Shown here: positions 1-64,000 of the stretch, piece by piece
Numbering within the stretch: the stretch's first letter is position 1
Layout: each line of letters starts with the position of its first letter
Notes under the pieces: model-generated
What the model saw: only the letters and a program-made list of their open reading frames with translations
The model's database searches: none
What the model was told of the DNA's origin: nothing
Made by a program: the position numbers and the translations under genes
Origin: Collinsella sp. AF23-4AC
GTDB lineage: Bacteria; Actinomycetota; Coriobacteriia; Coriobacteriales; Coriobacteriaceae
Direction: 5' to 3'
Assembly (NCBI RefSeq): GCF_003462685.1
Contig: NZ_QRVE01000001.1
Coordinates: 225,421 to 289,420 of the forward strand
Length of the DNA: 64,000 nucleotides

Positions 1-99
1 CACGTCGAGCATAGCGGCCGGAAAGCCCACGCCCGCCGCACTCCCCGCGCGGTCGAGCTGGCTCTCGCGCAGCTGATCTACATCAACTTCGATTTTCAT
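1..99 (-). CDS. Hypothetical protein, N-terminal 33 residues only
   Basis: An ATG at 97-99 on the minus strand follows a clear GGAGG ribosome binding site 8 bases upstream. It opens a reading frame, beginning MKIEVDVDQLRESQ, that stays open to the window edge, so only the first 33 residues are visible. No family can be named from this stub. It is divergent from the MazG-like gene at 215, so the 115 bases between them must hold both promoters. Seen: start, RBS, open frame. Everything about function is unknown. Confidence 0.65.
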   Translation of the reverse strand, partial: MKIEVDVDQLRESQLDRAGSAAGVGFPAAMLDV

Positions 100-214
100 G
101 GTGAAACCTCCTACCGGCCAATCGCGACCGAACAAACCGCACGCCCCAAATGATGTGCAATAAACCCCAAATACGGCCATAATAAAACAATGAACATCAG
201 GGAGGCTGCGGACG

Positions 215-571
215 ATGGATAAGCTCGATGCCATGACGGCACAAGTTAGGGACTTTTGCGATGCACGCGACTGGCGCAAATATCACACGCCAAAGGAGCT
301 TGCCATCGGCATAGCGACTGAGTCCTCCGAACTCCTTCAGCTTTTCCGCTTTATGAGCGACGAGCGCATTGCAGGAATGTTCGATAACCCTGATCAGCGC
401 CAAGTCATCGAAGACGAAGTCGCTGACACGCTCCTCTTTCTCCTGCGTTTCGCCGATCTAAACGGGATCGACCTCCCAAAGGCGCTCTCGTCCAAACTCA
501 AACGCAACGACGAGCGCTATCCCGTCGACGCCAGCTCCAGCGAATACAGAAAGGCGGACTACCATGAGTAA
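215..571 (+). CDS. MazG-like nucleotide pyrophosphohydrolase
   Basis: This 118-residue all-alpha protein fits the MazG / dCTPase (RS21-C6) superfamily, which hydrolyses nucleoside triphosphates to monophosphates and pyrophosphate. The metal-binding pattern is visible as E36-S-S-E39 and, about 30 residues on, E68-V-A-D71. The length suits a single-domain MazG-like enzyme. An AGGGAGG stretch lies upstream of the ATG. The last 8 bases overlap the start of the GIY-YIG/DUF2075 gene, so the two are translationally coupled. Base composition is lower in GC than serC next door, which suggests an acquired pair. Family assignment is firm; the natural substrate and any defence role are inference. Confidence 0.85.
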   Translation: MDKLDAMTAQVRDFCDARDWRKYHTPKELAIGIATESSELLQLFRFMSDERIAGMFDNPDQRQVIEDEVADTLLFLLRFADLNGIDLPKALSSKLKRNDERYPVDASSSEYRKADYHE

Positions 572-2306
572 CGAGTTCGCCCTTCGGCAATACACGCTTC
601 CCCTGCCCCAGCCCTTCAAGACAAGCGAATCGCTGCAGGACTTTGGCACGCCAAAGCCAGGGTCGCACCACGACGAAAGCTGGCCTGTTCTCTACATCCT
701 GACCAACAGCAGAAACAAGACGGCATACATCGGCCAAACAACCAACTACCAGCGCCGTATGAAACAACACGCTGCAAACGTGGACAAGGACTTCGACCGG
801 ACTCTTCTGATCGACAATCCCACCTTCAACCAATCCGCAACGTTCGAGTTCGAGAATCGACTTATTGAGCTGTTCTGCGCCGACGAAAAATTCCAGGTAA
901 CCAATGCCAACAACGGCTATGCACAGTTCGATTATTTTGAGCGACCTCAGTATCGCCAGAAGTTCCGGACTCTATGGACGAAACTTCGCGAAGAAAACTA
1001 TGCGATTCACCCTATCGAAGAGCTCGAGAATACCGACCTGTTCAAATTCTCTCCTTTCAAAACGCTCACGCCAGATCAATACGAAACGATTGAGGCGATT
1101 TACAAGCGTCTTGAGCAGGAACATGAGGACGTTGTGCACGGTGCTCCCAAGAGAAAGCGCGTGACCGTCGTAAACGGCGCGCCGGGAACAGGCAAAACGA
1201 TTCTCGCCATCAGTCTCATGTTCAAAATCAAAAATGAGCCCAACCTTTCCGACCTGCGGGTCGGCTTCGTGACACCCATGGAGTCCCTTAATAAGACGCT
1301 CAAAAAACTCACGCACTATCTTCCTGGGTTAAAGCCTGGCGACATCCTGACCCCCAGCGACGCAACCAAGACGGATCGGTATGACATCTTGCTTGTCGAC
1401 GAGGCACACCGACTGGGCAATTACTTGACAGCCGGTGCCGGCATCGGAGCTTTTTACAACACATGCGAGCGACTCAACTTGCCTCGTACGAGCAGCCAGG
1501 TGGAATGGATTTTCAAATGCTGCGACAAGGCTTACCTGTTCTACGACCCCAAACAGCAGGTCCGCGCATCTGGACTCAATCGAGACGGCCTTGAGCAGCG
1601 ACTCAATCAGCTCGAAGAAGCGGGTATCGAAACTGAAGAATTCAACCTAAGCACGCAAATGCGCGTACGCGGTGGCGACGAATACCTCGATTTTATCTAC
1701 GACTTACTCGACAACAAGGCGTACATGCATGCCGGCATGAAGTTCGAAGAACTCTTTTCATCGGAGCCTTACGATTCGCGAGCCGGGGATCCGGACAGCG
1801 ATATCCCCAGATACCAGTTTGGAATCGTCGACCGATTTGAGGATTTCTGTTCCCTGCAGCAAGCCAAGGAAGAAGAAGTTGGTCTTTCCCGCATGATGGC
1901 AGGCTTTGCGTGGAAGTGGGAAACGAAGAATAACAAAGACGCGTTCGACATCGTCATCGAGGGCATCCCTAAACGTTGGAACTCAACTCAAAAGGATTGG
2001 GTCAACTCCGTCAACGCCGTCAATGAAGTCGGATGCATCCATACAGTACAGGGCTATGACCTCAACTACGGATTCGTCATTCTGGGGCCAGACATTTACT
2101 ACGACACCGACAAGGATGCCGTCTGCGTCAACAAGGCGAACTTCAGAGATGCCGTCGCAAAGAAGAAGGCAAGCGACGATGATCTGCGAAAGATCATCGT
2201 CAACGCCTACTACGTCCTCATGACACGCGGCATGCTGGGAACATTTCTCTATGTGTGCGACCCCGCTCTCAAGGAATATTTGTCACGGTATATCCCGATG
2301 ATATAG
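564..2306 (+). CDS. GIY-YIG nuclease fused to DUF2075 (SF1-like) ATPase
   Basis: The 580-residue protein starts with a GIY-YIG-like segment (VLYILTN near 42-48, AYIGQT at 54-59, followed by the usual R and H residues). It continues as a DUF2075 P-loop ATPase/helicase. Walker A is NGAPGTGKT (204-212) and Walker B is DILLVDEAHR (274-283). The later motifs HTVQGYDLNYG and VLMTRGMLGTFLYVCD are typical of DUF2075 proteins and resemble SF1 helicase motifs V-VI. The start overlaps the MazG gene. The family suggests a nucleic-acid translocase with a nuclease head. Its biological role, probably defence or nucleic-acid quality control, is inferred from the gene pairing only. Confidence 0.85.
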   Translation: MSNEFALRQYTLPLPQPFKTSESLQDFGTPKPGSHHDESWPVLYILTNSRNKTAYIGQTTNYQRRMKQHAANVDKDFDRTLLIDNPTFNQSATFEFENRLIELFCADEKFQVTNANNGYAQFDYFERPQYRQKFRTLWTKLREENYAIHPIEELENTDLFKFSPFKTLTPDQYETIEAIYKRLEQEHEDVVHGAPKRKRVTVVNGAPGTGKTILAISLMFKIKNEPNLSDLRVGFVTPMESLNKTLKKLTHYLPGLKPGDILTPSDATKTDRYDILLVDEAHRLGNYLTAGAGIGAFYNTCERLNLPRTSSQVEWIFKCCDKAYLFYDPKQQVRASGLNRDGLEQRLNQLEEAGIETEEFNLSTQMRVRGGDEYLDFIYDLLDNKAYMHAGMKFEELFSSEPYDSRAGDPDSDIPRYQFGIVDRFEDFCSLQQAKEEEVGLSRMMAGFAWKWETKNNKDAFDIVIEGIPKRWNSTQKDWVNSVNAVNEVGCIHTVQGYDLNYGFVILGPDIYYDTDKDAVCVNKANFRDAVAKKKASDDDLRKIIVNAYYVLMTRGMLGTFLYVCDPALKEYLSRYIPMI

Positions 2307-2448
2307 ACCTAGCGAGCGCCCTCCCCCATGTAACCATCCTGTAAATCATAGCGGCGCAGTCGAGTTCTACCGTGATGCGGTCGCGCTTGGCGCTCCACTG
2401 TGCTAAAGTATCCCGAACGCTCAAACGACTACGAGGGGGACTTAGAAG

Positions 2449-3573
2449 ATGGCACGTGTGCACAACTTCTCAGCAGGCCCGGCCGCACTGCCCACCAGCG
2501 TGCTTGCCGAGATCGCCGACGAGATGATGGACTACCGCGGTTGCGGCATGTCCGTGCTCGAGATGAGCCATCGATCTAACATGTACCAGCAGATCATCGA
2601 CGACGCCGAGGCAACCCTGCGCCGCCTGCTGAGCATCCCCGACAACTACCGTGTCCTGTTTTTGCAGGGCGGTGCCACGCTGCAGTTTGCGGGCATCCCC
2701 ATGAACCTCATGCGTCGCGGCCGCGCCGGCTACGTCGTGACCGGCAACTTTGCCAACAAGGCGCACCAAGAGGCCGCCAAGTACGGTGAGGCTGTGCTGC
2801 TCGCGAGCTCCGAGGGCACCAATTTCGACCGCATTCCCAACATGGCCGACATCAACGCGCGCATTGCCGCCGAGGCCGCGGGCAAAGGCCTCGACTACGT
2901 CTACATCTGCCAGAACAACACCATCTTTGGCACCATGTTCCACGAGCTGCCCGATTGCGGCGATGTGCCGCTTGTCGCCGATGTCTCGAGCTGCTTTCTG
3001 TCGCAGCCGCTCGACGTCGAGCGCTACGGGCTCATCTACGCCGGCGCCCAGAAAAACGCCGGCGCCGCGGGCGTAACCGTGATTATCGTGCGCGACGACC
3101 TGATCGCCGAAGGCCCCGCCTTTGCGCAGACGCCGCAGTACATGGACCTTAAGACCCAGGCCGCCAAGGGCTCCATGCTCAACACGCCCAACACCTTTGG
3201 CATCTACGTGTGCGGCAAGGTGTTCCGTTGGGTCGAGCAGACTGGCGGACTTGCCGCCATGGCCGAGCGCAACTGGGCCAAGGCCAACCTGCTCTACGAC
3301 CTGCTCGAGAACAGCGTGCTGTTCCATGGCACCACACAGGCCGACAGCCGCTCCATCGCCAACGTCACCTTCCGCACCGGCGACGCCGAACTCGACGCGG
3401 CCTTTGTCGCAGGCGCGGCCGAGCACCAGATTCAAAACGTCAAAGGCCATCGCCTGGTGGGCGGCATGCGCGCCAGCGTCTACAACGCCGTAACCATGGA
3501 AGACATGCAGGCACTGGCCTCGTACATGAAGGACTTCGAAGCACAGCATAGTTTGAGTCCGCGATCTAACTAG
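2449..3573 (+). CDS. serC: Phosphoserine aminotransferase
   Basis: The enzyme converts 3-phosphohydroxypyruvate and glutamate to phosphoserine and 2-oxoglutarate in the cytosol, the second step of serine synthesis. The sequence opens with the family signature FSAGPAALP and carries the PLP-binding lysine in YAGAQKNAG (K202). Its length of 374 residues is standard. The start is an ATG after GAGGGGGA. serA follows 69 bases later on the same strand, so the two genes of the pathway form a unit. Note the GTMFHELP stretch, part of the active-site region. Assignment is secure. Confidence 0.96.
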   Translation: MARVHNFSAGPAALPTSVLAEIADEMMDYRGCGMSVLEMSHRSNMYQQIIDDAEATLRRLLSIPDNYRVLFLQGGATLQFAGIPMNLMRRGRAGYVVTGNFANKAHQEAAKYGEAVLLASSEGTNFDRIPNMADINARIAAEAAGKGLDYVYICQNNTIFGTMFHELPDCGDVPLVADVSSCFLSQPLDVERYGLIYAGAQKNAGAAGVTVIIVRDDLIAEGPAFAQTPQYMDLKTQAAKGSMLNTPNTFGIYVCGKVFRWVEQTGGLAAMAERNWAKANLLYDLLENSVLFHGTTQADSRSIANVTFRTGDAELDAAFVAGAAEHQIQNVKGHRLVGGMRASVYNAVTMEDMQALASYMKDFEAQHSLSPRSN

Positions 3574-3642
3574 CCCGCAACCCGCGGGCCGACCAGCCAC
3601 TTCAAACCACCTGTTTAAACCAAACCTGCTAAGGAGTTTTCC

Positions 3643-4806
3643 ATGCGCAAGATTAAGACCATCGACGACATCACCAAGGACGGCAAGGTCGAGTTTGGCG
3701 AGGGCTACGAGTTTGTGAGCACCGCCGAGGAGGCCGACGCTATCCTGATGCGCTCCACCGACCTGCACGGCTACGAGCTGCCCGAGGGCATCCGCGCCAT
3801 CGCCCGCTGCGGCGCCGGCGTCAACAACATCCCCATCGAGGAGTACGCCAAGAAGGGCGTCGTGGTCTTTAACTCCCCCGGCGCCAACAGCAACGCCGTC
3901 AAGGAACTCGTCCTGGGCATGCTGGTGCTTTCGAGCCGTGGCGTGGTGCAGTCGATGAACTGGGTGCGCGACAACGCCGACGACCCCGAGATCCAGGTCG
4001 ATGCCGAGAAAGCCAAGAAGGCCTTTGTGGGCCGCGAGCTCAAGGGCAAGCGCATCGGCGTCATCGGTCTGGGTAACGTGGGCTCCAAGGTCGCCAACGC
4101 CTGCGTCGACCTGGGCATGGACGTCTACGGCTACGATCCGTTCATTTCCGTCGAGCACGCGTGGGTGCTGAGCCGCGAGGTGCAGCGCGTGGGCACGCTC
4201 GAGGACCTCTGCCGCGGCTGCGACTACCTCACCGTGCACGTACCCAGCAAGGCCGACACCATCGGCATGATCAGCACCGAGCAGATTAACCTGCTGGCGC
4301 CCGACGCCGTGCTCATCAACTACGCGCGCGAGACCATCATTGACGAGGACGCCGTCGACGCTGCCCTGCGTGAGGGCAAGCTGAGCTGGTTTAGCTGCGA
4401 CTTTGCCACACCCAAGACCGTCAAGATGCCCAACACATTTATCACCACGCACTCGGGCGCCGGCACCGGCGAGGCCGAGGCCAACTGCGCCGACATGGCC
4501 ATCAGCGAGCTCAAGGATTACCTGGAGAACGGCAACATCGCGCACAGCGTCAACTACCCCGCCTGCAGCATGGGCAAGGCGCGCGCCGCGAGCCGCATCG
4601 CCTGCCTGCACGCCAACGTGCCCAACATGATCGGCCAGATCACGGCAATTCTTGCCAAGGACAACGCCAACGTGCAGCGCATGACCAACGAGTCTGCCGG
4701 CGAGAACGCCTACACCATGTTCGACACGGACGAGCACCTGGACAGCAGCACCATCGAGGCGCTCAAGCAGATTCCGTCGATGTATCGCGTGCGCGTGATC
4801 AAATAG
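3643..4806 (+). CDS. serA: D-3-phosphoglycerate dehydrogenase
   Basis: NAD-dependent oxidation of 3-phosphoglycerate to 3-phosphohydroxypyruvate, the first committed step of serine synthesis. The Rossmann glycine motif GLGNVG lies at 142-147 and the substrate-domain RCGAGVNNI lies near 55-63. The C-terminal 80 residues (from about 305) look like an ACT domain, the usual site of serine feedback inhibition. At 387 residues it matches the short SerA type without the intervening domain. The RBS is AAGGAG. It is downstream of serC and is closed by a strong terminator at 4845. Confidence 0.95.
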   Translation: MRKIKTIDDITKDGKVEFGEGYEFVSTAEEADAILMRSTDLHGYELPEGIRAIARCGAGVNNIPIEEYAKKGVVVFNSPGANSNAVKELVLGMLVLSSRGVVQSMNWVRDNADDPEIQVDAEKAKKAFVGRELKGKRIGVIGLGNVGSKVANACVDLGMDVYGYDPFISVEHAWVLSREVQRVGTLEDLCRGCDYLTVHVPSKADTIGMISTEQINLLAPDAVLINYARETIIDEDAVDAALREGKLSWFSCDFATPKTVKMPNTFITTHSGAGTGEAEANCADMAISELKDYLENGNIAHSVNYPACSMGKARAASRIACLHANVPNMIGQITAILAKDNANVQRMTNESAGENAYTMFDTDEHLDSSTIEALKQIPSMYRVRVIK

Positions 4807-4844
4807 AGCCGGCGCCAAGCCTACCAGGCAGGCCACGAAGCCCA

Positions 4845-4880
4845 TTCGCCCCCCGTTTTCACGAAATGGGGGGCGATTTC
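4845..4880 (+). terminator. Rho-independent terminator of serC-serA
   Basis: A perfect stem TCGCCCCCC / GGGGGGCGA encloses an 11-13 base loop and is followed by TTTCGTT. It sits 40 bases after the serA stop. Confidence 0.85.
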
Positions 4881-5154
4881 GTTGCTCCGGACGACTTTAA
4901 AATGATACTCAGAACAAGTTTTTTCGGATAATGGATAGTGAGGCTCAATTCGCTAAGCACACCCGCTTTGATAAACAGCTTTATCAGGGACTTTAATAGG
5001 TAAAAATCGATCTCTATGTATCGAATGTAATTTGACTGTCTATTTTCCGAAACAACTTATTCTAGATAGCATTTTTAGGGTCCCTCCAAGGCAAAATTGA
5101 AGCCTTTTTCGCGCCCAAAACTCTAGCTCGCGCGACCGTTTTCCGCCCGCACGA
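4881..5154. other. Gene-free AT-rich spacer
   Basis: No credible reading frame or RNA is seen. The stretch is markedly poorer in GC than the flanking genes. It holds one short perfect hairpin (TGATAAA-cagc-TTTATCA, 4969-4986). It may be part of the insert that carries the orphan gene at 5155. Confidence 0.5.
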
Positions 5155-6204
5155 CTATATTCCCGCCCAATCGATAAAAATCTCCTCACGAAGCCGCCGT
5201 TCGAGCTCCTGCTGCCGCGGCGTCTTGTCTTTCAACGGCACATCGAGATAGGACATGATAAGTTCCATCACCACGCGAAAGGCATCGGGGTCGGCCAGCT
5301 GGCCATAGGTCATCAAAACGACGGGATATCCCATCGCTTGCAGCGCCGTCGTTCGATCGGAGTCCGAGATCTTGGATTCTATGGATCCATGAATGGCTTT
5401 ACCTTGACATTCAACCAGGCACTCTCGGCTGCCGTCCTTATTTGCCAGCAGAATATCGGCATAGCGCCGATCAAGCCCCGAAATCAGGCGGGCACTGCGC
5501 GTCATGCGAATCTCGACGTTATTGGTAAGGCGCAGCCCTTCGCCGCCGCGCAACCTCGTAAGGCCAAACAGCATCGAAGCCTGGACCTCGAGCGGCGATG
5601 CCGCCACCCCCGTAATACACTTCGCGGCACGCGTGAACGATTTAGCGCCGCGGAGCCCCCGGATCTTATTGGCGAACTCCGTTAGTTCAGAGAGCTCGAT
5701 CAAGGGCGGTCGTTTCCACAAGTCTGTTGGATTCCCCGAGGTATCCTTTACGTTTTCCCAGCCCGACCGTGCGTCACCCCACCGGTCCCCATATGCCTGC
5801 TCAAGTGCCAACTTTACCTGAGGCGCAATCTTACACACGGCAAAGGTGCCGCACATCTCATACATGCACATGATCAGACGCTCGTTTGAGACCGAGGAAG
5901 CCAGGGTCAGCAGGGTAAAGAGCGGGGACGCGACATCGAGGCCAAACTCTGTCTGCCGCACGGAATCAAACGGCCTCTCCCCGTTCCAAACATGCCTGAC
6001 AATGCGATCGCCCTTACGTCCGCAGCCGCCTTGCGCCAACACGTGTAACGGAGTGCCCAGGAAATGCTTGACGAGCGGATGCTCACAAAGATGCTCCCTG
6101 CGCGGATCGTCTACAGAATCGGGCAGGTCCGGCATTATTGCCAAGACCTGTGGGGGTATCCGGTGATACCGAAAGGCAGATATGTCGCACAGTATGTCGT
6201 CCAT
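5155..6204 (-). CDS. Orphan AbiEi/DUF559-like protein, putative PD-(D/E)XK fold
   Basis: The 349-residue protein is not recognised as a named enzyme. Its C-terminal third has the layout of a Vsr/DUF559-type nuclease fold: E206 in SPLE, D250 in YADILL, E265-C-Q-G-K269, then DSDRTTALQAMGYPVVLMTY (near 281-300). The N-terminal two-thirds resemble AbiEi-like proteins (IPPQ, a central EMCGTFAV). The gene at 14391-15581 has the same architecture, with SPMETA, FELCGVYSL and a late MGYGIITVSRYS. I chose the ATG at 6204 because the upstream extension is antisense to the peptidase region and has a low-complexity composition; the RBS is weak. No partner antitoxin or toxin gene is adjacent. Function is unknown. 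Confidence 0.6.
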   Translation of the reverse strand: MDDILCDISAFRYHRIPPQVLAIMPDLPDSVDDPRREHLCEHPLVKHFLGTPLHVLAQGGCGRKGDRIVRHVWNGERPFDSVRQTEFGLDVASPLFTLLTLASSVSNERLIMCMYEMCGTFAVCKIAPQVKLALEQAYGDRWGDARSGWENVKDTSGNPTDLWKRPPLIELSELTEFANKIRGLRGAKSFTRAAKCITGVAASPLEVQASMLFGLTRLRGGEGLRLTNNVEIRMTRSARLISGLDRRYADILLANKDGSRECLVECQGKAIHGSIESKISDSDRTTALQAMGYPVVLMTYGQLADPDAFRVVMELIMSYLDVPLKDKTPRQQELERRLREEIFIDWAGI

Positions 6205-6358
6205 AAAAGGTACGTACCCACCGCGTCGTTTGCAAACCCGCCTGGACGGCAAACGCGCTGGCTCGGCCTGCGAACGGTAAATACTGCTGCGCGCACGTCG
6301 CGGATCTCTTGGGAGGCTTACAATCGGCTTGGAAAGCAGACTGATTGTGAGGTTGCAT

Positions 6359-7579
6359 ATGGTTGATGAGGACTTTGCCTGGCGGCTTGCGCAGGACCTT
6401 GTGAAGATTGACAGCTCGGACCCCGGCGCATATGAGGGCGAGATCGAGTGCTTCATTAAGAGGCTCATTGAGCAGCAGCTGGCGCAGCTCGATAGCTCTG
6501 CGCTCGATGCCGTGCAGATTGAGGAACTCGAGGTGCTGCCCGGGCGCCGTAACCTTATGGTCACCGTGCCGGTACTGAGCGACGAGCCGCGGCTGGTCTA
6601 TATCTGCCATATGGATACCGTTACCTTGGGCGATGGCTGGGACGCGGACATCGCACCGCTTGGAGCGATTGTGCGTAACGACAAACTCTATGGCCGCGGC
6701 TCCTGCGACATGAAAGGCGGCCTGGCCTGCGCCATTGCCGCACTTGTCCACACGTTCGAGCGCGCGGCGGCGGAGGGCGAGCTGCCCCGCCGTGGCTTTT
6801 CGCTCATCTGCTCGGTCGACGAGGAAGACTTTATGCGCGGCTCAGAGGCCGCGATCAATGCCGGCTGGGTCGGCTCGCGCGAATGGGTGCTAGATACCGA
6901 GCCCACCGACGGACAGATTCAGGTAGCGCACAAGGGGCGCACGTGGTTCGAGATCGAGATGGCCGGCGTCACGGCGCATGCGAGCCAGCCTTGGAAGGGC
7001 GCCGACGCCGTCGCCGCCATGTCCGAGGTCGTGTGCTCGCTTCGCCATGCGTTCGCGGCGCTGCCCGTGCATGATGAGCTGGGGCCTTCGACCATTACGT
7101 TTGGACAAATCGAGGGCGGCTATCGCCCCTACGTCGTGCCCGACCACGCCAAGGTCTGGGTCGATATGCGCCTGACGCCGCCGACCGATACGGCCGCCGC
7201 GACGCGCATAGTAGAGCAGGCCATCGACGACGCCGAAGCCGCGGTCCCCGGCTGTCACGGCAGCTATGTTGTGACGGGCGATCGCCCCGCCATTGAGCGC
7301 GACCCAAACGCTCCGCTTCTGGCGGCGCTCAAGCGTGCCGCCGATGACGTGACGGGCGCGGACACGACCGTCGGCTTCTTTACCGGCTACACCGACACTG
7401 CCGTCATTGCCAGCAAGACAGGCAACCGCAACTGCATGAGCTATGGCCCAGGCTCGCTCGCACTTGCCCACAAGCCCAACGAATATGTACCCCACGCCGA
7501 TATCGTTCGCTGCCAGCAAGTGCTGATCGCGCTTGCCGACAACACGCTCTGGGACGCGAGCAGCCAAGTTGGGGCATAA
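6359..7579 (+). CDS. M20 family metallopeptidase (ArgE/DapE/ACY1 type)
   Basis: The 406-residue cytosolic hydrolase has the M20 zinc motifs: YICHMDTV (His, Asp ligands), GRGSCDMKGG (bridging Asp) and the catalytic pair in SVDEED. A dimerisation-domain His lies in VTAHASQPWKGADA. The late GFFTGYTDTAV and a His in LAHKPNEYV complete the site. Start choice: the ATG at 6359 has GAGG six bases upstream. A TTG at 6329 is possible but less likely. Substrate is probably an N-acyl amino acid or a peptide; it cannot be fixed from sequence. It precedes the DUF1015-like gene by 40 bases, so the two are probably co-transcribed. Confidence 0.85.
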   Translation: MVDEDFAWRLAQDLVKIDSSDPGAYEGEIECFIKRLIEQQLAQLDSSALDAVQIEELEVLPGRRNLMVTVPVLSDEPRLVYICHMDTVTLGDGWDADIAPLGAIVRNDKLYGRGSCDMKGGLACAIAALVHTFERAAAEGELPRRGFSLICSVDEEDFMRGSEAAINAGWVGSREWVLDTEPTDGQIQVAHKGRTWFEIEMAGVTAHASQPWKGADAVAAMSEVVCSLRHAFAALPVHDELGPSTITFGQIEGGYRPYVVPDHAKVWVDMRLTPPTDTAAATRIVEQAIDDAEAAVPGCHGSYVVTGDRPAIERDPNAPLLAALKRAADDVTGADTTVGFFTGYTDTAVIASKTGNRNCMSYGPGSLALAHKPNEYVPHADIVRCQQVLIALADNTLWDASSQVGA

Positions 7580-7618
7580 TAAGCCGCGAACAAACCGACT
7601 CGCTCGTTAGGACCGCCC

Positions 7619-8302
7619 ATGAAAGCACTTCCGTTTCCCTGCATCCGTCCAGCTCAGGACCGCGTGCTCGAGGCACTGCCTGCGATGGGTGGTATCCTGA
7701 GCGGCAACGACGCCCTGCGCGGCGCCATCGCCGACGGCCTGATGCTCAAGGATCCAGGCGCGGCGTATTACGTGTACGAGTGTTCGGGAGAGCCGGGGCG
7801 CGTAACGGGTGTCGTGGCGATTTGCCCGGTTGGCGCGCTGGCGGGCGGCAAGGGCGATGCCAACGCTGACGTGGCCGCCGCTGCGCACGCGATCGCTGAA
7901 CTCAAAGTTCAGCCTCGTCCCGTGTCGCTCGCCTACGAAGCCTCGCCTGTCATGGATATCATCCTCGGCGCCGCCAAAGAGGGCGCTTCGCTCTATGCCG
8001 TCACCGACCCCGCCGGCATTACGCATCGCGTGTGGGAGGTCAAACGCAATGACGCCGTTGCCGCCATCCACGCCATGCTCGACCAGGCACCGGAGCCTGT
8101 CCCCGCAGACGATCCGGCCTACGTTGCCGCGCTTGCAGGTGTGGCACAGCTCCTGGCTGACGAGGCCCGCGGCGCCGGCACCTACACGGGCAAGGAGCCG
8201 TTCAACTTTGTCATTTCCGCGCTGTTCCCTGCCGCGCAGGTCGCAGGCGGCGCGCCGCAGGTTCCAACGGGTCTGCTCACTCACCAGATTGCACGATACT
8301 AG
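7619..8302 (+). CDS. Short DUF1015-like protein, function unknown
   Basis: This 227-residue protein begins with a region like the DUF1015 N-terminus (FPCIRPAQDRVLEALPA). It keeps the spacing of the later blocks (LYAVTDPAGITHRVWEV, then a helical tail). It is about half the usual DUF1015 length, and the highly conserved histidine-rich GHHR block is not obvious, so it may be a truncated or divergent relative. It follows the M20 peptidase and ends at a shared terminator hairpin. No function is assigned. Confidence 0.5.
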   Translation: MKALPFPCIRPAQDRVLEALPAMGGILSGNDALRGAIADGLMLKDPGAAYYVYECSGEPGRVTGVVAICPVGALAGGKGDANADVAAAAHAIAELKVQPRPVSLAYEASPVMDIILGAAKEGASLYAVTDPAGITHRVWEVKRNDAVAAIHAMLDQAPEPVPADDPAYVAALAGVAQLLADEARGAGTYTGKEPFNFVISALFPAAQVAGGAPQVPTGLLTHQIARY

Positions 8303-8349
8303 CAGGGCCTAAACGCTTAGCGCAAAGACTCGGCAGTCCAACAAACGAA

Positions 8350-8392
8350 GGGCGGAGATGCAATGCCAGCGCATGCATCTCCGCCCCTTTCT
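8350..8392. terminator. Bidirectional terminator between convergent genes
   Basis: Perfect 13-bp arms (GGGCGGAGATGCA at 8350-8362, TGCATCTCCGCCC at 8374-8386) lie between the plus gene ending at 8302 and the minus gene ending at 8435. CTTTCTC follows on the plus strand. Confidence 0.75.
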
Positions 8393-8434
8393 CATCGAGC
8401 AAGTATGTCGGCGACCCGTATCGCCACGCCCGCG

Positions 8435-9070
8435 TTACCCGCGCTGCGGACCCGCTGCCGCCACCAGCGGCTCAAGACCCAACTCGCGCGCATAATCTTC
8501 CTGTGTAAAGACTTCGACCAGGTCAAATGTGTCGATCGCATCGGCAAACGCAAAATGCAGCACCGAGCAGTTGCCCGGCACGCGCTCGCGCTCGTCGGCC
8601 GCTGCTCCCCTCACGTGATCCAAAAACTCCTTGATGGCCGAGCCATGGCTCACCGCGAGCACGCACGAATGGCCCGGGCGTCGCATCAAATCGGTCAACG
8701 TCGCCACCATGCGCTCGCGCACCTGCATCTGTCCCTCGCCGCCAAACTGGCGGTAGAAGTCACGCCACGGACGCTCGGGCATCAGCATCACGCGCTCGGC
8801 CTCAAAGTCGCCAAAGAACCACTCGCGCAGGCCATCCAGGCGCTCGTAGGCAAGGCCCGGCCACAGATTAGCGATGGTCTGCTCCGTGCGATGCAGCGTC
8901 GAGGTGTAGGCATGATCGGGCTCAATGCCGCGCGCTCGCAAGAACATGCCGGCGCGCGCCGCCTGATCGCAGCCCAGCTGCGTGAGCGGCGAATCGCTCC
9001 ACCCCTGAATGATGCGCTTAAGGTTAAATATTGTCTGTCCATGACGGACCAGATACAGGTCTTTATTCAT
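8435..9070 (-). CDS. Histidine phosphatase family protein (paralogue 1)
   Basis: A 211-residue phosphoglycerate-mutase-like phosphatase. It carries the RHG signature with the catalytic histidine in DLYLVRHGQT, the Arg in LHRTEQT, an acidic residue in GLREWFFGDFE and the second active histidine in AVSHGSAIKEF. The chosen ATG at 9070 has AAAGGA seven bases upstream; a longer frame start is unlikely. It lies 17 bases after the neighbouring paralogue at 9088-9630 and probably shares its transcript. Substrate is unknown; small phosphorylated metabolites are typical. Confidence 0.85.
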   Translation of the reverse strand: MNKDLYLVRHGQTIFNLKRIIQGWSDSPLTQLGCDQAARAGMFLRARGIEPDHAYTSTLHRTEQTIANLWPGLAYERLDGLREWFFGDFEAERVMLMPERPWRDFYRQFGGEGQMQVRERMVATLTDLMRRPGHSCVLAVSHGSAIKEFLDHVRGAAADERERVPGNCSVLHFAFADAIDTFDLVEVFTQEDYARELGLEPLVAAAGPQRG

Positions 9071-9087
9071 AGGGGTCCTTTCGTTCG

Positions 9088-9630
9088 TTACCAATCAAGG
9101 AGCGAAAACGCCCCGTCGCAATAGCCAAAATGGAGCACGGCACCGTTGTCGGGCAGTTCTCCCCCGCCGGCCACGTACTCAAGAAACTCCTGGCAGGCTG
9201 AGCCGTGGGAAACCGCCAGCACGCAGTCGTGCTGCGGCCTGGCCATGATGCGGGACAACGCCGCGACCATGCGCGACTGAAGCTGCACTTCCGACTCGCC
9301 GCCAAAGGCCACCGGATAATCGCCCCAGGGCTGCGGCGGCATCTCGCGATTTGATGTGCCCTCCAGCGAGCCAAAATGCCACTCGCGCAGGTCATCGACC
9401 AGTTCTATGGTGCGGCCCTTACCAACGATAAGCTCGGCCGTACGCTGCGCCCGCCCCAGCGGCGAGGAATACACATGGTCAAAGGTCACGCCACGGTCCG
9501 CAAACGCCGCACGCGTCGCCAGCGCCTGCTCGCGCCCGCGCTCCGTGAGCGGCGAATCGTGCCAGCCCTGCAAAATGTTCTGCACATTGAGCTCAGTCTG
9601 CCCATGCCGCACCAAATACAGATCTGCCAC
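9088..9630 (-). CDS. Histidine phosphatase family protein (paralogue 2)
   Basis: A 180-residue relative of the next gene with the same blocks: DLYLVRHGQT, SPLGRAQRT, LREWHFGSLEG and AVSHGSACQEF. A GTG start at 9630 preceded by GGGAGG fits the motif position, which begins 3 residues in. Longer starts would run into the palindrome at 9646-9680. The two genes are a tandem duplication that has diverged. The substrate is unknown. Confidence 0.85.
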   Translation of the reverse strand: MADLYLVRHGQTELNVQNILQGWHDSPLTERGREQALATRAAFADRGVTFDHVYSSPLGRAQRTAELIVGKGRTIELVDDLREWHFGSLEGTSNREMPPQPWGDYPVAFGGESEVQLQSRMVAALSRIMARPQHDCVLAVSHGSACQEFLEYVAGGGELPDNGAVLHFGYCDGAFSLLDW

Positions 9631-9645
9631 ACACCCTCCCCTCGT

Positions 9646-9680
9646 ACCACCACAAAGGGGACAGGAGCCTTTGTGGTGGT
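9646..9680. repeat. Palindrome upstream of histidine phosphatase pair
   Basis: Perfect 13-bp arms ACCACCACAAAGG (9646-9658) and CCTTTGTGGTGGT (9668-9680) flank a nine-base loop. It lies just 5' of the GTG start at 9630 and 3' of the nitroreductase gene. It may act as terminator for the nitroreductase, and the loop carries a GGGGACA motif like other intergenic palindromes here. Confidence 0.7.
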
Positions 9681-9712
9681 TTACCGCCGGATCACACCGC
9701 GGTGACACTCAA

Positions 9713-10384
9713 CTACACCAGCACGTCGGCGAGCGAACGCTTGGGTACGTGGTGCACCTGCGCCTCGTCGCGCCAATAATTGATGGAGCCGTCGGGGTTG
9801 GAATCGATCGCATCGATCACCTGCGTCTCGGCCGGAACGCCAAACGCCATGATCAGCTTGAGCTCATACTTGTCGTTATCGAGCCCCATGGCATCGATCG
9901 CGTGGGACGTAAAGGCCTTGAACATGCAGGCTGCCACCTCGGGCGTGGCGCTGCGGGCGGCGAACATCATCGTCTGCGCGGCAATGCCCGTGTCGACATC
10001 GGTAATGGGAGCGGCGGGCTTGCCCGGAACGGCGCGCTCAGCAAGAATCGCGATGTAGCCGGTCGGGCGCTCGCCCTCATCGGGACCCGGCCAATCCTTG
10101 AGCGCACCGGCCCATGCAAGCTCGTCAAATACACGCGCGCAGTCCTCTGCACCGCTTACCACATGAAAACGCAGACGCTGAGCATTGGCGCCGCAGGGAG
10201 CCAGGTGCGCCAGTTCCGCCAGCTCGAGCAAAAACTCGCGCGGCACGCGCATAGACTCGTCAAAGCGACGGCACGTACGGGCACGACGGACCAGCGCATC
10301 AAACGCTTCCAGACCGAGCTTTTCGCAACCTTGCTTTGCCATCGATTCGACACTCGACGGTGCCTCGGGAACTGCTTCGTTCAT
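9713..10384 (-). CDS. Nitroreductase family protein
   Basis: The 223-residue protein fits the FMN-dependent nitroreductase superfamily. The FMN-binding arginines lie in RRARTCRRFDE, the LAHLAPCGANAQ stretch matches the usual A-P-S-N-Q block, and DVDTGIAAQTMMFAA is the typical helix. It includes an unusually long acidic or proline tract before the core. The ATG at 10384 has a GGGGG run upstream. Substrate is unknown. Cytosolic. Confidence 0.8.
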   Translation of the reverse strand: MNEAVPEAPSSVESMAKQGCEKLGLEAFDALVRRARTCRRFDESMRVPREFLLELAELAHLAPCGANAQRLRFHVVSGAEDCARVFDELAWAGALKDWPGPDEGERPTGYIAILAERAVPGKPAAPITDVDTGIAAQTMMFAARSATPEVAACMFKAFTSHAIDAMGLDNDKYELKLIMAFGVPAETQVIDAIDSNPDGSINYWRDEAQVHHVPKRSLADVLV

Positions 10385-10619
10385 AGGGACCCCCAAATAA
10401 AAGGCAATTGTTCTTAGAAAAATCTAACCTAAAACGTAGGCAATAACGAACAGAGCTGCAATGTTCTACATCTGTTGAATATCCCACATCCAAACGGGAA
10501 CAAAGATAACAATTCGGGAATGTGGGGCGGCAATTCGTCCTTTCCACCCCATACATCGGCGCCCTTGGGCGATACTGGTTGCAAGAGCCACGGCTTACGC
10601 CGCACGGAAAGGAGACATT

Positions 10620-11222
10620 ATGGGCATCTTTAAGAACGATGACCAAAAATCGAGCCAGTTTGGATTTGACGAGAAAAGCATGGCGGGCAAAGCCGTCAAG
10701 GCCGTACGCTGGATCTACGCCATCACGGGTGTCTTAGCACTCATTGCTGGTATCGCGCTGCTTTTTGCACCCGCCAAGTCCCTCGTCTTTTTGACGACCG
10801 TCCTGGGTTTTTACTTTGTGATTACGGCAGCCATCAGGCTGTTCACTGCCATTTTTGAGCCGCTGCTGCCCACCGGCTGGCGCGTGACGAGCATCATCTC
10901 CAACCTACTCATTATCTTGGGCGGCGTCATAATCCTGCGCAACCAGGCCTTCTCGACCGCGACGCTCACCACGATGGTGGTTATCGTGGCCGGCTTTGGC
11001 TGGATTGTCGAAGGTGTCATGTCCATTCTGGAGTCCGAGCTTTCGTCCAACCGCGCCCTCGCCATCCTGAGCGGCGCGCTCTCCATCATCGCCGGCATGT
11101 TCGTGTTTATCTATCCGCTGTGGTCGGCAAAGATGCTCGTCATCTTTAGCGGCGCCGCGCTGCTGGTGTTTGGCGTAACGCTGATTGTTCGCGCTATTCA
11201 ATTTGGCAAACTGGTGCACTAG
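10620..11222 (+). CDS. HdeD/DUF308-like membrane protein
   Basis: A 200-residue protein with about 30 soluble N-terminal residues then six predicted membrane segments (YAITGVLALIAGIALLF and so on). The paired-helix layout and the A-P repeats are those of the HdeD/DUF308 family, whose role is poorly defined (acid stress in enterobacteria). A strong RBS, AAAGGAG, precedes the ATG. The stop abuts the ATG of the YaiI-like gene, so the two are one operon. Confidence 0.8.
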   Translation: MGIFKNDDQKSSQFGFDEKSMAGKAVKAVRWIYAITGVLALIAGIALLFAPAKSLVFLTTVLGFYFVITAAIRLFTAIFEPLLPTGWRVTSIISNLLIILGGVIILRNQAFSTATLTTMVVIVAGFGWIVEGVMSILESELSSNRALAILSGALSIIAGMFVFIYPLWSAKMLVIFSGAALLVFGVTLIVRAIQFGKLVH

Positions 11223-11705
11223 ATGCCACGAACGCTCTTTATTGATGCAGACGCCTGCCCGGTCACGCGCGAGTCGATTGACTGCGCGCGGCGGGCGGGC
11301 GTCGCCGTCGTTATCGCCGGCAACAGCACGCAAAACCTGGAACGGCACATTCGCCGCGACGACCCGCGCGATGCCGAGCACGCGCGACGCGGATTTTGGG
11401 TCACGACGCTCGATGTGAGCGTGGGCGCCGACAGCGCCGACTTTGCCATTGTCGAACGCCTGCAGGCGGGCGACGTGGTCGTGACGCAGGACATTGGCTT
11501 GGCGAGCATGGTGCTCGGGCGCGATGCCGCCGCCATCGGTGTGCGCGGGCGCGTCTACGACAAAGCGACCATCGACATGCAGTTGTTTATTCGCCACGAG
11601 GAAAAGAAGGTACGCCGCGCCGGCGGACGCACTCGCGGACCGGCGGCATTTACCAGCGAAGACCGCGCCCGCTTTAAACGCAACCTCACCGAGTTGCTGC
11701 ACTAA
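11223..11705 (+). CDS. YaiI/YqxD family (DUF188) protein
   Basis: The 160-residue protein shows the family signature FIDADACPV at the N-terminus, VTTLDVSVGADSADFAIV and GDVVVTQDIGLA. The acidic residues recall PIN-like nuclease folds. The C-terminal RRAGGRTRGPAAFTSEDRARF is also typical. Its start follows the previous stop directly. Biological role is not established. Confidence 0.9.
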   Translation: MPRTLFIDADACPVTRESIDCARRAGVAVVIAGNSTQNLERHIRRDDPRDAEHARRGFWVTTLDVSVGADSADFAIVERLQAGDVVVTQDIGLASMVLGRDAAAIGVRGRVYDKATIDMQLFIRHEEKKVRRAGGRTRGPAAFTSEDRARFKRNLTELLH

Positions 11706-11707
11706 CC

Positions 11708-11747
11708 AAGGTAGATTTTTAGGACATGCCCGAAAATCTACCTTTTT
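11708..11747 (+). terminator. Terminator with degenerate second copy downstream
   Basis: AAGGTAGATTTT pairs with AAAATCTACCTT and is followed by TTTG. A related, decayed copy (GTAGATCGTAAGACATGCCC and on, 11781-11812) lies 60 bases further and keeps the loop text GACATGCCC. This suggests that the hairpin is a member of a repeat family. Confidence 0.8.
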
Positions 11748-11811
11748 GTTTTGGCAGCGGGGAATGCCCTGGTCACAGGGGTAGATCGTAAGACATGCCC
11801 CAAACATCCAC

Positions 11812-12900
11812 TTAGAACCCAAAGGCGGAAAGGATAAGGCCCCAGCCCGCGCCGATGACATACATCATGATCAGAAACACAGCGTTTTCGCGGGCGCTGC
11901 GGTTGGTGCGGAACAGCACCAGGTAGCCCACGCCAGCGGAGATAAGCGTGCCGGCGAGCATCGGGGCCAGCTGCAGCGCGCCTTCCAGGTACAGTTGCGT
12001 GATGACGACGCTGGCCGAGCAGTTGGGGATCAGGCCGACGAGTGCCGAGCCCAGGACCGCAAGCGTCTCGTTGCCGCGCAGGAACTGCTCGATTGCGGAC
12101 TCGCCGAACGTCTCGAGCACGGCAACCAGAATCAGCGTCACCAGGAAAATGAATACCGATACCTGCACGGTGTGGGAGATGGCGCTGCGGATAATCGACA
12201 GGACAGGCGTCCCTTCGTGGGAATGGGAGTGACCGTGACCATCATGGTGTTCATATTCGCCCTCATGACCGTGATCGTGGCCATGTCCGTGTTCGTGCTC
12301 GTTCTCGTCTTCATCACAACCGCAATGGTCGCGCTCGCACAGCTCGTGGATGTGGTCGGCGCTCACGCCCGCCTCGGCCACCTCGTCGATGATGTCACCG
12401 CCGCTGTGGTCGTCGTGCGCGCAGTTCACATGAGCCGGATTGGCAGCGGTCCCCAGCACGGTACGGCGAATCGCCGCATGCGCGCGAGCGTTACGACGCA
12501 GGCCGCGAATGGCAGCGTCCACAATAAAACCCGTGACCAGCGCGATCAGTGCCTTCGAAGCCAAAAGCATCGCCATGGTCTGCACGGGCACCTGCTCGGC
12601 GAGCAACAGCGGCAGCATCTCATCGGAGGTCGAAAGGAACACCGCCACCAACGTGCCCAAGGTCACGACACGACCGGCGTACAGCGTGGCCGCCATGGCC
12701 GAAAAGCCGCACTGCGGCACCATGCCCAACAACGAGCCAACCACAGGGCCCGCAGCGCCGGCGCGCTTGATGGCGCCGTTAACGCGGTCGCCCGCAACAT
12801 GCTCAAGCGTCTCGAGCGCAAGGTACGTCACCAACAAAAACGGCACCAGCGAGAGCGTGTCTTTGCCGGCATCGAGCAGAATATCTATCAGTAAATCCAT
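11812..12900 (-). CDS. ArsP_2-type putative heavy-metal/manganese permease
   Basis: A 362-residue membrane protein in two homologous halves. Each half has a signature loop, GMVPQCGFSAMAATLY and GLIPNCSASVVITQLY, as in the putative 10-TM heavy-metal exporter family (Pfam ArsP_2). A cytoplasmic-type loop of about 70 residues (near 175-230) is packed with His, Asp, Glu and Cys (HGHGHDHGHEG, HGHSHSHEG) and would bind divalent metal. AAAGG lies upstream of the ATG. The metal is unknown; Mn or Zn fit the loop. A promoter with repeated GTCCTAG boxes lies upstream. Confidence 0.8.
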   Translation of the reverse strand: MDLLIDILLDAGKDTLSLVPFLLVTYLALETLEHVAGDRVNGAIKRAGAAGPVVGSLLGMVPQCGFSAMAATLYAGRVVTLGTLVAVFLSTSDEMLPLLLAEQVPVQTMAMLLASKALIALVTGFIVDAAIRGLRRNARAHAAIRRTVLGTAANPAHVNCAHDDHSGGDIIDEVAEAGVSADHIHELCERDHCGCDEDENEHEHGHGHDHGHEGEYEHHDGHGHSHSHEGTPVLSIIRSAISHTVQVSVFIFLVTLILVAVLETFGESAIEQFLRGNETLAVLGSALVGLIPNCSASVVITQLYLEGALQLAPMLAGTLISAGVGYLVLFRTNRSARENAVFLIMMYVIGAGWGLILSAFGF

Positions 12901-12940
12901 GACGGATGGAACCTTTCGTGTCTTTCGGCAGCATTGTAAA

Positions 12941-12990
12941 AGTCCTAGCGGTCAACTAGGGTATTGTAGTTGTCCTAGGCGCGATGCCAA
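12941..12990 (-). promoter_or_regulatory. Promoter and repeated CTAG boxes for metal permease
   Basis: Read on the minus strand, TTGGCA (12985-12990) and TACAAT (12963-12968) are 16 bases apart. GTCCTAGG (12972-12979), CTAGG (12956-12960) and GTCCTAG (12942-12948) overlap and follow the -10, a layout expected for a metal-responsive repressor. The regulator is unknown; the DtxR-type protein at 18981 is one candidate. Confidence 0.5.
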
Positions 12991-13072
12991 TAGTTGCCCA
13001 TGGTAAACTATCATCTCGCCACATCTCAATGAACCCGAGCCGCGCGGTGTGGCCCGTCCAAGGAGCAGTTAT

Positions 13073-14041
13073 ATGAACGTTTCACAAGCACTCGAATACG
13101 AGCGTCAGCCGTTTATCCCCATGTTTATCTATGGCGATCACGGCGCCATGGAGTCCGAGCGTCAGAAAGGCGAGGAGGCCCTTAAGGTGCTCGAAACCGA
13201 GTACTTTACCGCCGAGGATGACCCCGGCTTCGACTTTGCCACCGTACGCGACCTGGCTGACCGCAACCGCGACCTGTGCGACCAGATTGGCGAGGCACGC
13301 CTGCGCAACGTGACGCCCGCGACGCTTTCGCGCGGTCTGTCCGATGCCGACACCTGCGCGGCCATCGGTAAGATGCAAAAGCGCACCGCCGCGTCGGTCA
13401 TGCGCGAGATCCGCGGCGACCGCGACGCGCTCGGCGTGGCCTACGCCCGCAAGCCCATCCAGGGCACAGTGCTCGGCATCGACATCGAGACCACCGGCCG
13501 TGCACCCGAGCGTGGTTATATCATCAACGTCGGCTGGGAGATCATGGAGCTCACCAGCGACGCCGTCCCGCATGACACCGAGGCACACTACTGCGGCCTG
13601 CCCGACATCTACCGCGGCGAGGATGTACCGCTGTCGAATATCCACCACATCACCTGGGACGACATCGACGGCAAAACGCCCTTCCGCGAGAACAAGGAGC
13701 TGCAAAAGCAGCTGCTCAAGCTTATGAAGAAGTACCCGTACATGGCGCATAACGCCGCCTTTGAGGACAGCTGGTTCAAGATTCACCTGGACGGTTACGC
13801 CGAGGCACGCCGCGCGGGTAAGATCATCGTCATCGACTCGCGCCAGATCTGCCGCAGCCTGGATGCCGATGTGCGCTCGCTCCCCCGCGAGTCCGCCCCC
13901 GCCGCACTCGAGAACTGGGCGCGCCGCCGCGGAACCCTCGCCGCCGACGCCAACGAGCAGCATCTGGGTCTGGACGACACCGACCTCATGCTCCGCACGG
14001 TACAGGCCGAGTTCAACCTCAAGAACCTATTCGCGAAATAG
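13073..14041 (+). CDS. DEDD-type 3'-5' exonuclease domain protein
   Basis: The 322-residue protein has an uncharacterised first 130 residues, then a DnaQ-like exonuclease domain. The catalytic pattern is visible: D-I-E in GIDIETTG, the Asp in NAAFEDSW and the late HLGLDDTD. HITWDDIDGKTPF is the usual linker. AAGGAG precedes the ATG at 13073. The N-terminal half may tie the exonuclease to a partner. Substrate (DNA or RNA) cannot be fixed. It is divergent from the permease. Confidence 0.8.
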   Translation: MNVSQALEYERQPFIPMFIYGDHGAMESERQKGEEALKVLETEYFTAEDDPGFDFATVRDLADRNRDLCDQIGEARLRNVTPATLSRGLSDADTCAAIGKMQKRTAASVMREIRGDRDALGVAYARKPIQGTVLGIDIETTGRAPERGYIINVGWEIMELTSDAVPHDTEAHYCGLPDIYRGEDVPLSNIHHITWDDIDGKTPFRENKELQKQLLKLMKKYPYMAHNAAFEDSWFKIHLDGYAEARRAGKIIVIDSRQICRSLDADVRSLPRESAPAALENWARRRGTLAADANEQHLGLDDTDLMLRTVQAEFNLKNLFAK

Positions 14042-14073
14042 CAACGCCTGCGACAAACACTGCTTGCTCACGA

Positions 14074-14109
14074 GCGGCCTCGCAGCGGGAAACACCGCAG
14101 CGGGGCCGC
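14074..14109 (+). terminator. GC-rich hairpin after exonuclease gene
   Basis: GCGGCC/GGCCGC with internal CGC/GCG and GCGG/CCGC pairs forms a long stem 33 bases after the stop. There is no strong U tract, so termination is likely but not certain. Confidence 0.5.
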
Positions 14110-14390
14110 CCTACGTTCCACAGATAGATCTGCCATCACAAATTCTGAACCCTCATTTTGAACGATTTCGGCCAATTCCCGACACGTAATTCGTTGTCGG
14201 ATGGTGATGCATCGATATCAAATGTGCAGCAATTGAGTTTTTATATGCTATAGCTAAGCTGCGAGAACATTGATTTTAGGCGTGCCAACCCATAATTGCG
14301 TCAAGCTTTTGGACAGCATTTGGTTAGGCCCCTAAAACGACTTTCCCACTCAGCGCCATCAACACGGCATTAGCTGACACGATATATACC
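14110..14390. other. Gene-free AT-rich spacer
   Basis: No supported gene is seen. Composition falls well below the neighbouring genes in GC. The end carries TATATA just before the ATG of the next gene, without a clear ribosome binding site. Confidence 0.4.
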
Positions 14391-15581
14391 ATGAGTATCG
14401 TATTGTCACATACCACTGCAAAAGCGGTCTACCAGGCCGCGCATTCGGCGTCTGCGAAAGACACCAAGCCCTGTAACCCTGCCGCGATTTACGGATCATG
14501 TCCCACCGGAACGCTCCTTGACGCAGCCGCAGAATGGCTCACCAAACACAATGTTTCCCTCGACGCAAATGATTCCATCGAGGTGATGGTGTTTGATCGC
14601 AGGAATGCGCGCTACGCAATGAACTGTCAATGCCACGTTACGTCAAAACGATTCTCGAACTCACGCTTTATAGAGCTCAAAGATGGCATCTTCATTGTTG
14701 GCGTTGAGCTTTGCGCGCTTCAGGCCGCCACCTATCTCCCTTTTCGCGAACTGGTGGAGTACTACTTTGAATTGTGCGGCGTTTACTCCCTTGGAACCGG
14801 CTCTTCCACCTCTTATAACGAGCGTTTCGCGCTCACCTCGACCAAGAGGTTGAAACAGTTCTTTAATTCCATTACCAGATGCGACGGTCTGGCCCTTGCC
14901 CGAAAGGCGATCCAATGTGTGCGCGACGGATGCCGGTCTCCTATGGAAACGGCCTTTGTCATGATGCTGACGCTGCCCAAAAGCGAAGGAGGGCTTGGTA
15001 TTAAGGGAATTGAGACCGATTACGAGGTGCAGGTCACCGCTGCCGCAAAGAATCTCACGAGACGCAAAAAGTTCTTTATGGATGCGTATCTAAAGAAATC
15101 TCGCACAGACATTGAATACAACGGGTTTTATCATGACGCGGAAGAAGACCGCGCCATCGATGAGGAGCGCAAGAATGCGCTTGCGTCCATGGGATACGGA
15201 ATCATCACCGTCAGTCGTTATTCCTTTATGCATGCCAGCGCTTTCGTTAGGGTCATGGAGGCGATCCAACGGAAAGAGGGCATACGTCCCTCGCGTCTGC
15301 CAAAAGACTTTCAAATCATGCAGGAGGACCTGAGACAGTTTGTGCTCAGAAGGTTTATAGAAGAGAAAAAGCGAATTCAGAAGCAGCTTCGCCAGGATTC
15401 CGAAGATCGTCAACGAATCGACCTCGAAAAAGCAACACTCGAAGGCATCACGCTGGATGACCCGACAATAAATGAAGTTCCGGCAATCGATGACATGCAG
15501 ACTGTCGAATCCGACAGCCCATCATTTGCCCAAATAAGCAGCCTCGCGCCCGAGGGCAGAATCTTCGGGGCCGGAAGCTAG
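14391..15581 (+). CDS. Orphan AbiEi/DUF559-like protein, second paralogue
   Basis: A 396-residue protein. The N-terminal half matches the AbiEi-like layout: CHVTSKRFSNSRFIEL then VGVELCALQAATYLPF and YYFELCGVYSL. The C-terminal part has a nuclease-like order: E186 in SPMETA, D231, then IEYNG (241-245), and DEERKNALASMGYGIITVS (257-275). It closes with a charged, helix-rich tail. It shares this order with 5155-6204. GC is low and the gene stands alone among long non-coding flanks, as expected for a recently acquired gene. No partner lies next to it. A toxin, antitoxin or nuclease role is speculation. Confidence 0.6.
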   Translation: MSIVLSHTTAKAVYQAAHSASAKDTKPCNPAAIYGSCPTGTLLDAAAEWLTKHNVSLDANDSIEVMVFDRRNARYAMNCQCHVTSKRFSNSRFIELKDGIFIVGVELCALQAATYLPFRELVEYYFELCGVYSLGTGSSTSYNERFALTSTKRLKQFFNSITRCDGLALARKAIQCVRDGCRSPMETAFVMMLTLPKSEGGLGIKGIETDYEVQVTAAAKNLTRRKKFFMDAYLKKSRTDIEYNGFYHDAEEDRAIDEERKNALASMGYGIITVSRYSFMHASAFVRVMEAIQRKEGIRPSRLPKDFQIMQEDLRQFVLRRFIEEKKRIQKQLRQDSEDRQRIDLEKATLEGITLDDPTINEVPAIDDMQTVESDSPSFAQISSLAPEGRIFGAGS

Positions 15582-15611
15582 ACCGGCTAACAAGGTGGGT
15601 ACCCTAGCGAT

Positions 15612-15824
15612 GTGCAAAATTGCGAGTATTCAGCAGGGTCGGCCCTCCAGCACCCACAAGTTAATCCAAATGAGAAACAAAAACGCTATCGAACGAGAAC
15701 GTTAGGCAACATTTGAGGAAGACCTTGTCTGTTTACCGCCTTTGGATAACTCTTGAGCGGCTTTATTTGGCCTGGAATAGATTAACGGACCCCCTATAGT
15801 TGCAGAATACTCCAATTTTTGCAC
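15612..15824. repeat. Degenerate inverted-repeat element
   Basis: GTGCAAAATTGCGAGTATTC (15612-15631) reappears inverted at 15804-15824 as GAATACTCCAATTTTTGCAC, with few mismatches, around a 190-base AT-rich core. No gene is inside. It fits a decayed MITE-like element; no target duplication is evident. Together with the promoter at 15927 it fills the 420-base gap. Confidence 0.45.
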
Positions 15825-15926
15825 GGCGCGGGGGCACCCACCCCGGCATCGGCTATCAAAACCGCTCAGTCCGGAATCTCGTCCACTATTCCCCATCATT
15901 TTGTGCGACGAATTACCTGAACGTCA

Positions 15927-15987
15927 TTGACATATGAACATGCGCTCATATAATCGGAAGTAAGTTATATGAGCGCATGTTCATATG
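15927..15987 (+). promoter_or_regulatory. Consensus promoter inside double ArsR-type operator
   Basis: TTGACA (15927-15932) and TATAAT (15949-15954) are 16 bases apart, a near-perfect promoter. A perfect 23-bp inverted repeat (15931-15953 and 15965-15987, 11-base spacer) covers it. Each arm holds ATATGAAC and GCTCATAT, a 12-2-12-like SmtB/ArsR operator. Bound repressor would block RNA polymerase directly. Confidence 0.85.
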
Positions 15988-16000
15988 AAAGGATATTGCA

Positions 16001-16366
16001 ATGAGCATCCGCGTTGATGAAACGAAACCCGACACCGAGGCCACCGAGCCCGTGATCCCCACCACCTGCTCGCCCGAGGACCTTCCCGACGAGGAGCTTC
16101 TCTACGACCTCGCCGACCTGTTCAAGGTCTTCAGCGACACCACGCGTATCAAGATTCTCTATGCCCTCATGGGCCGCGAGCTCTGCGTGGCAGACATCGC
16201 CGAAGCGACCGAAACCTCGCAGTCGGCAGTATCGCACCAGCTGCGCACACTCAAGCAGTCGCACCTAGTTAAATTCCGACGCGACGGCCGCAACATTCTC
16301 TACTCGCTCGCCGACGACCACGTCTACACCATGCTCAACCAAGGCATGAGCCACATCTGCGAATAG
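16001..16366 (+). CDS. SmtB/ArsR-type zinc-family metalloregulator
   Basis: A 121-residue winged-helix repressor. The recognition helix is SQSAVSHQLRTLK (73-85). The metal site of the alpha-5 type is intact: D105, H107, H118 and E121, the same D-x-H-x10-H-x2-E spacing as in SmtB. The ELCVADIAE stretch also keeps C62 and D65 of the alpha-3 type. The N-terminal 30 residues are acidic. RBS is AAAGGA. It sits directly behind the double operator and ahead of the metal chaperone and ATPase genes, so it should be autoregulating and released by Zn, Cd or Co. The specific metal is inferred. Confidence 0.9.
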   Translation: MSIRVDETKPDTEATEPVIPTTCSPEDLPDEELLYDLADLFKVFSDTTRIKILYALMGRELCVADIAEATETSQSAVSHQLRTLKQSHLVKFRRDGRNILYSLADDHVYTMLNQGMSHICE

Positions 16367-16429
16367 CGACCAACCACGGTACCAGCGCGGCCTGCACCCA
16401 AGCCGCAAAAACAGAGAAAGGAACCCACC

Positions 16430-16648
16430 ATGAAAAAGCAGTTTAAACTCGACGAGATCGACTGCGCCAACTGCGCGCGTGAGCTTCAGGACGAGCTGGC
16501 CAAGCTCGAGGGCGTTAAATCCGTGTCCGTCAACTTTATGACCCAGAAGCTGACGCTCGAGGCCGATGATGCTGAGTTCGACGAGGTGCTCAACCGCGTT
16601 GTTGAGTTTACGGCCGACGCCGAGCCGGACTGCGAGATTATTCTCTAG
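16430..16648 (+). CDS. HMA-domain metallochaperone-like protein
   Basis: The 72-residue single-domain protein has the ferredoxin-like HMA fold pattern with the binding motif D-C-A-N-C (residues 11-15). It begins MKKQFKLDEID and ends in an acidic segment. Usual HMA domains have GMTCxxC; the DCANC form is that of many Zn/Cd/Pb ATPases. In this locus the HMA domain is a free protein rather than fused to the ATPase, whose N-terminus is poly-lysine instead. RBS is AAAGGA. It likely delivers metal to the ATPase. Confidence 0.85.
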   Translation: MKKQFKLDEIDCANCARELQDELAKLEGVKSVSVNFMTQKLTLEADDAEFDEVLNRVVEFTADAEPDCEIIL

Positions 16649-16703
16649 CCCAGGTTTACGCCAACCTGCAAGGCCGCGCTTGCCGCGGCCTTTGCTCGCG
16701 AAA

Positions 16704-16726
16704 TTATATGAGCGAGTGTTCATTCA
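16704..16726 (+). promoter_or_regulatory. Third ArsR-type operator half, before P1B ATPase
   Basis: TTATATGAGCGAGTGTTCAT matches the right arm of the double operator in 18 of 20 bases, and lies 22 bases before the ATPase ATG. This suggests separate control of the ATPase by the same repressor. Confidence 0.65.
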
Positions 16727-16748
16727 TTCAAATGGGAGGATACGAGTC

Positions 16749-18701
16749 ATGGCCACCGCCGACCCCAAGAAGAAAAAGAAGAAGCGCAAGAAAAAAGAGT
16801 CACTCGAGCATAAGCGCAACCGCATCCTGGTAGCGCTGGGCATTTTTGCGGTGGTGTACGCCCTCGAGGAGCTCGGCACCCTCGCCGCCACATTCGGCAC
16901 CCCGGGCGACATCTACGCCAGCTTTGCGCTGTTCCTCGTGCCGTTTTTGATTGCCGGATACGACGTACTACAAAAGGCATTCAATAACATCCGCCGCGGC
17001 AAGGCGTTCGACGAGAGCTTCCTCATGGCCGTCGCGACCATCGGCGCGTTTGCCATGGTGTTCTTCCCCGATACCGACCCGCACATGGCCGAAGGCGCCG
17101 CCGTCATGCTGTTCTACCAGGTCGGCGAGCTGTTCCAGGCATACGCCGTGGGCAAGAGCCGCAAGTCGATCAGCGCCATGATGGACATCGCGCCCGACTA
17201 CGCTAACGTCGAGCAGCCCGACGGCACGCTCGAACAGGTCTTTCCCGATGACATCGCCGTGGGCACCGTGATCGTGGTCAAGCCCGGCGAGCGCGTGCCT
17301 ATCGACGGCGTCATCGTCGAGGGCGAAACCCAGCTCGACACCGCCGCACTCACGGGCGAGTCAGTTCCCCGCCCCGCCAAGTCCGGCGACGATATCATCA
17401 GCGGCTGCATCAACATGACGGGCCTCATCCACGTGCGCACCACCAAGCCCTTTGGCGAGTCCACCGTTGCGCGCGTCCTGGAGCTCGTTGAAAACGCCAG
17501 CGAAAAGAAGGCGCGCACCGAGAACTTCATCACGCGCTTTGCCCGCGTCTACACCCCCGCCGTCACCGGAGCCGCCGCGGTGCTCGCGCTCGGCGGCGGC
17601 CTGGTCACCGGCGCCTGGTCCAACTGGATTCTGCGCGGCCTGACCTTCCTGGTCGTCAGCTGCCCGTGCGCCCTCGTGATCAGCGTACCGTTGAGTTTCT
17701 TTGGCGGCATCGGCGGCGCGTCCAAGCTGGGCGTTCTCATCAAGGGCTCCAACTACCTCGAGACGCTCGCCGACGTAGACACCGTCGTCTTCGACAAAAC
17801 GGGCACCCTCACCAACGGCACGTTCTCGGTCGTCGCGGTGCACCCCGAGGCAAGCTATACCGAGCAGTCGTTGCTCGAGGTCGCAGCCCTTGCGGAGTCG
17901 TTCTCCGATCACCCCATCGCGCAGTCCGTGCGTGTCGCCTACCAGGGCGAGGTCGACCCCAAGCGCGTTAGCGACTCCGCCAACGACGCGGGCCACGGCG
18001 TGACGGCAATCATCGACGGCAAGCACGTCGTCGTTGGCAACGCAAAGATGCTCGCCGCGGCCGGTATCGACGCTCCCAATTGCGAGGTCGTCGGTACGAT
18101 CCTCCACGTGCTCGTCGACGGCACCTATGCCGGCCACATCGTAATTGCCGACACCATCAAGGTCGATGCGGAGCAAACGATTCGCGACTTGCACGCCGCT
18201 GGCGTCAAGCACACCGTTATGCTCACGGGCGACCGCGAGGAAGTGGCTGCGTCCGTTGCCGAACAGTTGGGGCTCGACGAGTTCCACGCGCAGCTGCTGC
18301 CGGGCGACAAGGTCGAGCGTGTTGAAGCGCTGCTCGCGGGCGAAAGTGGCAAGGGCAAGCTCGCCTTTGTAGGCGATGGCATCAACGATGCGCCCGTGCT
18401 CACCCGCGCAGACGTTGGCATTGCCATGGGCGCCATGGGTTCCGACGCCGCAATCGAGGCGGCGGACGTCGTGCTGATGGACGACAAGCCGTCCAACATC
18501 TCCCGCGCGATCCGCGTGGCGCGCAAGACCATGTCGATTGTTTGGCAGAACATTATCTTTGCGCTGGGCATTAAGCTGCTGATCCTTGTGCTGGCAGCGC
18601 TGGGCATCGCCAATATGTGGCTTGCCGTCTTTGGCGACGTGGGCGTGGCGATCATCGCCATCCTGAACGCCATGCGCGCGATGGGTGTCAAGAACCTGTA
18701 G
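16749..18701 (+). CDS. P1B-type heavy-metal efflux ATPase (Zn/Cd/Pb type)
   Basis: The 650-residue ATP-driven exporter has TGES (202-205), the membrane CPC metal site at 305-307, the phosphorylation motif DKTGT (349-353), SDHPIA for the HP motif and GDGINDAP. The late membrane helix keeps WLAVFGDVG, which matches the ZntA/CadA group. The first 24 residues are a lysine-rich stretch without an HMA domain; the domain is supplied as a separate gene at 16430. I start at the ATG at 16749 with GGGAGG upstream; an earlier frame start at 16566 overlaps the HMA gene. Together with the repressor it forms a resistance unit. Confidence 0.92.
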   Translation: MATADPKKKKKKRKKKESLEHKRNRILVALGIFAVVYALEELGTLAATFGTPGDIYASFALFLVPFLIAGYDVLQKAFNNIRRGKAFDESFLMAVATIGAFAMVFFPDTDPHMAEGAAVMLFYQVGELFQAYAVGKSRKSISAMMDIAPDYANVEQPDGTLEQVFPDDIAVGTVIVVKPGERVPIDGVIVEGETQLDTAALTGESVPRPAKSGDDIISGCINMTGLIHVRTTKPFGESTVARVLELVENASEKKARTENFITRFARVYTPAVTGAAAVLALGGGLVTGAWSNWILRGLTFLVVSCPCALVISVPLSFFGGIGGASKLGVLIKGSNYLETLADVDTVVFDKTGTLTNGTFSVVAVHPEASYTEQSLLEVAALAESFSDHPIAQSVRVAYQGEVDPKRVSDSANDAGHGVTAIIDGKHVVVGNAKMLAAAGIDAPNCEVVGTILHVLVDGTYAGHIVIADTIKVDAEQTIRDLHAAGVKHTVMLTGDREEVAASVAEQLGLDEFHAQLLPGDKVERVEALLAGESGKGKLAFVGDGINDAPVLTRADVGIAMGAMGSDAAIEAADVVLMDDKPSNISRAIRVARKTMSIVWQNIIFALGIKLLILVLAALGIANMWLAVFGDVGVAIIAILNAMRAMGVKNL

Positions 18702-18718
18702 CGCTCGTGGTCCCTCCG

Positions 18719-18843
18719 GCCGGGGCCGGGCTTGGTTTTGAAAACGTCCTCGCGCATGAGGCCCGTCTTTCTTGCTCCTGCGGAGCAACGGAAAGGCGGG
18801 CCTCGCGCTGCGGAGTGTTTTCAAAACCAAGCCCGGCCCCGGC
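18719..18843. repeat. 125-base imperfect palindrome
   Basis: The left arm from 18719 (GCCGGGGCCGGGCTTGG, then TTTTGAAAAC) is matched at the right end by GTTTTCAAAACC and CCAAGCCCGGCCCCGGC, ending at 18843. AGGCCCG and CGGGCCT pair inside, and the tip is TTGCTCC-tgc-GGAGCAA (18771-18787). It starts 17 bases after the ATPase stop. It may be a terminator or a mobile palindromic element. Confidence 0.7.
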
Positions 18844-18980
18844 CTGCATTGACACAGCTGGCGGTTCTTGGGCATCGCTTGCTGGCGGGGTTCCTTTGCT
18901 GAAATGGACTTGGCCGAAAGGGCCGCTGGTCCCGGTCGCTGGTTCGCGCTTTGCGTGAACTCCGCGCTACTGTGGGTCAG

Positions 18981-19370
18981 TTAGGCTTCTGTTGTTGGAC
19001 CCGCTACATCTTCCCGTCTCAGCATCGATCTTAGCTTCTCGAAGCTCTCCTCGCTCAGGCAGTGCTCCATGTGGCAGCCCTCTTGCGACGCGACCTCGGG
19101 CGTTACGCCTGCGTCCTCTAGCAGACCTACAAAAAAGCAGTGGCGCTCCCACATTTGACGGGCAACCTCAAGACCGCGTTCCGTCAGATGCACGTCGCGT
19201 TTGCCCATCTCCACGTAGCCGGTGCTCTCCAAGGCCGCCATGGCTTTAGAGACGCTTGCTTTGGTTACGCCCAAGTATTCGGCAACGTCGATCGAGCGCA
19301 CGATGCCCTGACGTTCCGATAGAACGTAGATCGATTCGAGATAGTCTTCTCCGGATTCACGCAGGGCCAT
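18981..19370 (-). CDS. DtxR/MntR-family metal-dependent repressor
   Basis: The 129-residue protein has the DtxR-family helix-turn-helix with SIDVAEYLGVTKASVSKAM. The C-terminal dimer and metal site residues include E..H in the WERHCFF segment, and GCHMEHCLSEE at residues 98-108 carries several Cys, His and Glu ligands. It is shorter than classical DtxR, as expected for MntR-type members without an SH3 domain. RBS is AAAGG. Several direct repeats lie upstream, consistent with autoregulation. Fe or Mn is likely; the ligand cannot be fixed. Confidence 0.88.
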   Translation of the reverse strand: MALRESGEDYLESIYVLSERQGIVRSIDVAEYLGVTKASVSKAMAALESTGYVEMGKRDVHLTERGLEVARQMWERHCFFVGLLEDAGVTPEVASQEGCHMEHCLSEESFEKLRSMLRREDVAGPTTEA

Positions 19371-19394
19371 GGGCCGCCTTTCGCGATGGCTTCT

Positions 19395-19475
19395 AGTTAG
19401 CCTTTGGATACTTTTGCTTGATTTACTTTACCGCAAAAGTTGCCCATGTCTTACTACTTTGCCTAAAAGTTAGCC
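19395..19475 (-). promoter_or_regulatory. Direct repeats upstream of DtxR-type gene
   Basis: On the plus strand AGTTAGCC (19395), AAAAGTTGCCC (19435-19445) and AAAAGTTAGCC (19465-19475) are spaced 30-40 bases apart. DtxR-type boxes often contain TTAGG/GTTAGCC text. The sites may serve autoregulation or a divergent gene not found here. Confidence 0.4.
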
Positions 19476-19508
19476 GTGTTTCACAAAACATGCGGGACGA
19501 AAACAAAA

Positions 19509-19563
19509 TGGGGACGCCCCGCAAGGAGTGTCCCCAACTGCCGGCAGAAAAGGAACGTCCCCA
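19509..19563. repeat. Mosaic of GGGGAC/GTCCCC repeat pieces
   Basis: GGGGACGCC...GTCCCC and a second AACGTCCCC lie between the DtxR-type gene and the HAD gene. They match the arms of the palindromes at 26244 and 32046 and look like decayed or rearranged copies of that family. Confidence 0.5.
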
Positions 19564-19579
19564 AGTGCCGAATCCGCAG

Positions 19580-20350
19580 CTACACCAGCCCGAAGTGCTT
19601 TGCGGCGTTGTAGATGCCGTCGTCGTCTACGGCGGTCGTTACGTAGGTCGCTGCGGCCTTCACAGTATCCTGCGCGTTGCCCATGGCAACACTGGTGCCC
19701 ACGGCTCCAAACATCGACAGGTCGTTCTCGCCATCGCCAAAGGCAATCGCTTCGCTCACGTCGACGCCCAGGCGCTCCAGCGTCGCCGCAACGCCCAGAT
19801 CCTTGCCGCCGTTGGCAGGGATAATGTCGCAGAACAGATCACACCAGCGCGTGGTGAGCGAATGCGACACGGTGTCGGTCACGATATGCTCGTCGGCAGG
19901 GTCCACAAAGGCGCAGAACTGGTAAACCGGCGCATCGAAGGCGTGTTCAAACGGCTCCTCGTGGTAGACGATTCCCGCGTTGCTGCCTGCCGTCACCACG
20001 CGCTCGGACAGGCGGTTCACAAACGAGTTCTCGCCCTGCATGCACAGCGAGTCATAGCGCCCCTGCGCCACCTGGTCCACAATCAGCGCAACGTCGTCCG
20101 GGTCAATCGGGCAGCTACGGTAAACGCCCTTGGCATCAAAACAGTGCTGGCCCGAAAGCGTAATGTACGCATCCCAACCCAAGTTGAACAGCCAATCGGG
20201 CATCTGGTAGGTCGGGCGACCCGTAGCAATCACACATGCGATCCCCTGCTCGTGAAAGCTGTCGAGCACCTGCTGTGCCGACGCCGGAATCCGGTGGGTC
20301 TTAAAGCTCAGCAGCGTGCCGTCGATATCGAAAAACGCGGCCTTGATCAT
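19580..20350 (-). CDS. Cof-type HAD phosphatase
   Basis: The 256-residue HAD hydrolase shows motif I FFDIDGTLL, motif II IATGRP, the conserved Lys in PANGGKDLG and motif IV AFGDGENDLSMF. This is the Cof/IIB subfamily, which acts on phosphorylated sugars or cofactors. Cytosolic. It lies 6 bases after the ABC-F stop on the same strand, so the two are likely co-transcribed. Substrate unknown. Confidence 0.9.
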   Translation of the reverse strand: MIKAAFFDIDGTLLSFKTHRIPASAQQVLDSFHEQGIACVIATGRPTYQMPDWLFNLGWDAYITLSGQHCFDAKGVYRSCPIDPDDVALIVDQVAQGRYDSLCMQGENSFVNRLSERVVTAGSNAGIVYHEEPFEHAFDAPVYQFCAFVDPADEHIVTDTVSHSLTTRWCDLFCDIIPANGGKDLGVAATLERLGVDVSEAIAFGDGENDLSMFGAVGTSVAMGNAQDTVKAAATYVTTAVDDDGIYNAAKHFGLV

Positions 20351-20356
20351 CCTCGC

Positions 20357-22216
20357 CTACTCCTCGCCCTCGAGCTTCTCGCTCGCCTCGAGCCACGCCA
20401 TCTCCAGCTCGTCCATGGCGGCGTGGGCCTCGTCGATCTTTGCCTGCTGCTCGCCCAGCGCCGTGTAGTTGGTGGGGTCGACCTGAGCCATCGCGGCCTC
20501 GGCCTCCTCCACGCGGGCGCGCTGCGTCTCCATTTTGCGCTCAAGCGAGCTCACCTCGCGGCGAAGCTTCTGGCGTTCAGCGTTAGAAAGGCCATTGGGC
20601 TGGCCGCTCGACTTGGGCTTTTCGGCCGCAGCCGCCGCGGCACCGGTATCAAACGTGCCGGTCTTGGCGCTCGGCGCACCCACGGGCTCGCCCTCGGCGG
20701 TAGCGTTGCACAGGCGCAGGTACTGGTCCACACCGCCGGGCATATGCGTCAGATGGCCATCGAGCAGTGCCCACTGCTGGTCGGTCACGCGCTCCATAAG
20801 GAAACGGTCGTGCGTCACCAGGATTAGCGTGCCGGGCCAGCCGTCGAGCAGGTCCTCGACAATCGCGAGCATGTCGGTATCCAGGTCGTTGCCGGGCTCG
20901 TCCAGGATGAGCACGTTGGGTTCGTCCAGGATCGTCAGCAGCAGCGACAGGCGACGGCGCTGACCGCCCGAAAGATCGCCGATGCGACTCCAGAGCTGCT
21001 GTGTCGTAAAGCCCAGGCGCTCGCAAAGTTTCTCGGGCGAAGTCTCCTTGCCGTCGATGACGTAGTACTTCTTATAGTTACCGAGCACCTCGCGGATCGT
21101 GTCACCCATGTAGGGCTCGAGTTCCTCGAGCTGCTGCGACAGCACGCCAAAGCGCACCGTCTGGCCAATCTTCACACGGCCGCGCGTGGGCTCAATCTTG
21201 CCCTGGATCACGTCGAGCAAGGTCGACTTGCCGGCGCCGTTCTCGCCCAAAAGACCATAGCGGTCGCCCGCGCCGATGAGCCAGGTCACATCGGTGAGCA
21301 CCTGCTTGGGCGCACCATCGGTATCCGCATAGCCGGCATCCACGTCGATGACATCGATGACCTGCTTGCCTAGGCGGCTCACGGCAAGGCGCTTGAGCTC
21401 CAGCTCGTCACGCACGGGCGGTACGTCGGCGATCAGCTCGCGAGCAGCCTCAACGCGAAACTTGGGCTTGGTGGAACGCGCCTGGGCGCCGCGGCTCAGC
21501 CACGCGAGCTCCTTGCGCGCCATGTTGCGACGGCGCTCCTCGGTAACGGCGGCCATGCGGTCGCGCTCCACGCGCTGCAGGATATATGCCGAGTAGCCGC
21601 CCTCGAAGGGATCAACCTGGCCGTCGTGGACCTCCCACATGCTGGTACAGACCTCGTCCAAGAACCAACGGTCATGCGTGACCACGAGCATGGCGCCCTG
21701 GCCGCGCTGCCAGCGAGCCTTTAAGTGACGCGCGAGCCAGTTGATGGTGCGCATGTCCAGGTGGTTGGTGGGCTCGTCGAGCATGAGCACGTCGTAGTCG
21801 CCAATCAGCAGGCGAGCGAGGTCCACGCGACGGCGCTGGCCGCCCGAAAGCTCGCCCACCGTGCCCTCCCAGGGCACATCGCTGATGAGGCCGGCGAGGA
21901 TCTGACGCGTGCGGGGGCTCGATGCCCACTCGTACTCAGGCGTGTCGCCCACAACGGCATGATGCACGGTATCGGTGTCGACAAGCTGGTCCTTTTGGCC
22001 GAGTAGACCGATCGTGGTGCCGCGGCGGTGCGTCACGCGGCCGTCGTCGGGTTCCAGCGTGCCGGCGAGTACACTCAGCAGCGTCGACTTGCCGTCGCCG
22101 TTTTTACCGACGATACCAATGCGGTCGCCCTCGCCCACGCCGAGCGTCACGCTATCGAAAATATGCTTGGTGGGAAACTCTAGGCTGATGGAATCGCATC
22201 CCAAAAGAATCGCCAT
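20357..22216 (-). CDS. ABC-F family ATPase
   Basis: A 619-residue soluble protein with two ABC modules. Walker A sites are GKNGDGKST and GENGAGKST. Signatures are LSGGQRRRV and LSGGQRRRLS, and Walker B sites are MLDEPTNHLD and ILDEPGNDLD. There is a linker rich in Arg and Lys and a C-terminal coiled coil of about 90 residues (KLRREVSSLERKMETQ). This is a Uup-like layout; such proteins act on ribosomes. I chose the ATG at 22216 with AAGGAG; the longer frame has no support. No membrane domain is present. Resistance versus housekeeping role is not decidable. Confidence 0.9.
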   Translation of the reverse strand: MAILLGCDSISLEFPTKHIFDSVTLGVGEGDRIGIVGKNGDGKSTLLSVLAGTLEPDDGRVTHRRGTTIGLLGQKDQLVDTDTVHHAVVGDTPEYEWASSPRTRQILAGLISDVPWEGTVGELSGGQRRRVDLARLLIGDYDVLMLDEPTNHLDMRTINWLARHLKARWQRGQGAMLVVTHDRWFLDEVCTSMWEVHDGQVDPFEGGYSAYILQRVERDRMAAVTEERRRNMARKELAWLSRGAQARSTKPKFRVEAARELIADVPPVRDELELKRLAVSRLGKQVIDVIDVDAGYADTDGAPKQVLTDVTWLIGAGDRYGLLGENGAGKSTLLDVIQGKIEPTRGRVKIGQTVRFGVLSQQLEELEPYMGDTIREVLGNYKKYYVIDGKETSPEKLCERLGFTTQQLWSRIGDLSGGQRRRLSLLLTILDEPNVLILDEPGNDLDTDMLAIVEDLLDGWPGTLILVTHDRFLMERVTDQQWALLDGHLTHMPGGVDQYLRLCNATAEGEPVGAPSAKTGTFDTGAAAAAAEKPKSSGQPNGLSNAERQKLRREVSSLERKMETQRARVEEAEAAMAQVDPTNYTALGEQQAKIDEAHAAMDELEMAWLEASEKLEGEE

Positions 22217-22285
22217 ATGCCCTGCTCCTTCGTAGAAATTCAACGTTGTCCATGATAGCAGCGAAAAGGCAGGCCGCACACGACA

Positions 22286-22324
22286 CAAAAAGGCGGGCCA
22301 TCTCCCGCAAGAGATGACCCGCCT
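22286..22324 (-). terminator. Terminator of the pst operon
   Basis: Read on the minus strand, AGGCGGGTCATCTC pairs with GAGATGGCCCGCCT (one G-U) and TTTTT follows. It sits 56 bases after the pstB stop. Confidence 0.9.
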
Positions 22325-22379
22325 CTCCAATCAGTCCCGCGGCAACCGTGGTCGCCGCGGGCCTCAAGCATGTCCCGGA

Positions 22380-23252
22380 CTAGGAGAACATGCCAGTGAG
22401 GTAATCATTCAGCCGCTTATCCTTGGGCCGTTGGAAAATCTCGTCGGTCTCGTCGTACTCGACCATATCGCCCATGTAGAAGAACGCCGTGCGGTTGGAA
22501 ACGCGCGACGCCTGCTCCATGTTGTGCGTCACGATGACGATGGCGCGCTCGGCCACAATCGACGACATAAGGTCCTCGATCGCCAGCGTCGAGATGGGGT
22601 CGAGCGCCGAGCAGGGCTCGTCAAACAGGATTACGTCGGGGTTGAGGGCGAGCGTGCGCGCGATGCACAGACGCTGCTGCTGTCCACCTGAAAGCGCATA
22701 GGCGCTCTTGTCGAGCTTGTCCTTGACCTCGTCCCACAGCGCGGCACCACGCAAGCTCTCCTCGACCATACGATCGAGCTCGTCACGGTCGGTGATACCG
22801 TGGCGCTTGGGCGCAAACGTGATGTTGTCGCGAATGGATTTGCGGAACGGGTTGGGCTGCTGAAACACCATGCCAATGGAGCGACGCAGCTCGTACGTGT
22901 TCTCGGTTCTGGTGTTCACGTTGCGCCCGCGGTAGTTGATCTCGCCCTCCACGCGGCAGCCGCGAATCTCGCGATTCATCAGGTTGAGGCTGCGCAAGAA
23001 GGTCGACTTGCCACAGCCAGAAGGCCCGATGAGCGCCGTGATCTCACCCTTGTGGAAATCGAGCGACGTATTGTGCAGCGCATGGTGCTCGCCATAGTAC
23101 ACGTTAACGTCCTTGGTGGAGAGCACAACCTCGTCGCTCACGGCCTTGCCGCTCACGCGCACGCGCTTTTCGCTCTCCCCCACGCTCGACAGAAAGTCCT
23201 GGGTCTCGGACGCGGCCGCTTCGGTTGCGGGCGTCGCATTTATCTCGCTCAT
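22380..23252 (-). CDS. pstB: Phosphate ABC transporter ATP-binding protein
   Basis: The 290-residue ATPase of the high-affinity phosphate importer carries Walker A GPSGCGKST, the Q-loop in FQQPNPF, the signature LSGGQQQRL and Walker B ILFDEPCSALDP. The first 45 residues are an extra leader beyond the usual 250-residue family. Its ATG overlaps the pstA stop (ATGA). It is the last gene of pstSCAB. Assignment is certain by motif and context. Confidence 0.96.
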   Translation of the reverse strand: MSEINATPATEAAASETQDFLSSVGESEKRVRVSGKAVSDEVVLSTKDVNVYYGEHHALHNTSLDFHKGEITALIGPSGCGKSTFLRSLNLMNREIRGCRVEGEINYRGRNVNTRTENTYELRRSIGMVFQQPNPFRKSIRDNITFAPKRHGITDRDELDRMVEESLRGAALWDEVKDKLDKSAYALSGGQQQRLCIARTLALNPDVILFDEPCSALDPISTLAIEDLMSSIVAERAIVIVTHNMEQASRVSNRTAFFYMGDMVEYDETDEIFQRPKDKRLNDYLTGMFS

Positions 23253-24175
23253 TCGGCCGTCATCTTCCTTGCCAGTTGCTTGCCCACGATACGGGCGACT
23301 ACGTTAAACAGCAGCACGCAAATCATCAGCAGCGCCGCGGTGCCCCAAACGATCTGCTGGGCCTCGGGGCTGCCCTCGCCATAGATCTTGTAGATGTGCA
23401 CGGCGAGCGACTCACCGGGGCGGAACACGTTCCAGGCGCAGGTGGGACTCGACAGGTTAAAGCTCAAGAAGTTCAGGCGAACCGGCGAGCTCATGCCCGA
23501 GGTAAAGAGCAGCGCTGCAGCCTCGCCAAACACGCGGCCGGCCGAAAGCACGATGCCGGTCACGATGGCGGGCATGGCCTCGGGGATCAGGATGTGCAGC
23601 GTGGCCTCCCAGCGAGTGAGGCCCATGGCCAGGCACGCATCGCGCTGGGCCTGCGGCACGTCCTCGAGCGCCTGCTGAATCACGCGCACCAGGATGGGGA
23701 TGTTGAACATGGTGAGCGCGACGGCGCCGGAGATGATGGAGTACTTCCAGCCCAGCTGCACCGAGAACACTAGAAAGCCAAACATGCCGACGACGATGGA
23801 GGGCAGCGAAGACAGCGTCTCGATGGCGGTCGAGGCGATGTCGCGGATGGGTCCGTCCGGCGCGTACTCAACCAAAAAGACCGCACCGCCCAGGCTGATG
23901 GGCACCGAGATGATCAGGGTGATCAGCAGCAGATAGAACGAGTCGAACAGCTGATAGAGCACGCCGCCCTGGGTTCCGTTGGCGCGCGACGGCTGCGTGA
24001 GAAAGCCCGGCTGGAACAGCGTCGAGATGCCCTCGAACAGGATGTAAGCCACCATGGAAACGACGATGAGCATGACGATGGCGACAATCACCGTCAGCAC
24101 GCCCGTGGCGATGCGGTCCTGCTTTTGGACACGCCCGAGTCTCGCCTCGTCGATATGGATGCGCGTGCTAGCCAC
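23249..24175 (-). CDS. pstA: Phosphate ABC transporter permease PstA
   Basis: The 308-residue membrane permease has six predicted helices and the EAA-type loop AMGLTRWEATLHILIPEAMP. SLPSIVVGMFG is the family hallmark. The GTG at 24175 overlaps the pstC stop and has AAGG upstream. A TTG at 24199 is the alternative. It pairs with PstC in the membrane. Confidence 0.93.
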   Translation of the reverse strand: MASTRIHIDEARLGRVQKQDRIATGVLTVIVAIVMLIVVSMVAYILFEGISTLFQPGFLTQPSRANGTQGGVLYQLFDSFYLLLITLIISVPISLGGAVFLVEYAPDGPIRDIASTAIETLSSLPSIVVGMFGFLVFSVQLGWKYSIISGAVALTMFNIPILVRVIQQALEDVPQAQRDACLAMGLTRWEATLHILIPEAMPAIVTGIVLSAGRVFGEAAALLFTSGMSSPVRLNFLSFNLSSPTCAWNVFRPGESLAVHIYKIYGEGSPEAQQIVWGTAALLMICVLLFNVVARIVGKQLARKMTAE

Positions 24176-25076
24176 GAGCCTTCGCCCCCTTGCGGCCAAT
24201 GAGATGGATGATCAGGATAAAGATGAGGCTCATGCCCATCAGCAGCAGACCGAGCGCCCACAGAACATCGTCCTGGGCCGAGCCCTCGGCATAGACCGCC
24301 ATGGATGTGGTGAGCGTGGTGGTAATGGTGGACGCCGGCGACAGCAGCGACGTCGGCATGGCCTCGATGCCGCCGATAACCATGCGCACGGCGAGCGTTT
24401 CGCCAAAGGCGCGGGTCATGCCCAGGATGATCGCGGTCATGAGCGAGGGCATGGCACTCTTGAGCACCACGTGCCAGATGGTCTGCCAGCGGGTGTAGCC
24501 CAGCGCGAGCGAGCCCTGACGGTAGCTGTCGGGCACGGCGCGCAGGCCGTCGACCGAAAGCGTAGTCATCGTCGGCAGAATCATGACTGCCAGTACGATG
24601 GCACCGGGCAAGATGCCCAGACCCGTGCTCACGTGGAAAACGCTCTTCATAAGGCCGACGACCACGTGAAAGCCGATCAGGCCAAAGACGACCGAGGGAA
24701 TACCGGTCAAAAGCTCAATGAGCGGCTGAAAAACCTTGGAGCCAAACTTAGGCTGAATCTCGACCGCAAAGATGGCAGAGCCGATGGCGATGGGCAGTGC
24801 GATGAGCGTGGAGAGCACCATGACCGCAAACGAGGTGACGATCAGGGGCAGGGCGCCAGTGTAGGGCAGGCCGTTTTCGGCCGTGTTGGCCAGGTCCCAC
24901 TTGGTACCGGTAAAAAACTCGACGATCGAGACGCCGTCCTTGAAAAAAGCCGAGAGGCCCTTTTGGGCGACCATAAAGATGAGCGCGGCAACGACAAGCG
25001 TCACGAGCGCTACGCACGCACCCGTGACGCCCAGGCCCACGTTCTCAAGGTCGCGCTTTGGCAGCTGTTTTGCCAT
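24168..25076 (-). CDS. pstC: Phosphate ABC transporter permease PstC
   Basis: The 302-residue permease has six predicted membrane segments and the loop ALGYTRWQTIWHVVLKSAMP. GIPSVVFGLIG corresponds to the pstC hallmark. RBS is GGAAAGG. It partners PstA and lies between pstS and pstA in the operon. Confidence 0.93.
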   Translation of the reverse strand: MAKQLPKRDLENVGLGVTGACVALVTLVVAALIFMVAQKGLSAFFKDGVSIVEFFTGTKWDLANTAENGLPYTGALPLIVTSFAVMVLSTLIALPIAIGSAIFAVEIQPKFGSKVFQPLIELLTGIPSVVFGLIGFHVVVGLMKSVFHVSTGLGILPGAIVLAVMILPTMTTLSVDGLRAVPDSYRQGSLALGYTRWQTIWHVVLKSAMPSLMTAIILGMTRAFGETLAVRMVIGGIEAMPTSLLSPASTITTTLTTSMAVYAEGSAQDDVLWALGLLLMGMSLIFILIIHLIGRKGAKARG

Positions 25077-25101
25077 TGCAAACCTTTCCGGGGGCGATTG
25101 C

Positions 25102-26040
25102 TTATTTAGCAGAGACCTTGCCGCTGGCGTCCTTGACGACCTTCATGGCAGAGACGGGGATAAAGCCCTGCTCCTCAACGAGCTTGCCCTGGACGTCGTC
25201 GGAAAGCATGAACTCCAGGAAGGCCTTGGTGGCCTCGTCGGCGTCCTTCGCGCAGTACATGTGCTCGGTAGCCCAGATCTTGAAGGAGTCGTCGGTGACA
25301 TTCTTGCTCTTGGGCTCGACGCCCTCGACCTTGATGGCGTTGAACTTGGAGTCATCGAAGTGCGAGAAGTCGAGGTAGGAGATGGCGTTATCGGTGCTGG
25401 CCATCTGCGTCTGGACATCGCCGGACTTGTCGAGCTCGGCATCGCCCTTAAAGTCGACGGCCTCGTCGCCAAAGACGGCGGCCTCGAAGGTGGCGCGGGT
25501 GCCGGAGCCGGCCTTACGGTTGAGGACGACGATCTTGGCGTCGTCGCCGCCAACCTCCTTCCAGTTGGTGATCTGGCCGGAGAAGATGCCCTTGAGCTGC
25601 TCGAGGGACAGGTCGTCGACCGTGACGTTCTTGGAGACGACGGGGCCCATGCCCACTACGGCGACCTCGTGGTCGACGAGGTTCTTGACCTGGTCGGCCT
25701 CGAGCTTGGTCTCGGCAAAGACGTCGGAGTTACCGATGGTGACGGTGCCGGCGGCAACGGCGGTCAGGCCCTTACCCGAACCGTTGCCCGAACCGGAGAT
25801 GGAGACGTCCGGGTTGGCGTCCATGAACTTCTCGGCAGCAGCCTCGACGAGAGCCTGGAACGAGGAGGCGCCGTCGTAGGTTACCTCGCCCGAGACGGAC
25901 TCGGCAGCAGCGGCGCTACCCTTGTCGGCGGCGTCGGATGCGCCGGAGCCGCCGCAACCAACGAGGCCGAGACCGACGATGCCGGCAAGACCACCAGCGA
26001 GGCCGAGGAACTGACGACGAGAATAAGCCTGATCGAGCAT
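25102..26040 (-). CDS. pstS: Phosphate-binding lipoprotein PstS
   Basis: The 312-residue binding protein starts at the ATG at 26040, with GGAAG upstream. The signal carries both a Tat-like SRRQFLGLAGG and a lipobox ending LVGCGG, so export may use Tat before lipid anchoring. SGSGNGSGKGL and RKAGSGTRATFE are phosphate-binding loops as in the PstS family. It captures phosphate at the outer face of the membrane for PstCA. A roughly 340-base region upstream holds the promoter and the repeat at 26244; I saw no convincing Pho box. Confidence 0.95.
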   Translation of the reverse strand: MLDQAYSRRQFLGLAGGLAGIVGLGLVGCGGSGASDAADKGSAAAAESVSGEVTYDGASSFQALVEAAAEKFMDANPDVSISGSGNGSGKGLTAVAAGTVTIGNSDVFAETKLEADQVKNLVDHEVAVVGMGPVVSKNVTVDDLSLEQLKGIFSGQITNWKEVGGDDAKIVVLNRKAGSGTRATFEAAVFGDEAVDFKGDAELDKSGDVQTQMASTDNAISYLDFSHFDDSKFNAIKVEGVEPKSKNVTDDSFKIWATEHMYCAKDADEATKAFLEFMLSDDVQGKLVEEQGFIPVSAMKVVKDASGKVSAK

Positions 26041-26243
26041 GATCTTCCTTTCATACATGCGACTCGCGGGCACCCCGCCCGCTTTGCTGTTTGGAAAGAT
26101 ACGGCCTCGATCGGGCGGCGTCCGCGCCAACTGCTGTTTCTTACGGGCATTTGATAGACCCTTACCGCAAGCTCTGCCCAGCCTTTACAAACGGATAACA
26201 ATCCAGCGCCGAACATGGCGCACCTTTTACACCAGAGCAAAGT

Positions 26244-26297
26244 AGTCATTGGGGACGTTCTTGTTTGACTAGTCATTTAAGAACGTCCCCAATGACT
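26244..26297. repeat. 54-bp palindrome, copy 1
   Basis: Perfect 19-bp arms AGTCATTGGGGACGTTCTT and its complement flank a 16-base loop with TGACTAGTCA. Turned over, it matches 32048-32101 at all but one position. It lies upstream of pstS, in the spacer to the dipeptidase, with no gene of its own. The rest of the 340-base gap holds only promoter-like text and a terminator. Confidence 0.85.
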
Positions 26298-26311
26298 GCC
26301 CCACCGCAACA

Positions 26312-26339
26312 GAAAAAGCCCGGGCCGAAGCACCGGGCT
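26312..26339 (-). terminator. Terminator of dipeptidase gene
   Basis: On the minus strand AGCCCGG pairs with CCGGGCT, with TTTTT after it. It lies 42 bases downstream of the stop at 26381. Confidence 0.8.
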
Positions 26340-26380
26340 CGTAATGCAGGTTTGTATCCAAGCAGGATATAGGGGAAGCC

Positions 26381-27817
26381 CTACAGCTCCAACTCGTTGA
26401 GCTTTAAGATTGCCACGATGTAGATCTTGAGCGCCTGCTTGAGCTGTTCCTCGTTGGCGCACTCGTTGGGACCGTGCATCTGGCCGCCCCACGCGGGCAG
26501 CTCCAGGCCGGTCTCTTCGGGGCCAAACGAGACGGCGCGGGCAAAGTTGCGCGCGTACGTGCCGCCGCCCATGGCAAAGGGTTCGGCATGCTTGCCGGTG
26601 AACTCGTTATAGGTATCGATAAGCGCCTTCACGGCCGGATCGTCGGCAGACACCGAAAACGGCACCTTCGCGCGACCCAGCTGGCACGTCACGCCAAAAC
26701 GGCCCACGAGCGGGTCGAGCTGCTCGCGGATGGTATCGGCACTCGTGCTGTCGGGGAAGCGCACGTCGATGACCTGCTCAATATGGCCATCCGCCACGCG
26801 GATGACGCCAGCGTTGCAGGTGAGCGGGCCAAACGCCGGACTCGTCGCATCGATACCCAGGCCGCGGCCATAGGCATCCGCATGCACAAAGGCCAGGAAC
26901 TTGACGAACTCGTGCTCGGCAGGCGTCAGCAGGCGCTCGTCGCGTGCACCAAACGCGTCCTCGGCCTCACGCAGATACGCCACGATGAGGCCGACGGCAT
27001 TGATCGTTCCCTCGGGCATCGAGGCGTGACCGCCAATACCGTGGGCGAAAATCTGCGCATGCCCGTTATCGAGCGTCGTGATCTCCAGGCGGTCGGCGTT
27101 CTCGACCGGCGCCGGCAGCTCATCGGCGGCAATCGCGAGCTCGCAGATGGACTGCGACGGAATGGCATTGCTTGCCTCGGCGCCGCTCCAGGACACGATG
27201 CGCCCGCCATCGATCTTGGGGCTCACAAACGTCACCCCAAACTGGCCCTTCTCGGCATTGCAGACCGGAAACTCGGCATCGGGCGTAAACAGAAAGTCGG
27301 GGCCTGCGTAGTTCTCCAGATAATGGTGAACGTCGGACATGCCCACTTCCTCATCGCAGCCCAGCAGCGCGCGGATGGTGTAGCGCGGAACAATGCCGTG
27401 CTTGAGAAGGTAGGCGCCGGCGTAGAGCGACAGCACCGCCGGGCCCTTGTCGTCAATCACGCCGCGACCGAGCAGCCAGCCCTCGCGGCGCTCCATGGCG
27501 AACGGGTCGGTGTTCCAGCCAGGGCCGGCGGGAACCACGTCCACGTGGCAGATAGTCGCGAGCTGCTTGTCGCCGCGGCCCGGGATATCGGCGATTCCCA
27601 CATAGCCCTCGTCGTCGCTCGTCTGATAGCCGAGCTTCTGCGCGATACCGAGCGCGCAATCGAGCGCGTCACGGACCGGGCGGCCAAACGGCGCGCCGGG
27701 CTCCGCATCGGCAGAAACTGCCACGGACGGATAACTCACCAGCTGCTCGATATCGGCGACGACATCCTCCCAGACCTCGTCGACATACTCGGCGACGCTC
27801 TGCTCCACCTGATTCAT
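26381..27817 (-). CDS. M20 family dipeptidase (PepV/Sapep-like)
   Basis: The 478-residue enzyme has the M20 metal motifs: TICHVDVVP, GRGVIDDKGP, the catalytic pair in LLGCDEEVGMSD and the His in GIGGHASMPEG. The late MGGGTYARNF and MHGPNE are typical of PepV-type dipeptidases. Length fits that group. RBS is AAGGAGG before the ATG at 27817. Cytosolic Zn enzyme for dipeptides, possibly from gut peptide uptake. Confidence 0.9.
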   Translation of the reverse strand: MNQVEQSVAEYVDEVWEDVVADIEQLVSYPSVAVSADAEPGAPFGRPVRDALDCALGIAQKLGYQTSDDEGYVGIADIPGRGDKQLATICHVDVVPAGPGWNTDPFAMERREGWLLGRGVIDDKGPAVLSLYAGAYLLKHGIVPRYTIRALLGCDEEVGMSDVHHYLENYAGPDFLFTPDAEFPVCNAEKGQFGVTFVSPKIDGGRIVSWSGAEASNAIPSQSICELAIAADELPAPVENADRLEITTLDNGHAQIFAHGIGGHASMPEGTINAVGLIVAYLREAEDAFGARDERLLTPAEHEFVKFLAFVHADAYGRGLGIDATSPAFGPLTCNAGVIRVADGHIEQVIDVRFPDSTSADTIREQLDPLVGRFGVTCQLGRAKVPFSVSADDPAVKALIDTYNEFTGKHAEPFAMGGGTYARNFARAVSFGPEETGLELPAWGGQMHGPNECANEEQLKQALKIYIVAILKLNELEL

Positions 27818-27871
27818 GGACGACCTCCTTACCAATGAGCGGCAAGCGCACCCGCCCCTCACATTAAATTC

Positions 27872-28534
27872 CTAGATAGAGAAAAGTTTAGCAAGCTCTG
27901 CCACCGAGTGCACCACCGCATCGGCACCCGCCGCCTCGTGCTCGCCCGGCGCCGCCGCGCCCGAATAGATGCCGATGCACGGTACGCCCATCGCGTGCGC
28001 GCCCTCCACGTCGTTAAAGCGGTCGCCGATCATCACGGCCTCGTCGGCAGTCGCGCCAAGCGCCGCCAGGGCGTCGCGGACCGAATCGGCCTTGGTCTCG
28101 CGCCCCTGCGGCGGATTCATGCCAACCACCGCCTCAAACTGAGAAAGCCCCAGCTCATGCACCATGTCGATACACTTTGCCTCCAAGCGAGACGTCGCCA
28201 CGGCCATGCGATGACCCTGCGCCGCCAAGCCATCGAGCAGCTCGGGGATTCCGTCGAACACGGGATACTCCTCCGGACCCAGCTCGTCAAAATAGGCACG
28301 GTACTCGTCGGCCACCACGAGCGACTCCTCGCGCGTAAAGTCGTAAAAGTCGTGGAAGCTCTTCCACAGGGGCGGCCCGATCATGCGGCGCAGGTCACCC
28401 ATCTGCGCCTCCGAAAACCCGCGCGCGGCCAACGTTTTGCGTGTCGAGGTCATCACCGCCCGACCCGTATCTGCCACCGTGCCATCGAAATCAAACAGCA
28501 CGACCGGCCGCTTGTCTATCTCCAGCGCCTCCAT
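27872..28534 (-). CDS. HAD family phosphatase (Gph/PGP-like)
   Basis: The 220-residue HAD protein has motif I LFDFDGTVADTG, motif II VATSRLEAK with the Ser, and motif III/IV MIGDRFNDVEGA. The cap domain is the four-helix type as in phosphoglycolate phosphatase and pyrophosphatase PpaX. The ATG at 28534 has GAGGG upstream; a longer start at 28567 is possible. Substrate not fixed. Adjacent to the dipeptidase gene by 54 bases. Confidence 0.85.
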   Translation of the reverse strand: MEALEIDKRPVVLFDFDGTVADTGRAVMTSTRKTLAARGFSEAQMGDLRRMIGPPLWKSFHDFYDFTREESLVVADEYRAYFDELGPEEYPVFDGIPELLDGLAAQGHRMAVATSRLEAKCIDMVHELGLSQFEAVVGMNPPQGRETKADSVRDALAALGATADEAVMIGDRFNDVEGAHAMGVPCIGIYSGAAAPGEHEAAGADAVVHSVAELAKLFSI

Positions 28535-28690
28535 CGGTATCCCTCTTCCCCAGTTGACGATTTCCACACCGACACTTCAAACTGTTGACTATTCAACAAT
28601 TGAACCCAGCAATGTAGAGCAACTCCACTATACTTGTCGCACTTTGCTCTCAGAAGGCGGCGCCGTCGCGCCCCAACGAAAGGTGCAATT

Positions 28691-29551
28691 ATGTCTTTTG
28701 CCATCATAACCGACTCCACGTCGGACATCTCCCCCGCCCGTGCTCAAGAGCTTGGCATTTACGTGATTCCGCTGCATGTGATTATCGAAGGCGAGGACCT
28801 GCTCGACCAGGTGCAGATTACCGCCGAGGAGTACGTCGCCCGCATGGCAGGCTCCGAGCAGCTGCCGCACACCTCGCAGCCGAGCGCCGGCGAGTTCAAG
28901 GCGCTGTTTGACCGCGTGCGCGCTGACGGCTACGACAGCGCGATCTTTATCTCGCTGTGCAGCGAGTGGTCCGCCTGCTATTCCAACGCATGCCTAGTCG
29001 CCGAGACCCACGAGCTCGACGTGCGCTGCATCGATTCGCGCACCGGCTCGGGCGCCGAGGGTCTGCTGGTGGAGTACGCGCTTGCCATGCGCGAGGACGG
29101 CCGCAGCTTGGACGAGACCGAGGCGCAGATCCGCGCGACGTTGCCCGACGCCCATCTGCTGCTGATTCCCCGCACGCTCGAGAACCTGGTCAAAAACGGC
29201 CGCGCCCCCAAGCTCGCCGGCCAGCTGACGCAGATGCTCAACATTCGCCTGGCCGTTTCGCCGGAGTGGAAATCGGGCGAGATCAAGGCCATCAAAAAGG
29301 GCCGCGGCGCCAAGCGTATCGTCGCCAACACCATGGCAGACTGCCTCGCGTTTTTGGACGAGTACCCGGGCTCAAGCGTGCGCGTGCTCACGACCGGCGC
29401 CGCCGAGGAGCAGGAACTTGTCAACGAGGCGCTCGCGGGCCAGGACTACGTAGACGCCGGCGCCGGCACCATCGGCTGCACCATCGCCACCCATGTAGGC
29501 GTCGACGCCATCGCCATCAGCTACTGCCCCCGCTACCAGCCAACTCGCTAG
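28691..29551 (+). CDS. DegV family fatty-acid-binding protein (copy 1)
   Basis: The 286-residue protein starts MSFAIITDSTSD, the DegV signature, and keeps SQPSAGEF and RTLENLVKNGR plus a late ATHVGVDAI. DegV/FakB proteins bind fatty acids and serve fatty-acid kinase in Gram-positive bacteria. RBS is AAAGG. A second member sits at 42840. Role here is inferred. Confidence 0.9.
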   Translation: MSFAIITDSTSDISPARAQELGIYVIPLHVIIEGEDLLDQVQITAEEYVARMAGSEQLPHTSQPSAGEFKALFDRVRADGYDSAIFISLCSEWSACYSNACLVAETHELDVRCIDSRTGSGAEGLLVEYALAMREDGRSLDETEAQIRATLPDAHLLLIPRTLENLVKNGRAPKLAGQLTQMLNIRLAVSPEWKSGEIKAIKKGRGAKRIVANTMADCLAFLDEYPGSSVRVLTTGAAEEQELVNEALAGQDYVDAGAGTIGCTIATHVGVDAIAISYCPRYQPTR

Positions 29552-29564
29552 GGACGCCCACATC

Positions 29565-29631
29565 AGTTGCGGTGAAATAGGGACTGTTTTTGGCTTATTA
29601 GCCGCCAATCAATCCCTATTCCACCGCAACT
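29565..29631. repeat. Inverted repeat, AGTTGCGGTG type
   Basis: AGTTGCGGTGAAATAGGGA (29565-29583) pairs with TCCCTATTCCACCGCAACT (29613-29631) with one mismatch across a 29-base loop. It follows the DegV stop and may act as terminator or repeat element. Confidence 0.75.
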
Positions 29632-29646
29632 TAGAAGCAGTTCATT

Positions 29647-29708
29647 TGGGACGGGGCTAAAAAGACTGGCATGTAACGTTACGCACCGGTCTTTTTAGCC
29701 CCGTCCCA
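29647..29708. repeat. Inverted repeat, TGGGACGGGGC type
   Basis: TGGGACGGGGCTAAAAAGAC (29647-29666) has its exact complement at 29689-29708. The loop contains GTAACGTTAC. Together with the element at 29565 it fills the spacer between convergent genes. Confidence 0.85.
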
Positions 29709-29719
29709 TTTTAGCCACT

Positions 29720-30478
29720 CTACATCAGCCCGCTCAGGGCAATGTCAACGGCCTCGTTGAGGTCGTCGGTAATGTGTACCAGATCCGGATCGAGCGGACT
29801 GATCATGCCGGCGTCCATCACCGGACCGTTGAGCCAGTCGAACAGGCCCTGCCAGTACTCGCTGCCCACCAGCACGAGCGGCATGCGCTTGACCTTGTGC
29901 GTCTGCACCAGCGTGAGAACCTCGAACATCTCGTCGAGCGTGCCAAAGCCGCCGGGAAATACGATGGCGCCCGAGCTGTACTTAACGAACATGGTTTTGC
30001 GCACAAAAAAGTAGCGGAAGTCCATGCCGAGGTTCACGTATTTGTTGAGCCCCTGCTCGTGCGGCAGTTCGATACCCAAGCCGACCGACTTGCCGTTGGC
30101 GCTCGCCGCTCCCCTGTTGGCTGCCTCCATGACGCCGGGACCGCCGCCGGTGATAACCGCCACGCCGCGCTGGGCGATTTTGCGGCCGACCGTGCGCGCC
30201 GCCTTGTAGAGCGGATCGGTCTTGGGCGTGCGGGCACTGCCGAAGATGGTCACCGCGGGCCCGAGCTCGGCAAGCGCGCCGAAGCCATCGACAAACTCTG
30301 CCTGAATGCGCAGCACGCGCCAGGGGTCGGCGTGCAGCCAGTCAGTCGACTCCTCGGGCGCCAGCAGGTTGGCGTAGGTGTTGTCCTTAGGAATCATGGG
30401 GCCGCGCATGACCACGGGGCCGCGGCGGTACGTCTCGTCGTAGGCGGGCTCGCCCTCGACATTCTCATTCCTAATCAT
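29720..30478 (-). CDS. LOG-family (TIGR00730) protein
   Basis: The 252-residue protein has the lysine-decarboxylase-like Rossmann fold of the LOG family. GGGPGVMEAANRGA and FPGGFGTLDEMFE are the PGGxGTxxE signature. Members release cytokinin-type bases by phosphoribohydrolase activity or have unclear roles in bacteria. The ATG at 30478 has AGGAG upstream. The first 45 residues are an unusual extension before the fold. Function is uncertain beyond nucleotide-linked hydrolysis. Confidence 0.88.
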   Translation of the reverse strand: MIRNENVEGEPAYDETYRRGPVVMRGPMIPKDNTYANLLAPEESTDWLHADPWRVLRIQAEFVDGFGALAELGPAVTIFGSARTPKTDPLYKAARTVGRKIAQRGVAVITGGGPGVMEAANRGAASANGKSVGLGIELPHEQGLNKYVNLGMDFRYFFVRKTMFVKYSSGAIVFPGGFGTLDEMFEVLTLVQTHKVKRMPLVLVGSEYWQGLFDWLNGPVMDAGMISPLDPDLVHITDDLNEAVDIALSGLM

Positions 30479-30494
30479 GGGTACTCCTATCGAA

Positions 30495-30539
30495 AATAGA
30501 AACGGGCGGGGTCGACGCCATGCGCCAAACACCCGCCCG
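30495..30539 (-). terminator. Hairpin after tgt
   Basis: CGGGCGGG (30503-30510) and CCCGCCCG (30532-30539) form a stem; on the minus strand TTTCTATTTTC follows. It lies 150 bases after the tgt stop and before the LOG-family start. Confidence 0.6.
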
Positions 30540-30688
30540 AACATCAACTATTCGGTATGGTACCCACGATGCATCAAGTGCTTGCAAGGCATCGGTCAGC
30601 GGTCACGCAGACCGTGTTAGCGAACGCGACGACCAATCGCCGCTTGGCCTTTGCCGTTGTTCACGCCCCGCAAACGCGCCCGCGGCTC

Positions 30689-31828
30689 TTAGTAATCCAC
30701 CGCCGCTGGGCTGTTCATCCAGTCACTCACGAACGCGCCGTAACGGCCCTCGATAATGGCCTGGCGGGCACGCTGCATAAGGTTGAGCAGGTAGTAGATG
30801 TTGTGCATCGACAGCAGAATGCCGCCGAGCATCTCCTTCTGCGTGACCATGTGACGGATGAGCGCACGGCTGTAACCGCCCGTGCACACCGGGCAGGTGC
30901 AGGTGGGATCGATGGGACCGTCGTCGTGCGCAAAGCGCGCGTTGCGGAAGTTGAGGCGACCCTCACTGGAGAACGCCGTACCCATACGGCCGGTGCGCGT
31001 CGGCAGCACGCAGTCGAACATGTCGATGCCCACGCCAACGCCGCGCACGAGCGTGGTCGGGTTGCCGACGCCCATCAGGTAGCGCGGCTTGTGCTTGGGC
31101 ATGTACTCGCTCACGAGCGGCGCCAGGGTCTCGAACATGGTCTCGTGGTCCTCGCCCACCGAGTAGCCACCAATGCCGTAACCGGGGAAGTCGCCGCACT
31201 CCTCCAGATGGCGCAGCGAACGCAGGCGCAGATCCAGGTGCATGCCGCCCTGAACGATGCCAAAGAGCGCCTGGTCATCGCGGGTATGCGCCTTATAGCA
31301 GCGCTCGGCCCACATGCTCGACAGCTCAACGGCGCGCTCAACGTAGGCGCGCGTGGCGGGATAGCCCGGGCACTGGTCGAGCTGCATGCAGATATCGGAG
31401 CCGAGTTTCATGGCGATTTCCATGTTGTCCTCGGGCGTCCAAAACACGTGGCGGCCGTCGTAATCGTTGACAATAAAGCGCACGCCCTCATCGGTGAGCT
31501 TGACGGCATCGTTGTGGCTGAAGACCTGGAAACCGCCCGAGTCGGTGAGGATGGGGCCGTGCCAGTTCATGAACTTGTGCAGGCCGCCCAGCTCGGCGAT
31601 GGTGTCCTCGCCGGGACGCATGGACAGATGATAGGTATTGGCGAGCACGATCTGGGCGCCGAGCTTCTTGACAGTCTCGGTAGGAATGCCCTTGACGTTT
31701 GCCTTGGTGCCCACGGGCATAAAAATCGGCGTCTCGATGTCGCCGTGCGGGGTGTGCAGTACGCCGGCACGCGCGTGCGTCGTCGGGTCCTCGGCGATCA
31801 GGTCGAATTTAAAAAGGTTCTGGTCCAT
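30689..31828 (-). CDS. tgt: Queuine/preQ1 tRNA-ribosyltransferase
   Basis: The 379-residue TIM-barrel enzyme exchanges guanine-34 in GUN-anticodon tRNAs for preQ1. The nucleophile block GVGIDMFDCVLPTR, the TDSGGFQVFS active-site block and the zinc ligands in TCTCPVCTGGYSRALIRH are all present. Length is normal. No preQ1 synthesis genes (queC, queD, queE, queF) are near. queA and queH are 4-6 kb away on the same strand. Confidence 0.96.
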   Translation of the reverse strand: MDQNLFKFDLIAEDPTTHARAGVLHTPHGDIETPIFMPVGTKANVKGIPTETVKKLGAQIVLANTYHLSMRPGEDTIAELGGLHKFMNWHGPILTDSGGFQVFSHNDAVKLTDEGVRFIVNDYDGRHVFWTPEDNMEIAMKLGSDICMQLDQCPGYPATRAYVERAVELSSMWAERCYKAHTRDDQALFGIVQGGMHLDLRLRSLRHLEECGDFPGYGIGGYSVGEDHETMFETLAPLVSEYMPKHKPRYLMGVGNPTTLVRGVGVGIDMFDCVLPTRTGRMGTAFSSEGRLNFRNARFAHDDGPIDPTCTCPVCTGGYSRALIRHMVTQKEMLGGILLSMHNIYYLLNLMQRARQAIIEGRYGAFVSDWMNSPAAVDY

Positions 31829-31969
31829 AAACTGGAACTCCTTGGTTGCGGTTCATACGCAAACCATTATACGGGCAACCCGCAAGAAGCACCGACTCGA
31901 CAGAAACTGGCGCAAGAGGTGGCGCGGCAGGGACACGGCAAATGAGCGTGGATTTTTGGACGCTTACCG

Positions 31970-32039
31970 AATGAGCGTGGATAATCTCCCACTTTTGCCC
32001 AAAACACAGACCAAAAACGGGAGATTATCCACGCTCATT
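31970..32039. repeat. Inverted repeat, AATGAGCGTGG type
   Basis: AATGAGCGTGGATAATCTCCC-type arms (31970-31990, 32019-32039) are perfect 21-bp complements. A partial copy AATGAGCGTGGAT lies at 31941-31953. No gene is found in 31829-32352; the gap is occupied by this repeat, the palindrome at 32046 and the 127-bp repeat at 32202. Confidence 0.8.
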
Positions 32040-32045
32040 TTACGG

Positions 32046-32103
32046 CTAGTCATTGGGGACGTTCTTAAACGACTAGTCAAACAAGAACGTCCCCAATGAC
32101 TAG
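32046..32103. repeat. 54-bp palindrome, copy 2 (opposite orientation)
   Basis: Arms AGTCATTGGGGACGTTCTT and complement flank AAACGACTAGTCAAAC. The reverse complement of copy 1 (26244-26297) differs at a single loop base. The arms here extend two further bases each way (CT/AG). Confidence 0.85.
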
Positions 32104-32201
32104 CCCAACCACGGAAACGCCGATGTTTTGGCACCGACAGCGAAAACCCGCCAGAGCGAGCAAGGTGCCTTCAAGCAAAATGGCGCCGCAGGTTGAGCAT
32201 A

Positions 32202-32351
32202 AGTCAGCGAGCGGGCCGCATTTGAGACAAGGTGACGTGAAACGAAAGGGCGCTGACCTTCTGGTCGCGCCCTTGAAGTTGAACGTCAGATTGTCCAAAT
32301 GCGGCCCGCGCAGCGTCGGCCGGTTACGCGGGTTGGTAAAACCGCGTAACC
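32202..32351. repeat. Structured 127-bp repeat, copy A, with end hairpin
   Basis: Positions 32202-32328 match 35275-35401 with one mismatch. Inside, GCGGGCCGCATTTG and CAAATGCGGCCCGC form the outer stem, and GGGCGC/GCGCCC an inner one. It ends in a hairpin GGTTACGCGG / CCGCGTAACC (32322-32351), one base from the stop of the minus-strand dehydrogenase. It may be a terminator-linked mobile element or an RNA element. Confidence 0.85.
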
Positions 32352-32352
32352 C

Positions 32353-33153
32353 CTAAGGACGCTGGCCCATGCCACCCTCGAGGGTGACGGTCTCGCCGTT
32401 CATATACTTAAAGTCGGGACCGCAGAGCTGAACGACAACGCGGCCGATTTCCTTCTCGACGTCGCCGTAGTGGCCAGCCGGCGGCATGTGGACGTTGGCC
32501 TTGAACGCCTCGGGATAGGCATCCTGGAAGTTCTCGAGCGCAGCGGTCCAAGCAAGCGGGCAAACGATATTGACGTTGATGCCGTCCTTGCCCCACTCGT
32601 TGGCAGCGACGCGGGTCAGACCGCGGATGCCCTCCTTGGCAGCGGCGTAGCTGCACTGGCCATAGTTGCCAAACAGGCCGGCTCCCGAAGCAAAGTTGAC
32701 CACGGAGCCCTTGGTCTCCTTCAGGTGCGGGTAGGCCTTCTGCATGTACAGGTAGGTGGCATACAGACCGGAGTAAATGGCGAGGTTGAACTGGTCCATG
32801 GTGTGGTCGGCGATGGTCACGCCCGAAGCGCTGGCCTGAGCATTGTTGACGACGGCGTCGATGCGGCCGAACTCCTCAATAGCCTTGTCGATGACGTTCT
32901 GGACGACGGCCTCGTTGTCCTGACCAGCCGAAACATCGGCCTGAACAGGCAGAACCTTGACACCGTACTCGGCCTCGAGAGACTCCTTGGCGGCCTCGAG
33001 CTTGGCGACGTTGCGGCCGGTGATGACGAGGTTTGCGCCCTCCTTGGCAAAAGCGATATCGATGCCGTAGCCGATGGAACCAGCGGAGCCGTCCTTAAGT
33101 GTGGCCTTGCCGCCGCCGGTAACGATCACGGTCTTACCAGTGAAAAGTCCCAT
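32353..33153 (-). CDS. Short-chain dehydrogenase/reductase
   Basis: The 266-residue SDR has the nucleotide-binding TGGGKATL...IGYGID near its start, NNAQASAS, the catalytic Ser in NFASGAGLFGN and Y-A-A-A-K in the active site. It keeps the Rossmann motif with an insertion (KATLKDGSAG) in the glycine-rich loop. Related gut SDRs act on steroids, bile acids or acyl chains, but the substrate cannot be told. RBS is GAAAGGA; the ATG at 33153 is preferred over an upstream start. It ends at the 127-bp repeat. Confidence 0.82.
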   Translation of the reverse strand: MGLFTGKTVIVTGGGKATLKDGSAGSIGYGIDIAFAKEGANLVITGRNVAKLEAAKESLEAEYGVKVLPVQADVSAGQDNEAVVQNVIDKAIEEFGRIDAVVNNAQASASGVTIADHTMDQFNLAIYSGLYATYLYMQKAYPHLKETKGSVVNFASGAGLFGNYGQCSYAAAKEGIRGLTRVAANEWGKDGINVNIVCPLAWTAALENFQDAYPEAFKANVHMPPAGHYGDVEKEIGRVVVQLCGPDFKYMNGETVTLEGGMGQRP

Positions 33154-33447
33154 ACAAAGTCCTTTCAAATCGCGACGGGCCTGCCCGTCGACTGCGCGCA
33201 TCCAACTTCACGCGCCAAAAGCTGAAATGCAACTTTAACGGGTTCAAGTGAAAAGAAAAGGCCTCGGCAGGCGAACGGCATAACGTCTTTCGGCGAAGGG
33301 ATTGTCAAGTACAAACTGGATAAAGTGGCCGAGTTTTTGCTATCGACGCGAGCCATCGAACACGTTTTGAAACTTTGCTGCAGCGCGCGGGATGTCGGCG
33401 CGAGACTTTATCATAGGGTGACAAACAACGATGAGGAGCACATGCCT

Positions 33448-35211
33448 ATGACAGACGAGCTGGACCCCCAGACTCAACAGCATATTGATGATTCCGCAGA
33501 CGTCACTGCAGATGCCGACGCTGTGACCTGCGATGATATTGACCTCGACGACCCCATCTTGGACGAAAGCGCTACGGCGGAAACCCCTGGCGCCGAAGAT
33601 GCAGACGAGCAAAACGACGATGCGCCCGCTCAGGACGACGACCCCGTACAGGATGCCGCTCCGCAAGCTGCGGGCCCCATCGAGGTTTCTTCGGAAGAAG
33701 AGCTCGACGCCGTCATGGACTCCATGATGGATGCCGTCAAAGCGATGAAAGACGCCGTGGCCGACGCTGACGTTGACGCCGAGGAAGAGGAGGCCGCCGA
33801 GGCAGCCTCGACCTTCGTACCCGGCGAGACTCCGGTTGCCGACCAGGGCAGCACCATGCCCTCGTTTCTGCAGCTCGAGCATCCCACGATTGGCGCCGAT
33901 GCGGTCGACCCGCACGCAGCAGGCTTTTCTGTAATCGAGGGCGGTACCGGCAATATCGCCGTGCCGCAGGCTGCCGATGCGGACGCTGCCGACACCGCTC
34001 GCCCGACCGCCCCGCACTCCTCCGCCGCGAGCCGCGATCTGGGGACCGCTGTCTCGAACACTGCGAACGCCGTGGGCACCTTTATCGCCCAGGGTGCCTC
34101 GGCCATGCGCGAGATGAACGCCGCGAAAAAGGCACTTGCCGATGCCCGCGCCCACCTGGCCGAACTTGAGCAGCGCATTGCCGATCAGGCCGAGGAACTC
34201 GAGACGCGCCAGGATATCGCAGGCCGCTACGACCAGATCGTCGCCGACCAGCGCCAGGCGATTGCCACGGCCCAAAAGACTGCAGCGGCCGCCGAGATTG
34301 ACCGTGATGCCCACGCCGCCAAAGCGACAGGGCTCAAGGGTCAGCTCGAACAAATGAAGACAGAGGATGACGCGACTGAGCTCCGCCTGAAGGCCGCGCT
34401 CGACGCCGTGGAGGCCCGCGAGGCGAGCTCACGCGAGACCGGCAACCGCCTCGTTCGACGTCTTGAGGATTCCAAGCGCATCCGCGACAAGGTGAAGGCA
34501 GAGCGAGACGCCGGCATTGCCGCCGCACAACAAACCGTCGACGCCACGCGCGCCCAGCTCGAGACGCTGCGTCATGAGTATGCCGAGCTGCAACGCAATC
34601 CCTCGGCAAATCCCGCCAACTATACGGTGCGCACCAGCGAGCTCTCGATGCAGATTTCCGACACGGCAGATGCCCTGCGTAAAGCCGAAGAAGATGTCCC
34701 GCGCATCACCGCCGACCTTGAGCACTCGCTTGCCGCAGCCGAGCAGGCCGTCGAGCAGGCTCAAGCCCCTATCGCCGACGCAAAACGCGCGCACCAAGCC
34801 GTGACGACCGAAGCCGATACCGCGCGCGACGAGCTGCAGACGGCGAAGACCGCCGCCGCGACTCGTCAGCGCGAACTGCGCGAGAAGATCGCCGCGGAGG
34901 ACAAGGCACGCCGCGAGCAGGAGCAGACCATCGCCAACGCCCAAGCAGATGCCGCACATGCGCAGTCGATCATCGAACAGGCGACCGAGGTGCACGACCA
35001 CCCAGAGATCACCGAGTCGCTTGCAGGGTCCTTGGCCCGAGACAAAGCCGAACACACCGAGACCGAGCGAGAAGTCGCCCAGCTCGAGGCCACCGAGGAC
35101 GCGGTGCGCGAGCGTACCCGCGACTCACGCATCAAATTCACCGGCGCCATCGTCTGCATCGTCGCCGCAATCCTGGTGATCATCCTAGTCTGGCTGTTCG
35201 CGAGCAAGTAG
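33448..35211 (+). CDS. Coiled-coil protein with C-terminal membrane anchor
   Basis: The 587-residue protein has an acidic low-complexity N-terminus (about 1-130, Asp/Glu/Ala/Thr). A linker with Ala/Pro/Asp and Ser-Arg follows. Then comes a long alpha-helical coiled coil (about 225-555) of Ala, Glu, Arg and Gln heptads. It ends with one membrane segment, IVCIVAAILVIILVWLFASK. No signal peptide is seen, so it is tail-anchored with the bulk in the cytoplasm. GAGGAG lies nine bases before the ATG at 33448; the ATG at 33442 is an alternative. No domain is recognised. Its role may be structural at the membrane. Confidence 0.7.
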   Translation: MTDELDPQTQQHIDDSADVTADADAVTCDDIDLDDPILDESATAETPGAEDADEQNDDAPAQDDDPVQDAAPQAAGPIEVSSEEELDAVMDSMMDAVKAMKDAVADADVDAEEEEAAEAASTFVPGETPVADQGSTMPSFLQLEHPTIGADAVDPHAAGFSVIEGGTGNIAVPQAADADAADTARPTAPHSSAASRDLGTAVSNTANAVGTFIAQGASAMREMNAAKKALADARAHLAELEQRIADQAEELETRQDIAGRYDQIVADQRQAIATAQKTAAAAEIDRDAHAAKATGLKGQLEQMKTEDDATELRLKAALDAVEAREASSRETGNRLVRRLEDSKRIRDKVKAERDAGIAAAQQTVDATRAQLETLRHEYAELQRNPSANPANYTVRTSELSMQISDTADALRKAEEDVPRITADLEHSLAAAEQAVEQAQAPIADAKRAHQAVTTEADTARDELQTAKTAAATRQRELREKIAAEDKARREQEQTIANAQADAAHAQSIIEQATEVHDHPEITESLAGSLARDKAEHTETEREVAQLEATEDAVRERTRDSRIKFTGAIVCIVAAILVIILVWLFASK

Positions 35212-35240
35212 TCGTTCAAAAACGTCCCCAAAGACTACTT
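35206..35240. repeat. Remnant palindrome overlapping stop codon
   Basis: AAGTAGTC and GACTACTT arms enclose a piece with AACGTCCCC. The left arm contains the TAG stop of the coiled-coil gene. It looks like a decayed copy of the 54-bp palindrome, with AACGCCAATGTTATGGCA directly after, also found as AACGCCGATGTTTTGGCA by copy 2. Confidence 0.6.
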
Positions 35241-35274
35241 TTCGCCAGCAACGCAAACGCCAATGTTATGGCAG

Positions 35275-35423
35275 AGTCAGCGAGCGGGCCGCATTTGAGA
35301 CAAGGTGACGTGAAACGAAAGGGCGCTGACCTTCTGGCCGCGCCCTTGAAGTTGAACGTCAGATTGTCCAAATGCGGCCCGCGCAGCGTCGGCCGGTTAC
35401 GGCGTTTGGAAAACGCCGTAACC
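35275..35423. repeat. Structured 127-bp repeat, copy B, with end hairpin
   Basis: Positions 35275-35401 match copy A with one difference. The end hairpin here is GGTTACGGCGTTT / AAACGCCGTAACC (35395-35423), reaching the first stop-codon base of queA. The hairpin stem differs from copy A on both sides in a compensating way, so base pairing is kept. Confidence 0.85.
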
Positions 35424-36640
35424 TACAAAATGAGCATCGCGTCACCAAAGCTGAAGAAGCGGTAGCGCTCCTCGATGGCGGCGGCGTAGGCATCCATGAT
35501 CTGGTCGCGGGTGGCAAGTGCGCTCACAAGCATCATGAGCGTGGAGCGCGGCACGTGGAAGTTCGTGATCAGAGCGTCGACCACGTGATAGGTCGAGCCG
35601 GGCATGAGGTAGAGCTGCGTCGTCGCGTTCTCGCGCACCACGATGTCGCCGCGGCCGAGCGTGTCAGCGCCGTCCTCGCGGCCCTCAAAATAGCGCGCCG
35701 TCACAGCCGGATCGGACACCGGAGCATCGGCGTCAAACGCGCTCTCGAGCGAGCGCACCGCCGTGGTACCGACAGCAATCGCACGATGGCCCTCGGCCTT
35801 CGCCTTATGCACGGCGTCGACAACCTCCTGCGACACGTGGTAGCGCTCGGTGTGCATCACATGCTGCGTGGGATCGTCCTCCTCCACCAGACGGAAGGTA
35901 TCGATGCCCACCTCGAGTTCGACGGCGGCAAACTTGGCACCCTTGGCCTCGATGGCAGCCATAAGCTCGGGCGTAAAGTGCAGACCCGCCGTGGGAGCGG
36001 CAGCCGAGTGCTCTTCCTTCATGGCGTAGACGGTCTGGTACTTCTCGGGGTCGCCCTCGTAATCGGTAATGTAGGGCGGCAGCGGCACGTGGCCGGCAGC
36101 ATGGATGGCCTCGTCGAGCGTGCGCGGGTCGCCGGCGGCATTGCAACCGGCCGGCTCAAAGCGCACCAGACGGCCACCGCGGCTATCGGTAACAAAGTCG
36201 ATGACCTCGGCCGTCAGCACCACGGGAGCCCCCTCGGGCGCATGGGCGCCACCGGCGCGATACTCAATCTGAGCACCGGGCTTCAGGCGCTTGCCCGGCT
36301 TGACCAGGCACTCCCACACATGGCCGAGCGGATCCACATCCTCACGGCGCTTGAGCAGCAGCGTCTCGACCACGCCACCCGAGCCGGCTTTGCGACCGAT
36401 CAGGCGGGCCGGCATCACGCGCGTCTGGTTGATGACGAGCACGTCGCCCGGCTCGATATAGTCGATGATGTCGCGGAAGATGCGGTGCTCAACAGTACCG
36501 CCGTGCTCCAGCGGCTTCCCCGCCTGGGAGCCTTTGCGATCCACCACCAGCAGGCGGCAGGAGTCGCGCGGCTCGGCAGGAGCCTGGGCAATCAGTTCCT
36601 CAGGAAGGTTGTAGTCAAAATCATCGGTACGCATAGACAC
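35423..36640 (-). CDS. queA: S-adenosylmethionine:tRNA ribosyltransferase-isomerase
   Basis: The 405-residue enzyme moves the ribosyl part of SAM onto preQ1 in tRNA to make epoxyqueuosine. It has the family starts YNLPEELIAQAP and LLVVDRKG, the VLVINQTRVMPARL block, PTAGLHFTPEL and VGTTAVRSLES. The GTG at 36640 lies eight bases after AAGGAG and is preferred to the ATG six bases on. The neighbour queH supplies the next step. Assignment is firm. Confidence 0.95.
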   Translation of the reverse strand: MSMRTDDFDYNLPEELIAQAPAEPRDSCRLLVVDRKGSQAGKPLEHGGTVEHRIFRDIIDYIEPGDVLVINQTRVMPARLIGRKAGSGGVVETLLLKRREDVDPLGHVWECLVKPGKRLKPGAQIEYRAGGAHAPEGAPVVLTAEVIDFVTDSRGGRLVRFEPAGCNAAGDPRTLDEAIHAAGHVPLPPYITDYEGDPEKYQTVYAMKEEHSAAAPTAGLHFTPELMAAIEAKGAKFAAVELEVGIDTFRLVEEDDPTQHVMHTERYHVSQEVVDAVHKAKAEGHRAIAVGTTAVRSLESAFDADAPVSDPAVTARYFEGREDGADTLGRGDIVVRENATTQLYLMPGSTYHVVDALITNFHVPRSTLMMLVSALATRDQIMDAYAAAIEERYRFFSFGDAMLIL

Positions 36641-36704
36641 GTCTGATACTCCTTATATAGCTAAAGTCCGCTCTACATCCTAGCAGGCTGACGTCCCAAA
36701 CGAA

Positions 36705-37280
36705 CTACTTTTTGGCGGCTTTGCGCTCGTCGCGGATGCGGGCGCGGTCCATGGCCGCCTCGACAGCAGAAAAGCGGCAGCCGCAGTAGTTCTGTCGATA
36801 CATGCCCAGTTCGCGCGAACGGCGCGTAGCCTCGGGATAATACGGGCGAAAATCGCGAATGACCGGGGTGAGCCCACGTGCCGCCGCCAGGCGCTCGAGT
36901 ACGTCATTGCAGGTGTCGAACAGCTGGTACGGCGAGACGGCGAGCGTCGTACCCACATATTCAAACCCGCGCTCCTGGGCAACGCGGCATGCCTCGGCCA
37001 AGCGCAAGGCATAGCACGCGCGACAGCGACGGGGACGATCGGCACCCAGCGGGGCCACGCCGGTCTCCCAGCGTTCGCGGTCCTCCCCGGCCTCGATGAG
37101 CTCGATGTCGCCATCGGCACACCACCGGCGCAGCTCGTCCAAACGCCGCCGCCATTCATCGTGAGGTTGAATATTAGGGTTGGTCCAGCAAATCGTGGGC
37201 TCAAACCCCTCCTCGCGCAGCAGGCGAACCGGCTCAAGCGAGCATGGTGCGCAGCACGCATGCAGCAACAACGACTTCAT
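36705..37280 (-). CDS. queH: Epoxyqueuosine reductase QueH
   Basis: The 191-residue protein has the DUF208/QueH hallmark LLLHACCAPCS near its start, plus the later Cys in RCRACY and NYCGC, which bind an iron-sulfur cluster and metal. It reduces epoxyqueuosine to queuosine, replacing the B12-dependent QueG. GAGGAG six bases upstream supports the ATG at 37280. It lies 10 bases from the DUF3267-like gene. With queA and tgt it forms the late Q pathway. Confidence 0.9.
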   Translation of the reverse strand: MKSLLLHACCAPCSLEPVRLLREEGFEPTICWTNPNIQPHDEWRRRLDELRRWCADGDIELIEAGEDRERWETGVAPLGADRPRRCRACYALRLAEACRVAQERGFEYVGTTLAVSPYQLFDTCNDVLERLAAARGLTPVIRDFRPYYPEATRRSRELGMYRQNYCGCRFSAVEAAMDRARIRDERKAAKK

Positions 37281-37290
37281 CGACATCTCC

Positions 37291-37857
37291 TCACCCAAAA
37301 AAGCGCACGCCAAAGGACGTATCCTCGCAGGCGACAATGCGGCGGTCGCGCAGGATGGTCCGCACGTAATACCAATCGCCCACGCAGCCCGACAAGTGCA
37401 GACCAGCCGCCAGGTAGCACAGCAGCGGATAGTCCGAGAACGCAAACCCCAGGGCAAATGCTGTCGTCACAACAACCGTCGGCGCCAGGCAAACCGCCAT
37501 GTACCGCCGGCGCGAATACACAACGCCCTCGGCGCAGGCATAGATCATCGCCGTCTCGAGGTTCGCCCCAAAGGTCACGCGCGCGCCCGCAGGAGCCAGC
37601 AGCTTAAAAAACACCGCATGTACCAGCTCGTGCACGGCAAACGACGCCATTGAGACCGCAGTCAAGCCGACTATCCAGCCCACGACAGCCATCCAGCCGC
37701 CCGCCTCAGCCGCGTCCAAGTCCGCAGGCCCGCCCAGCAGCATAAACATCGGCACCAGGCACACGGCAAACACCGCGATCACGGCCATCCCCCACACAAA
37801 GCAGGCGTGTAGAAAATCCTCGTCCTCAAACGCATGTATGTTGGAAATCTCATTCAT
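37291..37857 (-). CDS. DUF3267-like putative membrane zincin
   Basis: The 188-residue protein has four predicted membrane segments and the sequence FAVHELVHAVFF, a HExxH zinc-protease motif (H-E-L-V-H) in the second or third helix. It fits the DUF3267 family of putative membrane metalloproteases. The C-terminal VGDWYYVRTILR recalls the D-containing third-ligand region. A conspicuous RBS is missing. It is joined to queH on the same strand. Confidence 0.7.
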   Translation of the reverse strand: MNEISNIHAFEDEDFLHACFVWGMAVIAVFAVCLVPMFMLLGGPADLDAAEAGGWMAVVGWIVGLTAVSMASFAVHELVHAVFFKLLAPAGARVTFGANLETAMIYACAEGVVYSRRRYMAVCLAPTVVVTTAFALGFAFSDYPLLCYLAAGLHLSGCVGDWYYVRTILRDRRIVACEDTSFGVRFFG

Positions 37858-37989
37858 AGCATCTTAGGATAGCGCCCCTGCCACGTACCCGTCCGCATGT
37901 GCGATAATGTCGAACGATATGCACGAATTGACCACCGCGTCGCCAGGCCTTGCGCCCGGCCGCGCTCTCACCATATGCGAAGGAGTCCC

Positions 37990-40140
37990 ATGGCATCCAA
38001 ATACTCCATGAACGACCGTCCCAGCTGGCCTCGCCGCGCCATCGTTACCGCCGGCGAGCCCTACGGCAACAAGGGCCTTCACTTTGGCCACGTCGGCGGC
38101 GTCTTTGTCCCGGCCGACTTCTTCGCCCGCTTCCTTCGCGACCGCCTGGGCCGCGAGAACGTCATCTTCACCTCGGGCACTGACTGCTACGGCTCGCCCA
38201 TCATGGAGAGCTACCGCAAGCTCAAGGAGAACGAAGGCTACGATAAGTCCATCGGCGAGTATGTCGAGTCCAATCACTCCCGCCAGGCCGCGACCCTCAA
38301 CAACTACAACATCAGCTGCGATATCTACGGCGGCTCGGGCCTTGAGCCGGCCGCGCAGATTCACAACGAGGTAACCGCCGAGATTATCAAGCGCCTGCAC
38401 GAGCAGGGCACCATCTCCAAGCGCTCCACGCTGCAGTTCTACGATGCCAAGGCCGGCACGTTCCTCAACGGCCGCCAGGTGATCGGCCGCTGCCCCATCC
38501 AGGGCTGCAAGTCCGAGAAAGCCTACGCCGACGAGTGCGATCTGGGTCACCAGTTTGAGCCCGAGGAGCTCATCGCGCCCAAGAGCCAGCTCACCGGCGA
38601 GGTGCCCGAGCTGCGCCCGGTCGACAATCTCTACTTTGACCTGCCGGCCTACCTCGACTTTATGAAGACCTACACCGCCAAGCTCGCCCAGAACCCGCAG
38701 GTTCGCTCCGTGGTCTCCAAGACCATGGAAGAGTGGCTGCTGCCGGCTCAGCTCTACATCCAGAACAAGTTCCGCGAGGCCTTCGATGCCGTCGAGGACC
38801 AACTTCCCGAGCACACCGTGTTGGAGCCCGAGGGCAACAAGAGCAGCTTTACCGTCACCTTCCCCAGCTGGAAGGAGCGCGACGATGCCCACGCCGTGCT
38901 CGCCAACGGTGGCGTGCGCTTCCGCAGCGGCAAGGCACTCGTGCCCTTCCGCATCACCGGCAACATCGACTGGGGCGTTCCGGTGCCCGAGGTCGATGGC
39001 GTGACCGACGTCACCTGCTGGTGCTGGCCCGAGAGCTTGTGGGCGCCCATCAGCTATACGCGTACCGTACTCGCCCGCGACGCCCGCGCCGCCGGCGTGA
39101 CCGAGGGCGTCGCCGCCCAGGACGCCGCCCTCATGGGCGAGCCCGCTGCCGACTCCACGCAGGTGCCCGCGCCCACCTACCAGCACAGCTCGCTCGACTG
39201 GCGCGACTGGTGGTGCTCGGACGACGCACAGATCTACCAGTTTATCGGTCAGGACAACATCTACTTCTACTGCATCGCGCAGACCGCCATGTGGGAGGCC
39301 CTGGGCTGGGACCTCACGCAGAGCACCGTCAGCGCCTGCTACCACCTGCTCTACATGGGCAAAAAGGCCAGCTCGTCCTCGCAGACGCCTCCCCCGCCGG
39401 CAGACGACCTGCTCAACCACTACACCTGCGAGCAGATGCGCGCGCACTGGCTGTCGCTCGGCCTGTCCGAAAAGCCGGTGAGCTTTAGCCCCAAGGCATA
39501 CGACACCCGCGTGACCGGCAAGGACAAGGACGGCAACGAGGTGCGCGCCTGCGACGACAAGCGCGTCATCGATCCGGCCCTTAAGGAGAGCGCGCTGCTG
39601 ACCGGCGTGTTCAACCGCCTGGCCCGCAGCTGCTTCTACGGCGTCGCCGTCAAGGAGGGCGACGAGAGCCCCTATCGCAACGGCTGCATCCCCGCCGGTG
39701 CGGCCTCTGCCGCCGTGGTCGAAGCCGCCGAGCAGGCAGCTCTCGCCTTTGAGCAGGCTATGTACAAGTTCGAGACGCACCGCGCGCTTGCCGTGTGCGA
39801 CGACTACCTGCGCGCCGCCAACAAGCGCTGGAGCGATGCCTCCAAGGCCGCCAACAAGCTCGAGGGTAACGAGGCAAACGCCGCAATGACGCAGGCCCTC
39901 GTCGACGCCTTTACCGAGCTGCGCGTGGCGACCGTGCTCATGCACGGCATCGTCCCTGCCGGCTGCGAGCTCATCTGCGAGTACTTCGACGTTGACCCGG
40001 TCGCCTTCTTTAGCTGGGACAACATCTTCGCCTCCACGGACGAATTTGTGGAGAGTCTGGGCGAGAAGCCCGGCGAGCACCGCGTAAAGCCACTGCCCCC
40101 GCGCTTCGACTTCTTCAGCAAGCACGAGAGCCAGTACTAA
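37990..40140 (+). CDS. Methionyl-tRNA synthetase-like class I protein
   Basis: A 716-residue protein with MetRS features. The first block has PYGNKGLHFGHVGG, a HIGH-like HFGH. A zinc-knuckle-like segment follows (GRCPIQGCKSEKAYADECDLGHQF), then the ELIAPKSQLTG and LRPVDNLYFDLP stretches typical of MetRS. KMSKS is degenerate: YMGKKASSSSQ. The C-terminal helical part follows with a long insertion. AAGGAG precedes the ATG at 37990. Either a divergent MetRS or a paralogue with altered function; the standard enzyme may lie elsewhere. Confidence 0.7.
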   Translation: MASKYSMNDRPSWPRRAIVTAGEPYGNKGLHFGHVGGVFVPADFFARFLRDRLGRENVIFTSGTDCYGSPIMESYRKLKENEGYDKSIGEYVESNHSRQAATLNNYNISCDIYGGSGLEPAAQIHNEVTAEIIKRLHEQGTISKRSTLQFYDAKAGTFLNGRQVIGRCPIQGCKSEKAYADECDLGHQFEPEELIAPKSQLTGEVPELRPVDNLYFDLPAYLDFMKTYTAKLAQNPQVRSVVSKTMEEWLLPAQLYIQNKFREAFDAVEDQLPEHTVLEPEGNKSSFTVTFPSWKERDDAHAVLANGGVRFRSGKALVPFRITGNIDWGVPVPEVDGVTDVTCWCWPESLWAPISYTRTVLARDARAAGVTEGVAAQDAALMGEPAADSTQVPAPTYQHSSLDWRDWWCSDDAQIYQFIGQDNIYFYCIAQTAMWEALGWDLTQSTVSACYHLLYMGKKASSSSQTPPPPADDLLNHYTCEQMRAHWLSLGLSEKPVSFSPKAYDTRVTGKDKDGNEVRACDDKRVIDPALKESALLTGVFNRLARSCFYGVAVKEGDESPYRNGCIPAGAASAAVVEAAEQAALAFEQAMYKFETHRALAVCDDYLRAANKRWSDASKAANKLEGNEANAAMTQALVDAFTELRVATVLMHGIVPAGCELICEYFDVDPVAFFSWDNIFASTDEFVESLGEKPGEHRVKPLPPRFDFFSKHESQY

Positions 40141-40176
40141 ACACTCGACATGTAATGGAATGGGAAGGAAAGACGG

Positions 40177-41280
40177 ATGTCCAAGCCGCGTCGTCGTAAG
40201 CAGAAAAAGCAGGTCAAGGCCGAGCTCAAGCTCAGGCAGTTTGCTGCTACCGAGCTTTCCGACCAGCTTGCCGCCCAACACTCCGCCGCCGACCTACCGC
40301 GCTTTATGGTCGACACGGTCGCCGGCGCCTATGCGCCCGCCGATGCCGAGCTCATGATCGAGGGCTTCGGCGCCGCGGCCACACGCCCGGTCACGCTGCG
40401 CGCCAACACGCTCAAGGCAACCGTCGAGGACATCGCTGCGGCGCTCGATGCCGCCGGCATCGCTCACAACCCCGTCACCTGGTACCCAGACGCCTTCATC
40501 CTGCCCGAGGCCCAGGTTTCCGATCTGTGGGATCTCGACATCTACCGCGACGGCAAGATCTACCTGCAGAGCCTGTCGTCCATGATGCCGCCGCTGGTCC
40601 TGGGCGCTCAGGTAGGCGAGGACATCCTGGACATGTGCGCAGCCCCTGGCGGCAAGACGACGCAGATCGCCGCCCTCACGCAGGGGCAGGCGCACCTTAC
40701 CGCCTGCGAGATGAGCATTCCCCGCGCCGAGAAGCTCGAAGCCAACCTCCACCGCCAAGGCGCAAAAAACGTGCCCGTCATGCGCACCGACGCACGCGAG
40801 CTCGACGAGTTCTTCCGCTTTGACCGCATCCTGCTCGACGCTCCCTGCACCGGCACGGGCACCGTCATCAGCGGCAACGAGAAAAGCCTGCGCGGCCTGA
40901 CCGAGCAGCTGCTGAGCAAGTGTGCCCGCTCGCAGCGAGCACTTCTGGACCGCGCCATGGGAGCCCTCAAACCGGGCGGCACGCTCGTCTATTCGACTTG
41001 TTCGATCTTGCCGCAGGAAAACGAGGACGCCCTGCAAGAGGCCCTCGACAAGCATATGGACTGCGAGCTCATCCCCCTCGACGGCACGCCAAGCGAAAGT
41101 GAGGCACGCCGCGCCCAGGAAGCTGGCGAGGAGCCGCGCATCGAGTCCAACGCCCTGACCGAGGCCATTGCCGCGGGTCAGGTATCGGCCATCGCCAACG
41201 GCCTGCCCGGCACGCTCACCATTCCGCCCAGCCGCGAATTTGAGGGCTTCTACATTGCCCTGATCCGAAAACGCAGCTAG
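40177..41280 (+). CDS. RsmB/RsmF-like rRNA cytosine-5 methyltransferase
   Basis: The 367-residue SAM-dependent enzyme has DMCAAPGGKTTQIAA (SAM motif I), the catalytic Cys in LLDAPCTGTGT and the second Cys in STCSILPQENE. An N-terminal lysine-rich tail (MSKPRRRKQKKQ) can hold RNA. It belongs to the NOL1/NOP2/Sun group, of which RsmF is the closest in style. It lies 36 bases after the synthetase-like gene, with AAGGAAAG before the start. Confidence 0.85.
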   Translation: MSKPRRRKQKKQVKAELKLRQFAATELSDQLAAQHSAADLPRFMVDTVAGAYAPADAELMIEGFGAAATRPVTLRANTLKATVEDIAAALDAAGIAHNPVTWYPDAFILPEAQVSDLWDLDIYRDGKIYLQSLSSMMPPLVLGAQVGEDILDMCAAPGGKTTQIAALTQGQAHLTACEMSIPRAEKLEANLHRQGAKNVPVMRTDARELDEFFRFDRILLDAPCTGTGTVISGNEKSLRGLTEQLLSKCARSQRALLDRAMGALKPGGTLVYSTCSILPQENEDALQEALDKHMDCELIPLDGTPSESEARRAQEAGEEPRIESNALTEAIAAGQVSAIANGLPGTLTIPPSREFEGFYIALIRKRS

Positions 41281-41322
41281 CGCACGGATCCAAAACTCAA
41301 CAAGCTATCTCCGTGCGCGTTT
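41280..41322 (+). terminator. Terminator after methyltransferase
   Basis: GCGCACGGA (41280-41288) pairs with TCCGTGCGC (41310-41318), followed by GTTTG. The right arm overlaps the end of the small minus-strand gene. Confidence 0.7.
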
Positions 41323-41475
41323 GCTCTGCTGGTCGCGATGCTGTTTAAGCGTCGCGCGCTCCTTGCGTTCGGCCCTTTTGCCCTTAATGGCCGTGACCAC
41401 AAAGTAGATGACCGCGGCGGCAACGATTGCGCCCACGCACAGGCCAATCGAGCTAAACATTGCTGTCAATTCCAT
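41305..41475 (-). CDS. Small single-pass membrane protein, 56 residues
   Basis: An ATG at 41475 opens a frame of 56 codons to a TAG at 41305. The start reads MELTAMFSSIGLCVGAIVAA, continues through one membrane helix (about 8-29) and then a strongly basic tail (KGKRAERKERATLKQ). AGAGG lies about ten bases upstream. It resembles short membrane proteins with a positive cytoplasmic end. No function is known. It is convergent with the methyltransferase and their ends meet in the terminator. Confidence 0.6.
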   Translation of the reverse strand: MELTAMFSSIGLCVGAIVAAAVIYFVVTAIKGKRAERKERATLKQHRDQQSKRARR

Positions 41476-41666
41476 ACCGCGTCACCTCTCTTTTAAACGG
41501 GACATTCAAGATAGCACCTCAATACCCGCCACCACAGCTCCTTCACGTTCGCCGGCCCTTCGGTCTAACGGATGGCGCGGCGGGGAAAAATCAACTCGTC
41601 AAACGATTTAGCATTCGCAATTCCGGCTGCATCGCGCCGGCCGTCATCACATAGAATCGAGCTTCC

Positions 41667-42758
41667 ATGGATACCCTCAACGATCTAAATGAGCGCGTCG
41701 ACGCCTTCGTCGGCACCAGCTCTTTCGACACGCCTGCCGCGGCAAACGACCAAGCCCCCATCGATGTGCCCGCCGAGGTTCACGAGGACATTGTCGCCTC
41801 GGTCGATTTCTCCGAGGTCGAGCTCGCAGACGAGTTCACCGAACCCCAGGTAGCCGTCACGCCCAACGGCCTGCTCCCTATGGAGCCCCTGCCCATCGAC
41901 GGACGCCTGCGCAAGGCGGCCCTCCGCATGCCCGACGAGATTGAGGAGGCCAGCGGCTTCACGCTCTTCGGCCGTCGTATCAAATCGCTCATCTACACCA
42001 CCGACGTCGCGGTCATCCGCAACTCCAACGCCGATGCCGTCTTTGCCGTTTACCCCTTCACGCCGCAGCCCGCCATTACGCAGGCGCTGCTGACCGTCGC
42101 CGAGTGCCCGGTCTTCGTAGGCGTGGGCGGTGGCACCACCACCGGCAAGCGCTCCGTTCAGATGGCAGCCGTCTCCGAGATGCAGGGCGCGGCGGGCTGT
42201 GTGGTCAACTCCCCCGCCACCGCCGAGATGGTCGAGCACATCACCAACATCGCCGACATCCCCGTCATCGCTACGGTCGTTCGCTGCGACGACGATGCCC
42301 ACGCCAAGGTGCGCGCTGGAGCCAAGATTCTCAACATCGCCGCCGGCAAGAACACGCCCCAGGTCCTACGCGAGCTGCGCAAGCACTATCCCAACCTGCC
42401 GCTCATCGCGCCGGGCGGCAAGACGCCCGAGAGCATCCGTGAAACCATCGCCGCCGGCGCCAACGCCATCATCTGGACGCCGCCTTCGGCCCAGCAGCTA
42501 CAGACCGACATGATGCAGCGTTATCGCAAGATGAAGGAAGACGCCACACCTGTCATCTCGCACGACGATGTGCCCATTATCGACCAGGTCTCCGCCGCCG
42601 AGGTCAGCCAGGTCGAGAACATGAATCCCGACGTGCCGATTCCCGACGAAGTCATCGAGCGCGTCGCTTCGATCCACGAGCGCGTCGAGGAGCATCGCGC
42701 CAACCGCGGCCTCAAGCCGTCACTGCACGGCTTCTTCTTCCGCGGAAAGAAACGCTAA
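41667..42758 (+). CDS. TIM-barrel-like protein, function unknown
   Basis: The 363-residue protein has about 75 acidic leader residues, then a barrel-like alternation: RRIKSLIYTTDVAVIRNSNADAV, VGVGGGTTTGKRS, GAAGCVVNSPATAEMVEHI, IPVIATVVRCDDDAHAK, GAKILNIAAGKNTPQV, PLIAPGGKTPESI and GANAIIWTPPS. The phosphate-binding style GG and GGK loops recall aldolase or PdxS/ThiG-type barrels, but no family signature is certain. No clear catalytic residue is identified. It is bounded by a terminator at 42771. Confidence 0.55.
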   Translation: MDTLNDLNERVDAFVGTSSFDTPAAANDQAPIDVPAEVHEDIVASVDFSEVELADEFTEPQVAVTPNGLLPMEPLPIDGRLRKAALRMPDEIEEASGFTLFGRRIKSLIYTTDVAVIRNSNADAVFAVYPFTPQPAITQALLTVAECPVFVGVGGGTTTGKRSVQMAAVSEMQGAAGCVVNSPATAEMVEHITNIADIPVIATVVRCDDDAHAKVRAGAKILNIAAGKNTPQVLRELRKHYPNLPLIAPGGKTPESIRETIAAGANAIIWTPPSAQQLQTDMMQRYRKMKEDATPVISHDDVPIIDQVSAAEVSQVENMNPDVPIPDEVIERVASIHERVEEHRANRGLKPSLHGFFFRGKKR

Positions 42759-42770
42759 CCCCAACAGCAA

Positions 42771-42806
42771 GGCCCGCCCCACAAACGTGAGGCGGGCCGT
42801 TTTCGT
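42771..42806 (+). terminator. Terminator after TIM-barrel-like gene
   Basis: GGCCCGCC (42771-42778) pairs with GGCGGGCC (42791-42798), followed by GTTTTCGTTT. It can also serve the convergent DegV gene. Confidence 0.85.
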
Positions 42807-42839
42807 TTGAGCAATCATGCAGCGATGTGATGGGGCAAA

Positions 42840-43730
42840 CTAATCCACGCGCTTGTCGCCCATAAAGAAGAGCGCCACCGTACCAGGTCCGGTATGCGAG
42901 CCAATCAGAGTACCGATGTTATTGATCTCAATCTTGCCTTTAAGCTGCGGAATCTGTTCCTCGATCAGCGCCGCAACTGCCTCGGCATCCTCGCGGCACG
43001 CCGAGTGCGACATGACGCACTTACCCGAATAATCCGCACCGTCCTGCACGTGTGCCATCATGGTCTTAGCCATCTCGGAAATCGCGCGCTTCTTAGTGCG
43101 AATCTTCTCACGTGGCGACAGCCCACCTTCGCAATCGACCGTCATAAGCGGGCAAATCTTAAGCGCCGTGCCGATGATCGCGCTCGCAGCCGAAATGCGA
43201 CCGCCGCGCAGGTAGCTCGACAGATCGGTCGAGAAGAACCAGTGGTGCAGGTTGAGCTTGTGCTCCTCGATCCAGGCAGCCGTCTCGTCGAGTGAAGCCC
43301 CGCTATCGCGCACGTCGGCGGCACATTCCGCCAGCAGGCCAAAGCCCGAAGACGCCGCCAGCGAATCGATGACGCGCACCTTGCCGCCCTGGGGATAGCG
43401 ATCCGCAAGCATCTGCGCCGCAACGCAAGCCGAGCCATACGTACCCGAAATACCCGACGACAACGTCAGGTGCAGCACGTCTTTACCCTCGGCAACAAGC
43501 GGCTCCCAAAACTCCTCGTACTCACCCACGCTCACCTGAGACGTCTTGGGCATGGCGCCTGCGGCAATCTGGGCAAAAAACTCGTCCGGCGTAATCGACT
43601 GATACAGATCGTCCGTATAGACAACATCGTCGAGCTCGTAATGAAAACACACGACAGGGATATTGCGCGATTCAAAGAACTCCCGAGTTCGATCGGCGGC
43701 GGATTCACAGGTCAGGACAAAATCACTCAT
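42840..43730 (-). CDS. DegV family fatty-acid-binding protein (copy 2)
   Basis: The 296-residue DegV relative starts MSDFVLTCESAADR, keeps PKTSQVSVGEYEEF, the SSYLRGGRISAA block and SHTGPGTVALFF. The first motif has CESA in place of the more usual DSTSD. AAGGAG precedes the ATG at 43730. Likely role is lipid or fatty-acid binding for the FakAB system. The gene at 28691 is the more typical member. Confidence 0.88.
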   Translation of the reverse strand: MSDFVLTCESAADRTREFFESRNIPVVCFHYELDDVVYTDDLYQSITPDEFFAQIAAGAMPKTSQVSVGEYEEFWEPLVAEGKDVLHLTLSSGISGTYGSACVAAQMLADRYPQGGKVRVIDSLAASSGFGLLAECAADVRDSGASLDETAAWIEEHKLNLHHWFFSTDLSSYLRGGRISAASAIIGTALKICPLMTVDCEGGLSPREKIRTKKRAISEMAKTMMAHVQDGADYSGKCVMSHSACREDAEAVAALIEEQIPQLKGKIEINNIGTLIGSHTGPGTVALFFMGDKRVD

Positions 43731-43993
43731 ATGAGGCTCCTTACTCATTGCTGCGCAAATTATCGCACAGTGAGCCTACATACGGTACATATGTCCACTA
43801 TTTACCAAATCGAACCAAAAATAGCGAACATCTTTACCACCATCGTTTCCACCGACCCCACGCATAAATATCTGAGAAAACACCCTCTATCGTCTCCACT
43901 CAACCGCCATATCTACCTCCACTAAATCGATTTACCAAACCGTTCGGCTAACAATTCGGCCGCCCATCCCCAATCGAAACAAAAGCGGCGCAT

Positions 43994-44023
43994 ACTGATA
44001 AACGTTTGACGCTGTTTATCAGT
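43994..44023. promoter_or_regulatory. Perfect 10-bp inverted repeat before fbp
   Basis: ACTGATAAAC and GTTTATCAGT flank GTTTGACGCT 28 bases before the fbp start. The spacing fits an operator or an mRNA leader hairpin. The rest of the 320-base spacer from 43731 is AT-rich and holds no supported gene. Confidence 0.5.
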
Positions 44024-44050
44024 TTTACCAGCCCTATCGGAAGGTGTTTC

Positions 44051-45967
44051 ATGGTCGCATTCGATCGCAATCCGCAAAACTTCAAGTATCTGCGCCTGCT
44101 GTCGAGACAGTTTCCCACCGAGCAATCCGCGTTTACCGAGATCATCAACCTCTCGGCCATCCTCAACCTGCCCAAAGGCACTGAGCATTTTATGAGCGAC
44201 GTGCATGGCGAGTACGAAGCCTTTATGCACATCCTCAACAACTGCTCGGGCGTCGTGCGCGAGCATGTCGACGAAATCTTTGGCGACACGCTCTCCTTTG
44301 ACGAGAAGGGCGAGCTGTGCACGCTCATCTACTACCCGCGCGAGAAGATCGAGCTGGTCCGCAGCCAGCGCGAGGACTCGCCCACCTGGTACAAGACGAT
44401 GCTTGACCAGCTCATCATGGTCGCCCGCTCGCTTTCGAGCCGCTATACACGCTCCAAGGTGCGCAAGGCCATCCCACGCGATTACGCCTACATCATCGAC
44501 GAGCTGCTACACACGCATCCGGACGAGAACAACTATCGCGTGCGCTATCACGAGCGCATCGTGGAGTCCATTCTGGAGACCGCCAGCGCCGACGACTTTA
44601 TCGAGTCGCTTGCCTCGCTCATCAAGCGCCTGGCCGTCGACCACCTGCACCTGGTGGGCGACATCTTCGACCGCGGCGGCGGCGCGGCCAAGATTATGGA
44701 CTGCCTGCTCACCTACCATTCGCTCGATATCCAGTGGGGCAACCACGACCTGCTGTGGATGGGCGCTGCGGCCGGTGAGCCCGCCTGCATCGCCACGGTG
44801 CTGCGCAACAACCTACGCTACGACAACTACGAGATCCTAGAGAACGACTACGGAATCTCGCTGCGTGAGCTTGTCGCCTTTGCCGATGCCACCTACACCG
44901 CCGGTGAGTCCATCACCCCGCTGATCAAGGCCATCAACGTTCTGCTCTTTAAGCTCGAGGGCCAGATTATCCAGCGCCACCCCGAGTTCGACATGACCGA
45001 CCGCCTGTTACTCGACAAGATCGATCACGACACCGGCACGGTCACGCTCGCCGACGGCAGCGTGTGGCCGCTCACGACCAACGACTTCCCCACCGTCGAC
45101 CCGGCGGACCCCTATACGCTCACGTCTCAGGAGCAGCACATCATCGACAAGCTCGTGTCCGAGTTTGTCACCGCCGATCACCTGCATCGCCATATCGATT
45201 TCCTCTATTCCCACGGCTCGATATACAAGGTCGCCAACGGCAACCTGCTGTTCCATGGCTGCGTGCCGCTCAACGAAGACGGCACCTTTAGCAGCATGAA
45301 CTGCCTGGGCACCTGGCACGCTGGCCGCGATTATCTCGATTTTTGCGACCACATCGCCCGCCGCGCCTGGCGCGTGGGCGACCGCGACGCTCTCGACTGG
45401 ATGTGGTACCTGTGGATTGGCTTTAACTCACCCGCCAGCGGACGCCTGGTGCGTACCTTTGAGCGCGCCTATATCGCCGATAAGAGCACCTGGGTCGAGC
45501 CGATGGACCCGTACTTTACGCTTACCAAGTCGCCCTCGGTCTGCGACGACATCATGCGCGAGTTTGGCGTCGCGCCCATGGCATGCTCACCGACCGGTCA
45601 CATCATCAATGGCCACACGCCCGTTAAAACCACCAAGGGCGAGCAGCCCATCCGCGCCGAGGGCAAGCTGCTGGTCATCGATGGCGGCTTCTGCCGCGCT
45701 TACCATCCCAAGACGGGTATCGCCGGCTATACGCTCATCTCGAGTTCGCGCGGCTGCCGCCTCAAGTCGCACCGGGCCTTTACGACGGTTGCCGAGGCAC
45801 TCACACGCAACGTGGACATCGAGAGCGAGACCAATCGTTTTGACCAAGCAGACCGTCGCCGCATGGTGAGCGACACCGATTCCGGTGCCAAGATTCGCAG
45901 CCAGATCCAAGACCTGCGTCAGCTGCTCGATGCATATAGAAACGGTGCTATCGAGGAGCGCGCCTAG
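44051..45967 (+). CDS. fbp: Class III fructose-1,6-bisphosphatase
   Basis: The 638-residue enzyme dephosphorylates fructose 1,6-bisphosphate in gluconeogenesis. It has the calcineurin-like phosphatase metal motifs FMSDVHGEY, HLVGDIFDRGGGA, QWGNHDLLWMGAA and GHTP near the end. Length matches the Firmicutes-type class III Fbp. GGAAGG precedes the ATG at 44051. A 10-bp inverted repeat precedes it. Assignment is secure. Confidence 0.95.
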   Translation: MVAFDRNPQNFKYLRLLSRQFPTEQSAFTEIINLSAILNLPKGTEHFMSDVHGEYEAFMHILNNCSGVVREHVDEIFGDTLSFDEKGELCTLIYYPREKIELVRSQREDSPTWYKTMLDQLIMVARSLSSRYTRSKVRKAIPRDYAYIIDELLHTHPDENNYRVRYHERIVESILETASADDFIESLASLIKRLAVDHLHLVGDIFDRGGGAAKIMDCLLTYHSLDIQWGNHDLLWMGAAAGEPACIATVLRNNLRYDNYEILENDYGISLRELVAFADATYTAGESITPLIKAINVLLFKLEGQIIQRHPEFDMTDRLLLDKIDHDTGTVTLADGSVWPLTTNDFPTVDPADPYTLTSQEQHIIDKLVSEFVTADHLHRHIDFLYSHGSIYKVANGNLLFHGCVPLNEDGTFSSMNCLGTWHAGRDYLDFCDHIARRAWRVGDRDALDWMWYLWIGFNSPASGRLVRTFERAYIADKSTWVEPMDPYFTLTKSPSVCDDIMREFGVAPMACSPTGHIINGHTPVKTTKGEQPIRAEGKLLVIDGGFCRAYHPKTGIAGYTLISSSRGCRLKSHRAFTTVAEALTRNVDIESETNRFDQADRRRMVSDTDSGAKIRSQIQDLRQLLDAYRNGAIEERA

Positions 45968-46045
45968 CCCCGTCTGCAGGGATTGGCTAAACTTGCTGAG
46001 TTTGTCATCCCCACGGCGCTGCGGCGCCACCCTAAGGCAGGTACC

Positions 46046-46441
46046 ATGCAAAAGCTCCTTGCGCAGATCATGAAGTTTGGCGTCGTCGGCGTCATTGCCA
46101 CGGTCATCGACTTTGGCATTATGAATCTGCTCCACTACGGTCTGGGCCTCAACATCCTAATCGCCAACACCAGCGGCTTCATCATCTCACTCATCTTTAA
46201 CTACCTCGCCAGCATGAAGTACGTGTTTGCACACAAGGAGGGCATAAGCCGCCGCCGCGAGTTCATTATCTTTGTCGTGCTGTCCGTGATCGGCCTGGCA
46301 CTCAACGACGGTATCGTGTTGACACTCAACGCCGGCCTGGGACTCGAGGCCAATATCGCCAAGATCTGCGCCACCGCGCTTGTCATGGTCTACAACTTTG
46401 TGACCCGAAAGATCTTCCTGGAAGGCGACGAGACCAAGTAA
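46046..46441 (+). CDS. GtrA-family membrane protein (copy 1)
   Basis: The 131-residue protein has four predicted membrane segments and the GtrA signatures FGVVGVIATVIDFGIMNLL and FNYLASMKYVF, then RREFIIFVVLSVIG. These proteins move lipid-linked sugars or other cargo across the membrane for cell-envelope glycosylation. The ATG at 46046 is favoured by an AAGGCAGG upstream. A paralogue follows at 46660. Confidence 0.88.
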   Translation: MQKLLAQIMKFGVVGVIATVIDFGIMNLLHYGLGLNILIANTSGFIISLIFNYLASMKYVFAHKEGISRRREFIIFVVLSVIGLALNDGIVLTLNAGLGLEANIAKICATALVMVYNFVTRKIFLEGDETK

Positions 46442-46659
46442 CTTGCAACCTTACAGCTTTACGATGCCCACGGATGACGCGCGTCGAGCGCTGTGTTGTT
46501 CGTGGGCTTTGCTCGTTTACGGGCAAATTTTCAACGTTTGCGGATTAGCTCTTGAAAATTTGGCAAGTTCGTATAGTTCTTGGCAAAGACCTTACGTTTC
46601 CCTTGCAAAAGCTCTAAAGTATCCTCTGCTCAATTCATCAACGCATTGGATGTGATTAC

Positions 46660-47067
46660 GTGCGCAAGGCACTGGCACAACCTCATACCAAGCAGTTCCT
46701 CAAGTTCGCTGTCGTGGGTCTCGTCTCCTTTGGCATCGACTGGGGTATGCTCATTGCGCTCGTCGAGCTGTTTCACCTCGACTTTTTGATGAGCACCACG
46801 GTCTCGTTTACCACGTCCGTCGTGGTCAACTACTGGCTCAGCATGAAGTACGTGTTCGACCATCGCGAGGGCATGAGCCGCAAGCGCGAGTTCACGATCT
46901 TCACCATCCTGTCGGTGATCGGCCTGGGCCTCAATGACCTGTACATGTTTGTGGGCGTCACGTTTTTGAGCATCGGCTACCAGGCCATGAAGGCCATCGC
47001 CACGTTCTTGGTCACCTGGTACAACTACTTTAGCCGCCGCTTCTTCCTCGAGGGCGCACGGTCGTAG
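46660..47067 (+). CDS. GtrA-family membrane protein (copy 2)
   Basis: The 135-residue protein repeats the layout of the gene before: FAVVGLVSFGIDWGMLIALVE, VNYWLSMKYVFDHREGMSRK and FTILSVIGLGLND. The GTG at 46660 is the best start available, although a clear RBS is lacking. The two GtrA genes probably arose by tandem duplication. A strong terminator follows at 47094. Confidence 0.85.
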   Translation: MRKALAQPHTKQFLKFAVVGLVSFGIDWGMLIALVELFHLDFLMSTTVSFTTSVVVNYWLSMKYVFDHREGMSRKREFTIFTILSVIGLGLNDLYMFVGVTFLSIGYQAMKAIATFLVTWYNYFSRRFFLEGARS

Positions 47068-47093
47068 TCGATTCATTATTAGCTTGAATGTAT

Positions 47094-47128
47094 AACCGGT
47101 TGGAATTCCCATTCCAACCGGTTTTTTT
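47094..47128. terminator. Strong terminator after second gtrA-like gene
   Basis: AACCGGTTGGAA pairs perfectly with TTCCAACCGGTT and is followed by a run of Ts. It can act in both directions. Confidence 0.92.
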
Positions 47129-47170
47129 GTTTGCCGACAGACCCGGCGACCCAGTCCCATTCACTTGAAA

Positions 47171-47204
47171 AACGGGCGGCCCGGATGTTTGTCCGAACCG
47201 CCCG
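47171..47204 (-). terminator. Terminator of DUF4430 operon
   Basis: Read on the minus strand, ACGGGCGG pairs with CCGCCCGT and TTTTTC follows. It is 24 bases after the stop of the operon's last gene. Confidence 0.85.
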
Positions 47205-47227
47205 TCTGGCGCGCTATGTCGAAGCCT

Positions 47228-48145
47228 CTAGCCTGTAACGTAATACCAGACCACGTTGTCGCCGTTGGAGAGAACGTAGTTGCTGCAGGCCGTCATGGGC
47301 GTTGAGCCGTTGACGGAGTACATCCAGCCGCTCGTGCCGCCGTACTGTTTCTCGGCCAAACCACCAATCGCGGAGACATACGTGCCGTACGACGAGCCAT
47401 GTGCGTTGACGGAAAGACCCAGCGCGCACAGGGCATCGTAGACGGTAGCGCCTTCGTTAAAGGTAAAGGTGCCACCAGAGGACACAGGATTGCCCACAGC
47501 GCTCGATGTGACCGAAACCGTCACCGTGACGTAGCTGGACTCCTGCGAGCCGCTCTGGCCGCCCGAGGAGACGTTTCCACCATTAGAGGATGAGGCTCCA
47601 TCAGACGACTGGCCACCGCCCGAAGAAGCACCGCCAGACGCATTGGAAGTATCACCGGTTCCCGTATTTTGGGCAGCGGATTTATCGCCAGACTTCTTGC
47701 CGTCCTGGTCCTCGGACTTCTTGTTATCCGAGTTCTTGTCCGATTCCTTGTTTGAAGACTCGGAATCGTCCTTGGACTTGGACTCATCAGAATGCTTGGA
47801 CTCATCTTTTGCGTCATTCGATGACTTGGAATCCTTGGAACTGGCCTCGCCCGAAGCGGCAGACGAGCCAGACGCCTTGGTGTCCTTGGTGACGACGCTC
47901 TCCCCCGACACGGTCTGAATGATCCAGTCGATAGACCAGGCACCGCTTGTGGAAGGATGGACGAAACCCAGCGAGACGACGATCAGAATGGTGCACGCGG
48001 CAGTCAGAACGCCGAGGAGCGCCTTGCGGCGAGGGGCGGACGCCGCCGAAGCGGCGCCCTTTTGCTTTGCATCGTCAAGCTGGATAAACGAGGAATCTGG
48101 TTGCTTGGGGTCAGCGTCCTTGGATTTATTGGACAAAGCCCTCAC
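47228..48145 (-). CDS. Membrane-anchored DUF4430 (transcobalamin-like) protein
   Basis: The 305-residue protein starts with a cytoplasmic tail, then one membrane segment near 42-62 (ALLGVLTAACTILIVVSLGF). A long Ser/Lys/Asp/Glu linker (about 85-210, KDSKSSNDAKDESKHSDES) follows, and last a DUF4430-type domain of about 75 residues (TFTFNEGATVYDALCALGL, SGWMYSVNGSTPMTACSNY). The stop of the gene upstream is joined to this start (TAG then GTG), so it is translationally coupled. A TTG three codons on is an alternative. It would hold the corrinoid-like binding domain near the outer face of the membrane. Confidence 0.75.
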   Translation of the reverse strand: MRALSNKSKDADPKQPDSSFIQLDDAKQKGAASAASAPRRKALLGVLTAACTILIVVSLGFVHPSTSGAWSIDWIIQTVSGESVVTKDTKASGSSAASGEASSKDSKSSNDAKDESKHSDESKSKDDSESSNKESDKNSDNKKSEDQDGKKSGDKSAAQNTGTGDTSNASGGASSGGGQSSDGASSSNGGNVSSGGQSGSQESSYVTVTVSVTSSAVGNPVSSGGTFTFNEGATVYDALCALGLSVNAHGSSYGTYVSAIGGLAEKQYGGTSGWMYSVNGSTPMTACSNYVLSNGDNVVWYYVTG

Positions 48146-51100
48146 CTACCGACGTTTGGTGAACACGAACACGCCGACGATGGCGAGACCGATGACGCCG
48201 GCGGCGATGCCAACGATGGCGAGCGGGTTGGTGCCAGTCTCCTGCTCGGAAGCACTAGAGGACTTCTTAGCAGTGGTCGTGGAAGCAGCACCCGTATCGG
48301 ACTTGGAATCGGACTTCTTGTCGGACTTGCTGTCCTTCTTGTCAGACTTCTTCTCGTCCTTCTTATCGGACTTATCGGAGTCCTTCTTGTCGGACTTGTT
48401 GTCCTTGGTCTCGGTCTTGGTCGACACCGTCGTCTTGGTCACCGGCTTCTGACCCGGGGCGATAGCGCCGCCGGCCTGCTGGCCCTTCGTGCCGGAGCCG
48501 GAACCCGTGCCAGTGCCAGTGCCAGCGCCAGCGCCGGAACCGTTGCCAGCGCCACCGTTGCCACCATTAGTGCCAGAACCGCCATTGCCGCCAGGGTTAA
48601 CGGCATTCTTGGTCCACTTGGCATACAGCGTCAGATCGGCCGTCACCGGCGTACTGAAGTCATACGCCTGCGTGCAAGCCTCATCGGTGAACCAACCGCC
48701 GAAAGTGTAGCCATCGCGCGTCGGATCGGCCGGCTTGACCAGCTTGCCGTCGGCCGTAGCCACAAACTTAGTGTCGCAAGCAGACCCGCCGTTGGAATTA
48801 AAGGCAACCGTCCAAGACTCAACAGCCCCGAGCTTGAACAGCGTGCCCGAATCATTGATGTAGTAGAGGTTGCCAGAAGCATCGGCAATGACCGGAGAGT
48901 CACAGTATTGGTAATGGCCGGCCGCATCATAAATCTGCGTCGCCTCTGCGTCGCCGAGCGTATAGCGATACACGCCACCACCAGCAGAGTAGTTGACGTA
49001 ATCCTTGCTATCCGCGCTGTTCACGGTGAAGTACACGTAGGTCTTGCCGCCCTGAACACTCACCAGCGGAGTAGCAGCAATACCGTTGAGGCCAGCCGGC
49101 AGCGCCTTGCCGTCGGCAGCAGCGACCATCGTGGTCTTGCCCGTCTTCAGGTTATAGAGAACCAGAGCAGAGCCCGTAGCCGTCTGTCCGCCGACAATCA
49201 GATTGTCACCAGACACCGCAGGGGCGCTCAGATTATTCGTAAGGCCCAGATCAACCGTCTTCTGTTCGCTCAGCACGCCCTTCGCCGAAAGCGAAATCAC
49301 ATGGAGCTTTCCGTCGTGCGTCATCTGATAGAAGGTCGAACCATTGGACGGATCGGCAATGCAATCGGCATTTGCGACAGCGCCGAGCTTCATGGTCGAA
49401 ACGACATCGCCCGTCGTCTTATCAATGCACTTAAGCGTGCCCGCGCTCGTAGGAACAATGGTGTACTTATCCGTCAGCGCAGCGCCAGTCCAATAATAGC
49501 CCTCGGAAGGGTCAATGTTCTGCCAAGAGACTTCGCCCGTGGCAATCTTGATACGCTTCAGGGAGCCGTTGCCGTAGGTCGCGTTGTAGTTCTCGTCATA
49601 CGAAATATCGACCGTACCAACATAGACGTACTCGCCGTCCGAAACCACGGTGCAGGAGCTCTGCGTCAAGTCCGTCAAACCAGGCGTCAGCCACTTGCAG
49701 ATCAGCTTGTCCGCAGTAATCGCCTGGACCGCACCGCCGTTGAGCGGAACGATGATAAGGCCGTTGGTATAGATCGGACGAGAGGTATAGCTCACCTTGG
49801 AGGCAAGCGGCGCAGAGGCAACCTTTTTGCCCGTGGACGAATCGATCTTAATGAGCTCGTTCTCGGTCGCGATGTACACAAAACCGTTAGCAATGACAGG
49901 CTCGCTGCAGTTGGCATACTGCTGGCCAGACTCGGCCTTCCAATCGAAGGCCCACTTAAGACCGGCGGCCTGCGCAGGCGTCTTGGCATCCGTTACGGTC
50001 GAACCGTTGCCACTGTTGCCGTAGCCGGCCCACTCGGCATCCCAATCAGGAGTCGTCGCACTCGGGTCCACGACAATCTTGTCGGGATCGGGCATGGCCG
50101 AATCGTCGGTGGTATAGGCAAGCGTAACCTTATCGCCGCTCTTGAGCGTGACCTGGTTGGCGCAGAGAGATGAGGGCTCTCCGTTGATAAACAGACGCCA
50201 ATATTTCTTGGTCGCACCATCCCAGCCATACGGCTTGTGATCGAACGGCGAAGTAATGGAATTCAGGAACCAATATGCACCGCTCTGGGAGGCGTTGTAC
50301 TTAACGCCCTTCGCCTTCAGAACCGTCTCAATAAGGTCCTGGGCCGTAGAGCCTTCGGGCAGGGAAACATTGCTTGCCGAGCCCCAGCGAGTATTGTTGC
50401 CGTTGACATCGGGACCGATAACATCGACGGACCCAAGAACCTGACCGGGGAGGGCATCGGCGTCAGCACCATACATAAAGGTGACGGCGTCACCCTCCTG
50501 GAGCTTGTAGGCACCGGCGCCAACGTCGGCGAACTTTCCATTTACGTAGAAGCGCCAATAGCTATTGGTCGCAGCATCCCATCCATAGGACTTACCATCG
50601 AACGGTGAAGTAATGCCGTTGAGGAACCAGCCCCAAGACGATTCGCTAGCATCGAGAGTAAGGCCGGTCTGCTCAAGGAGATCCTTGGCAGTAGAGCCCG
50701 CCTTGAGACTCGTCTGGCCCGTCGAGGCCCAAACCTGCTGCTTGCCGTCCTTGTCCTTACCGAGGACCTGAACGGAAGCATGGACGGAATCGGACGGCAA
50801 CTGGTCGCCCCAGCCACCGTAGAACCACGTAACGGTATCGCCAGCATGAATGGTGACATTGTCTGCCGTGTAGTCGCTCGACTTGCCGTTGATGAACAGC
50901 TGCCAACAGGTCGAATAATCGAACGGCGTACCCAGCTCAACGCCGTTGTACTTAAGGCTCAGAATGAAGGCGCCCGCAGCAACGGCGTCGATGCCATTCG
51001 CCTCGAGCGCGACCTTCGTAAGGTCAAGTGCGCTCGAGCCGGACGTCACCACATACTGCGCGTTATCGACCCAAGTCTGAGTCTTGCCCTGGGCATCGCG

Positions 51101-52015
51101 ACCAATGACGGTCACATTCGCAGCAAGTTGGTCCTTAACGACAGGGGACGAGCTACCAGCCGTATAGGCAAACTCAATCTTCTGCCCCTGGGTGAGCTTG
51201 ACGCTGCTCGCGCCAACCGAGGAAGACGCACCATCAACAAAGAGCTGCCAGAAGGCACCAGTTGTCGCGTCGTAGGCAAGCGTGCGGCTATCTGTCGGGG
51301 ACGTGATGCTCTTGAGGTAGAGCCCATATGCTGTGTTTGCATCGTAGTCTGCCTTGAAGCCCGTCTTCTCCTGCAGCTTAATGAAGGCATCCGCAGCCGT
51401 CGCGCCCTCGTCGAGCTTGAGCTGCGTAGGTGCCACCCAGGTCTGAGCCTTGCCGTCGGCATCGGTGCCGATAATCGAGAACGAGACCTCGACTTGCTTC
51501 TTGGCGACATCGCCGGTTTCTGTCGGGCTCTCCGTCTGGACGGCAGCCGCGGCGGCGGATCCTGCGTGGCCATCGGATACCGTCGAAGACTGCTCGCTCG
51601 CGGCAGGGTTCTCCCCCGTCGCCGAGCCTTCGTCGCCAGCTGCCGCCCCTGTTGTGGCGGCACTAGCTGCGGGCGTGCTCCCAGAATCTGAAACCTCGGC
51701 GCCGCTCTGCTCGGCGGCACCGCCCGCAAGCGCTGCACCCTCGTCCGGCGTCGCAGCCTGAGCCACAGCCTCGGCAATGCCCTCGGCGCCCTCGGCCCAC
51801 AGCTGAGCCGGCGTGGTGCCAAAGGCCATCGCGAAGGCCAGGAATGCCACCAGGCCGCGCTTAGCTACACCGCGTGCAATCGCGCCACGGCGATGCAACG
51901 AGGCGCGCTCGCGCTCGTCCTCAAACATATCCATTTGTCCCCCATTGTCTGTACTTGGAGCGTTACCTTGAGGCTGCCCCACGTCATCGCGCATGTTGCG
52001 CTCGAGTTCCCCCAT
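48146..52015 (-). CDS. Giant surface protein: four DUF4430 repeats, PQQ-like propeller, InlB-like repeat
   Basis: The 1,289-residue protein has an exported N-terminus (hydrophobic stretch near 53-67, AKRGLVAFLAFAMAFGTTP). A Ser/Ala linker leads to four DUF4430-like domains (about 176-287, 299-400, 413-517 and 527-636). Each ends in a block like YWRFYVNGKFADVGAGAYKL. A PQQ-type propeller follows (about 660-1060), then an InlB B-type repeat (DGYTFGGWFTDEACTQAYDF). A Lys/Asp/Ser tail (KDSDKSDKKDEKK) leads to one C-terminal membrane anchor, ending VFVFTKRR. I start at M22 of the longest frame (52015), because GGAGGG lies upstream and the earlier TTG codon abuts the riboswitch. DUF4430 is the C-terminal fold of human intrinsic factor and transcobalamin. 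A corrinoid-binding role is inferred. Confidence 0.8.
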   Translation of the reverse strand: MGELERNMRDDVGQPQGNAPSTDNGGQMDMFEDERERASLHRRGAIARGVAKRGLVAFLAFAMAFGTTPAQLWAEGAEGIAEAVAQAATPDEGAALAGGAAEQSGAEVSDSGSTPAASAATTGAAAGDEGSATGENPAASEQSSTVSDGHAGSAAAAAVQTESPTETGDVAKKQVEVSFSIIGTDADGKAQTWVAPTQLKLDEGATAADAFIKLQEKTGFKADYDANTAYGLYLKSITSPTDSRTLAYDATTGAFWQLFVDGASSSVGASSVKLTQGQKIEFAYTAGSSSPVVKDQLAANVTVIGRDAQGKTQTWVDNAQYVVTSGSSALDLTKVALEANGIDAVAAGAFILSLKYNGVELGTPFDYSTCWQLFINGKSSDYTADNVTIHAGDTVTWFYGGWGDQLPSDSVHASVQVLGKDKDGKQQVWASTGQTSLKAGSTAKDLLEQTGLTLDASESSWGWFLNGITSPFDGKSYGWDAATNSYWRFYVNGKFADVGAGAYKLQEGDAVTFMYGADADALPGQVLGSVDVIGPDVNGNNTRWGSASNVSLPEGSTAQDLIETVLKAKGVKYNASQSGAYWFLNSITSPFDHKPYGWDGATKKYWRLFINGEPSSLCANQVTLKSGDKVTLAYTTDDSAMPDPDKIVVDPSATTPDWDAEWAGYGNSGNGSTVTDAKTPAQAAGLKWAFDWKAESGQQYANCSEPVIANGFVYIATENELIKIDSSTGKKVASAPLASKVSYTSRPIYTNGLIIVPLNGGAVQAITADKLICKWLTPGLTDLTQSSCTVVSDGEYVYVGTVDISYDENYNATYGNGSLKRIKIATGEVSWQNIDPSEGYYWTGAALTDKYTIVPTSAGTLKCIDKTTGDVVSTMKLGAVANADCIADPSNGSTFYQMTHDGKLHVISLSAKGVLSEQKTVDLGLTNNLSAPAVSGDNLIVGGQTATGSALVLYNLKTGKTTMVAAADGKALPAGLNGIAATPLVSVQGGKTYVYFTVNSADSKDYVNYSAGGGVYRYTLGDAEATQIYDAAGHYQYCDSPVIADASGNLYYINDSGTLFKLGAVESWTVAFNSNGGSACDTKFVATADGKLVKPADPTRDGYTFGGWFTDEACTQAYDFSTPVTADLTLYAKWTKNAVNPGGNGGSGTNGGNGGAGNGSGAGAGTGTGTGSGSGTKGQQAGGAIAPGQKPVTKTTVSTKTETKDNKSDKKDSDKSDKKDEKKSDKKDSKSDKKSDSKSDTGAASTTTAKKSSSASEQETGTNPLAIVGIAAGVIGLAIVGVFVFTKRR

Positions 52016-52082
52016 CGGGGTCCCCCTTCCCTCCAGAGCCCTATGCACACCGGCGGCATACGCCGCAGCCGCATACAAGATG

Positions 52083-52245
52083 GGAGGCGATCCGACTTAA
52101 CCTTAACGGCTCAGGCGCGCCGTCCGATCTGCGACACGAACATCCCGAGCCAAGAGGAATTACGGTTACTGGTACAGCCGGGGACTTGCACCCCAATTCT
52201 CCCAAACGCGCAGGAAAACCGCGCATTCGTGCGTCTCCGCACCAC
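52083..52245 (-). promoter_or_regulatory. Cobalamin (B12) riboswitch
   Basis: On the minus strand the leader of the 48146-52015 gene reads GGGAGAATTGGGGTGCAAG then TCCCCGGCTGTACCAGTAACC, the conserved core of cobalamin riboswitches. A GGCTC...GAGCC stem follows, and then AAGTCGGATCGCC, the B12-box (52087-52099). The start codon lies about 70 bases further on, with GGAGGGAAGGGGGACCCC before it. Control of translation by sequestering that RBS is inferred. The riboswitch class is strongly supported by sequence. Confidence 0.85.
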
Positions 52246-52365
52246 CATCTAGGCCATCGATTATTACCGTCAGTATGGTATCACGCAAAAGGGCCTCGCA
52301 CGCAGGCGAAGCCCAAGGTAAAAGCTATTGTTTGCGATAGGAAAATGCGGTGACGGTCGCGGCCT

Positions 52366-54129
52366 CTAGTGCTTGCCGCCGTGACTGTTGAGCCAGATAT
52401 TGCGGCCCAGCATAAGCGCCAGCACCAGTGCGCTGACGTAGCCCATAAAGCCAATGACCGGGATACCAAACACAACCGGCTCGATGCGCGCGTAGTACAC
52501 CACCGACGAACCGATAAACAGGCCAGCAATCACAATTGCCATCGACATGCGGTCGATAATTCCGCCCAGCTGTCGCAGCGCCTTATCGCTGCTCATGATC
52601 TGCGTGTTCACCTTAAGCTGGCCGCGCGTGAGCATACGCGAAGCCAAGCCCAGATACTCGGCCGCCTCGAGTGAGCCCTTCGCCGCGCGATAACTGCTCG
52701 CGGCAAGATCGCGTCCCATATCACGCACGCGCGCATAAGTGCTTTTTTCGTTTTTGATGTGCGTCTGGATGATCTGGATCATGTTGACGTTGGGCATATA
52801 CTCAGTCAGCAGGCCCTCGAGCGTCACCATGCCGCGGGCGAACATCGTTACCACGCTCGGCAGCTCAACGTCGTTTTTGCGCGCCAGGTTTAACAGCGAG
52901 GTCAAAAACTCGCCGATATCCAGATCCTTCAGGTCAAGGCCTGCAAAGTCAGCCACGATAAAGTCCAAATCGGACAAAAAGGCCGAATGATCGAGCTCAG
53001 CCGAGTCGCCACGCGTCACGGCGAAGCGCATGAGCGAATCCTTGAGCTTGGGCACGTCGCCCTCGGCCACGGCGAAAATCATGTCCTTAACGATACCGCG
53101 ATCGTGACTCGACATGCGTCCGACCATGCCCAAGTCGATAAAGTAAACGATGCCGTCCTTGAGAATAATGTTTCCCGCATGCGGGTCGGCATGGAAAAAG
53201 CCGTCATCGAGCACCTGCGTCGAGTAGTCCTCGACGATTGCGGCACCGATCTTTTCCAAGTCATAGCCCTCGGCCACCAAGCGTTCAGGATCGGCGATCG
53301 AAATGCCGTCGACGTAGTCCATAACCACCACGTGCTCGGTGCACAGGTCCAGATAGGATTTAGGGCACGTCACGCCATGAACGCTCTTATGGAACTCGTA
53401 GAAGTCGTTGAGGTTTTTGGCCTCGGCCAAAAAGTTGGTCTCCTCGCGAAACGAGGTCCACAACTCCTCGACTACGCCGTGCAGGTCAACGAATTGATCG
53501 GTGTTGACGAACTTGGAAACGATACGCACCACCGAGCGGATGATATCGATGTCCTGTGCCATAACCTGCTGCGCACCGGGGCGCTGCACCTTGACGGCCA
53601 CGTCCTCGCCCGTCACCAGACGAGCGCGGTGCACCTGCGCGAGCGATGCGCTACCAAGCGGATTGGGGTCGATCGCATCGAACATCTCCCCCAGGCGCAG
53701 GCCGTATTCTTCTTCCAGACAACTGAGTACGACCTCGTACGGCACCGGCTCCACGTCGGACCGCAGACGACGCAGCTCGTCGCAAAAGCGTTGCGGCAGA
53801 ATCTCGGACCGGTTGGCCAGAATCTGCCCCATCTTGACGAACATGGGGCCGAGTTCCTCGAGCAGGCGGCGCAAACGAACCGGCGTGAGGTTGTCCCACA
53901 CGCGGTACTTTTTGACCAGGCGAACAATCTGCCCGATGCGTTCGCGACGACCCGCCGGCGTGAGCTGGTATTCCTCGTCCGGCGCCATCGCGTCGGGCTC
54001 CTCTGGCACCATATCGACAGCGCGCGGCTTCTTGCGAGCGCCCGAGACGGCGGCATCGACCTCATCGACAACCGCCGCCTCGTCACCCAAGGGATCTAGA
54101 TTGTTGTAATCGGTGGTGGAATCTGCCAT
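52366..54129 (-). CDS. UbiB/ABC1-family atypical kinase
   Basis: The 587-residue protein has the family motif FVKMGQILANRSE, the nucleotide motif GSASLAQVHRA, the Lys in VAVKVQRPG and the catalytic block FFHADPHAGNI with DLGMVG. Two C-terminal membrane segments (AIVIAGLFIGSSVVYYA, IGFMGYVSALVLALML) anchor it. Such kinases or ATPases act in quinone or lipid biology. It follows the phasin-like gene by 8 bases, so the two share an operon. No ubiquinone pathway is apparent, so the target is unknown. Confidence 0.9.
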   Translation of the reverse strand: MADSTTDYNNLDPLGDEAAVVDEVDAAVSGARKKPRAVDMVPEEPDAMAPDEEYQLTPAGRRERIGQIVRLVKKYRVWDNLTPVRLRRLLEELGPMFVKMGQILANRSEILPQRFCDELRRLRSDVEPVPYEVVLSCLEEEYGLRLGEMFDAIDPNPLGSASLAQVHRARLVTGEDVAVKVQRPGAQQVMAQDIDIIRSVVRIVSKFVNTDQFVDLHGVVEELWTSFREETNFLAEAKNLNDFYEFHKSVHGVTCPKSYLDLCTEHVVVMDYVDGISIADPERLVAEGYDLEKIGAAIVEDYSTQVLDDGFFHADPHAGNIILKDGIVYFIDLGMVGRMSSHDRGIVKDMIFAVAEGDVPKLKDSLMRFAVTRGDSAELDHSAFLSDLDFIVADFAGLDLKDLDIGEFLTSLLNLARKNDVELPSVVTMFARGMVTLEGLLTEYMPNVNMIQIIQTHIKNEKSTYARVRDMGRDLAASSYRAAKGSLEAAEYLGLASRMLTRGQLKVNTQIMSSDKALRQLGGIIDRMSMAIVIAGLFIGSSVVYYARIEPVVFGIPVIGFMGYVSALVLALMLGRNIWLNSHGGKH

Positions 54130-54137
54130 CTGCGCTG

Positions 54138-54554
54138 CTACTCGGCCTCTTCGGTATCCTTCGCATCGTCGGGCTCAACGGACTCGACGGGCACCGAGGT
54201 CACGTTGTCCTCGACCGAATCGACGATGTCGCGCACATGGGCCAGGAAGGCCGTGCGCTCGGGAGCGGTCATGACGCGGACGCGAGCCAGGATGAGCTCG
54301 TCGAGCACGCGCTGGGCCGCGGTCTCGCCCTGCATACCCAGACGCTCGGTCAGGTCGGAGATGGTGCCACCCGCCTGCTCGAACATGTCGGACACACTGC
54401 GGGCGATATCGGGGGCGCCTGCGTCCTTGCGCACCTGCTCGCCCTTGGTATTAAGGTCGTCGAGAACCTTCTTGCTGCCCTCGACGGCAACGGCGGCGGC
54501 GCCGAAGCCCACGTTGATGGCGCCGTTAACAAGCTGATCGAGTTTCATAACCAT
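54138..54554 (-). CDS. Phasin-like coiled-coil protein partner of UbiB kinase
   Basis: The 138-residue helical protein has a Gly/Ala-rich first part (LVNGAINVGFGAAAVAVEGS) and amphipathic helices, then an acidic tail. The style fits phasin or polyhydroxyalkanoate-granule-like proteins often next to UbiB-type genes. GGAG lies six bases before the ATG at 54554. It is co-oriented and 8 bases from the kinase gene. Function not established. Confidence 0.55.
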   Translation of the reverse strand: MVMKLDQLVNGAINVGFGAAAVAVEGSKKVLDDLNTKGEQVRKDAGAPDIARSVSDMFEQAGGTISDLTERLGMQGETAAQRVLDELILARVRVMTAPERTAFLAHVRDIVDSVEDNVTSVPVESVEPDDAKDTEEAE

Positions 54555-54653
54555 GGTTGTCTCCAATCACAAACAACTGCATTGGCGTTCTTGTACCCAA
54601 GATTGAGTGAAAGCGACAAAGCGTTTTAGCGCTATTCGATCGACGGGAAATCC

Positions 54654-56177
54654 CTACCTCACGTTGTCGTTCATCGCGAAAGAGTTCTTCATGGCGCAGC
54701 TCGTGGTGTAGAGCACCTTGCCCAGTAGAGCATCGGTCTCCACGCGAACACGCTCGGCAAAGGCCTCATTGGCGCGTGCAAGCTCGGCAGGTACCTCGGC
54801 CTCGGGCAGAGCGGCTACGGCAGCATCGACGTCATGGATCTGCTTGTGGCCCATGCCGCCGACCTTCTCCTGGTAGTCCTCCACGGCGCGACCGCACTCA
54901 TGGAAACGGACGTCGGCCAGGGCGCCGATCAGGCGGTTGGCCCAGTAGAAGTTTTCGGACGTTACGCGAGCCTGCGTGTCGGCATAGTACTCGGGCATGG
55001 TCTCGACGTTGGCGTACAGCGGAACCAGCGCGTTAAACGAGTTGGAGCCAAAGGCCATCCACTGCACGGCGCGGTAGGCCGGCTGCGCATAGGGACGCAG
55101 CTGCAGTACGGCGAGTTGGCTGTTGCGGTTGATCCCGATGGGACGATAGGCGCCGCGTGTGGCGGGCGTACCCTTGCTGCCGTAGCAGTCGTACTCCGTG
55201 CCCTGGTAGTGGCTCGAAAGCACGTACTTGATGTCCTCGATGGTCACCTTGCGCTCGGGCACGCGGCTCCAGGGGATATCGTCGCTCTCGGGCGTGTAGT
55301 CGGCCTCGGGACCATCCCACACGTCGCTGGGGTTGAGGCAGCGCTGCATGTACCAGGCGCGCGGCGTGTTGTAGACATGGTCGCTGTCGCTGTGCGAGCC
55401 AAAGGCGTCGCGCGGGTTAAAGACCACAGCCGGGCCGTCGCCCTCGACGCCCAGCGTCAGGTCCAGATGCCACTCAGCCATCCAGGCGCGCAGGTCGGCA
55501 GAGCACATGTGGTCGGTCTGGGCGCCCTCGGCGTCATCCAGGTCAAAGCTGTCGATACCCAGCTGGTTGGGCATGGTCACATAGGCGTCATCGGGCACGC
55601 GCTTGGCGATCCAGTGGTGGCCGCCGATGGTCTCGAGCCACCAGATCTCGTCCACGTCGCTAAAGGCGATGCCGTTGTTCTCATAGGTGCCGTAGCGCTC
55701 GAGCAGGTCGCCCAGGATACGCACGCCATCGCGGGCGGACTTGGCATACGGCAGCACCAGGGTCACCATGTCCTCCTCGCCCAGACCGCCGGGCTGCGCC
55801 GGAACATAGCCGTCCTCGCCCTCGTTGCCCTTGGCGGGCACGTAGTCGACGAGCGGGTCGGCGCCGCGGACGCGCTCGTTGGTGGTGAGCGTCTCGGTTG
55901 CGGACATGCCCACATTGAGCTCGTTGAAACCGGCCTCGGCCCAGATGCCGTGGCCCGGAACAACATCGGGGACGCTCGTGTAACGCATGGGGTTATCGGG
56001 CAGTTCAACGGTCAGGTGACTCAGGACGCTCGTGTAGACGCGCGGCTGCTCGCCGGGATGCACCACGCGCATACGCTTGGGCTCAAACACCCCGTTGGAC
56101 GAATCCTCGTTGCGGGCAACCAACGTCGACCCGTCGTAGCTCGCGTTCTTACCAACCAAAATCGTTGTGCACGGCAT
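54654..56177 (-). CDS. C69 family dipeptidase
   Basis: The 507-residue enzyme is of the N-terminal-nucleophile type. The start is the ATG at 56177 (AAGGAGG six bases before it), giving MPCTTILVGKNAS, in which the Cys becomes the nucleophile after trimming. GSTLVARNEDS is the family signature. WLETIGGHHWIAKRVPDD is also typical of PepD-type dipeptidases. It hydrolyses dipeptides in the cytosol. The convergent or upstream region contains the 238-bp inverted element. Confidence 0.92.
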   Translation of the reverse strand: MPCTTILVGKNASYDGSTLVARNEDSSNGVFEPKRMRVVHPGEQPRVYTSVLSHLTVELPDNPMRYTSVPDVVPGHGIWAEAGFNELNVGMSATETLTTNERVRGADPLVDYVPAKGNEGEDGYVPAQPGGLGEEDMVTLVLPYAKSARDGVRILGDLLERYGTYENNGIAFSDVDEIWWLETIGGHHWIAKRVPDDAYVTMPNQLGIDSFDLDDAEGAQTDHMCSADLRAWMAEWHLDLTLGVEGDGPAVVFNPRDAFGSHSDSDHVYNTPRAWYMQRCLNPSDVWDGPEADYTPESDDIPWSRVPERKVTIEDIKYVLSSHYQGTEYDCYGSKGTPATRGAYRPIGINRNSQLAVLQLRPYAQPAYRAVQWMAFGSNSFNALVPLYANVETMPEYYADTQARVTSENFYWANRLIGALADVRFHECGRAVEDYQEKVGGMGHKQIHDVDAAVAALPEAEVPAELARANEAFAERVRVETDALLGKVLYTTSCAMKNSFAMNDNVR

Positions 56178-56260
56178 GCGCATCCTCCTTGAGCGAAGAA
56201 ATCAAACGATAACAGTGTATCGCTTCAGCGCAGAAAGGGCGAAACCGCGGCGCTGGCAAC

Positions 56261-56498
56261 CCCCGTGGTCAAAAAATGCCAAATATGAGTACTGTCACCA
56301 ATTTAGTAACAGCAATTTTGCTACGCATGGATGTCAAAAATCTACATTTGTTCAAAAATTAGATGATGTAATTCCTCATAGGTCCAATAAAATAGGCTCT
56401 CTATCGATAATAAATATCGTTAGAGAGCCTATTTGACCTAAAATATATGTGACTATCTTGGCAACAGTACTCATATTTGGCATTTTTTGTCCACGGGG
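56261..56498. mobile_element. MITE-like element with 39-bp inverted ends
   Basis: CCCCGTGGTCAAAAAATGCC at 56261 and its continuation to 56299 are matched by the complement at 56460-56498, with three mismatches in 39. The core is AT-rich and non-coding. It holds an inner hairpin with 20-bp arms (AAATAGGCTCTCTA... at 56390-56434). No transposase is inside. No obvious target-site duplication is seen. It fills the gap between the C69 dipeptidase and folD. Confidence 0.65.
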
Positions 56499-56532
56499 TA
56501 TAGAACTAACCCCCTCAAACAGCCCAAAACGC

Positions 56533-57387
56533 CTATTTCGATGCGCGCTCGGCCGCCTCGATCACGTGTTTGGCGAGGATCGCCGTCGTCACAGCGCCCA
56601 CACCGCCCGGCACGGGCGTGATGGCGTTAACGACCGGCTCCGCAGCATCAGAATCGACGTCACCCACCAGCTTGCCAGCGGCCTCGTCCCAATTAATGCC
56701 AACATCGATGATCGTCTGGCCCTCGCGAACCGCATCCGCGCCAATCGTGCGCGCGCGTCCAACGGCCGCAACCACAATATCAGCCGCACGACACTCGGCA
56801 GCAAGGTCGCGCGTATGCGTATGACACGTCGTCACGGTCGCATTGCGCGCCGTAAGCATGGCGGCAACAGGACGCCCGATCACCAGCGACCGACCAACGA
56901 CCGCGACCTTGGCCCCATCCAGATCAACGCCGTAATGGTCCAGCAACGCCAGCACGGCCTCGGCCGTACAGGGGGCAAAACCCTCGCCACGCCCCGAAAG
57001 CGTGGTGAGCAGCGAGGCCGGCGTCATGGAGTCAACGTCCTTGGCAGGATCGAGCGCCGCGGCGGCTGCGTTCTCGTCAAGGCCGGCGGGCAGCGGGCGG
57101 AACATCAGACAGCCATGGACAGCTGGGTCGGCGTTAATGTCCTCGATGGCCGCCAACAGCTCGTCCTGCGAAACATCGGCAGAAAGCAAAACGCGACGAG
57201 CCTCAATCCCCACTTTTTCGCAGCGCTTGAGCGCACCGCGCTCGTAGGATAGGTCGTCCTCGCGTTCACCTACACGCACGATAGCCAACGTCGGAACAAC
57301 GCCCCGCTCGCGCAGGGCTGCGCAGCGAGCAGCAAGTTCCTCAGTCAACGCGCGGGCGACGGGAGCACCCTTCAGCAGCTCAGCCAT
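56533..57387 (-). CDS. folD: Bifunctional methylene-THF dehydrogenase/cyclohydrolase
   Basis: The 284-residue enzyme interconverts methylene-, methenyl- and formyl-tetrahydrofolate. It has the NAD(P) motif VVGRSLVIGRPVAAML, the KDVDSMTPASL block and PVPGGVGAVTTAIL. The catalytic Lys/Tyr region is VGEREDDLSYERGALKRCEK, where Y is preserved. The start at 57387 lies after GAGGA. It forms an operon with the cyclodeaminase gene just upstream. Confidence 0.94.
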   Translation of the reverse strand: MAELLKGAPVARALTEELAARCAALRERGVVPTLAIVRVGEREDDLSYERGALKRCEKVGIEARRVLLSADVSQDELLAAIEDINADPAVHGCLMFRPLPAGLDENAAAAALDPAKDVDSMTPASLLTTLSGRGEGFAPCTAEAVLALLDHYGVDLDGAKVAVVGRSLVIGRPVAAMLTARNATVTTCHTHTRDLAAECRAADIVVAAVGRARTIGADAVREGQTIIDVGINWDEAAGKLVGDVDSDAAEPVVNAITPVPGGVGAVTTAILAKHVIEAAERASK

Positions 57388-57389
57388 GG

Positions 57390-58022
57390 CTATCCTCTCT
57401 TCCTTGCGGCGTCGGCGGCGCGGCGCGCCAGCGCATCGGCGCGCGGCAGCCACGTATCCAGCAGCTCATCGCACGCTGCCTCGAGCTCCTCGGCGCGTGC
57501 ACGATCCTTCATAGACGTGGTGTTCGCAAAGAGCGTCAAGCTCGCGCCCTGCATAGCGGCACGGCAGAACACAGCGCCGCACGCCACATCGGACAGCAGC
57601 TGACGCGAACCCTTGTCGGCCATGTCCTCGAGCAGCGCCAGTGCACGCCCGCAGGCATCCATAATGCGATACGGCGGCATAGCGGCCACATGCAGCGCAT
57701 CCTGAATCGCGGCCACACGCGTCGGGTCCTCGCGCGGAATACCGTATGCCGCAGACACCTGGCCGTACGCACGAACATCCTCGGCGACCAGACCCACAAG
57801 TTCCTGCGCCAACTCATCCGCCTGGGCAAATGCGCGTGTCAGATCGTCTGCACGATCAGCAAGCGCGGGATTGGTCGCACCGTAGCGGGCAACCATTCCG
57901 CACAGCGAGGCGCCCAGCGCGCCCACAAAGGCGCTCGCGCTGCCACCGCCGGGAACCGGCTCGCGCGCGGCAAGCGCCTCGGCAAACCCGCGGCAGGTCT
58001 TGTCCATCATCTCTTGGCTCAT
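57390..58022 (-). CDS. fchA: Methenyl-THF cyclohydrolase/formiminotransferase-cyclodeaminase-like
   Basis: The 210-residue protein is of the FTCD cyclodeaminase (FchA) family, with EPVPGGGSASAFVGALGASL as the signature and helices that follow. It converts formimino- or methenyl-THF in one-carbon metabolism and pairs with folD, with which it is nearly overlapping. The start at 58022 is used; an ATG 6 bases earlier is possible. AAGG lies upstream. The exact reaction is inferred from the context. Confidence 0.85.
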   Translation of the reverse strand: MSQEMMDKTCRGFAEALAAREPVPGGGSASAFVGALGASLCGMVARYGATNPALADRADDLTRAFAQADELAQELVGLVAEDVRAYGQVSAAYGIPREDPTRVAAIQDALHVAAMPPYRIMDACGRALALLEDMADKGSRQLLSDVACGAVFCRAAMQGASLTLFANTTSMKDRARAEELEAACDELLDTWLPRADALARRAADAARKRG

Positions 58023-58029
58023 ACGCATG

Positions 58030-58471
58030 CACCTTCAAGTCATATACATCGGTCGGGTGGAAACCGCCGACCGACCGCATCGGTCACATAATGGTGCTAA
58101 GTCTAGCCCATAAGTACATAAGCGTCAGCGCACCTGGCCATCGCGGATTTCTATGACGAACGATAGGCGTCGGCGCCGCAAACATGGGAAACATGGCTCG
58201 CCTTTCGGGACTTTCGGACGTCACAAACTGGGGCATATCTATAAGTAAGGAGCCCATTGGGGCAACGCCCGCGTACACGCGCCCCTTTAAAACAACGGGC
58301 ACCTCACCCCGGCAGCATCGGCCCTCCCCTCTTTTGGACCCCGCATATTGCCACTTAACGGCGCAATTCCGGCCCTCAGAATGGGACACATGGCCCACCC
58401 TAGCGAGCCGTCCACACGTACAGTAAAGACAGGTAATCCATGGGCGGTTACAGATCGAGGAGGACACGACC
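58030..58471. other. Gene-free region upstream of lipoprotein and fchA
   Basis: No supported gene, tRNA or riboswitch is seen in these 440 bases. Base use is mixed and no long repeat is found. It must hold the divergent promoters of fchA and the lipoprotein gene. Confidence 0.4.
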
Positions 58472-59065
58472 ATGAAAAAGAAGGCCTTTGCGATTCTCAC
58501 CCTCTGTATGAGTCTCTTTGCCGCAGTTGCCCTGGTGGGCTGCGGTGGCAGCGGCGGCGCTACCGGAAGCGGCGGTGGCGGCGGAGCAGAAAAACCAGCC
58601 GTGGATATGAGGACCGACTTCATTTGGTTTAAGGTCGAGGTCCCCGAGGGCGTCGAGATCACCGACGTCGCAGGCGACACTGCCGACAGGGCCCAGTTTA
58701 AGTTCACCGAGAGCGAGCACGCCAGCGACCACTTCATCCCCGTCTTCGATCCTGACAAGAACGCCGATGAGCTGTTCGACTACGAGGCAAAGTGGAAGGC
58801 CAGCTCTGGATGGACCGAGAGCGATCCCGTTAAGTACAACGGCAAGACCTGGCGCAGCGCCTACTTTACGCACTCGGGCGGCGTGACGACCGAGTACTTC
58901 ACCGACGTTGACGGCGGCAGCGTGTACGTGCGCATCGACAACGTCGAGGAACACAAGGACGCCGTCGAGACCATGATGAAGTCTCTGGAGTTTGCCGACG
59001 ACATCGCCGAAGCCAAGACCGAAGCCATGGACGTCAAGCTCGACGATATCGAGATCAAGCGCTAA
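58472..59065 (+). CDS. Secreted lipoprotein, function unknown
   Basis: The 197-residue protein has a Lys-Lys-Lys signal peptide and the lipobox LVGCGG with the lipidated Cys at 24. A Gly-rich linker follows, then a beta-rich acidic domain. The later part has DVDGGSVYVRIDNVEEHKD and an acidic helix. GAGGAG precedes the ATG. It resembles small gut-actinobacterial lipoproteins with no known function. Confidence 0.8.
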   Translation: MKKKAFAILTLCMSLFAAVALVGCGGSGGATGSGGGGGAEKPAVDMRTDFIWFKVEVPEGVEITDVAGDTADRAQFKFTESEHASDHFIPVFDPDKNADELFDYEAKWKASSGWTESDPVKYNGKTWRSAYFTHSGGVTTEYFTDVDGGSVYVRIDNVEEHKDAVETMMKSLEFADDIAEAKTEAMDVKLDDIEIKR

Positions 59066-59135
59066 ACGACTGGCGAGCGCAGCGGGAAACACGGGCACAG
59101 TGCAAACAAGCGACGATACCCCAGCGCTTCGCACC

Positions 59136-59170
59136 AAGGGAGGATCGGCTCGCCGGCCCTCCCTTTCTTA
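59136..59170 (+). terminator. Terminator after lipoprotein gene
   Basis: AAGGGAGG pairs with CCTCCCTT across a 14-base loop and TCTTA follows. It lies 70 bases after the stop. Confidence 0.7.
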
Positions 59171-59370
59171 TGCCGATAGCCGGCGAACGCGAGGGTGCCG
59201 GACGCCGGAACCGCCCCAAATGTGGCAACAGTACGAAAACGACAAACACCTCAACACGTCCGCCCACCGATTTATTGCGCCGCGCAGACAATTAAACCAG
59301 CATCTTTAAACATCTGGGCAGTATAGTGACCAAAACTATCGCATAACCGCACGCTGCGAATGGAGGAGTT

Positions 59371-61854
59371 ATGACCGAACACCATGCCATCAGCCGCCGA
59401 GCATTTACGCTGGGCCTTGGACTTGCAGCATTGTCGCCGCTGACAAGCCTGCCCGAAACCGTCACGCTGGGCATTAGCCCGCGGACAGCCTTTGCGGACG
59501 GCACGGCCGAGCCAGCGGCCAACCTCAACAATTTCGTCATTCGCCTTCGCCCCGCGGGCTATTTTCGCACCGCGAGCGTCAACGAAGACGGAAACGTCAT
59601 CGGCAACGTCTGCCACCTGTTTAATGACGGCACGTCCAGCAAGCTCATCCTTGAGCACGTAGGGACCGATGCGGACGGCACAAACTGGTATGCCATCCGC
59701 ACCCTGCTCAATTTCGAAGAGCACAAGAAGACGGGCTACAGCATTTGGTCGGTCGATGGCGACTCGGACAAAGATGGAAAGGTCATCCACGTATGGAGTG
59801 GCGAGTACGACCATAAGGACAGCCGCGCCTATACGTTCGACCGCCAGTTCGACGGAACTTATATTATTCGAGACCGCATATACACGAAAAACGGTATTAA
59901 CTACCTGGCCATAGAATCGAAAGGCAAAGACCAAGACAACAACAAGATTTGCCAAAAGAAATATTCCATTCCGTGGGAGCTCGAGCTTGTCGGCTACAGC
60001 ATGGACAAGACCAATGCCACAGTTAGCAGCATCGACTGGACCACGTATAGCAGCTACGTCGACGGACCATGTTGGATGAGCCACGTCGAAGGCAACAAGT
60101 ACCTCGACGAGCTGAGCATCCCGGGCACGCACGATTCGGGAACTTGCAGCGTGGACAACGACACCGAACCCCAATCCTCGCAAGCAAAGTGCCAGCAGGA
60201 CTACATCCCCACGCAGTTGCTCGAAGGCATTCGCTATTTTGATATCCGACTCGGAAAAGGCAACGACCCCGGCATCGACCATGGAAGTTGCTACCTGCTC
60301 AAAAAAGACGGGTACTTCATGCATCTCTCCGATGTCGTTGGCTACTTCAAAAAGTTTTTGAACGAAAATCCGTCAGAAGCGCTCATCATGCTTGTATCCC
60401 GAGGCAACAACGAGGCTACTGACGAGAGCCTTACGACGGCTTTCGCCAAGGTTTTGGACGACAACCCCAAACTGTTCTATACGTCGAGCCGCGTTCCCAC
60501 ACTGAACGAGGTGTGCGGAAAGATCGTCCTGCTGCGCCGATTTGGACTTGCCGGCGACAGCGTAAGCGGCCACACGTGGGGCCTCGACCTAACCGAATGG
60601 GACAACAAAATCGCAGCACACCCCAGCAGCTCCTCTATGTGTCTCGTCCAAAACGCGCAAGGCTTTGAAGCCGCAGGGGAAACAGGCGACAAAAAAGCCT
60701 ATTGCACCAAGGTATATGCCCAGGACCATTACGAATGCACCGGAACCGACAAGATCAGCTGGGTCGATATGGCCCTGCAGGAGACGGCTAAGCTCACCCG
60801 CAACGAGGTAGATGTCGAGGACGATAACGGGGCCAAGGAGCAAGTCCTGGAGCGCTGCTGGTCTATCAACTACACCAGCTGCACGAATCACAAGCAAGGA
60901 AGCAACCCATTTACCGCAGCACGAGTAGTCAACGAGCATCTGTACAAGAGCCCGTACATCAATCCCAGCGGCACCGAGGATACAAAGTCAGATTACCTCA
61001 AGCACATTGGCATCATCGCATCCGACTTTGTTGATGCGGCGTTGGCCCGGAGCATCTACCAGCGCAATTACAATTACGATACGAAGCACACGCAGTCGGC
61101 TTCGTGCTGCCTCCCGACCCGCATGCGCATGACGTACGGCGACTCGCTGAGCGATGCCTCGCTCCAGGATGGCAAGACCGTTGGCGAGGGCCATTTCCGT
61201 CTCGTCGACAGCAGCAACGTACTCAACGTGGCGGCTTCGGGCCATGCGTTTGCCATCGAATATGTGGATGTCGACGCCTTGGGCAACGAGACCGTTACGG
61301 AGCTGCGGGGTCATGTGCCCATCGATATCGATCCGCGCGCGTTGACGCCCCATTTTGAGGGGCTCGAAGGCCTTAAGGCCGGCGAAGACGTGCGCGCCAA
61401 GATTGCGGCATCACTCGAGGGCAAGCTCGAAACCGATGCCTGCACGGCCCAGCTCGAGTTTGTGCGCGACGCGAACGGCGCTCCGGGCACGGCAATGGCC
61501 GAGGGCGAATCATTTGCCGCAGGGACGTACTGGGTGCGCGCGAAAGGCCTTTTGGGCGACGCGGCGCAGAACTACACGCTTGCCACCGACGGAGCCGCAA
61601 GCTTTACCGTAGCGGCCTCGGGCAGTGCAGGCGGCACCGGCACCGGCACCGACGGTGGCACGGGTTCCAACGCAGGCAGCACTGATAAGAACGGTAAGGG
61701 CAACAAGGGCAAGAACTCGGGCGGAAAACTCGCCGACACGGGCGACGGCTCCGGCATTGCCGCCGGGCTCGCCGCTGCCGCCGTGGCGACGACGGTCGCA
61801 GGTGCAGCAATGCTTGCCAGTGACCGCGAAGACAGCGAAGACGCTAGCGAATAA
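59371..61854 (+). CDS. Tat-exported, LADTG-anchored PI-PLC-like surface protein
   Basis: The 827-residue protein begins with a Tat-type signal SRRAFTLGLGLAAL. A ricin-like beta-trefoil region (about 52-208) is followed by a PI-PLC X-type domain (about 230-590). The latter has H254 in SIPGTHDSGT, D291 and R293 in FDIRLG, and H304 in DHGSCYLL. An Ig-like segment with Ala-rich loops follows. The C-terminus has LADTG at 787-791, a hydrophobic helix and a charged tail ending DREDSEDASE; the form suggests a sortase-type anchor. GGAGGAG precedes the ATG. Phosphoinositide or lipid cleavage is the family role; the target here is unknown. Confidence 0.8.
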   Translation: MTEHHAISRRAFTLGLGLAALSPLTSLPETVTLGISPRTAFADGTAEPAANLNNFVIRLRPAGYFRTASVNEDGNVIGNVCHLFNDGTSSKLILEHVGTDADGTNWYAIRTLLNFEEHKKTGYSIWSVDGDSDKDGKVIHVWSGEYDHKDSRAYTFDRQFDGTYIIRDRIYTKNGINYLAIESKGKDQDNNKICQKKYSIPWELELVGYSMDKTNATVSSIDWTTYSSYVDGPCWMSHVEGNKYLDELSIPGTHDSGTCSVDNDTEPQSSQAKCQQDYIPTQLLEGIRYFDIRLGKGNDPGIDHGSCYLLKKDGYFMHLSDVVGYFKKFLNENPSEALIMLVSRGNNEATDESLTTAFAKVLDDNPKLFYTSSRVPTLNEVCGKIVLLRRFGLAGDSVSGHTWGLDLTEWDNKIAAHPSSSSMCLVQNAQGFEAAGETGDKKAYCTKVYAQDHYECTGTDKISWVDMALQETAKLTRNEVDVEDDNGAKEQVLERCWSINYTSCTNHKQGSNPFTAARVVNEHLYKSPYINPSGTEDTKSDYLKHIGIIASDFVDAALARSIYQRNYNYDTKHTQSASCCLPTRMRMTYGDSLSDASLQDGKTVGEGHFRLVDSSNVLNVAASGHAFAIEYVDVDALGNETVTELRGHVPIDIDPRALTPHFEGLEGLKAGEDVRAKIAASLEGKLETDACTAQLEFVRDANGAPGTAMAEGESFAAGTYWVRAKGLLGDAAQNYTLATDGAASFTVAASGSAGGTGTGTDGGTGSNAGSTDKNGKGNKGKNSGGKLADTGDGSGIAAGLAAAAVATTVAGAAMLASDREDSEDASE

Positions 61855-61883
61855 GCAAGCCGGCCTTTTAGACACATCGACTC

Positions 61884-61924
61884 AATCGGGGGCGCAGAAC
61901 ACCGTTCTGTGCCCCCGATTTTTA
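61884..61924 (+). terminator. Terminator of PI-PLC-like gene
   Basis: AATCGGGGGCGCAGAAC pairs with GTTCTGTGCCCCCGATT (one G-U) around ACC, and TTT follows. Strong intrinsic terminator. Confidence 0.93.
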
Positions 61925-61948
61925 CCTTGGCCCGAACGCCGCTATCGG

Positions 61949-62233
61949 CTACATCACCATGTTCAGCGCGTTCACAAATTCCTGAGCCTTCGCACGGCTA
62001 CTCAGGCTAAAGACGCAAGCGGTCAACAATCGATTGCGCAGAAAAACGTCGCAGCCCTTGATCCTGTTGATCCCCGTGATGTCCTTAAGATAGACAATCT
62101 CGGTGTGCTTGCCGCCGAAAGTGCCCTTCTTGAGCACCTCAATACGGTTGGGGTAGACCTTAACGTCTTTAAACCTACCCGAACCCTTGTCCTGAAACAG
62201 CAAGGTGTTGTTGTCTATGCGCGTCAAATCCAT
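61949..62233 (-). CDS. Small protein with PH-like fold, uncertain
   Basis: The 94-residue frame starts MDLTRIDNNTLLFQDKGS, with strands then KDITGINRIKG and a helix KAQEFVNALNMVM, like short bacterial PH-type or DUF1696-like domains. The start at 62233 is chosen over the GTG at 62263 but neither has a clear RBS. It is convergent with the PI-PLC-like gene. The function is unknown. Confidence 0.55.
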   Translation of the reverse strand: MDLTRIDNNTLLFQDKGSGRFKDVKVYPNRIEVLKKGTFGGKHTEIVYLKDITGINRIKGCDVFLRNRLLTACVFSLSSRAKAQEFVNALNMVM

Positions 62234-62464
62234 AGGGCTCGTTAAAACTATCTCTATGGCCACATTTTAGTCACCGCAAACCCTTTTCGCGGTCGTGCGC
62301 AGAGCACCAAAATCGTGTCCGCACGAGCAAATAGACTAATACAACAAGGAATATAAGCCGTTATCCAAGGATTGCGACGTAAAACAAAGGATTAGCAATG
62401 GCTAAGATTTAAGTCAGAAAAACCCTTAGGAAGTGCTAATATATAGTTATTGAAAGAGGCTGAG

Positions 62465-62635
62465 ATGCAGAGACGCGAATTGATCCGTATCCTCGAAGAA
62501 GCCGGCTTCATCTCGAAAGGAGGCACTAATCACGAGAAGTTCGTCAAAGGAGATAAACTCGTGCTCGTGAAACGCCACCGAGAGATTGAGGATCAAATTG
62601 CCAAAAGAATCCTAAGGCAGGCAGGGCTTCGATAG
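62465..62635 (+). CDS. hicA: HicA-type mRNA interferase toxin
   Basis: The 56-residue protein has the HicA layout: basic start MQRRELIRILEEAGF, then GGTNHEKF with the catalytic His, and VKRHREIEDQIAKRILRQAG. It is the mRNA interferase toxin, held in check by HicB. AGAGG lies upstream of the ATG at 62465. hicB follows 45 bases later. Typical order hicA-hicB. Confidence 0.9.
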   Translation: MQRRELIRILEEAGFISKGGTNHEKFVKGDKLVLVKRHREIEDQIAKRILRQAGLR

Positions 62636-62680
62636 CTCATCCTCATCACATTTCGCATCGCTTTTTAGAGGAGATCTTGC

Positions 62681-63133
62681 ATGGTTTACGTATGGGAATT
62701 TGAGTTCTTTGATTCGGACGGTATGGTCGATGCCGTGCCATGTGGCTCGCTGGGCGGAGGAGGAACGTTTGGCTCCGATCTAAACGACGCTGTCGAAAGC
62801 GCCGCTGATTTTCTCGCATGTATGGTCGACGATCACCTTATGGGTGGCGTCGATCTTCCCGCGCCAGACTTCGGACATGAGCCGCGACACGGCGGCAAGA
62901 TTATCGCCGTAGCCGTCAGCCGCGAACTCGCCGACATCCCCGCCGTCACCGCAGCGGATGCCGCGCGCATGCTCGGTGTTAGCTCAGCACGGGTATCGCA
63001 ACTGATAAATGCTGGGCTGTTGGATTCTTGGAAGGACGGCACCAAGCGCATGGTGTCCAAAGCTTCCATCGAGGCACGACTCGCCGACGCACCAAAGGCA
63101 GGGCGCCCGAAAGAGGTCCCTATTGCCGTATAA
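62681..63133 (+). CDS. hicB: HicB-like antitoxin with HTH
   Basis: The 150-residue antitoxin has a HicB-type N-terminal domain (WEFEFFDSDGMVDAVPCGS, GGGGTFG, VESAADFLACMV). The C-terminal part is a helix-turn-helix with DAARMLGVSSARVSQLINAGL. The order HicB domain then HTH, at 150 residues, suits the larger HicB type. GAGGAG lies upstream. It neutralises HicA and likely represses the operon. Confidence 0.88.
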   Translation: MVYVWEFEFFDSDGMVDAVPCGSLGGGGTFGSDLNDAVESAADFLACMVDDHLMGGVDLPAPDFGHEPRHGGKIIAVAVSRELADIPAVTAADAARMLGVSSARVSQLINAGLLDSWKDGTKRMVSKASIEARLADAPKAGRPKEVPIAV

Positions 63134-63183
63134 AGCAATAGCGTTGCGGGTTTTTCATTTGTTAGATTAGCTGACAAGCTCTT

Positions 63184-63214
63184 CCAATTCGGGACTCACT
63201 GCGTCCCGAATTGG
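63184..63214. repeat. Perfect palindrome between hicB and glycohydrolase gene
   Basis: CCAATTCGGGAC and GTCCCGAATTGG flank TCACTGC. No U tract follows, so it may be an operator or an attenuator rather than a terminator. Confidence 0.6.
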
Positions 63215-63275
63215 GATGGACATATTGCCGCAGGTAGCCGCGCATCCTCAATCCAAAGTACGAGAGGTGTTTCCC

Positions 63276-64000
63276 ATGACAGACAGACCGAAAACAACGC
63301 TGCGCGACTGCATCTATGGACTTGCCGTCGGCGACGCGTTGGGCGTTCCCTACGAGTTCAGGCCTCGTGGCACGTTCGAATGCACCGACATGATCGGCTA
63401 CGGCACGCACGGGCAGCCCGCCGGCACCTGGAGCGATGACACGTCCATGACGCTTGCTACCTGCGACTCGATTAGAGAGCTTGGGCACATCGACACCGCA
63501 GACATGCGAGACAAGTTCGTAAGCTGGATTGCCCGTGGCGAGTATACAATCGACGGCGTTTTCGATTACGGCGGCACGACCGCCCGCGCCTTGCACACCG
63601 GCAAAGGAGGCTCCGGCGAACGCGACAACGGTAACGGTTCGCTCATGCGCATCGCGCCCCTGGCGTTTGTCGACGCGACTGACGACGAGATCTGCGAGGT
63701 CTCCGCGATAACGCACGCTCACAGAACATCGACCGACGCATGCGTCATATTTGTCGAGCTGATGAGGGACGTGATGAACGGTGCACTTCCCTCATGGGTG
63801 CTCCAGCTGAAAGACGTGCCCGAGCGTGGAATCAGGTCAGGTGGCTTCGTGCGCGACACGCTTAAAGCCGCCACCTGGTGCTTTGTGAACACCAACAGTT
63901 ACGAAGAGTGCGTCCTTGCCGCCGTCAACCTGGGCGACGACACCGACACCACCGCAGCCGTCGCCGGCGCCCTCGCCGGCACGGCATACGGTATCGACGC
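63276..64000 (+). CDS. ADP-ribosylglycohydrolase, partial at window end
   Basis: The first 241 residues of an ADP-ribosylglycohydrolase-family protein are visible. It has GLAVGDALGVPYEF, GTWSDDTSMTLA (metal-binding), RDNGNGSLMRIAPLA and NLGDDTDTTAAVAGALAG, all landmarks of the DraG/ARH family. GAGAGG lies nine bases before the ATG at 63276. It continues past the window end. It reverses ADP-ribosylation of proteins or nucleic acids. The nearby HicAB pair may be coincidence. Confidence 0.92.
   Translation, partial: MTDRPKTTLRDCIYGLAVGDALGVPYEFRPRGTFECTDMIGYGTHGQPAGTWSDDTSMTLATCDSIRELGHIDTADMRDKFVSWIARGEYTIDGVFDYGGTTARALHTGKGGSGERDNGNGSLMRIAPLAFVDATDDEICEVSAITHAHRTSTDACVIFVELMRDVMNGALPSWVLQLKDVPERGIRSGGFVRDTLKAATWCFVNTNSYEECVLAAVNLGDDTDTTAAVAGALAGTAYGID

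Follow-up and report, generated by a model that had tools for sequence, protein, structure and literature searches.

What two DUF4430 surface proteins do in Collinsella sp. AF23-4AC, and why their genes stand behind a structured RNA leader, is the question raised by the locus described here. The window is the whole stretch of DNA that was analysed, 64,000 nucleotides of contig NZ_QRVE01000001.1. It was compared with other Collinsella genomes, with the class Coriobacteriia and with selected Bacillota.

The Operon and Its Two Products

The operon is read on the minus strand in the order structured leader (52250-52078), gene for a 1289 aa protein and gene for a 305 aa protein. The two genes abut, with the stop codon of the large gene at 48148-48146 and the GTG of the small gene at 48145. 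For the large protein the most likely start is ATG 52015, which stands behind GGAGGGAAGGGGG, rather than TTG 52078. The coding features are the following:

48146..52015, minus strand: large surface protein, 1289 aa (Pfam and sequence; signal and anchor by eye)
51161..51496, minus strand: DUF4430 copy 1 (HMM match)
50819..51127, minus strand: DUF4430 copy 2 (HMM match)
50471..50785, minus strand: DUF4430 copy 3 (HMM match; the best Pfam stretch)
50108..50431, minus strand: DUF4430 copy 4 (HMM match)
48821..49978, minus strand: PQQ-like β-propeller of the large protein
48617..48811, minus strand: Flg_new / List_Bact_rpt repeat (PF09479, E 1.5e-21)
47228..48145, minus strand: small surface protein, 305 aa (Pfam and sequence; anchor and stalk by eye)
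47234..47530, minus strand: DUF4430 of the small protein (model and PDB matches; transcobalamin β-domain fold)

The original prediction placed two DUF4430 proteins in this operon, and Pfam matches the domain (PF14478) in both: the large protein holds four copies (E 1.4e-44), the small protein a single one (E 8e-19). From the N- to the C-terminus, the large protein has a signal-like segment, the four DUF4430 domains, the PQQ-like propeller, which is a weak Pfam match and probably eight-bladed, the Flg_new repeat and a hydrophobic segment; read by eye, its C-terminus is a hydrophobic stretch followed by TKRR. The small protein, likewise by eye, has a hydrophobic segment at about residues 41-62, a long stalk rich in Ser, Lys and Asp, and its DUF4430 domain at the very C-terminal end. 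The predicted surface location holds. Equivalents of the small protein in relatives can be lipoproteins, with LGGC read by eye in one related locus (L051) and similar lipoboxes in two others (L127 and L128). A protein search with the small protein gave 7943 relatives, and all of the 120 matches listed are more than 90% identical. Apart from the List_Bact repeat, NCBIfam gave no informative family for either protein.

The genome nearest to the window is G001, with 40% of sampled words in common. The original prediction's statement that the window has no classical btu genes was checked through the annotation of an offset-matched region of C. aerofaciens, which lists none and for which synteny is confirmed near the operon only.

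The Leader Is Almost Certainly a Cobalamin Riboswitch

The original prediction put a cobalamin riboswitch at the head of the operon and proposed a leader of 52083-52245, which is consistent with the span from P1 to P1' found here. The RNA features are:

52078..52250, minus strand: cobalamin-type riboswitch aptamer (RF01689, below cut-off; covariation over 31 leaders)
52250-52245 (AGATGG) and 52083-52078 (CCATCT), minus strand: 5' and 3' strands of P1
52169..52172, minus strand: L5 loop CCAG, with CTGG 52036-52033 as its proposed kissing partner
52013..52036, minus strand: expression platform, CTGG overlapping the Shine-Dalgarno sequence GGAGGGAAGGGGG, then ATG at 52015-52013 (a pattern, with a putative mechanism)

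An Rfam scan of the whole window at curated gathering cut-offs reached no family. A focused, permissive scan of 51900-52400 matched AdoCbl-II (RF01689) at 52202-52114 on the minus strand (E 1.7e-4), so the covariance-model match that was predicted exists, but its 28.2 bits fall below the cut-off of 36.5. The window leader has the core helices and the L5 sequence in common with the AdoCbl-II model, whereas it carries a 37-base insert where the model has 4 bases and scores under the curated cut-off.

The negative result of the curated scan is overturned by matches in relatives. At E <= 1, RF01689 gives one match per genome in 41 of 43 Collinsella genomes, the weakest being that of G022 (E 0.95); four of the 41 are above the cut-off (38.7-41.4 bits) and 37 below. 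The two genomes without a match are G039 and G029, the latter having both DUF4430 and the S component discussed below. A DUF4430 gene lies downstream on the same strand in 40 of the 41 matching genomes (41 of 42 leaders when the window is included), at a distance of 123-4338 bases from the leader end as cut. Downstream of the leader in G031, DUF4430 was not found in a region that stops at the contig end.

The structure itself was computed from 31 of the 42 leaders, after 11 near-duplicates had been dropped. RNAalifold gives 35 pairs, 18 of them with double changes. A structure drawn by hand, partly from the alignment on which it was tested and hence with the test tilted in its favour, pairs 93.7% of cells; shifted by 1-3 columns, it pairs 39.3-47.7%. 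In the same structure 23 of 37 pairs are changed on both sides, covariation is 0.348 against 0.178 in shuffles, and none of 500 shuffles reaches the observed value in any of five measures. In each of helices 1, 2, 3, 7 and 8 two-sided changes affect several pairs, and in P3 and P4 one pair each; such variation is seen in P1, the 5' hairpins and the P6 pairs.

A different structured leader that resembles a cobalamin riboswitch by chance would account for the score under the Rfam cut-off in the window. This is very improbable in view of the regular position of RF01689 before DUF4430 in relatives, the four matches above the cut-off and the unambiguous cobalamin riboswitches of related operons in the class, which score as high as 108.5 bits. 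The leader is almost certainly a cobalamin riboswitch (Rfam clan CL00101), and the relatives' matches together with the covariation confirm the type that had been predicted.

The order CTGG, purine-rich stretch and ATG or GTG occurs as a pattern in 41 of 41 relatives and, by reading, in the window. The CCAG of L5 and the CTGG can pair in 30-31 of the 31 aligned rows (98.4% of cells), but the pairs are invariant and hence have no covariation support. The arrangement fits a kissing interaction that would mask the ribosome-binding site on ligand binding; because the pairs never vary, this is a model that we infer.

DUF4430 Has the Fold of the Transcobalamin β Domain

The model of the small protein's DUF4430 has a pLDDT of 94.8, and its PDB matches assign it the fold of the transcobalamin β domain. 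A β-hairpin insert after the helix, together with the β-domain fold, places it with the transcobalamin-like SLBB domains. A phmmer search of the single small protein against the PDB gave nothing useful and a profile was required; even so, animal carriers were matched weakly (E 0.017 and 0.24). GW and NG are conserved in the strand at 75-83, which is taken as conservation only.

Transcobalamin, intrinsic factor and haptocorrin have an α/α-toroid half, whereas Pfam matched no α/α-toroid family in the two window proteins and the large protein has four tandem β domains instead. In one related operon (L141) a protein matches a squalene-cyclase-type model; transcobalamin's other half has this type of fold. 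Crystals of the isolated human β domain (TC-beta) show it bound to cyanocobalamin and to cobinamide (PMC5599065). Among the open-licence papers listed for DUF4430, none deals with binding of B12 by the bacterial domain; a passage in one of them is about fish proteins (PMC4350170).

A CbrT-Like ECF Transporter Accompanies DUF4430 in Relatives

In five Collinsella genomes (G041, G020, G030, G040 and G014), an ECF transporter lies downstream of the riboswitch and a short DUF4430 gene; the contig of G030 ends inside this transporter. The S component encoded beside DUF4430 has a sole PDB match below E 0.01, chain A of 6fnp (E 1.1e-8), and 6FNP is ECF-CbrT, a B12 transporter (PMC5997447). No genes for a CbrT-like S component, EcfT or EcfA were found beside the operon in the window. 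The S component of the nearest genome, G001, lies at a locus separate from the operon and matches the same chain, again alone below E 0.01 in the PDB, with E 3.9e-6.

The S component is present in 42 of the 43 Collinsella genomes and missing from G039 only. G039 is also the sole one without DUF4430, and it has no RF01689 match; it retains a B12-binding-domain protein, CbiD and two FecCD genes. The ECF transporter at separate loci seems not to be co-regulated with the operon, since a cobalamin riboswitch was found at none of five such Collinsella loci (L083, L084, L085, L087 and L089).

The original prediction mentioned neither the transporter at another locus of the nearest genome nor the B12 scavenging predicted in 2007 (PMC1796856).

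The Same Kind of Operon across Coriobacteriia and in Bacillota

Among 149 genomes of the class, 69 carry DUF4430 and 102 have an RF00174 match (E <= 0.01). Outside the genus, 51 genomes have DUF4430, 32 of them with an RF00174 match at the same threshold, and 29 of these 32 have a DUF4430 gene on the same strand no more than 10 kb downstream of the match (above the Rfam cut-off in 12 of the 29). Twenty class regions were examined, 14 chosen with a riboswitch match and six without. All of DUF4430, EcfT, EcfAA' and S are present in 18 of them; in the other two (L125 and L138) the ECF genes are absent from the stretch read. A riboswitch scores above the cut-off in 11 of the 20 (eight RF00174, one RF01482 and two RF01689), four have sub-cut-off matches only (L130, L131, L132 and L136) and five have no match at E <= 0.5. 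Because different riboswitch models precede the same kind of operon, repeated recruitment of the riboswitch is suggested.

These counts bear on whether DUF4430 is a structural or adhesive module, in which case the operon would encode an adhesin or cell-wall protein incidentally controlled by B12. The propeller and Flg_new repeat of the large protein agree with such a role, as does its equivalent in another locus (L041), which is 2443 aa long and has a bacterial Ig-like domain. However, the small DUF4430 protein is what stays the same from one to another of the 20 class regions, adjoining ECF genes in 18, and three different Rfam cobalamin models precede such operons, which makes an adhesin unlikely.

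The gene set extends to Bacillota. In Latilactobacillus curvatus the order is LPXTG protein, DUF4430, EcfT, AA' and S, and the S component again has 6fnp chain A as its sole PDB match below E 0.01 (E 3.3e-14). Three relatives, from one genome scan, retain the gene set, and in one of the three RF00174 exceeds the cut-off (44.5 bits), with the LPXTG gene roughly 2.5 kb downstream of it. On a Lentilactobacillus kefiri plasmid, a riboswitch of 71.9 bits precedes genes for a surface protein, a lectin and DUF4430, with the ECF genes divergent; a riboswitch was not found in three of four Lactobacillales plasmid regions (L143, L145 and L147). A plasmid cluster of Enterococcus faecalis combines DUF4430 with a cobalamin ECF S component, a B12-dependent ribonucleotide reductase and a corrinoid adenosyltransferase. 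In this cluster DUF4430 is separated from the other genes by an IS30 element.

Ligand and Demand

The CbrT-like ECF transporter beside DUF4430 in relatives, the transcobalamin β-domain fold and the joint presence or absence of the parts support the original prediction of a surface apparatus for corrinoid capture. The operon is most probably the surface part of a scavenging system for corrinoids, the vitamin B12 family, with cobalamin as the presumed ligand. Demand for B12 is indicated within the genus, where 11 of 12 genomes tested have a frame (819-943 aa) that includes a B12-binding domain. CbiD, a corrinoid biosynthesis gene, is carried by 17 of the 43 Collinsella genomes including G001, so some of them may make corrinoid themselves; all 26 genomes without CbiD have DUF4430.

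A different or broader set of ligands, namely cobinamide, incomplete corrinoids or cobalt, with the cobalamin riboswitch as a read-out of success, is possible though rather doubtful. The retention of CbiD agrees with it. On L. plantarum pMF1298-5, cobS, a late cobamide-assembly gene, lies near genes for ECF and DUF4430. The transporter's ATPase half has a match to CbiO of cobalt transport (TIGR01166), and a bacterial structure, 3u7z, is labelled as putative metal binding. Cobinamide is accepted by CbrT and by human TC-beta (PMC5997447, PMC5599065). Against this, the Enterococcus cluster puts DUF4430 with B12-using enzymes and the three S components tested are CbrT-like.

Comparison with Known Systems

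This kind of operon is already known as a prediction; the riboswitch, the assignment of the S component to CbrT, the class counts and the modelled fold are, within the open-licence literature, added here. Burroughs et al. (2007) predicted B12 scavenging for transcobalamin-like SLBB proteins of Gram-positives, which resemble those of the window in their secreted or surface β-grasp domains, propeller fusion and paired paralogues per operon (PMC1796856). Their systems include CbiO/CbiQ-like transporter genes and, as in the present reading, were predicted to scavenge B12; the accessible main text does not contain the word riboswitch and names no S component, and one of the reviewers did not want B12 presented as the sole ligand (PMC1796856). 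The S component of ECF-CbrT from Lactobacillus delbrueckii is the one matched by sequence in relatives and at the separate locus of the nearest genome. It binds the substrate itself, and the accessible part of the report describes no extracellular receptor, whereas here DUF4430 genes adjoin ECF genes in relatives (PMC5997447).

Bacteroides offers another parallel, in that BtuG/BtuB captures B12 at the surface by means of a transporter-adjacent protein (PMC10404256). That is an outer-membrane system, whereas the window propeller is PQQ-like. The propeller is not supported as a BtuG-like B12 binder; its closest matches are YxaL and BamB, and BtuG is absent among the best 50 matches. BtuG has a β-propeller fold, a propeller being common to both systems. 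To our knowledge, surface capture of B12 by Gram-positive gut bacteria is poorly known compared with that in Bacteroides.

A Proposed Mechanism

When intracellular cobalamin is low, the leader would leave the ribosome-binding site free and both surface proteins would be made; with cobalamin bound, L5 would form a kissing interaction with the CTGG overlapping the Shine-Dalgarno sequence, which would turn translation off. Outside the cell, the DUF4430 domains would hold the corrinoid, and the small stalked protein may hand it to a CbrT-type ECF transporter encoded elsewhere in the nearest genomes. The propeller probably acts as a scaffold or in polymer binding.

We know of no extracellular receptor for ECF transporters. 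The chances are about even that the present system is an ECF vitamin transporter with a dedicated, membrane-tethered extracellular receptor, in which a β domain on a stalk or lipid anchor loads the CbrT-type S component. The tandem four-domain surface protein would then be an outer corrinoid reservoir, and the β domain would work with no toroid half, the part that in animals closes over the ligand.

Through the riboswitch and the CbrT partner, DUF4430 proteins of "unknown function" acquire a specific, testable ligand, and both findings bear on the doubt, raised in review of the 2007 work, over B12 as the main ligand (PMC1796856). If the scavenging reading is true, it would account for the way in which gut Coriobacteriia compete for corrinoids, and ECF transporters would gain an extracellular receptor.

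Variation within the genus Collinsella

Upstream of the DUF4430 operon lies a kinase-like gene:

window 52366-54129, (-) strand: ABC1/UbiB-like kinase gene (PF03109)

The Collinsella aerofaciens copy of this gene is called RfaY in public annotation, which is probably a misnomer. The large protein of the operon varies in length, its reading frame reaching 2214-2458 aa in some genomes of the genus (fetched regions L041, 4087-11418, L043, L044 and L054). In L041, the region scanned for domains, three DUF4430 domains remain in the protein, which has gained a bacterial Ig-like domain. In the genome nearest to the window (G001), the genes for the ECF ATPase and the S component are ~5.7 kb apart (L083, 7945-12617), and by inspection the frames between them are transporter-like and amidohydrolase-like; judged by coordinates, the same gap is found in G003 and G012.

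Only one genome of the genus, G039, is missing both DUF4430 and the S component, and it is also without an RF01689 match. CbiD is present in G039 together with a pair of FecCD permease genes, and these perhaps provide an alternative corrinoid route. Canonical RF00174 matches occur at a separate locus in two genomes of the genus:

G034:C2:31112-31238: RF00174 match, 48.2 bits
G031:C13:46020-46146: RF00174 match, 46.8 bits

Related clusters outside the genus

Within the class, an operon following an RF01482 riboswitch (L141, 1278-8082) combines DUF4430 with a match of the squalene-cyclase type, so that each of the two folds that make up animal transcobalamin has a counterpart there. Among Lactobacillales, the Enterococcus faecalis plasmid NZ_CP117513 (L147, 1301-6531) carries a B12 cluster with a B12-dependent ribonucleotide reductase, a corrinoid adenosyltransferase and a cobalamin ECF S component, the DUF4430 protein being on the far side of an IS30 element from the other B12 genes. 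The Lactiplantibacillus plantarum plasmid pMF1298-5 (L145, 1156-11459) has a cluster with cobS, lectin, DUF4430 and the ECF genes for two S components, EcfT and AA', and this plasmid cluster suggests that corrinoid salvage has spread horizontally among lactobacilli.
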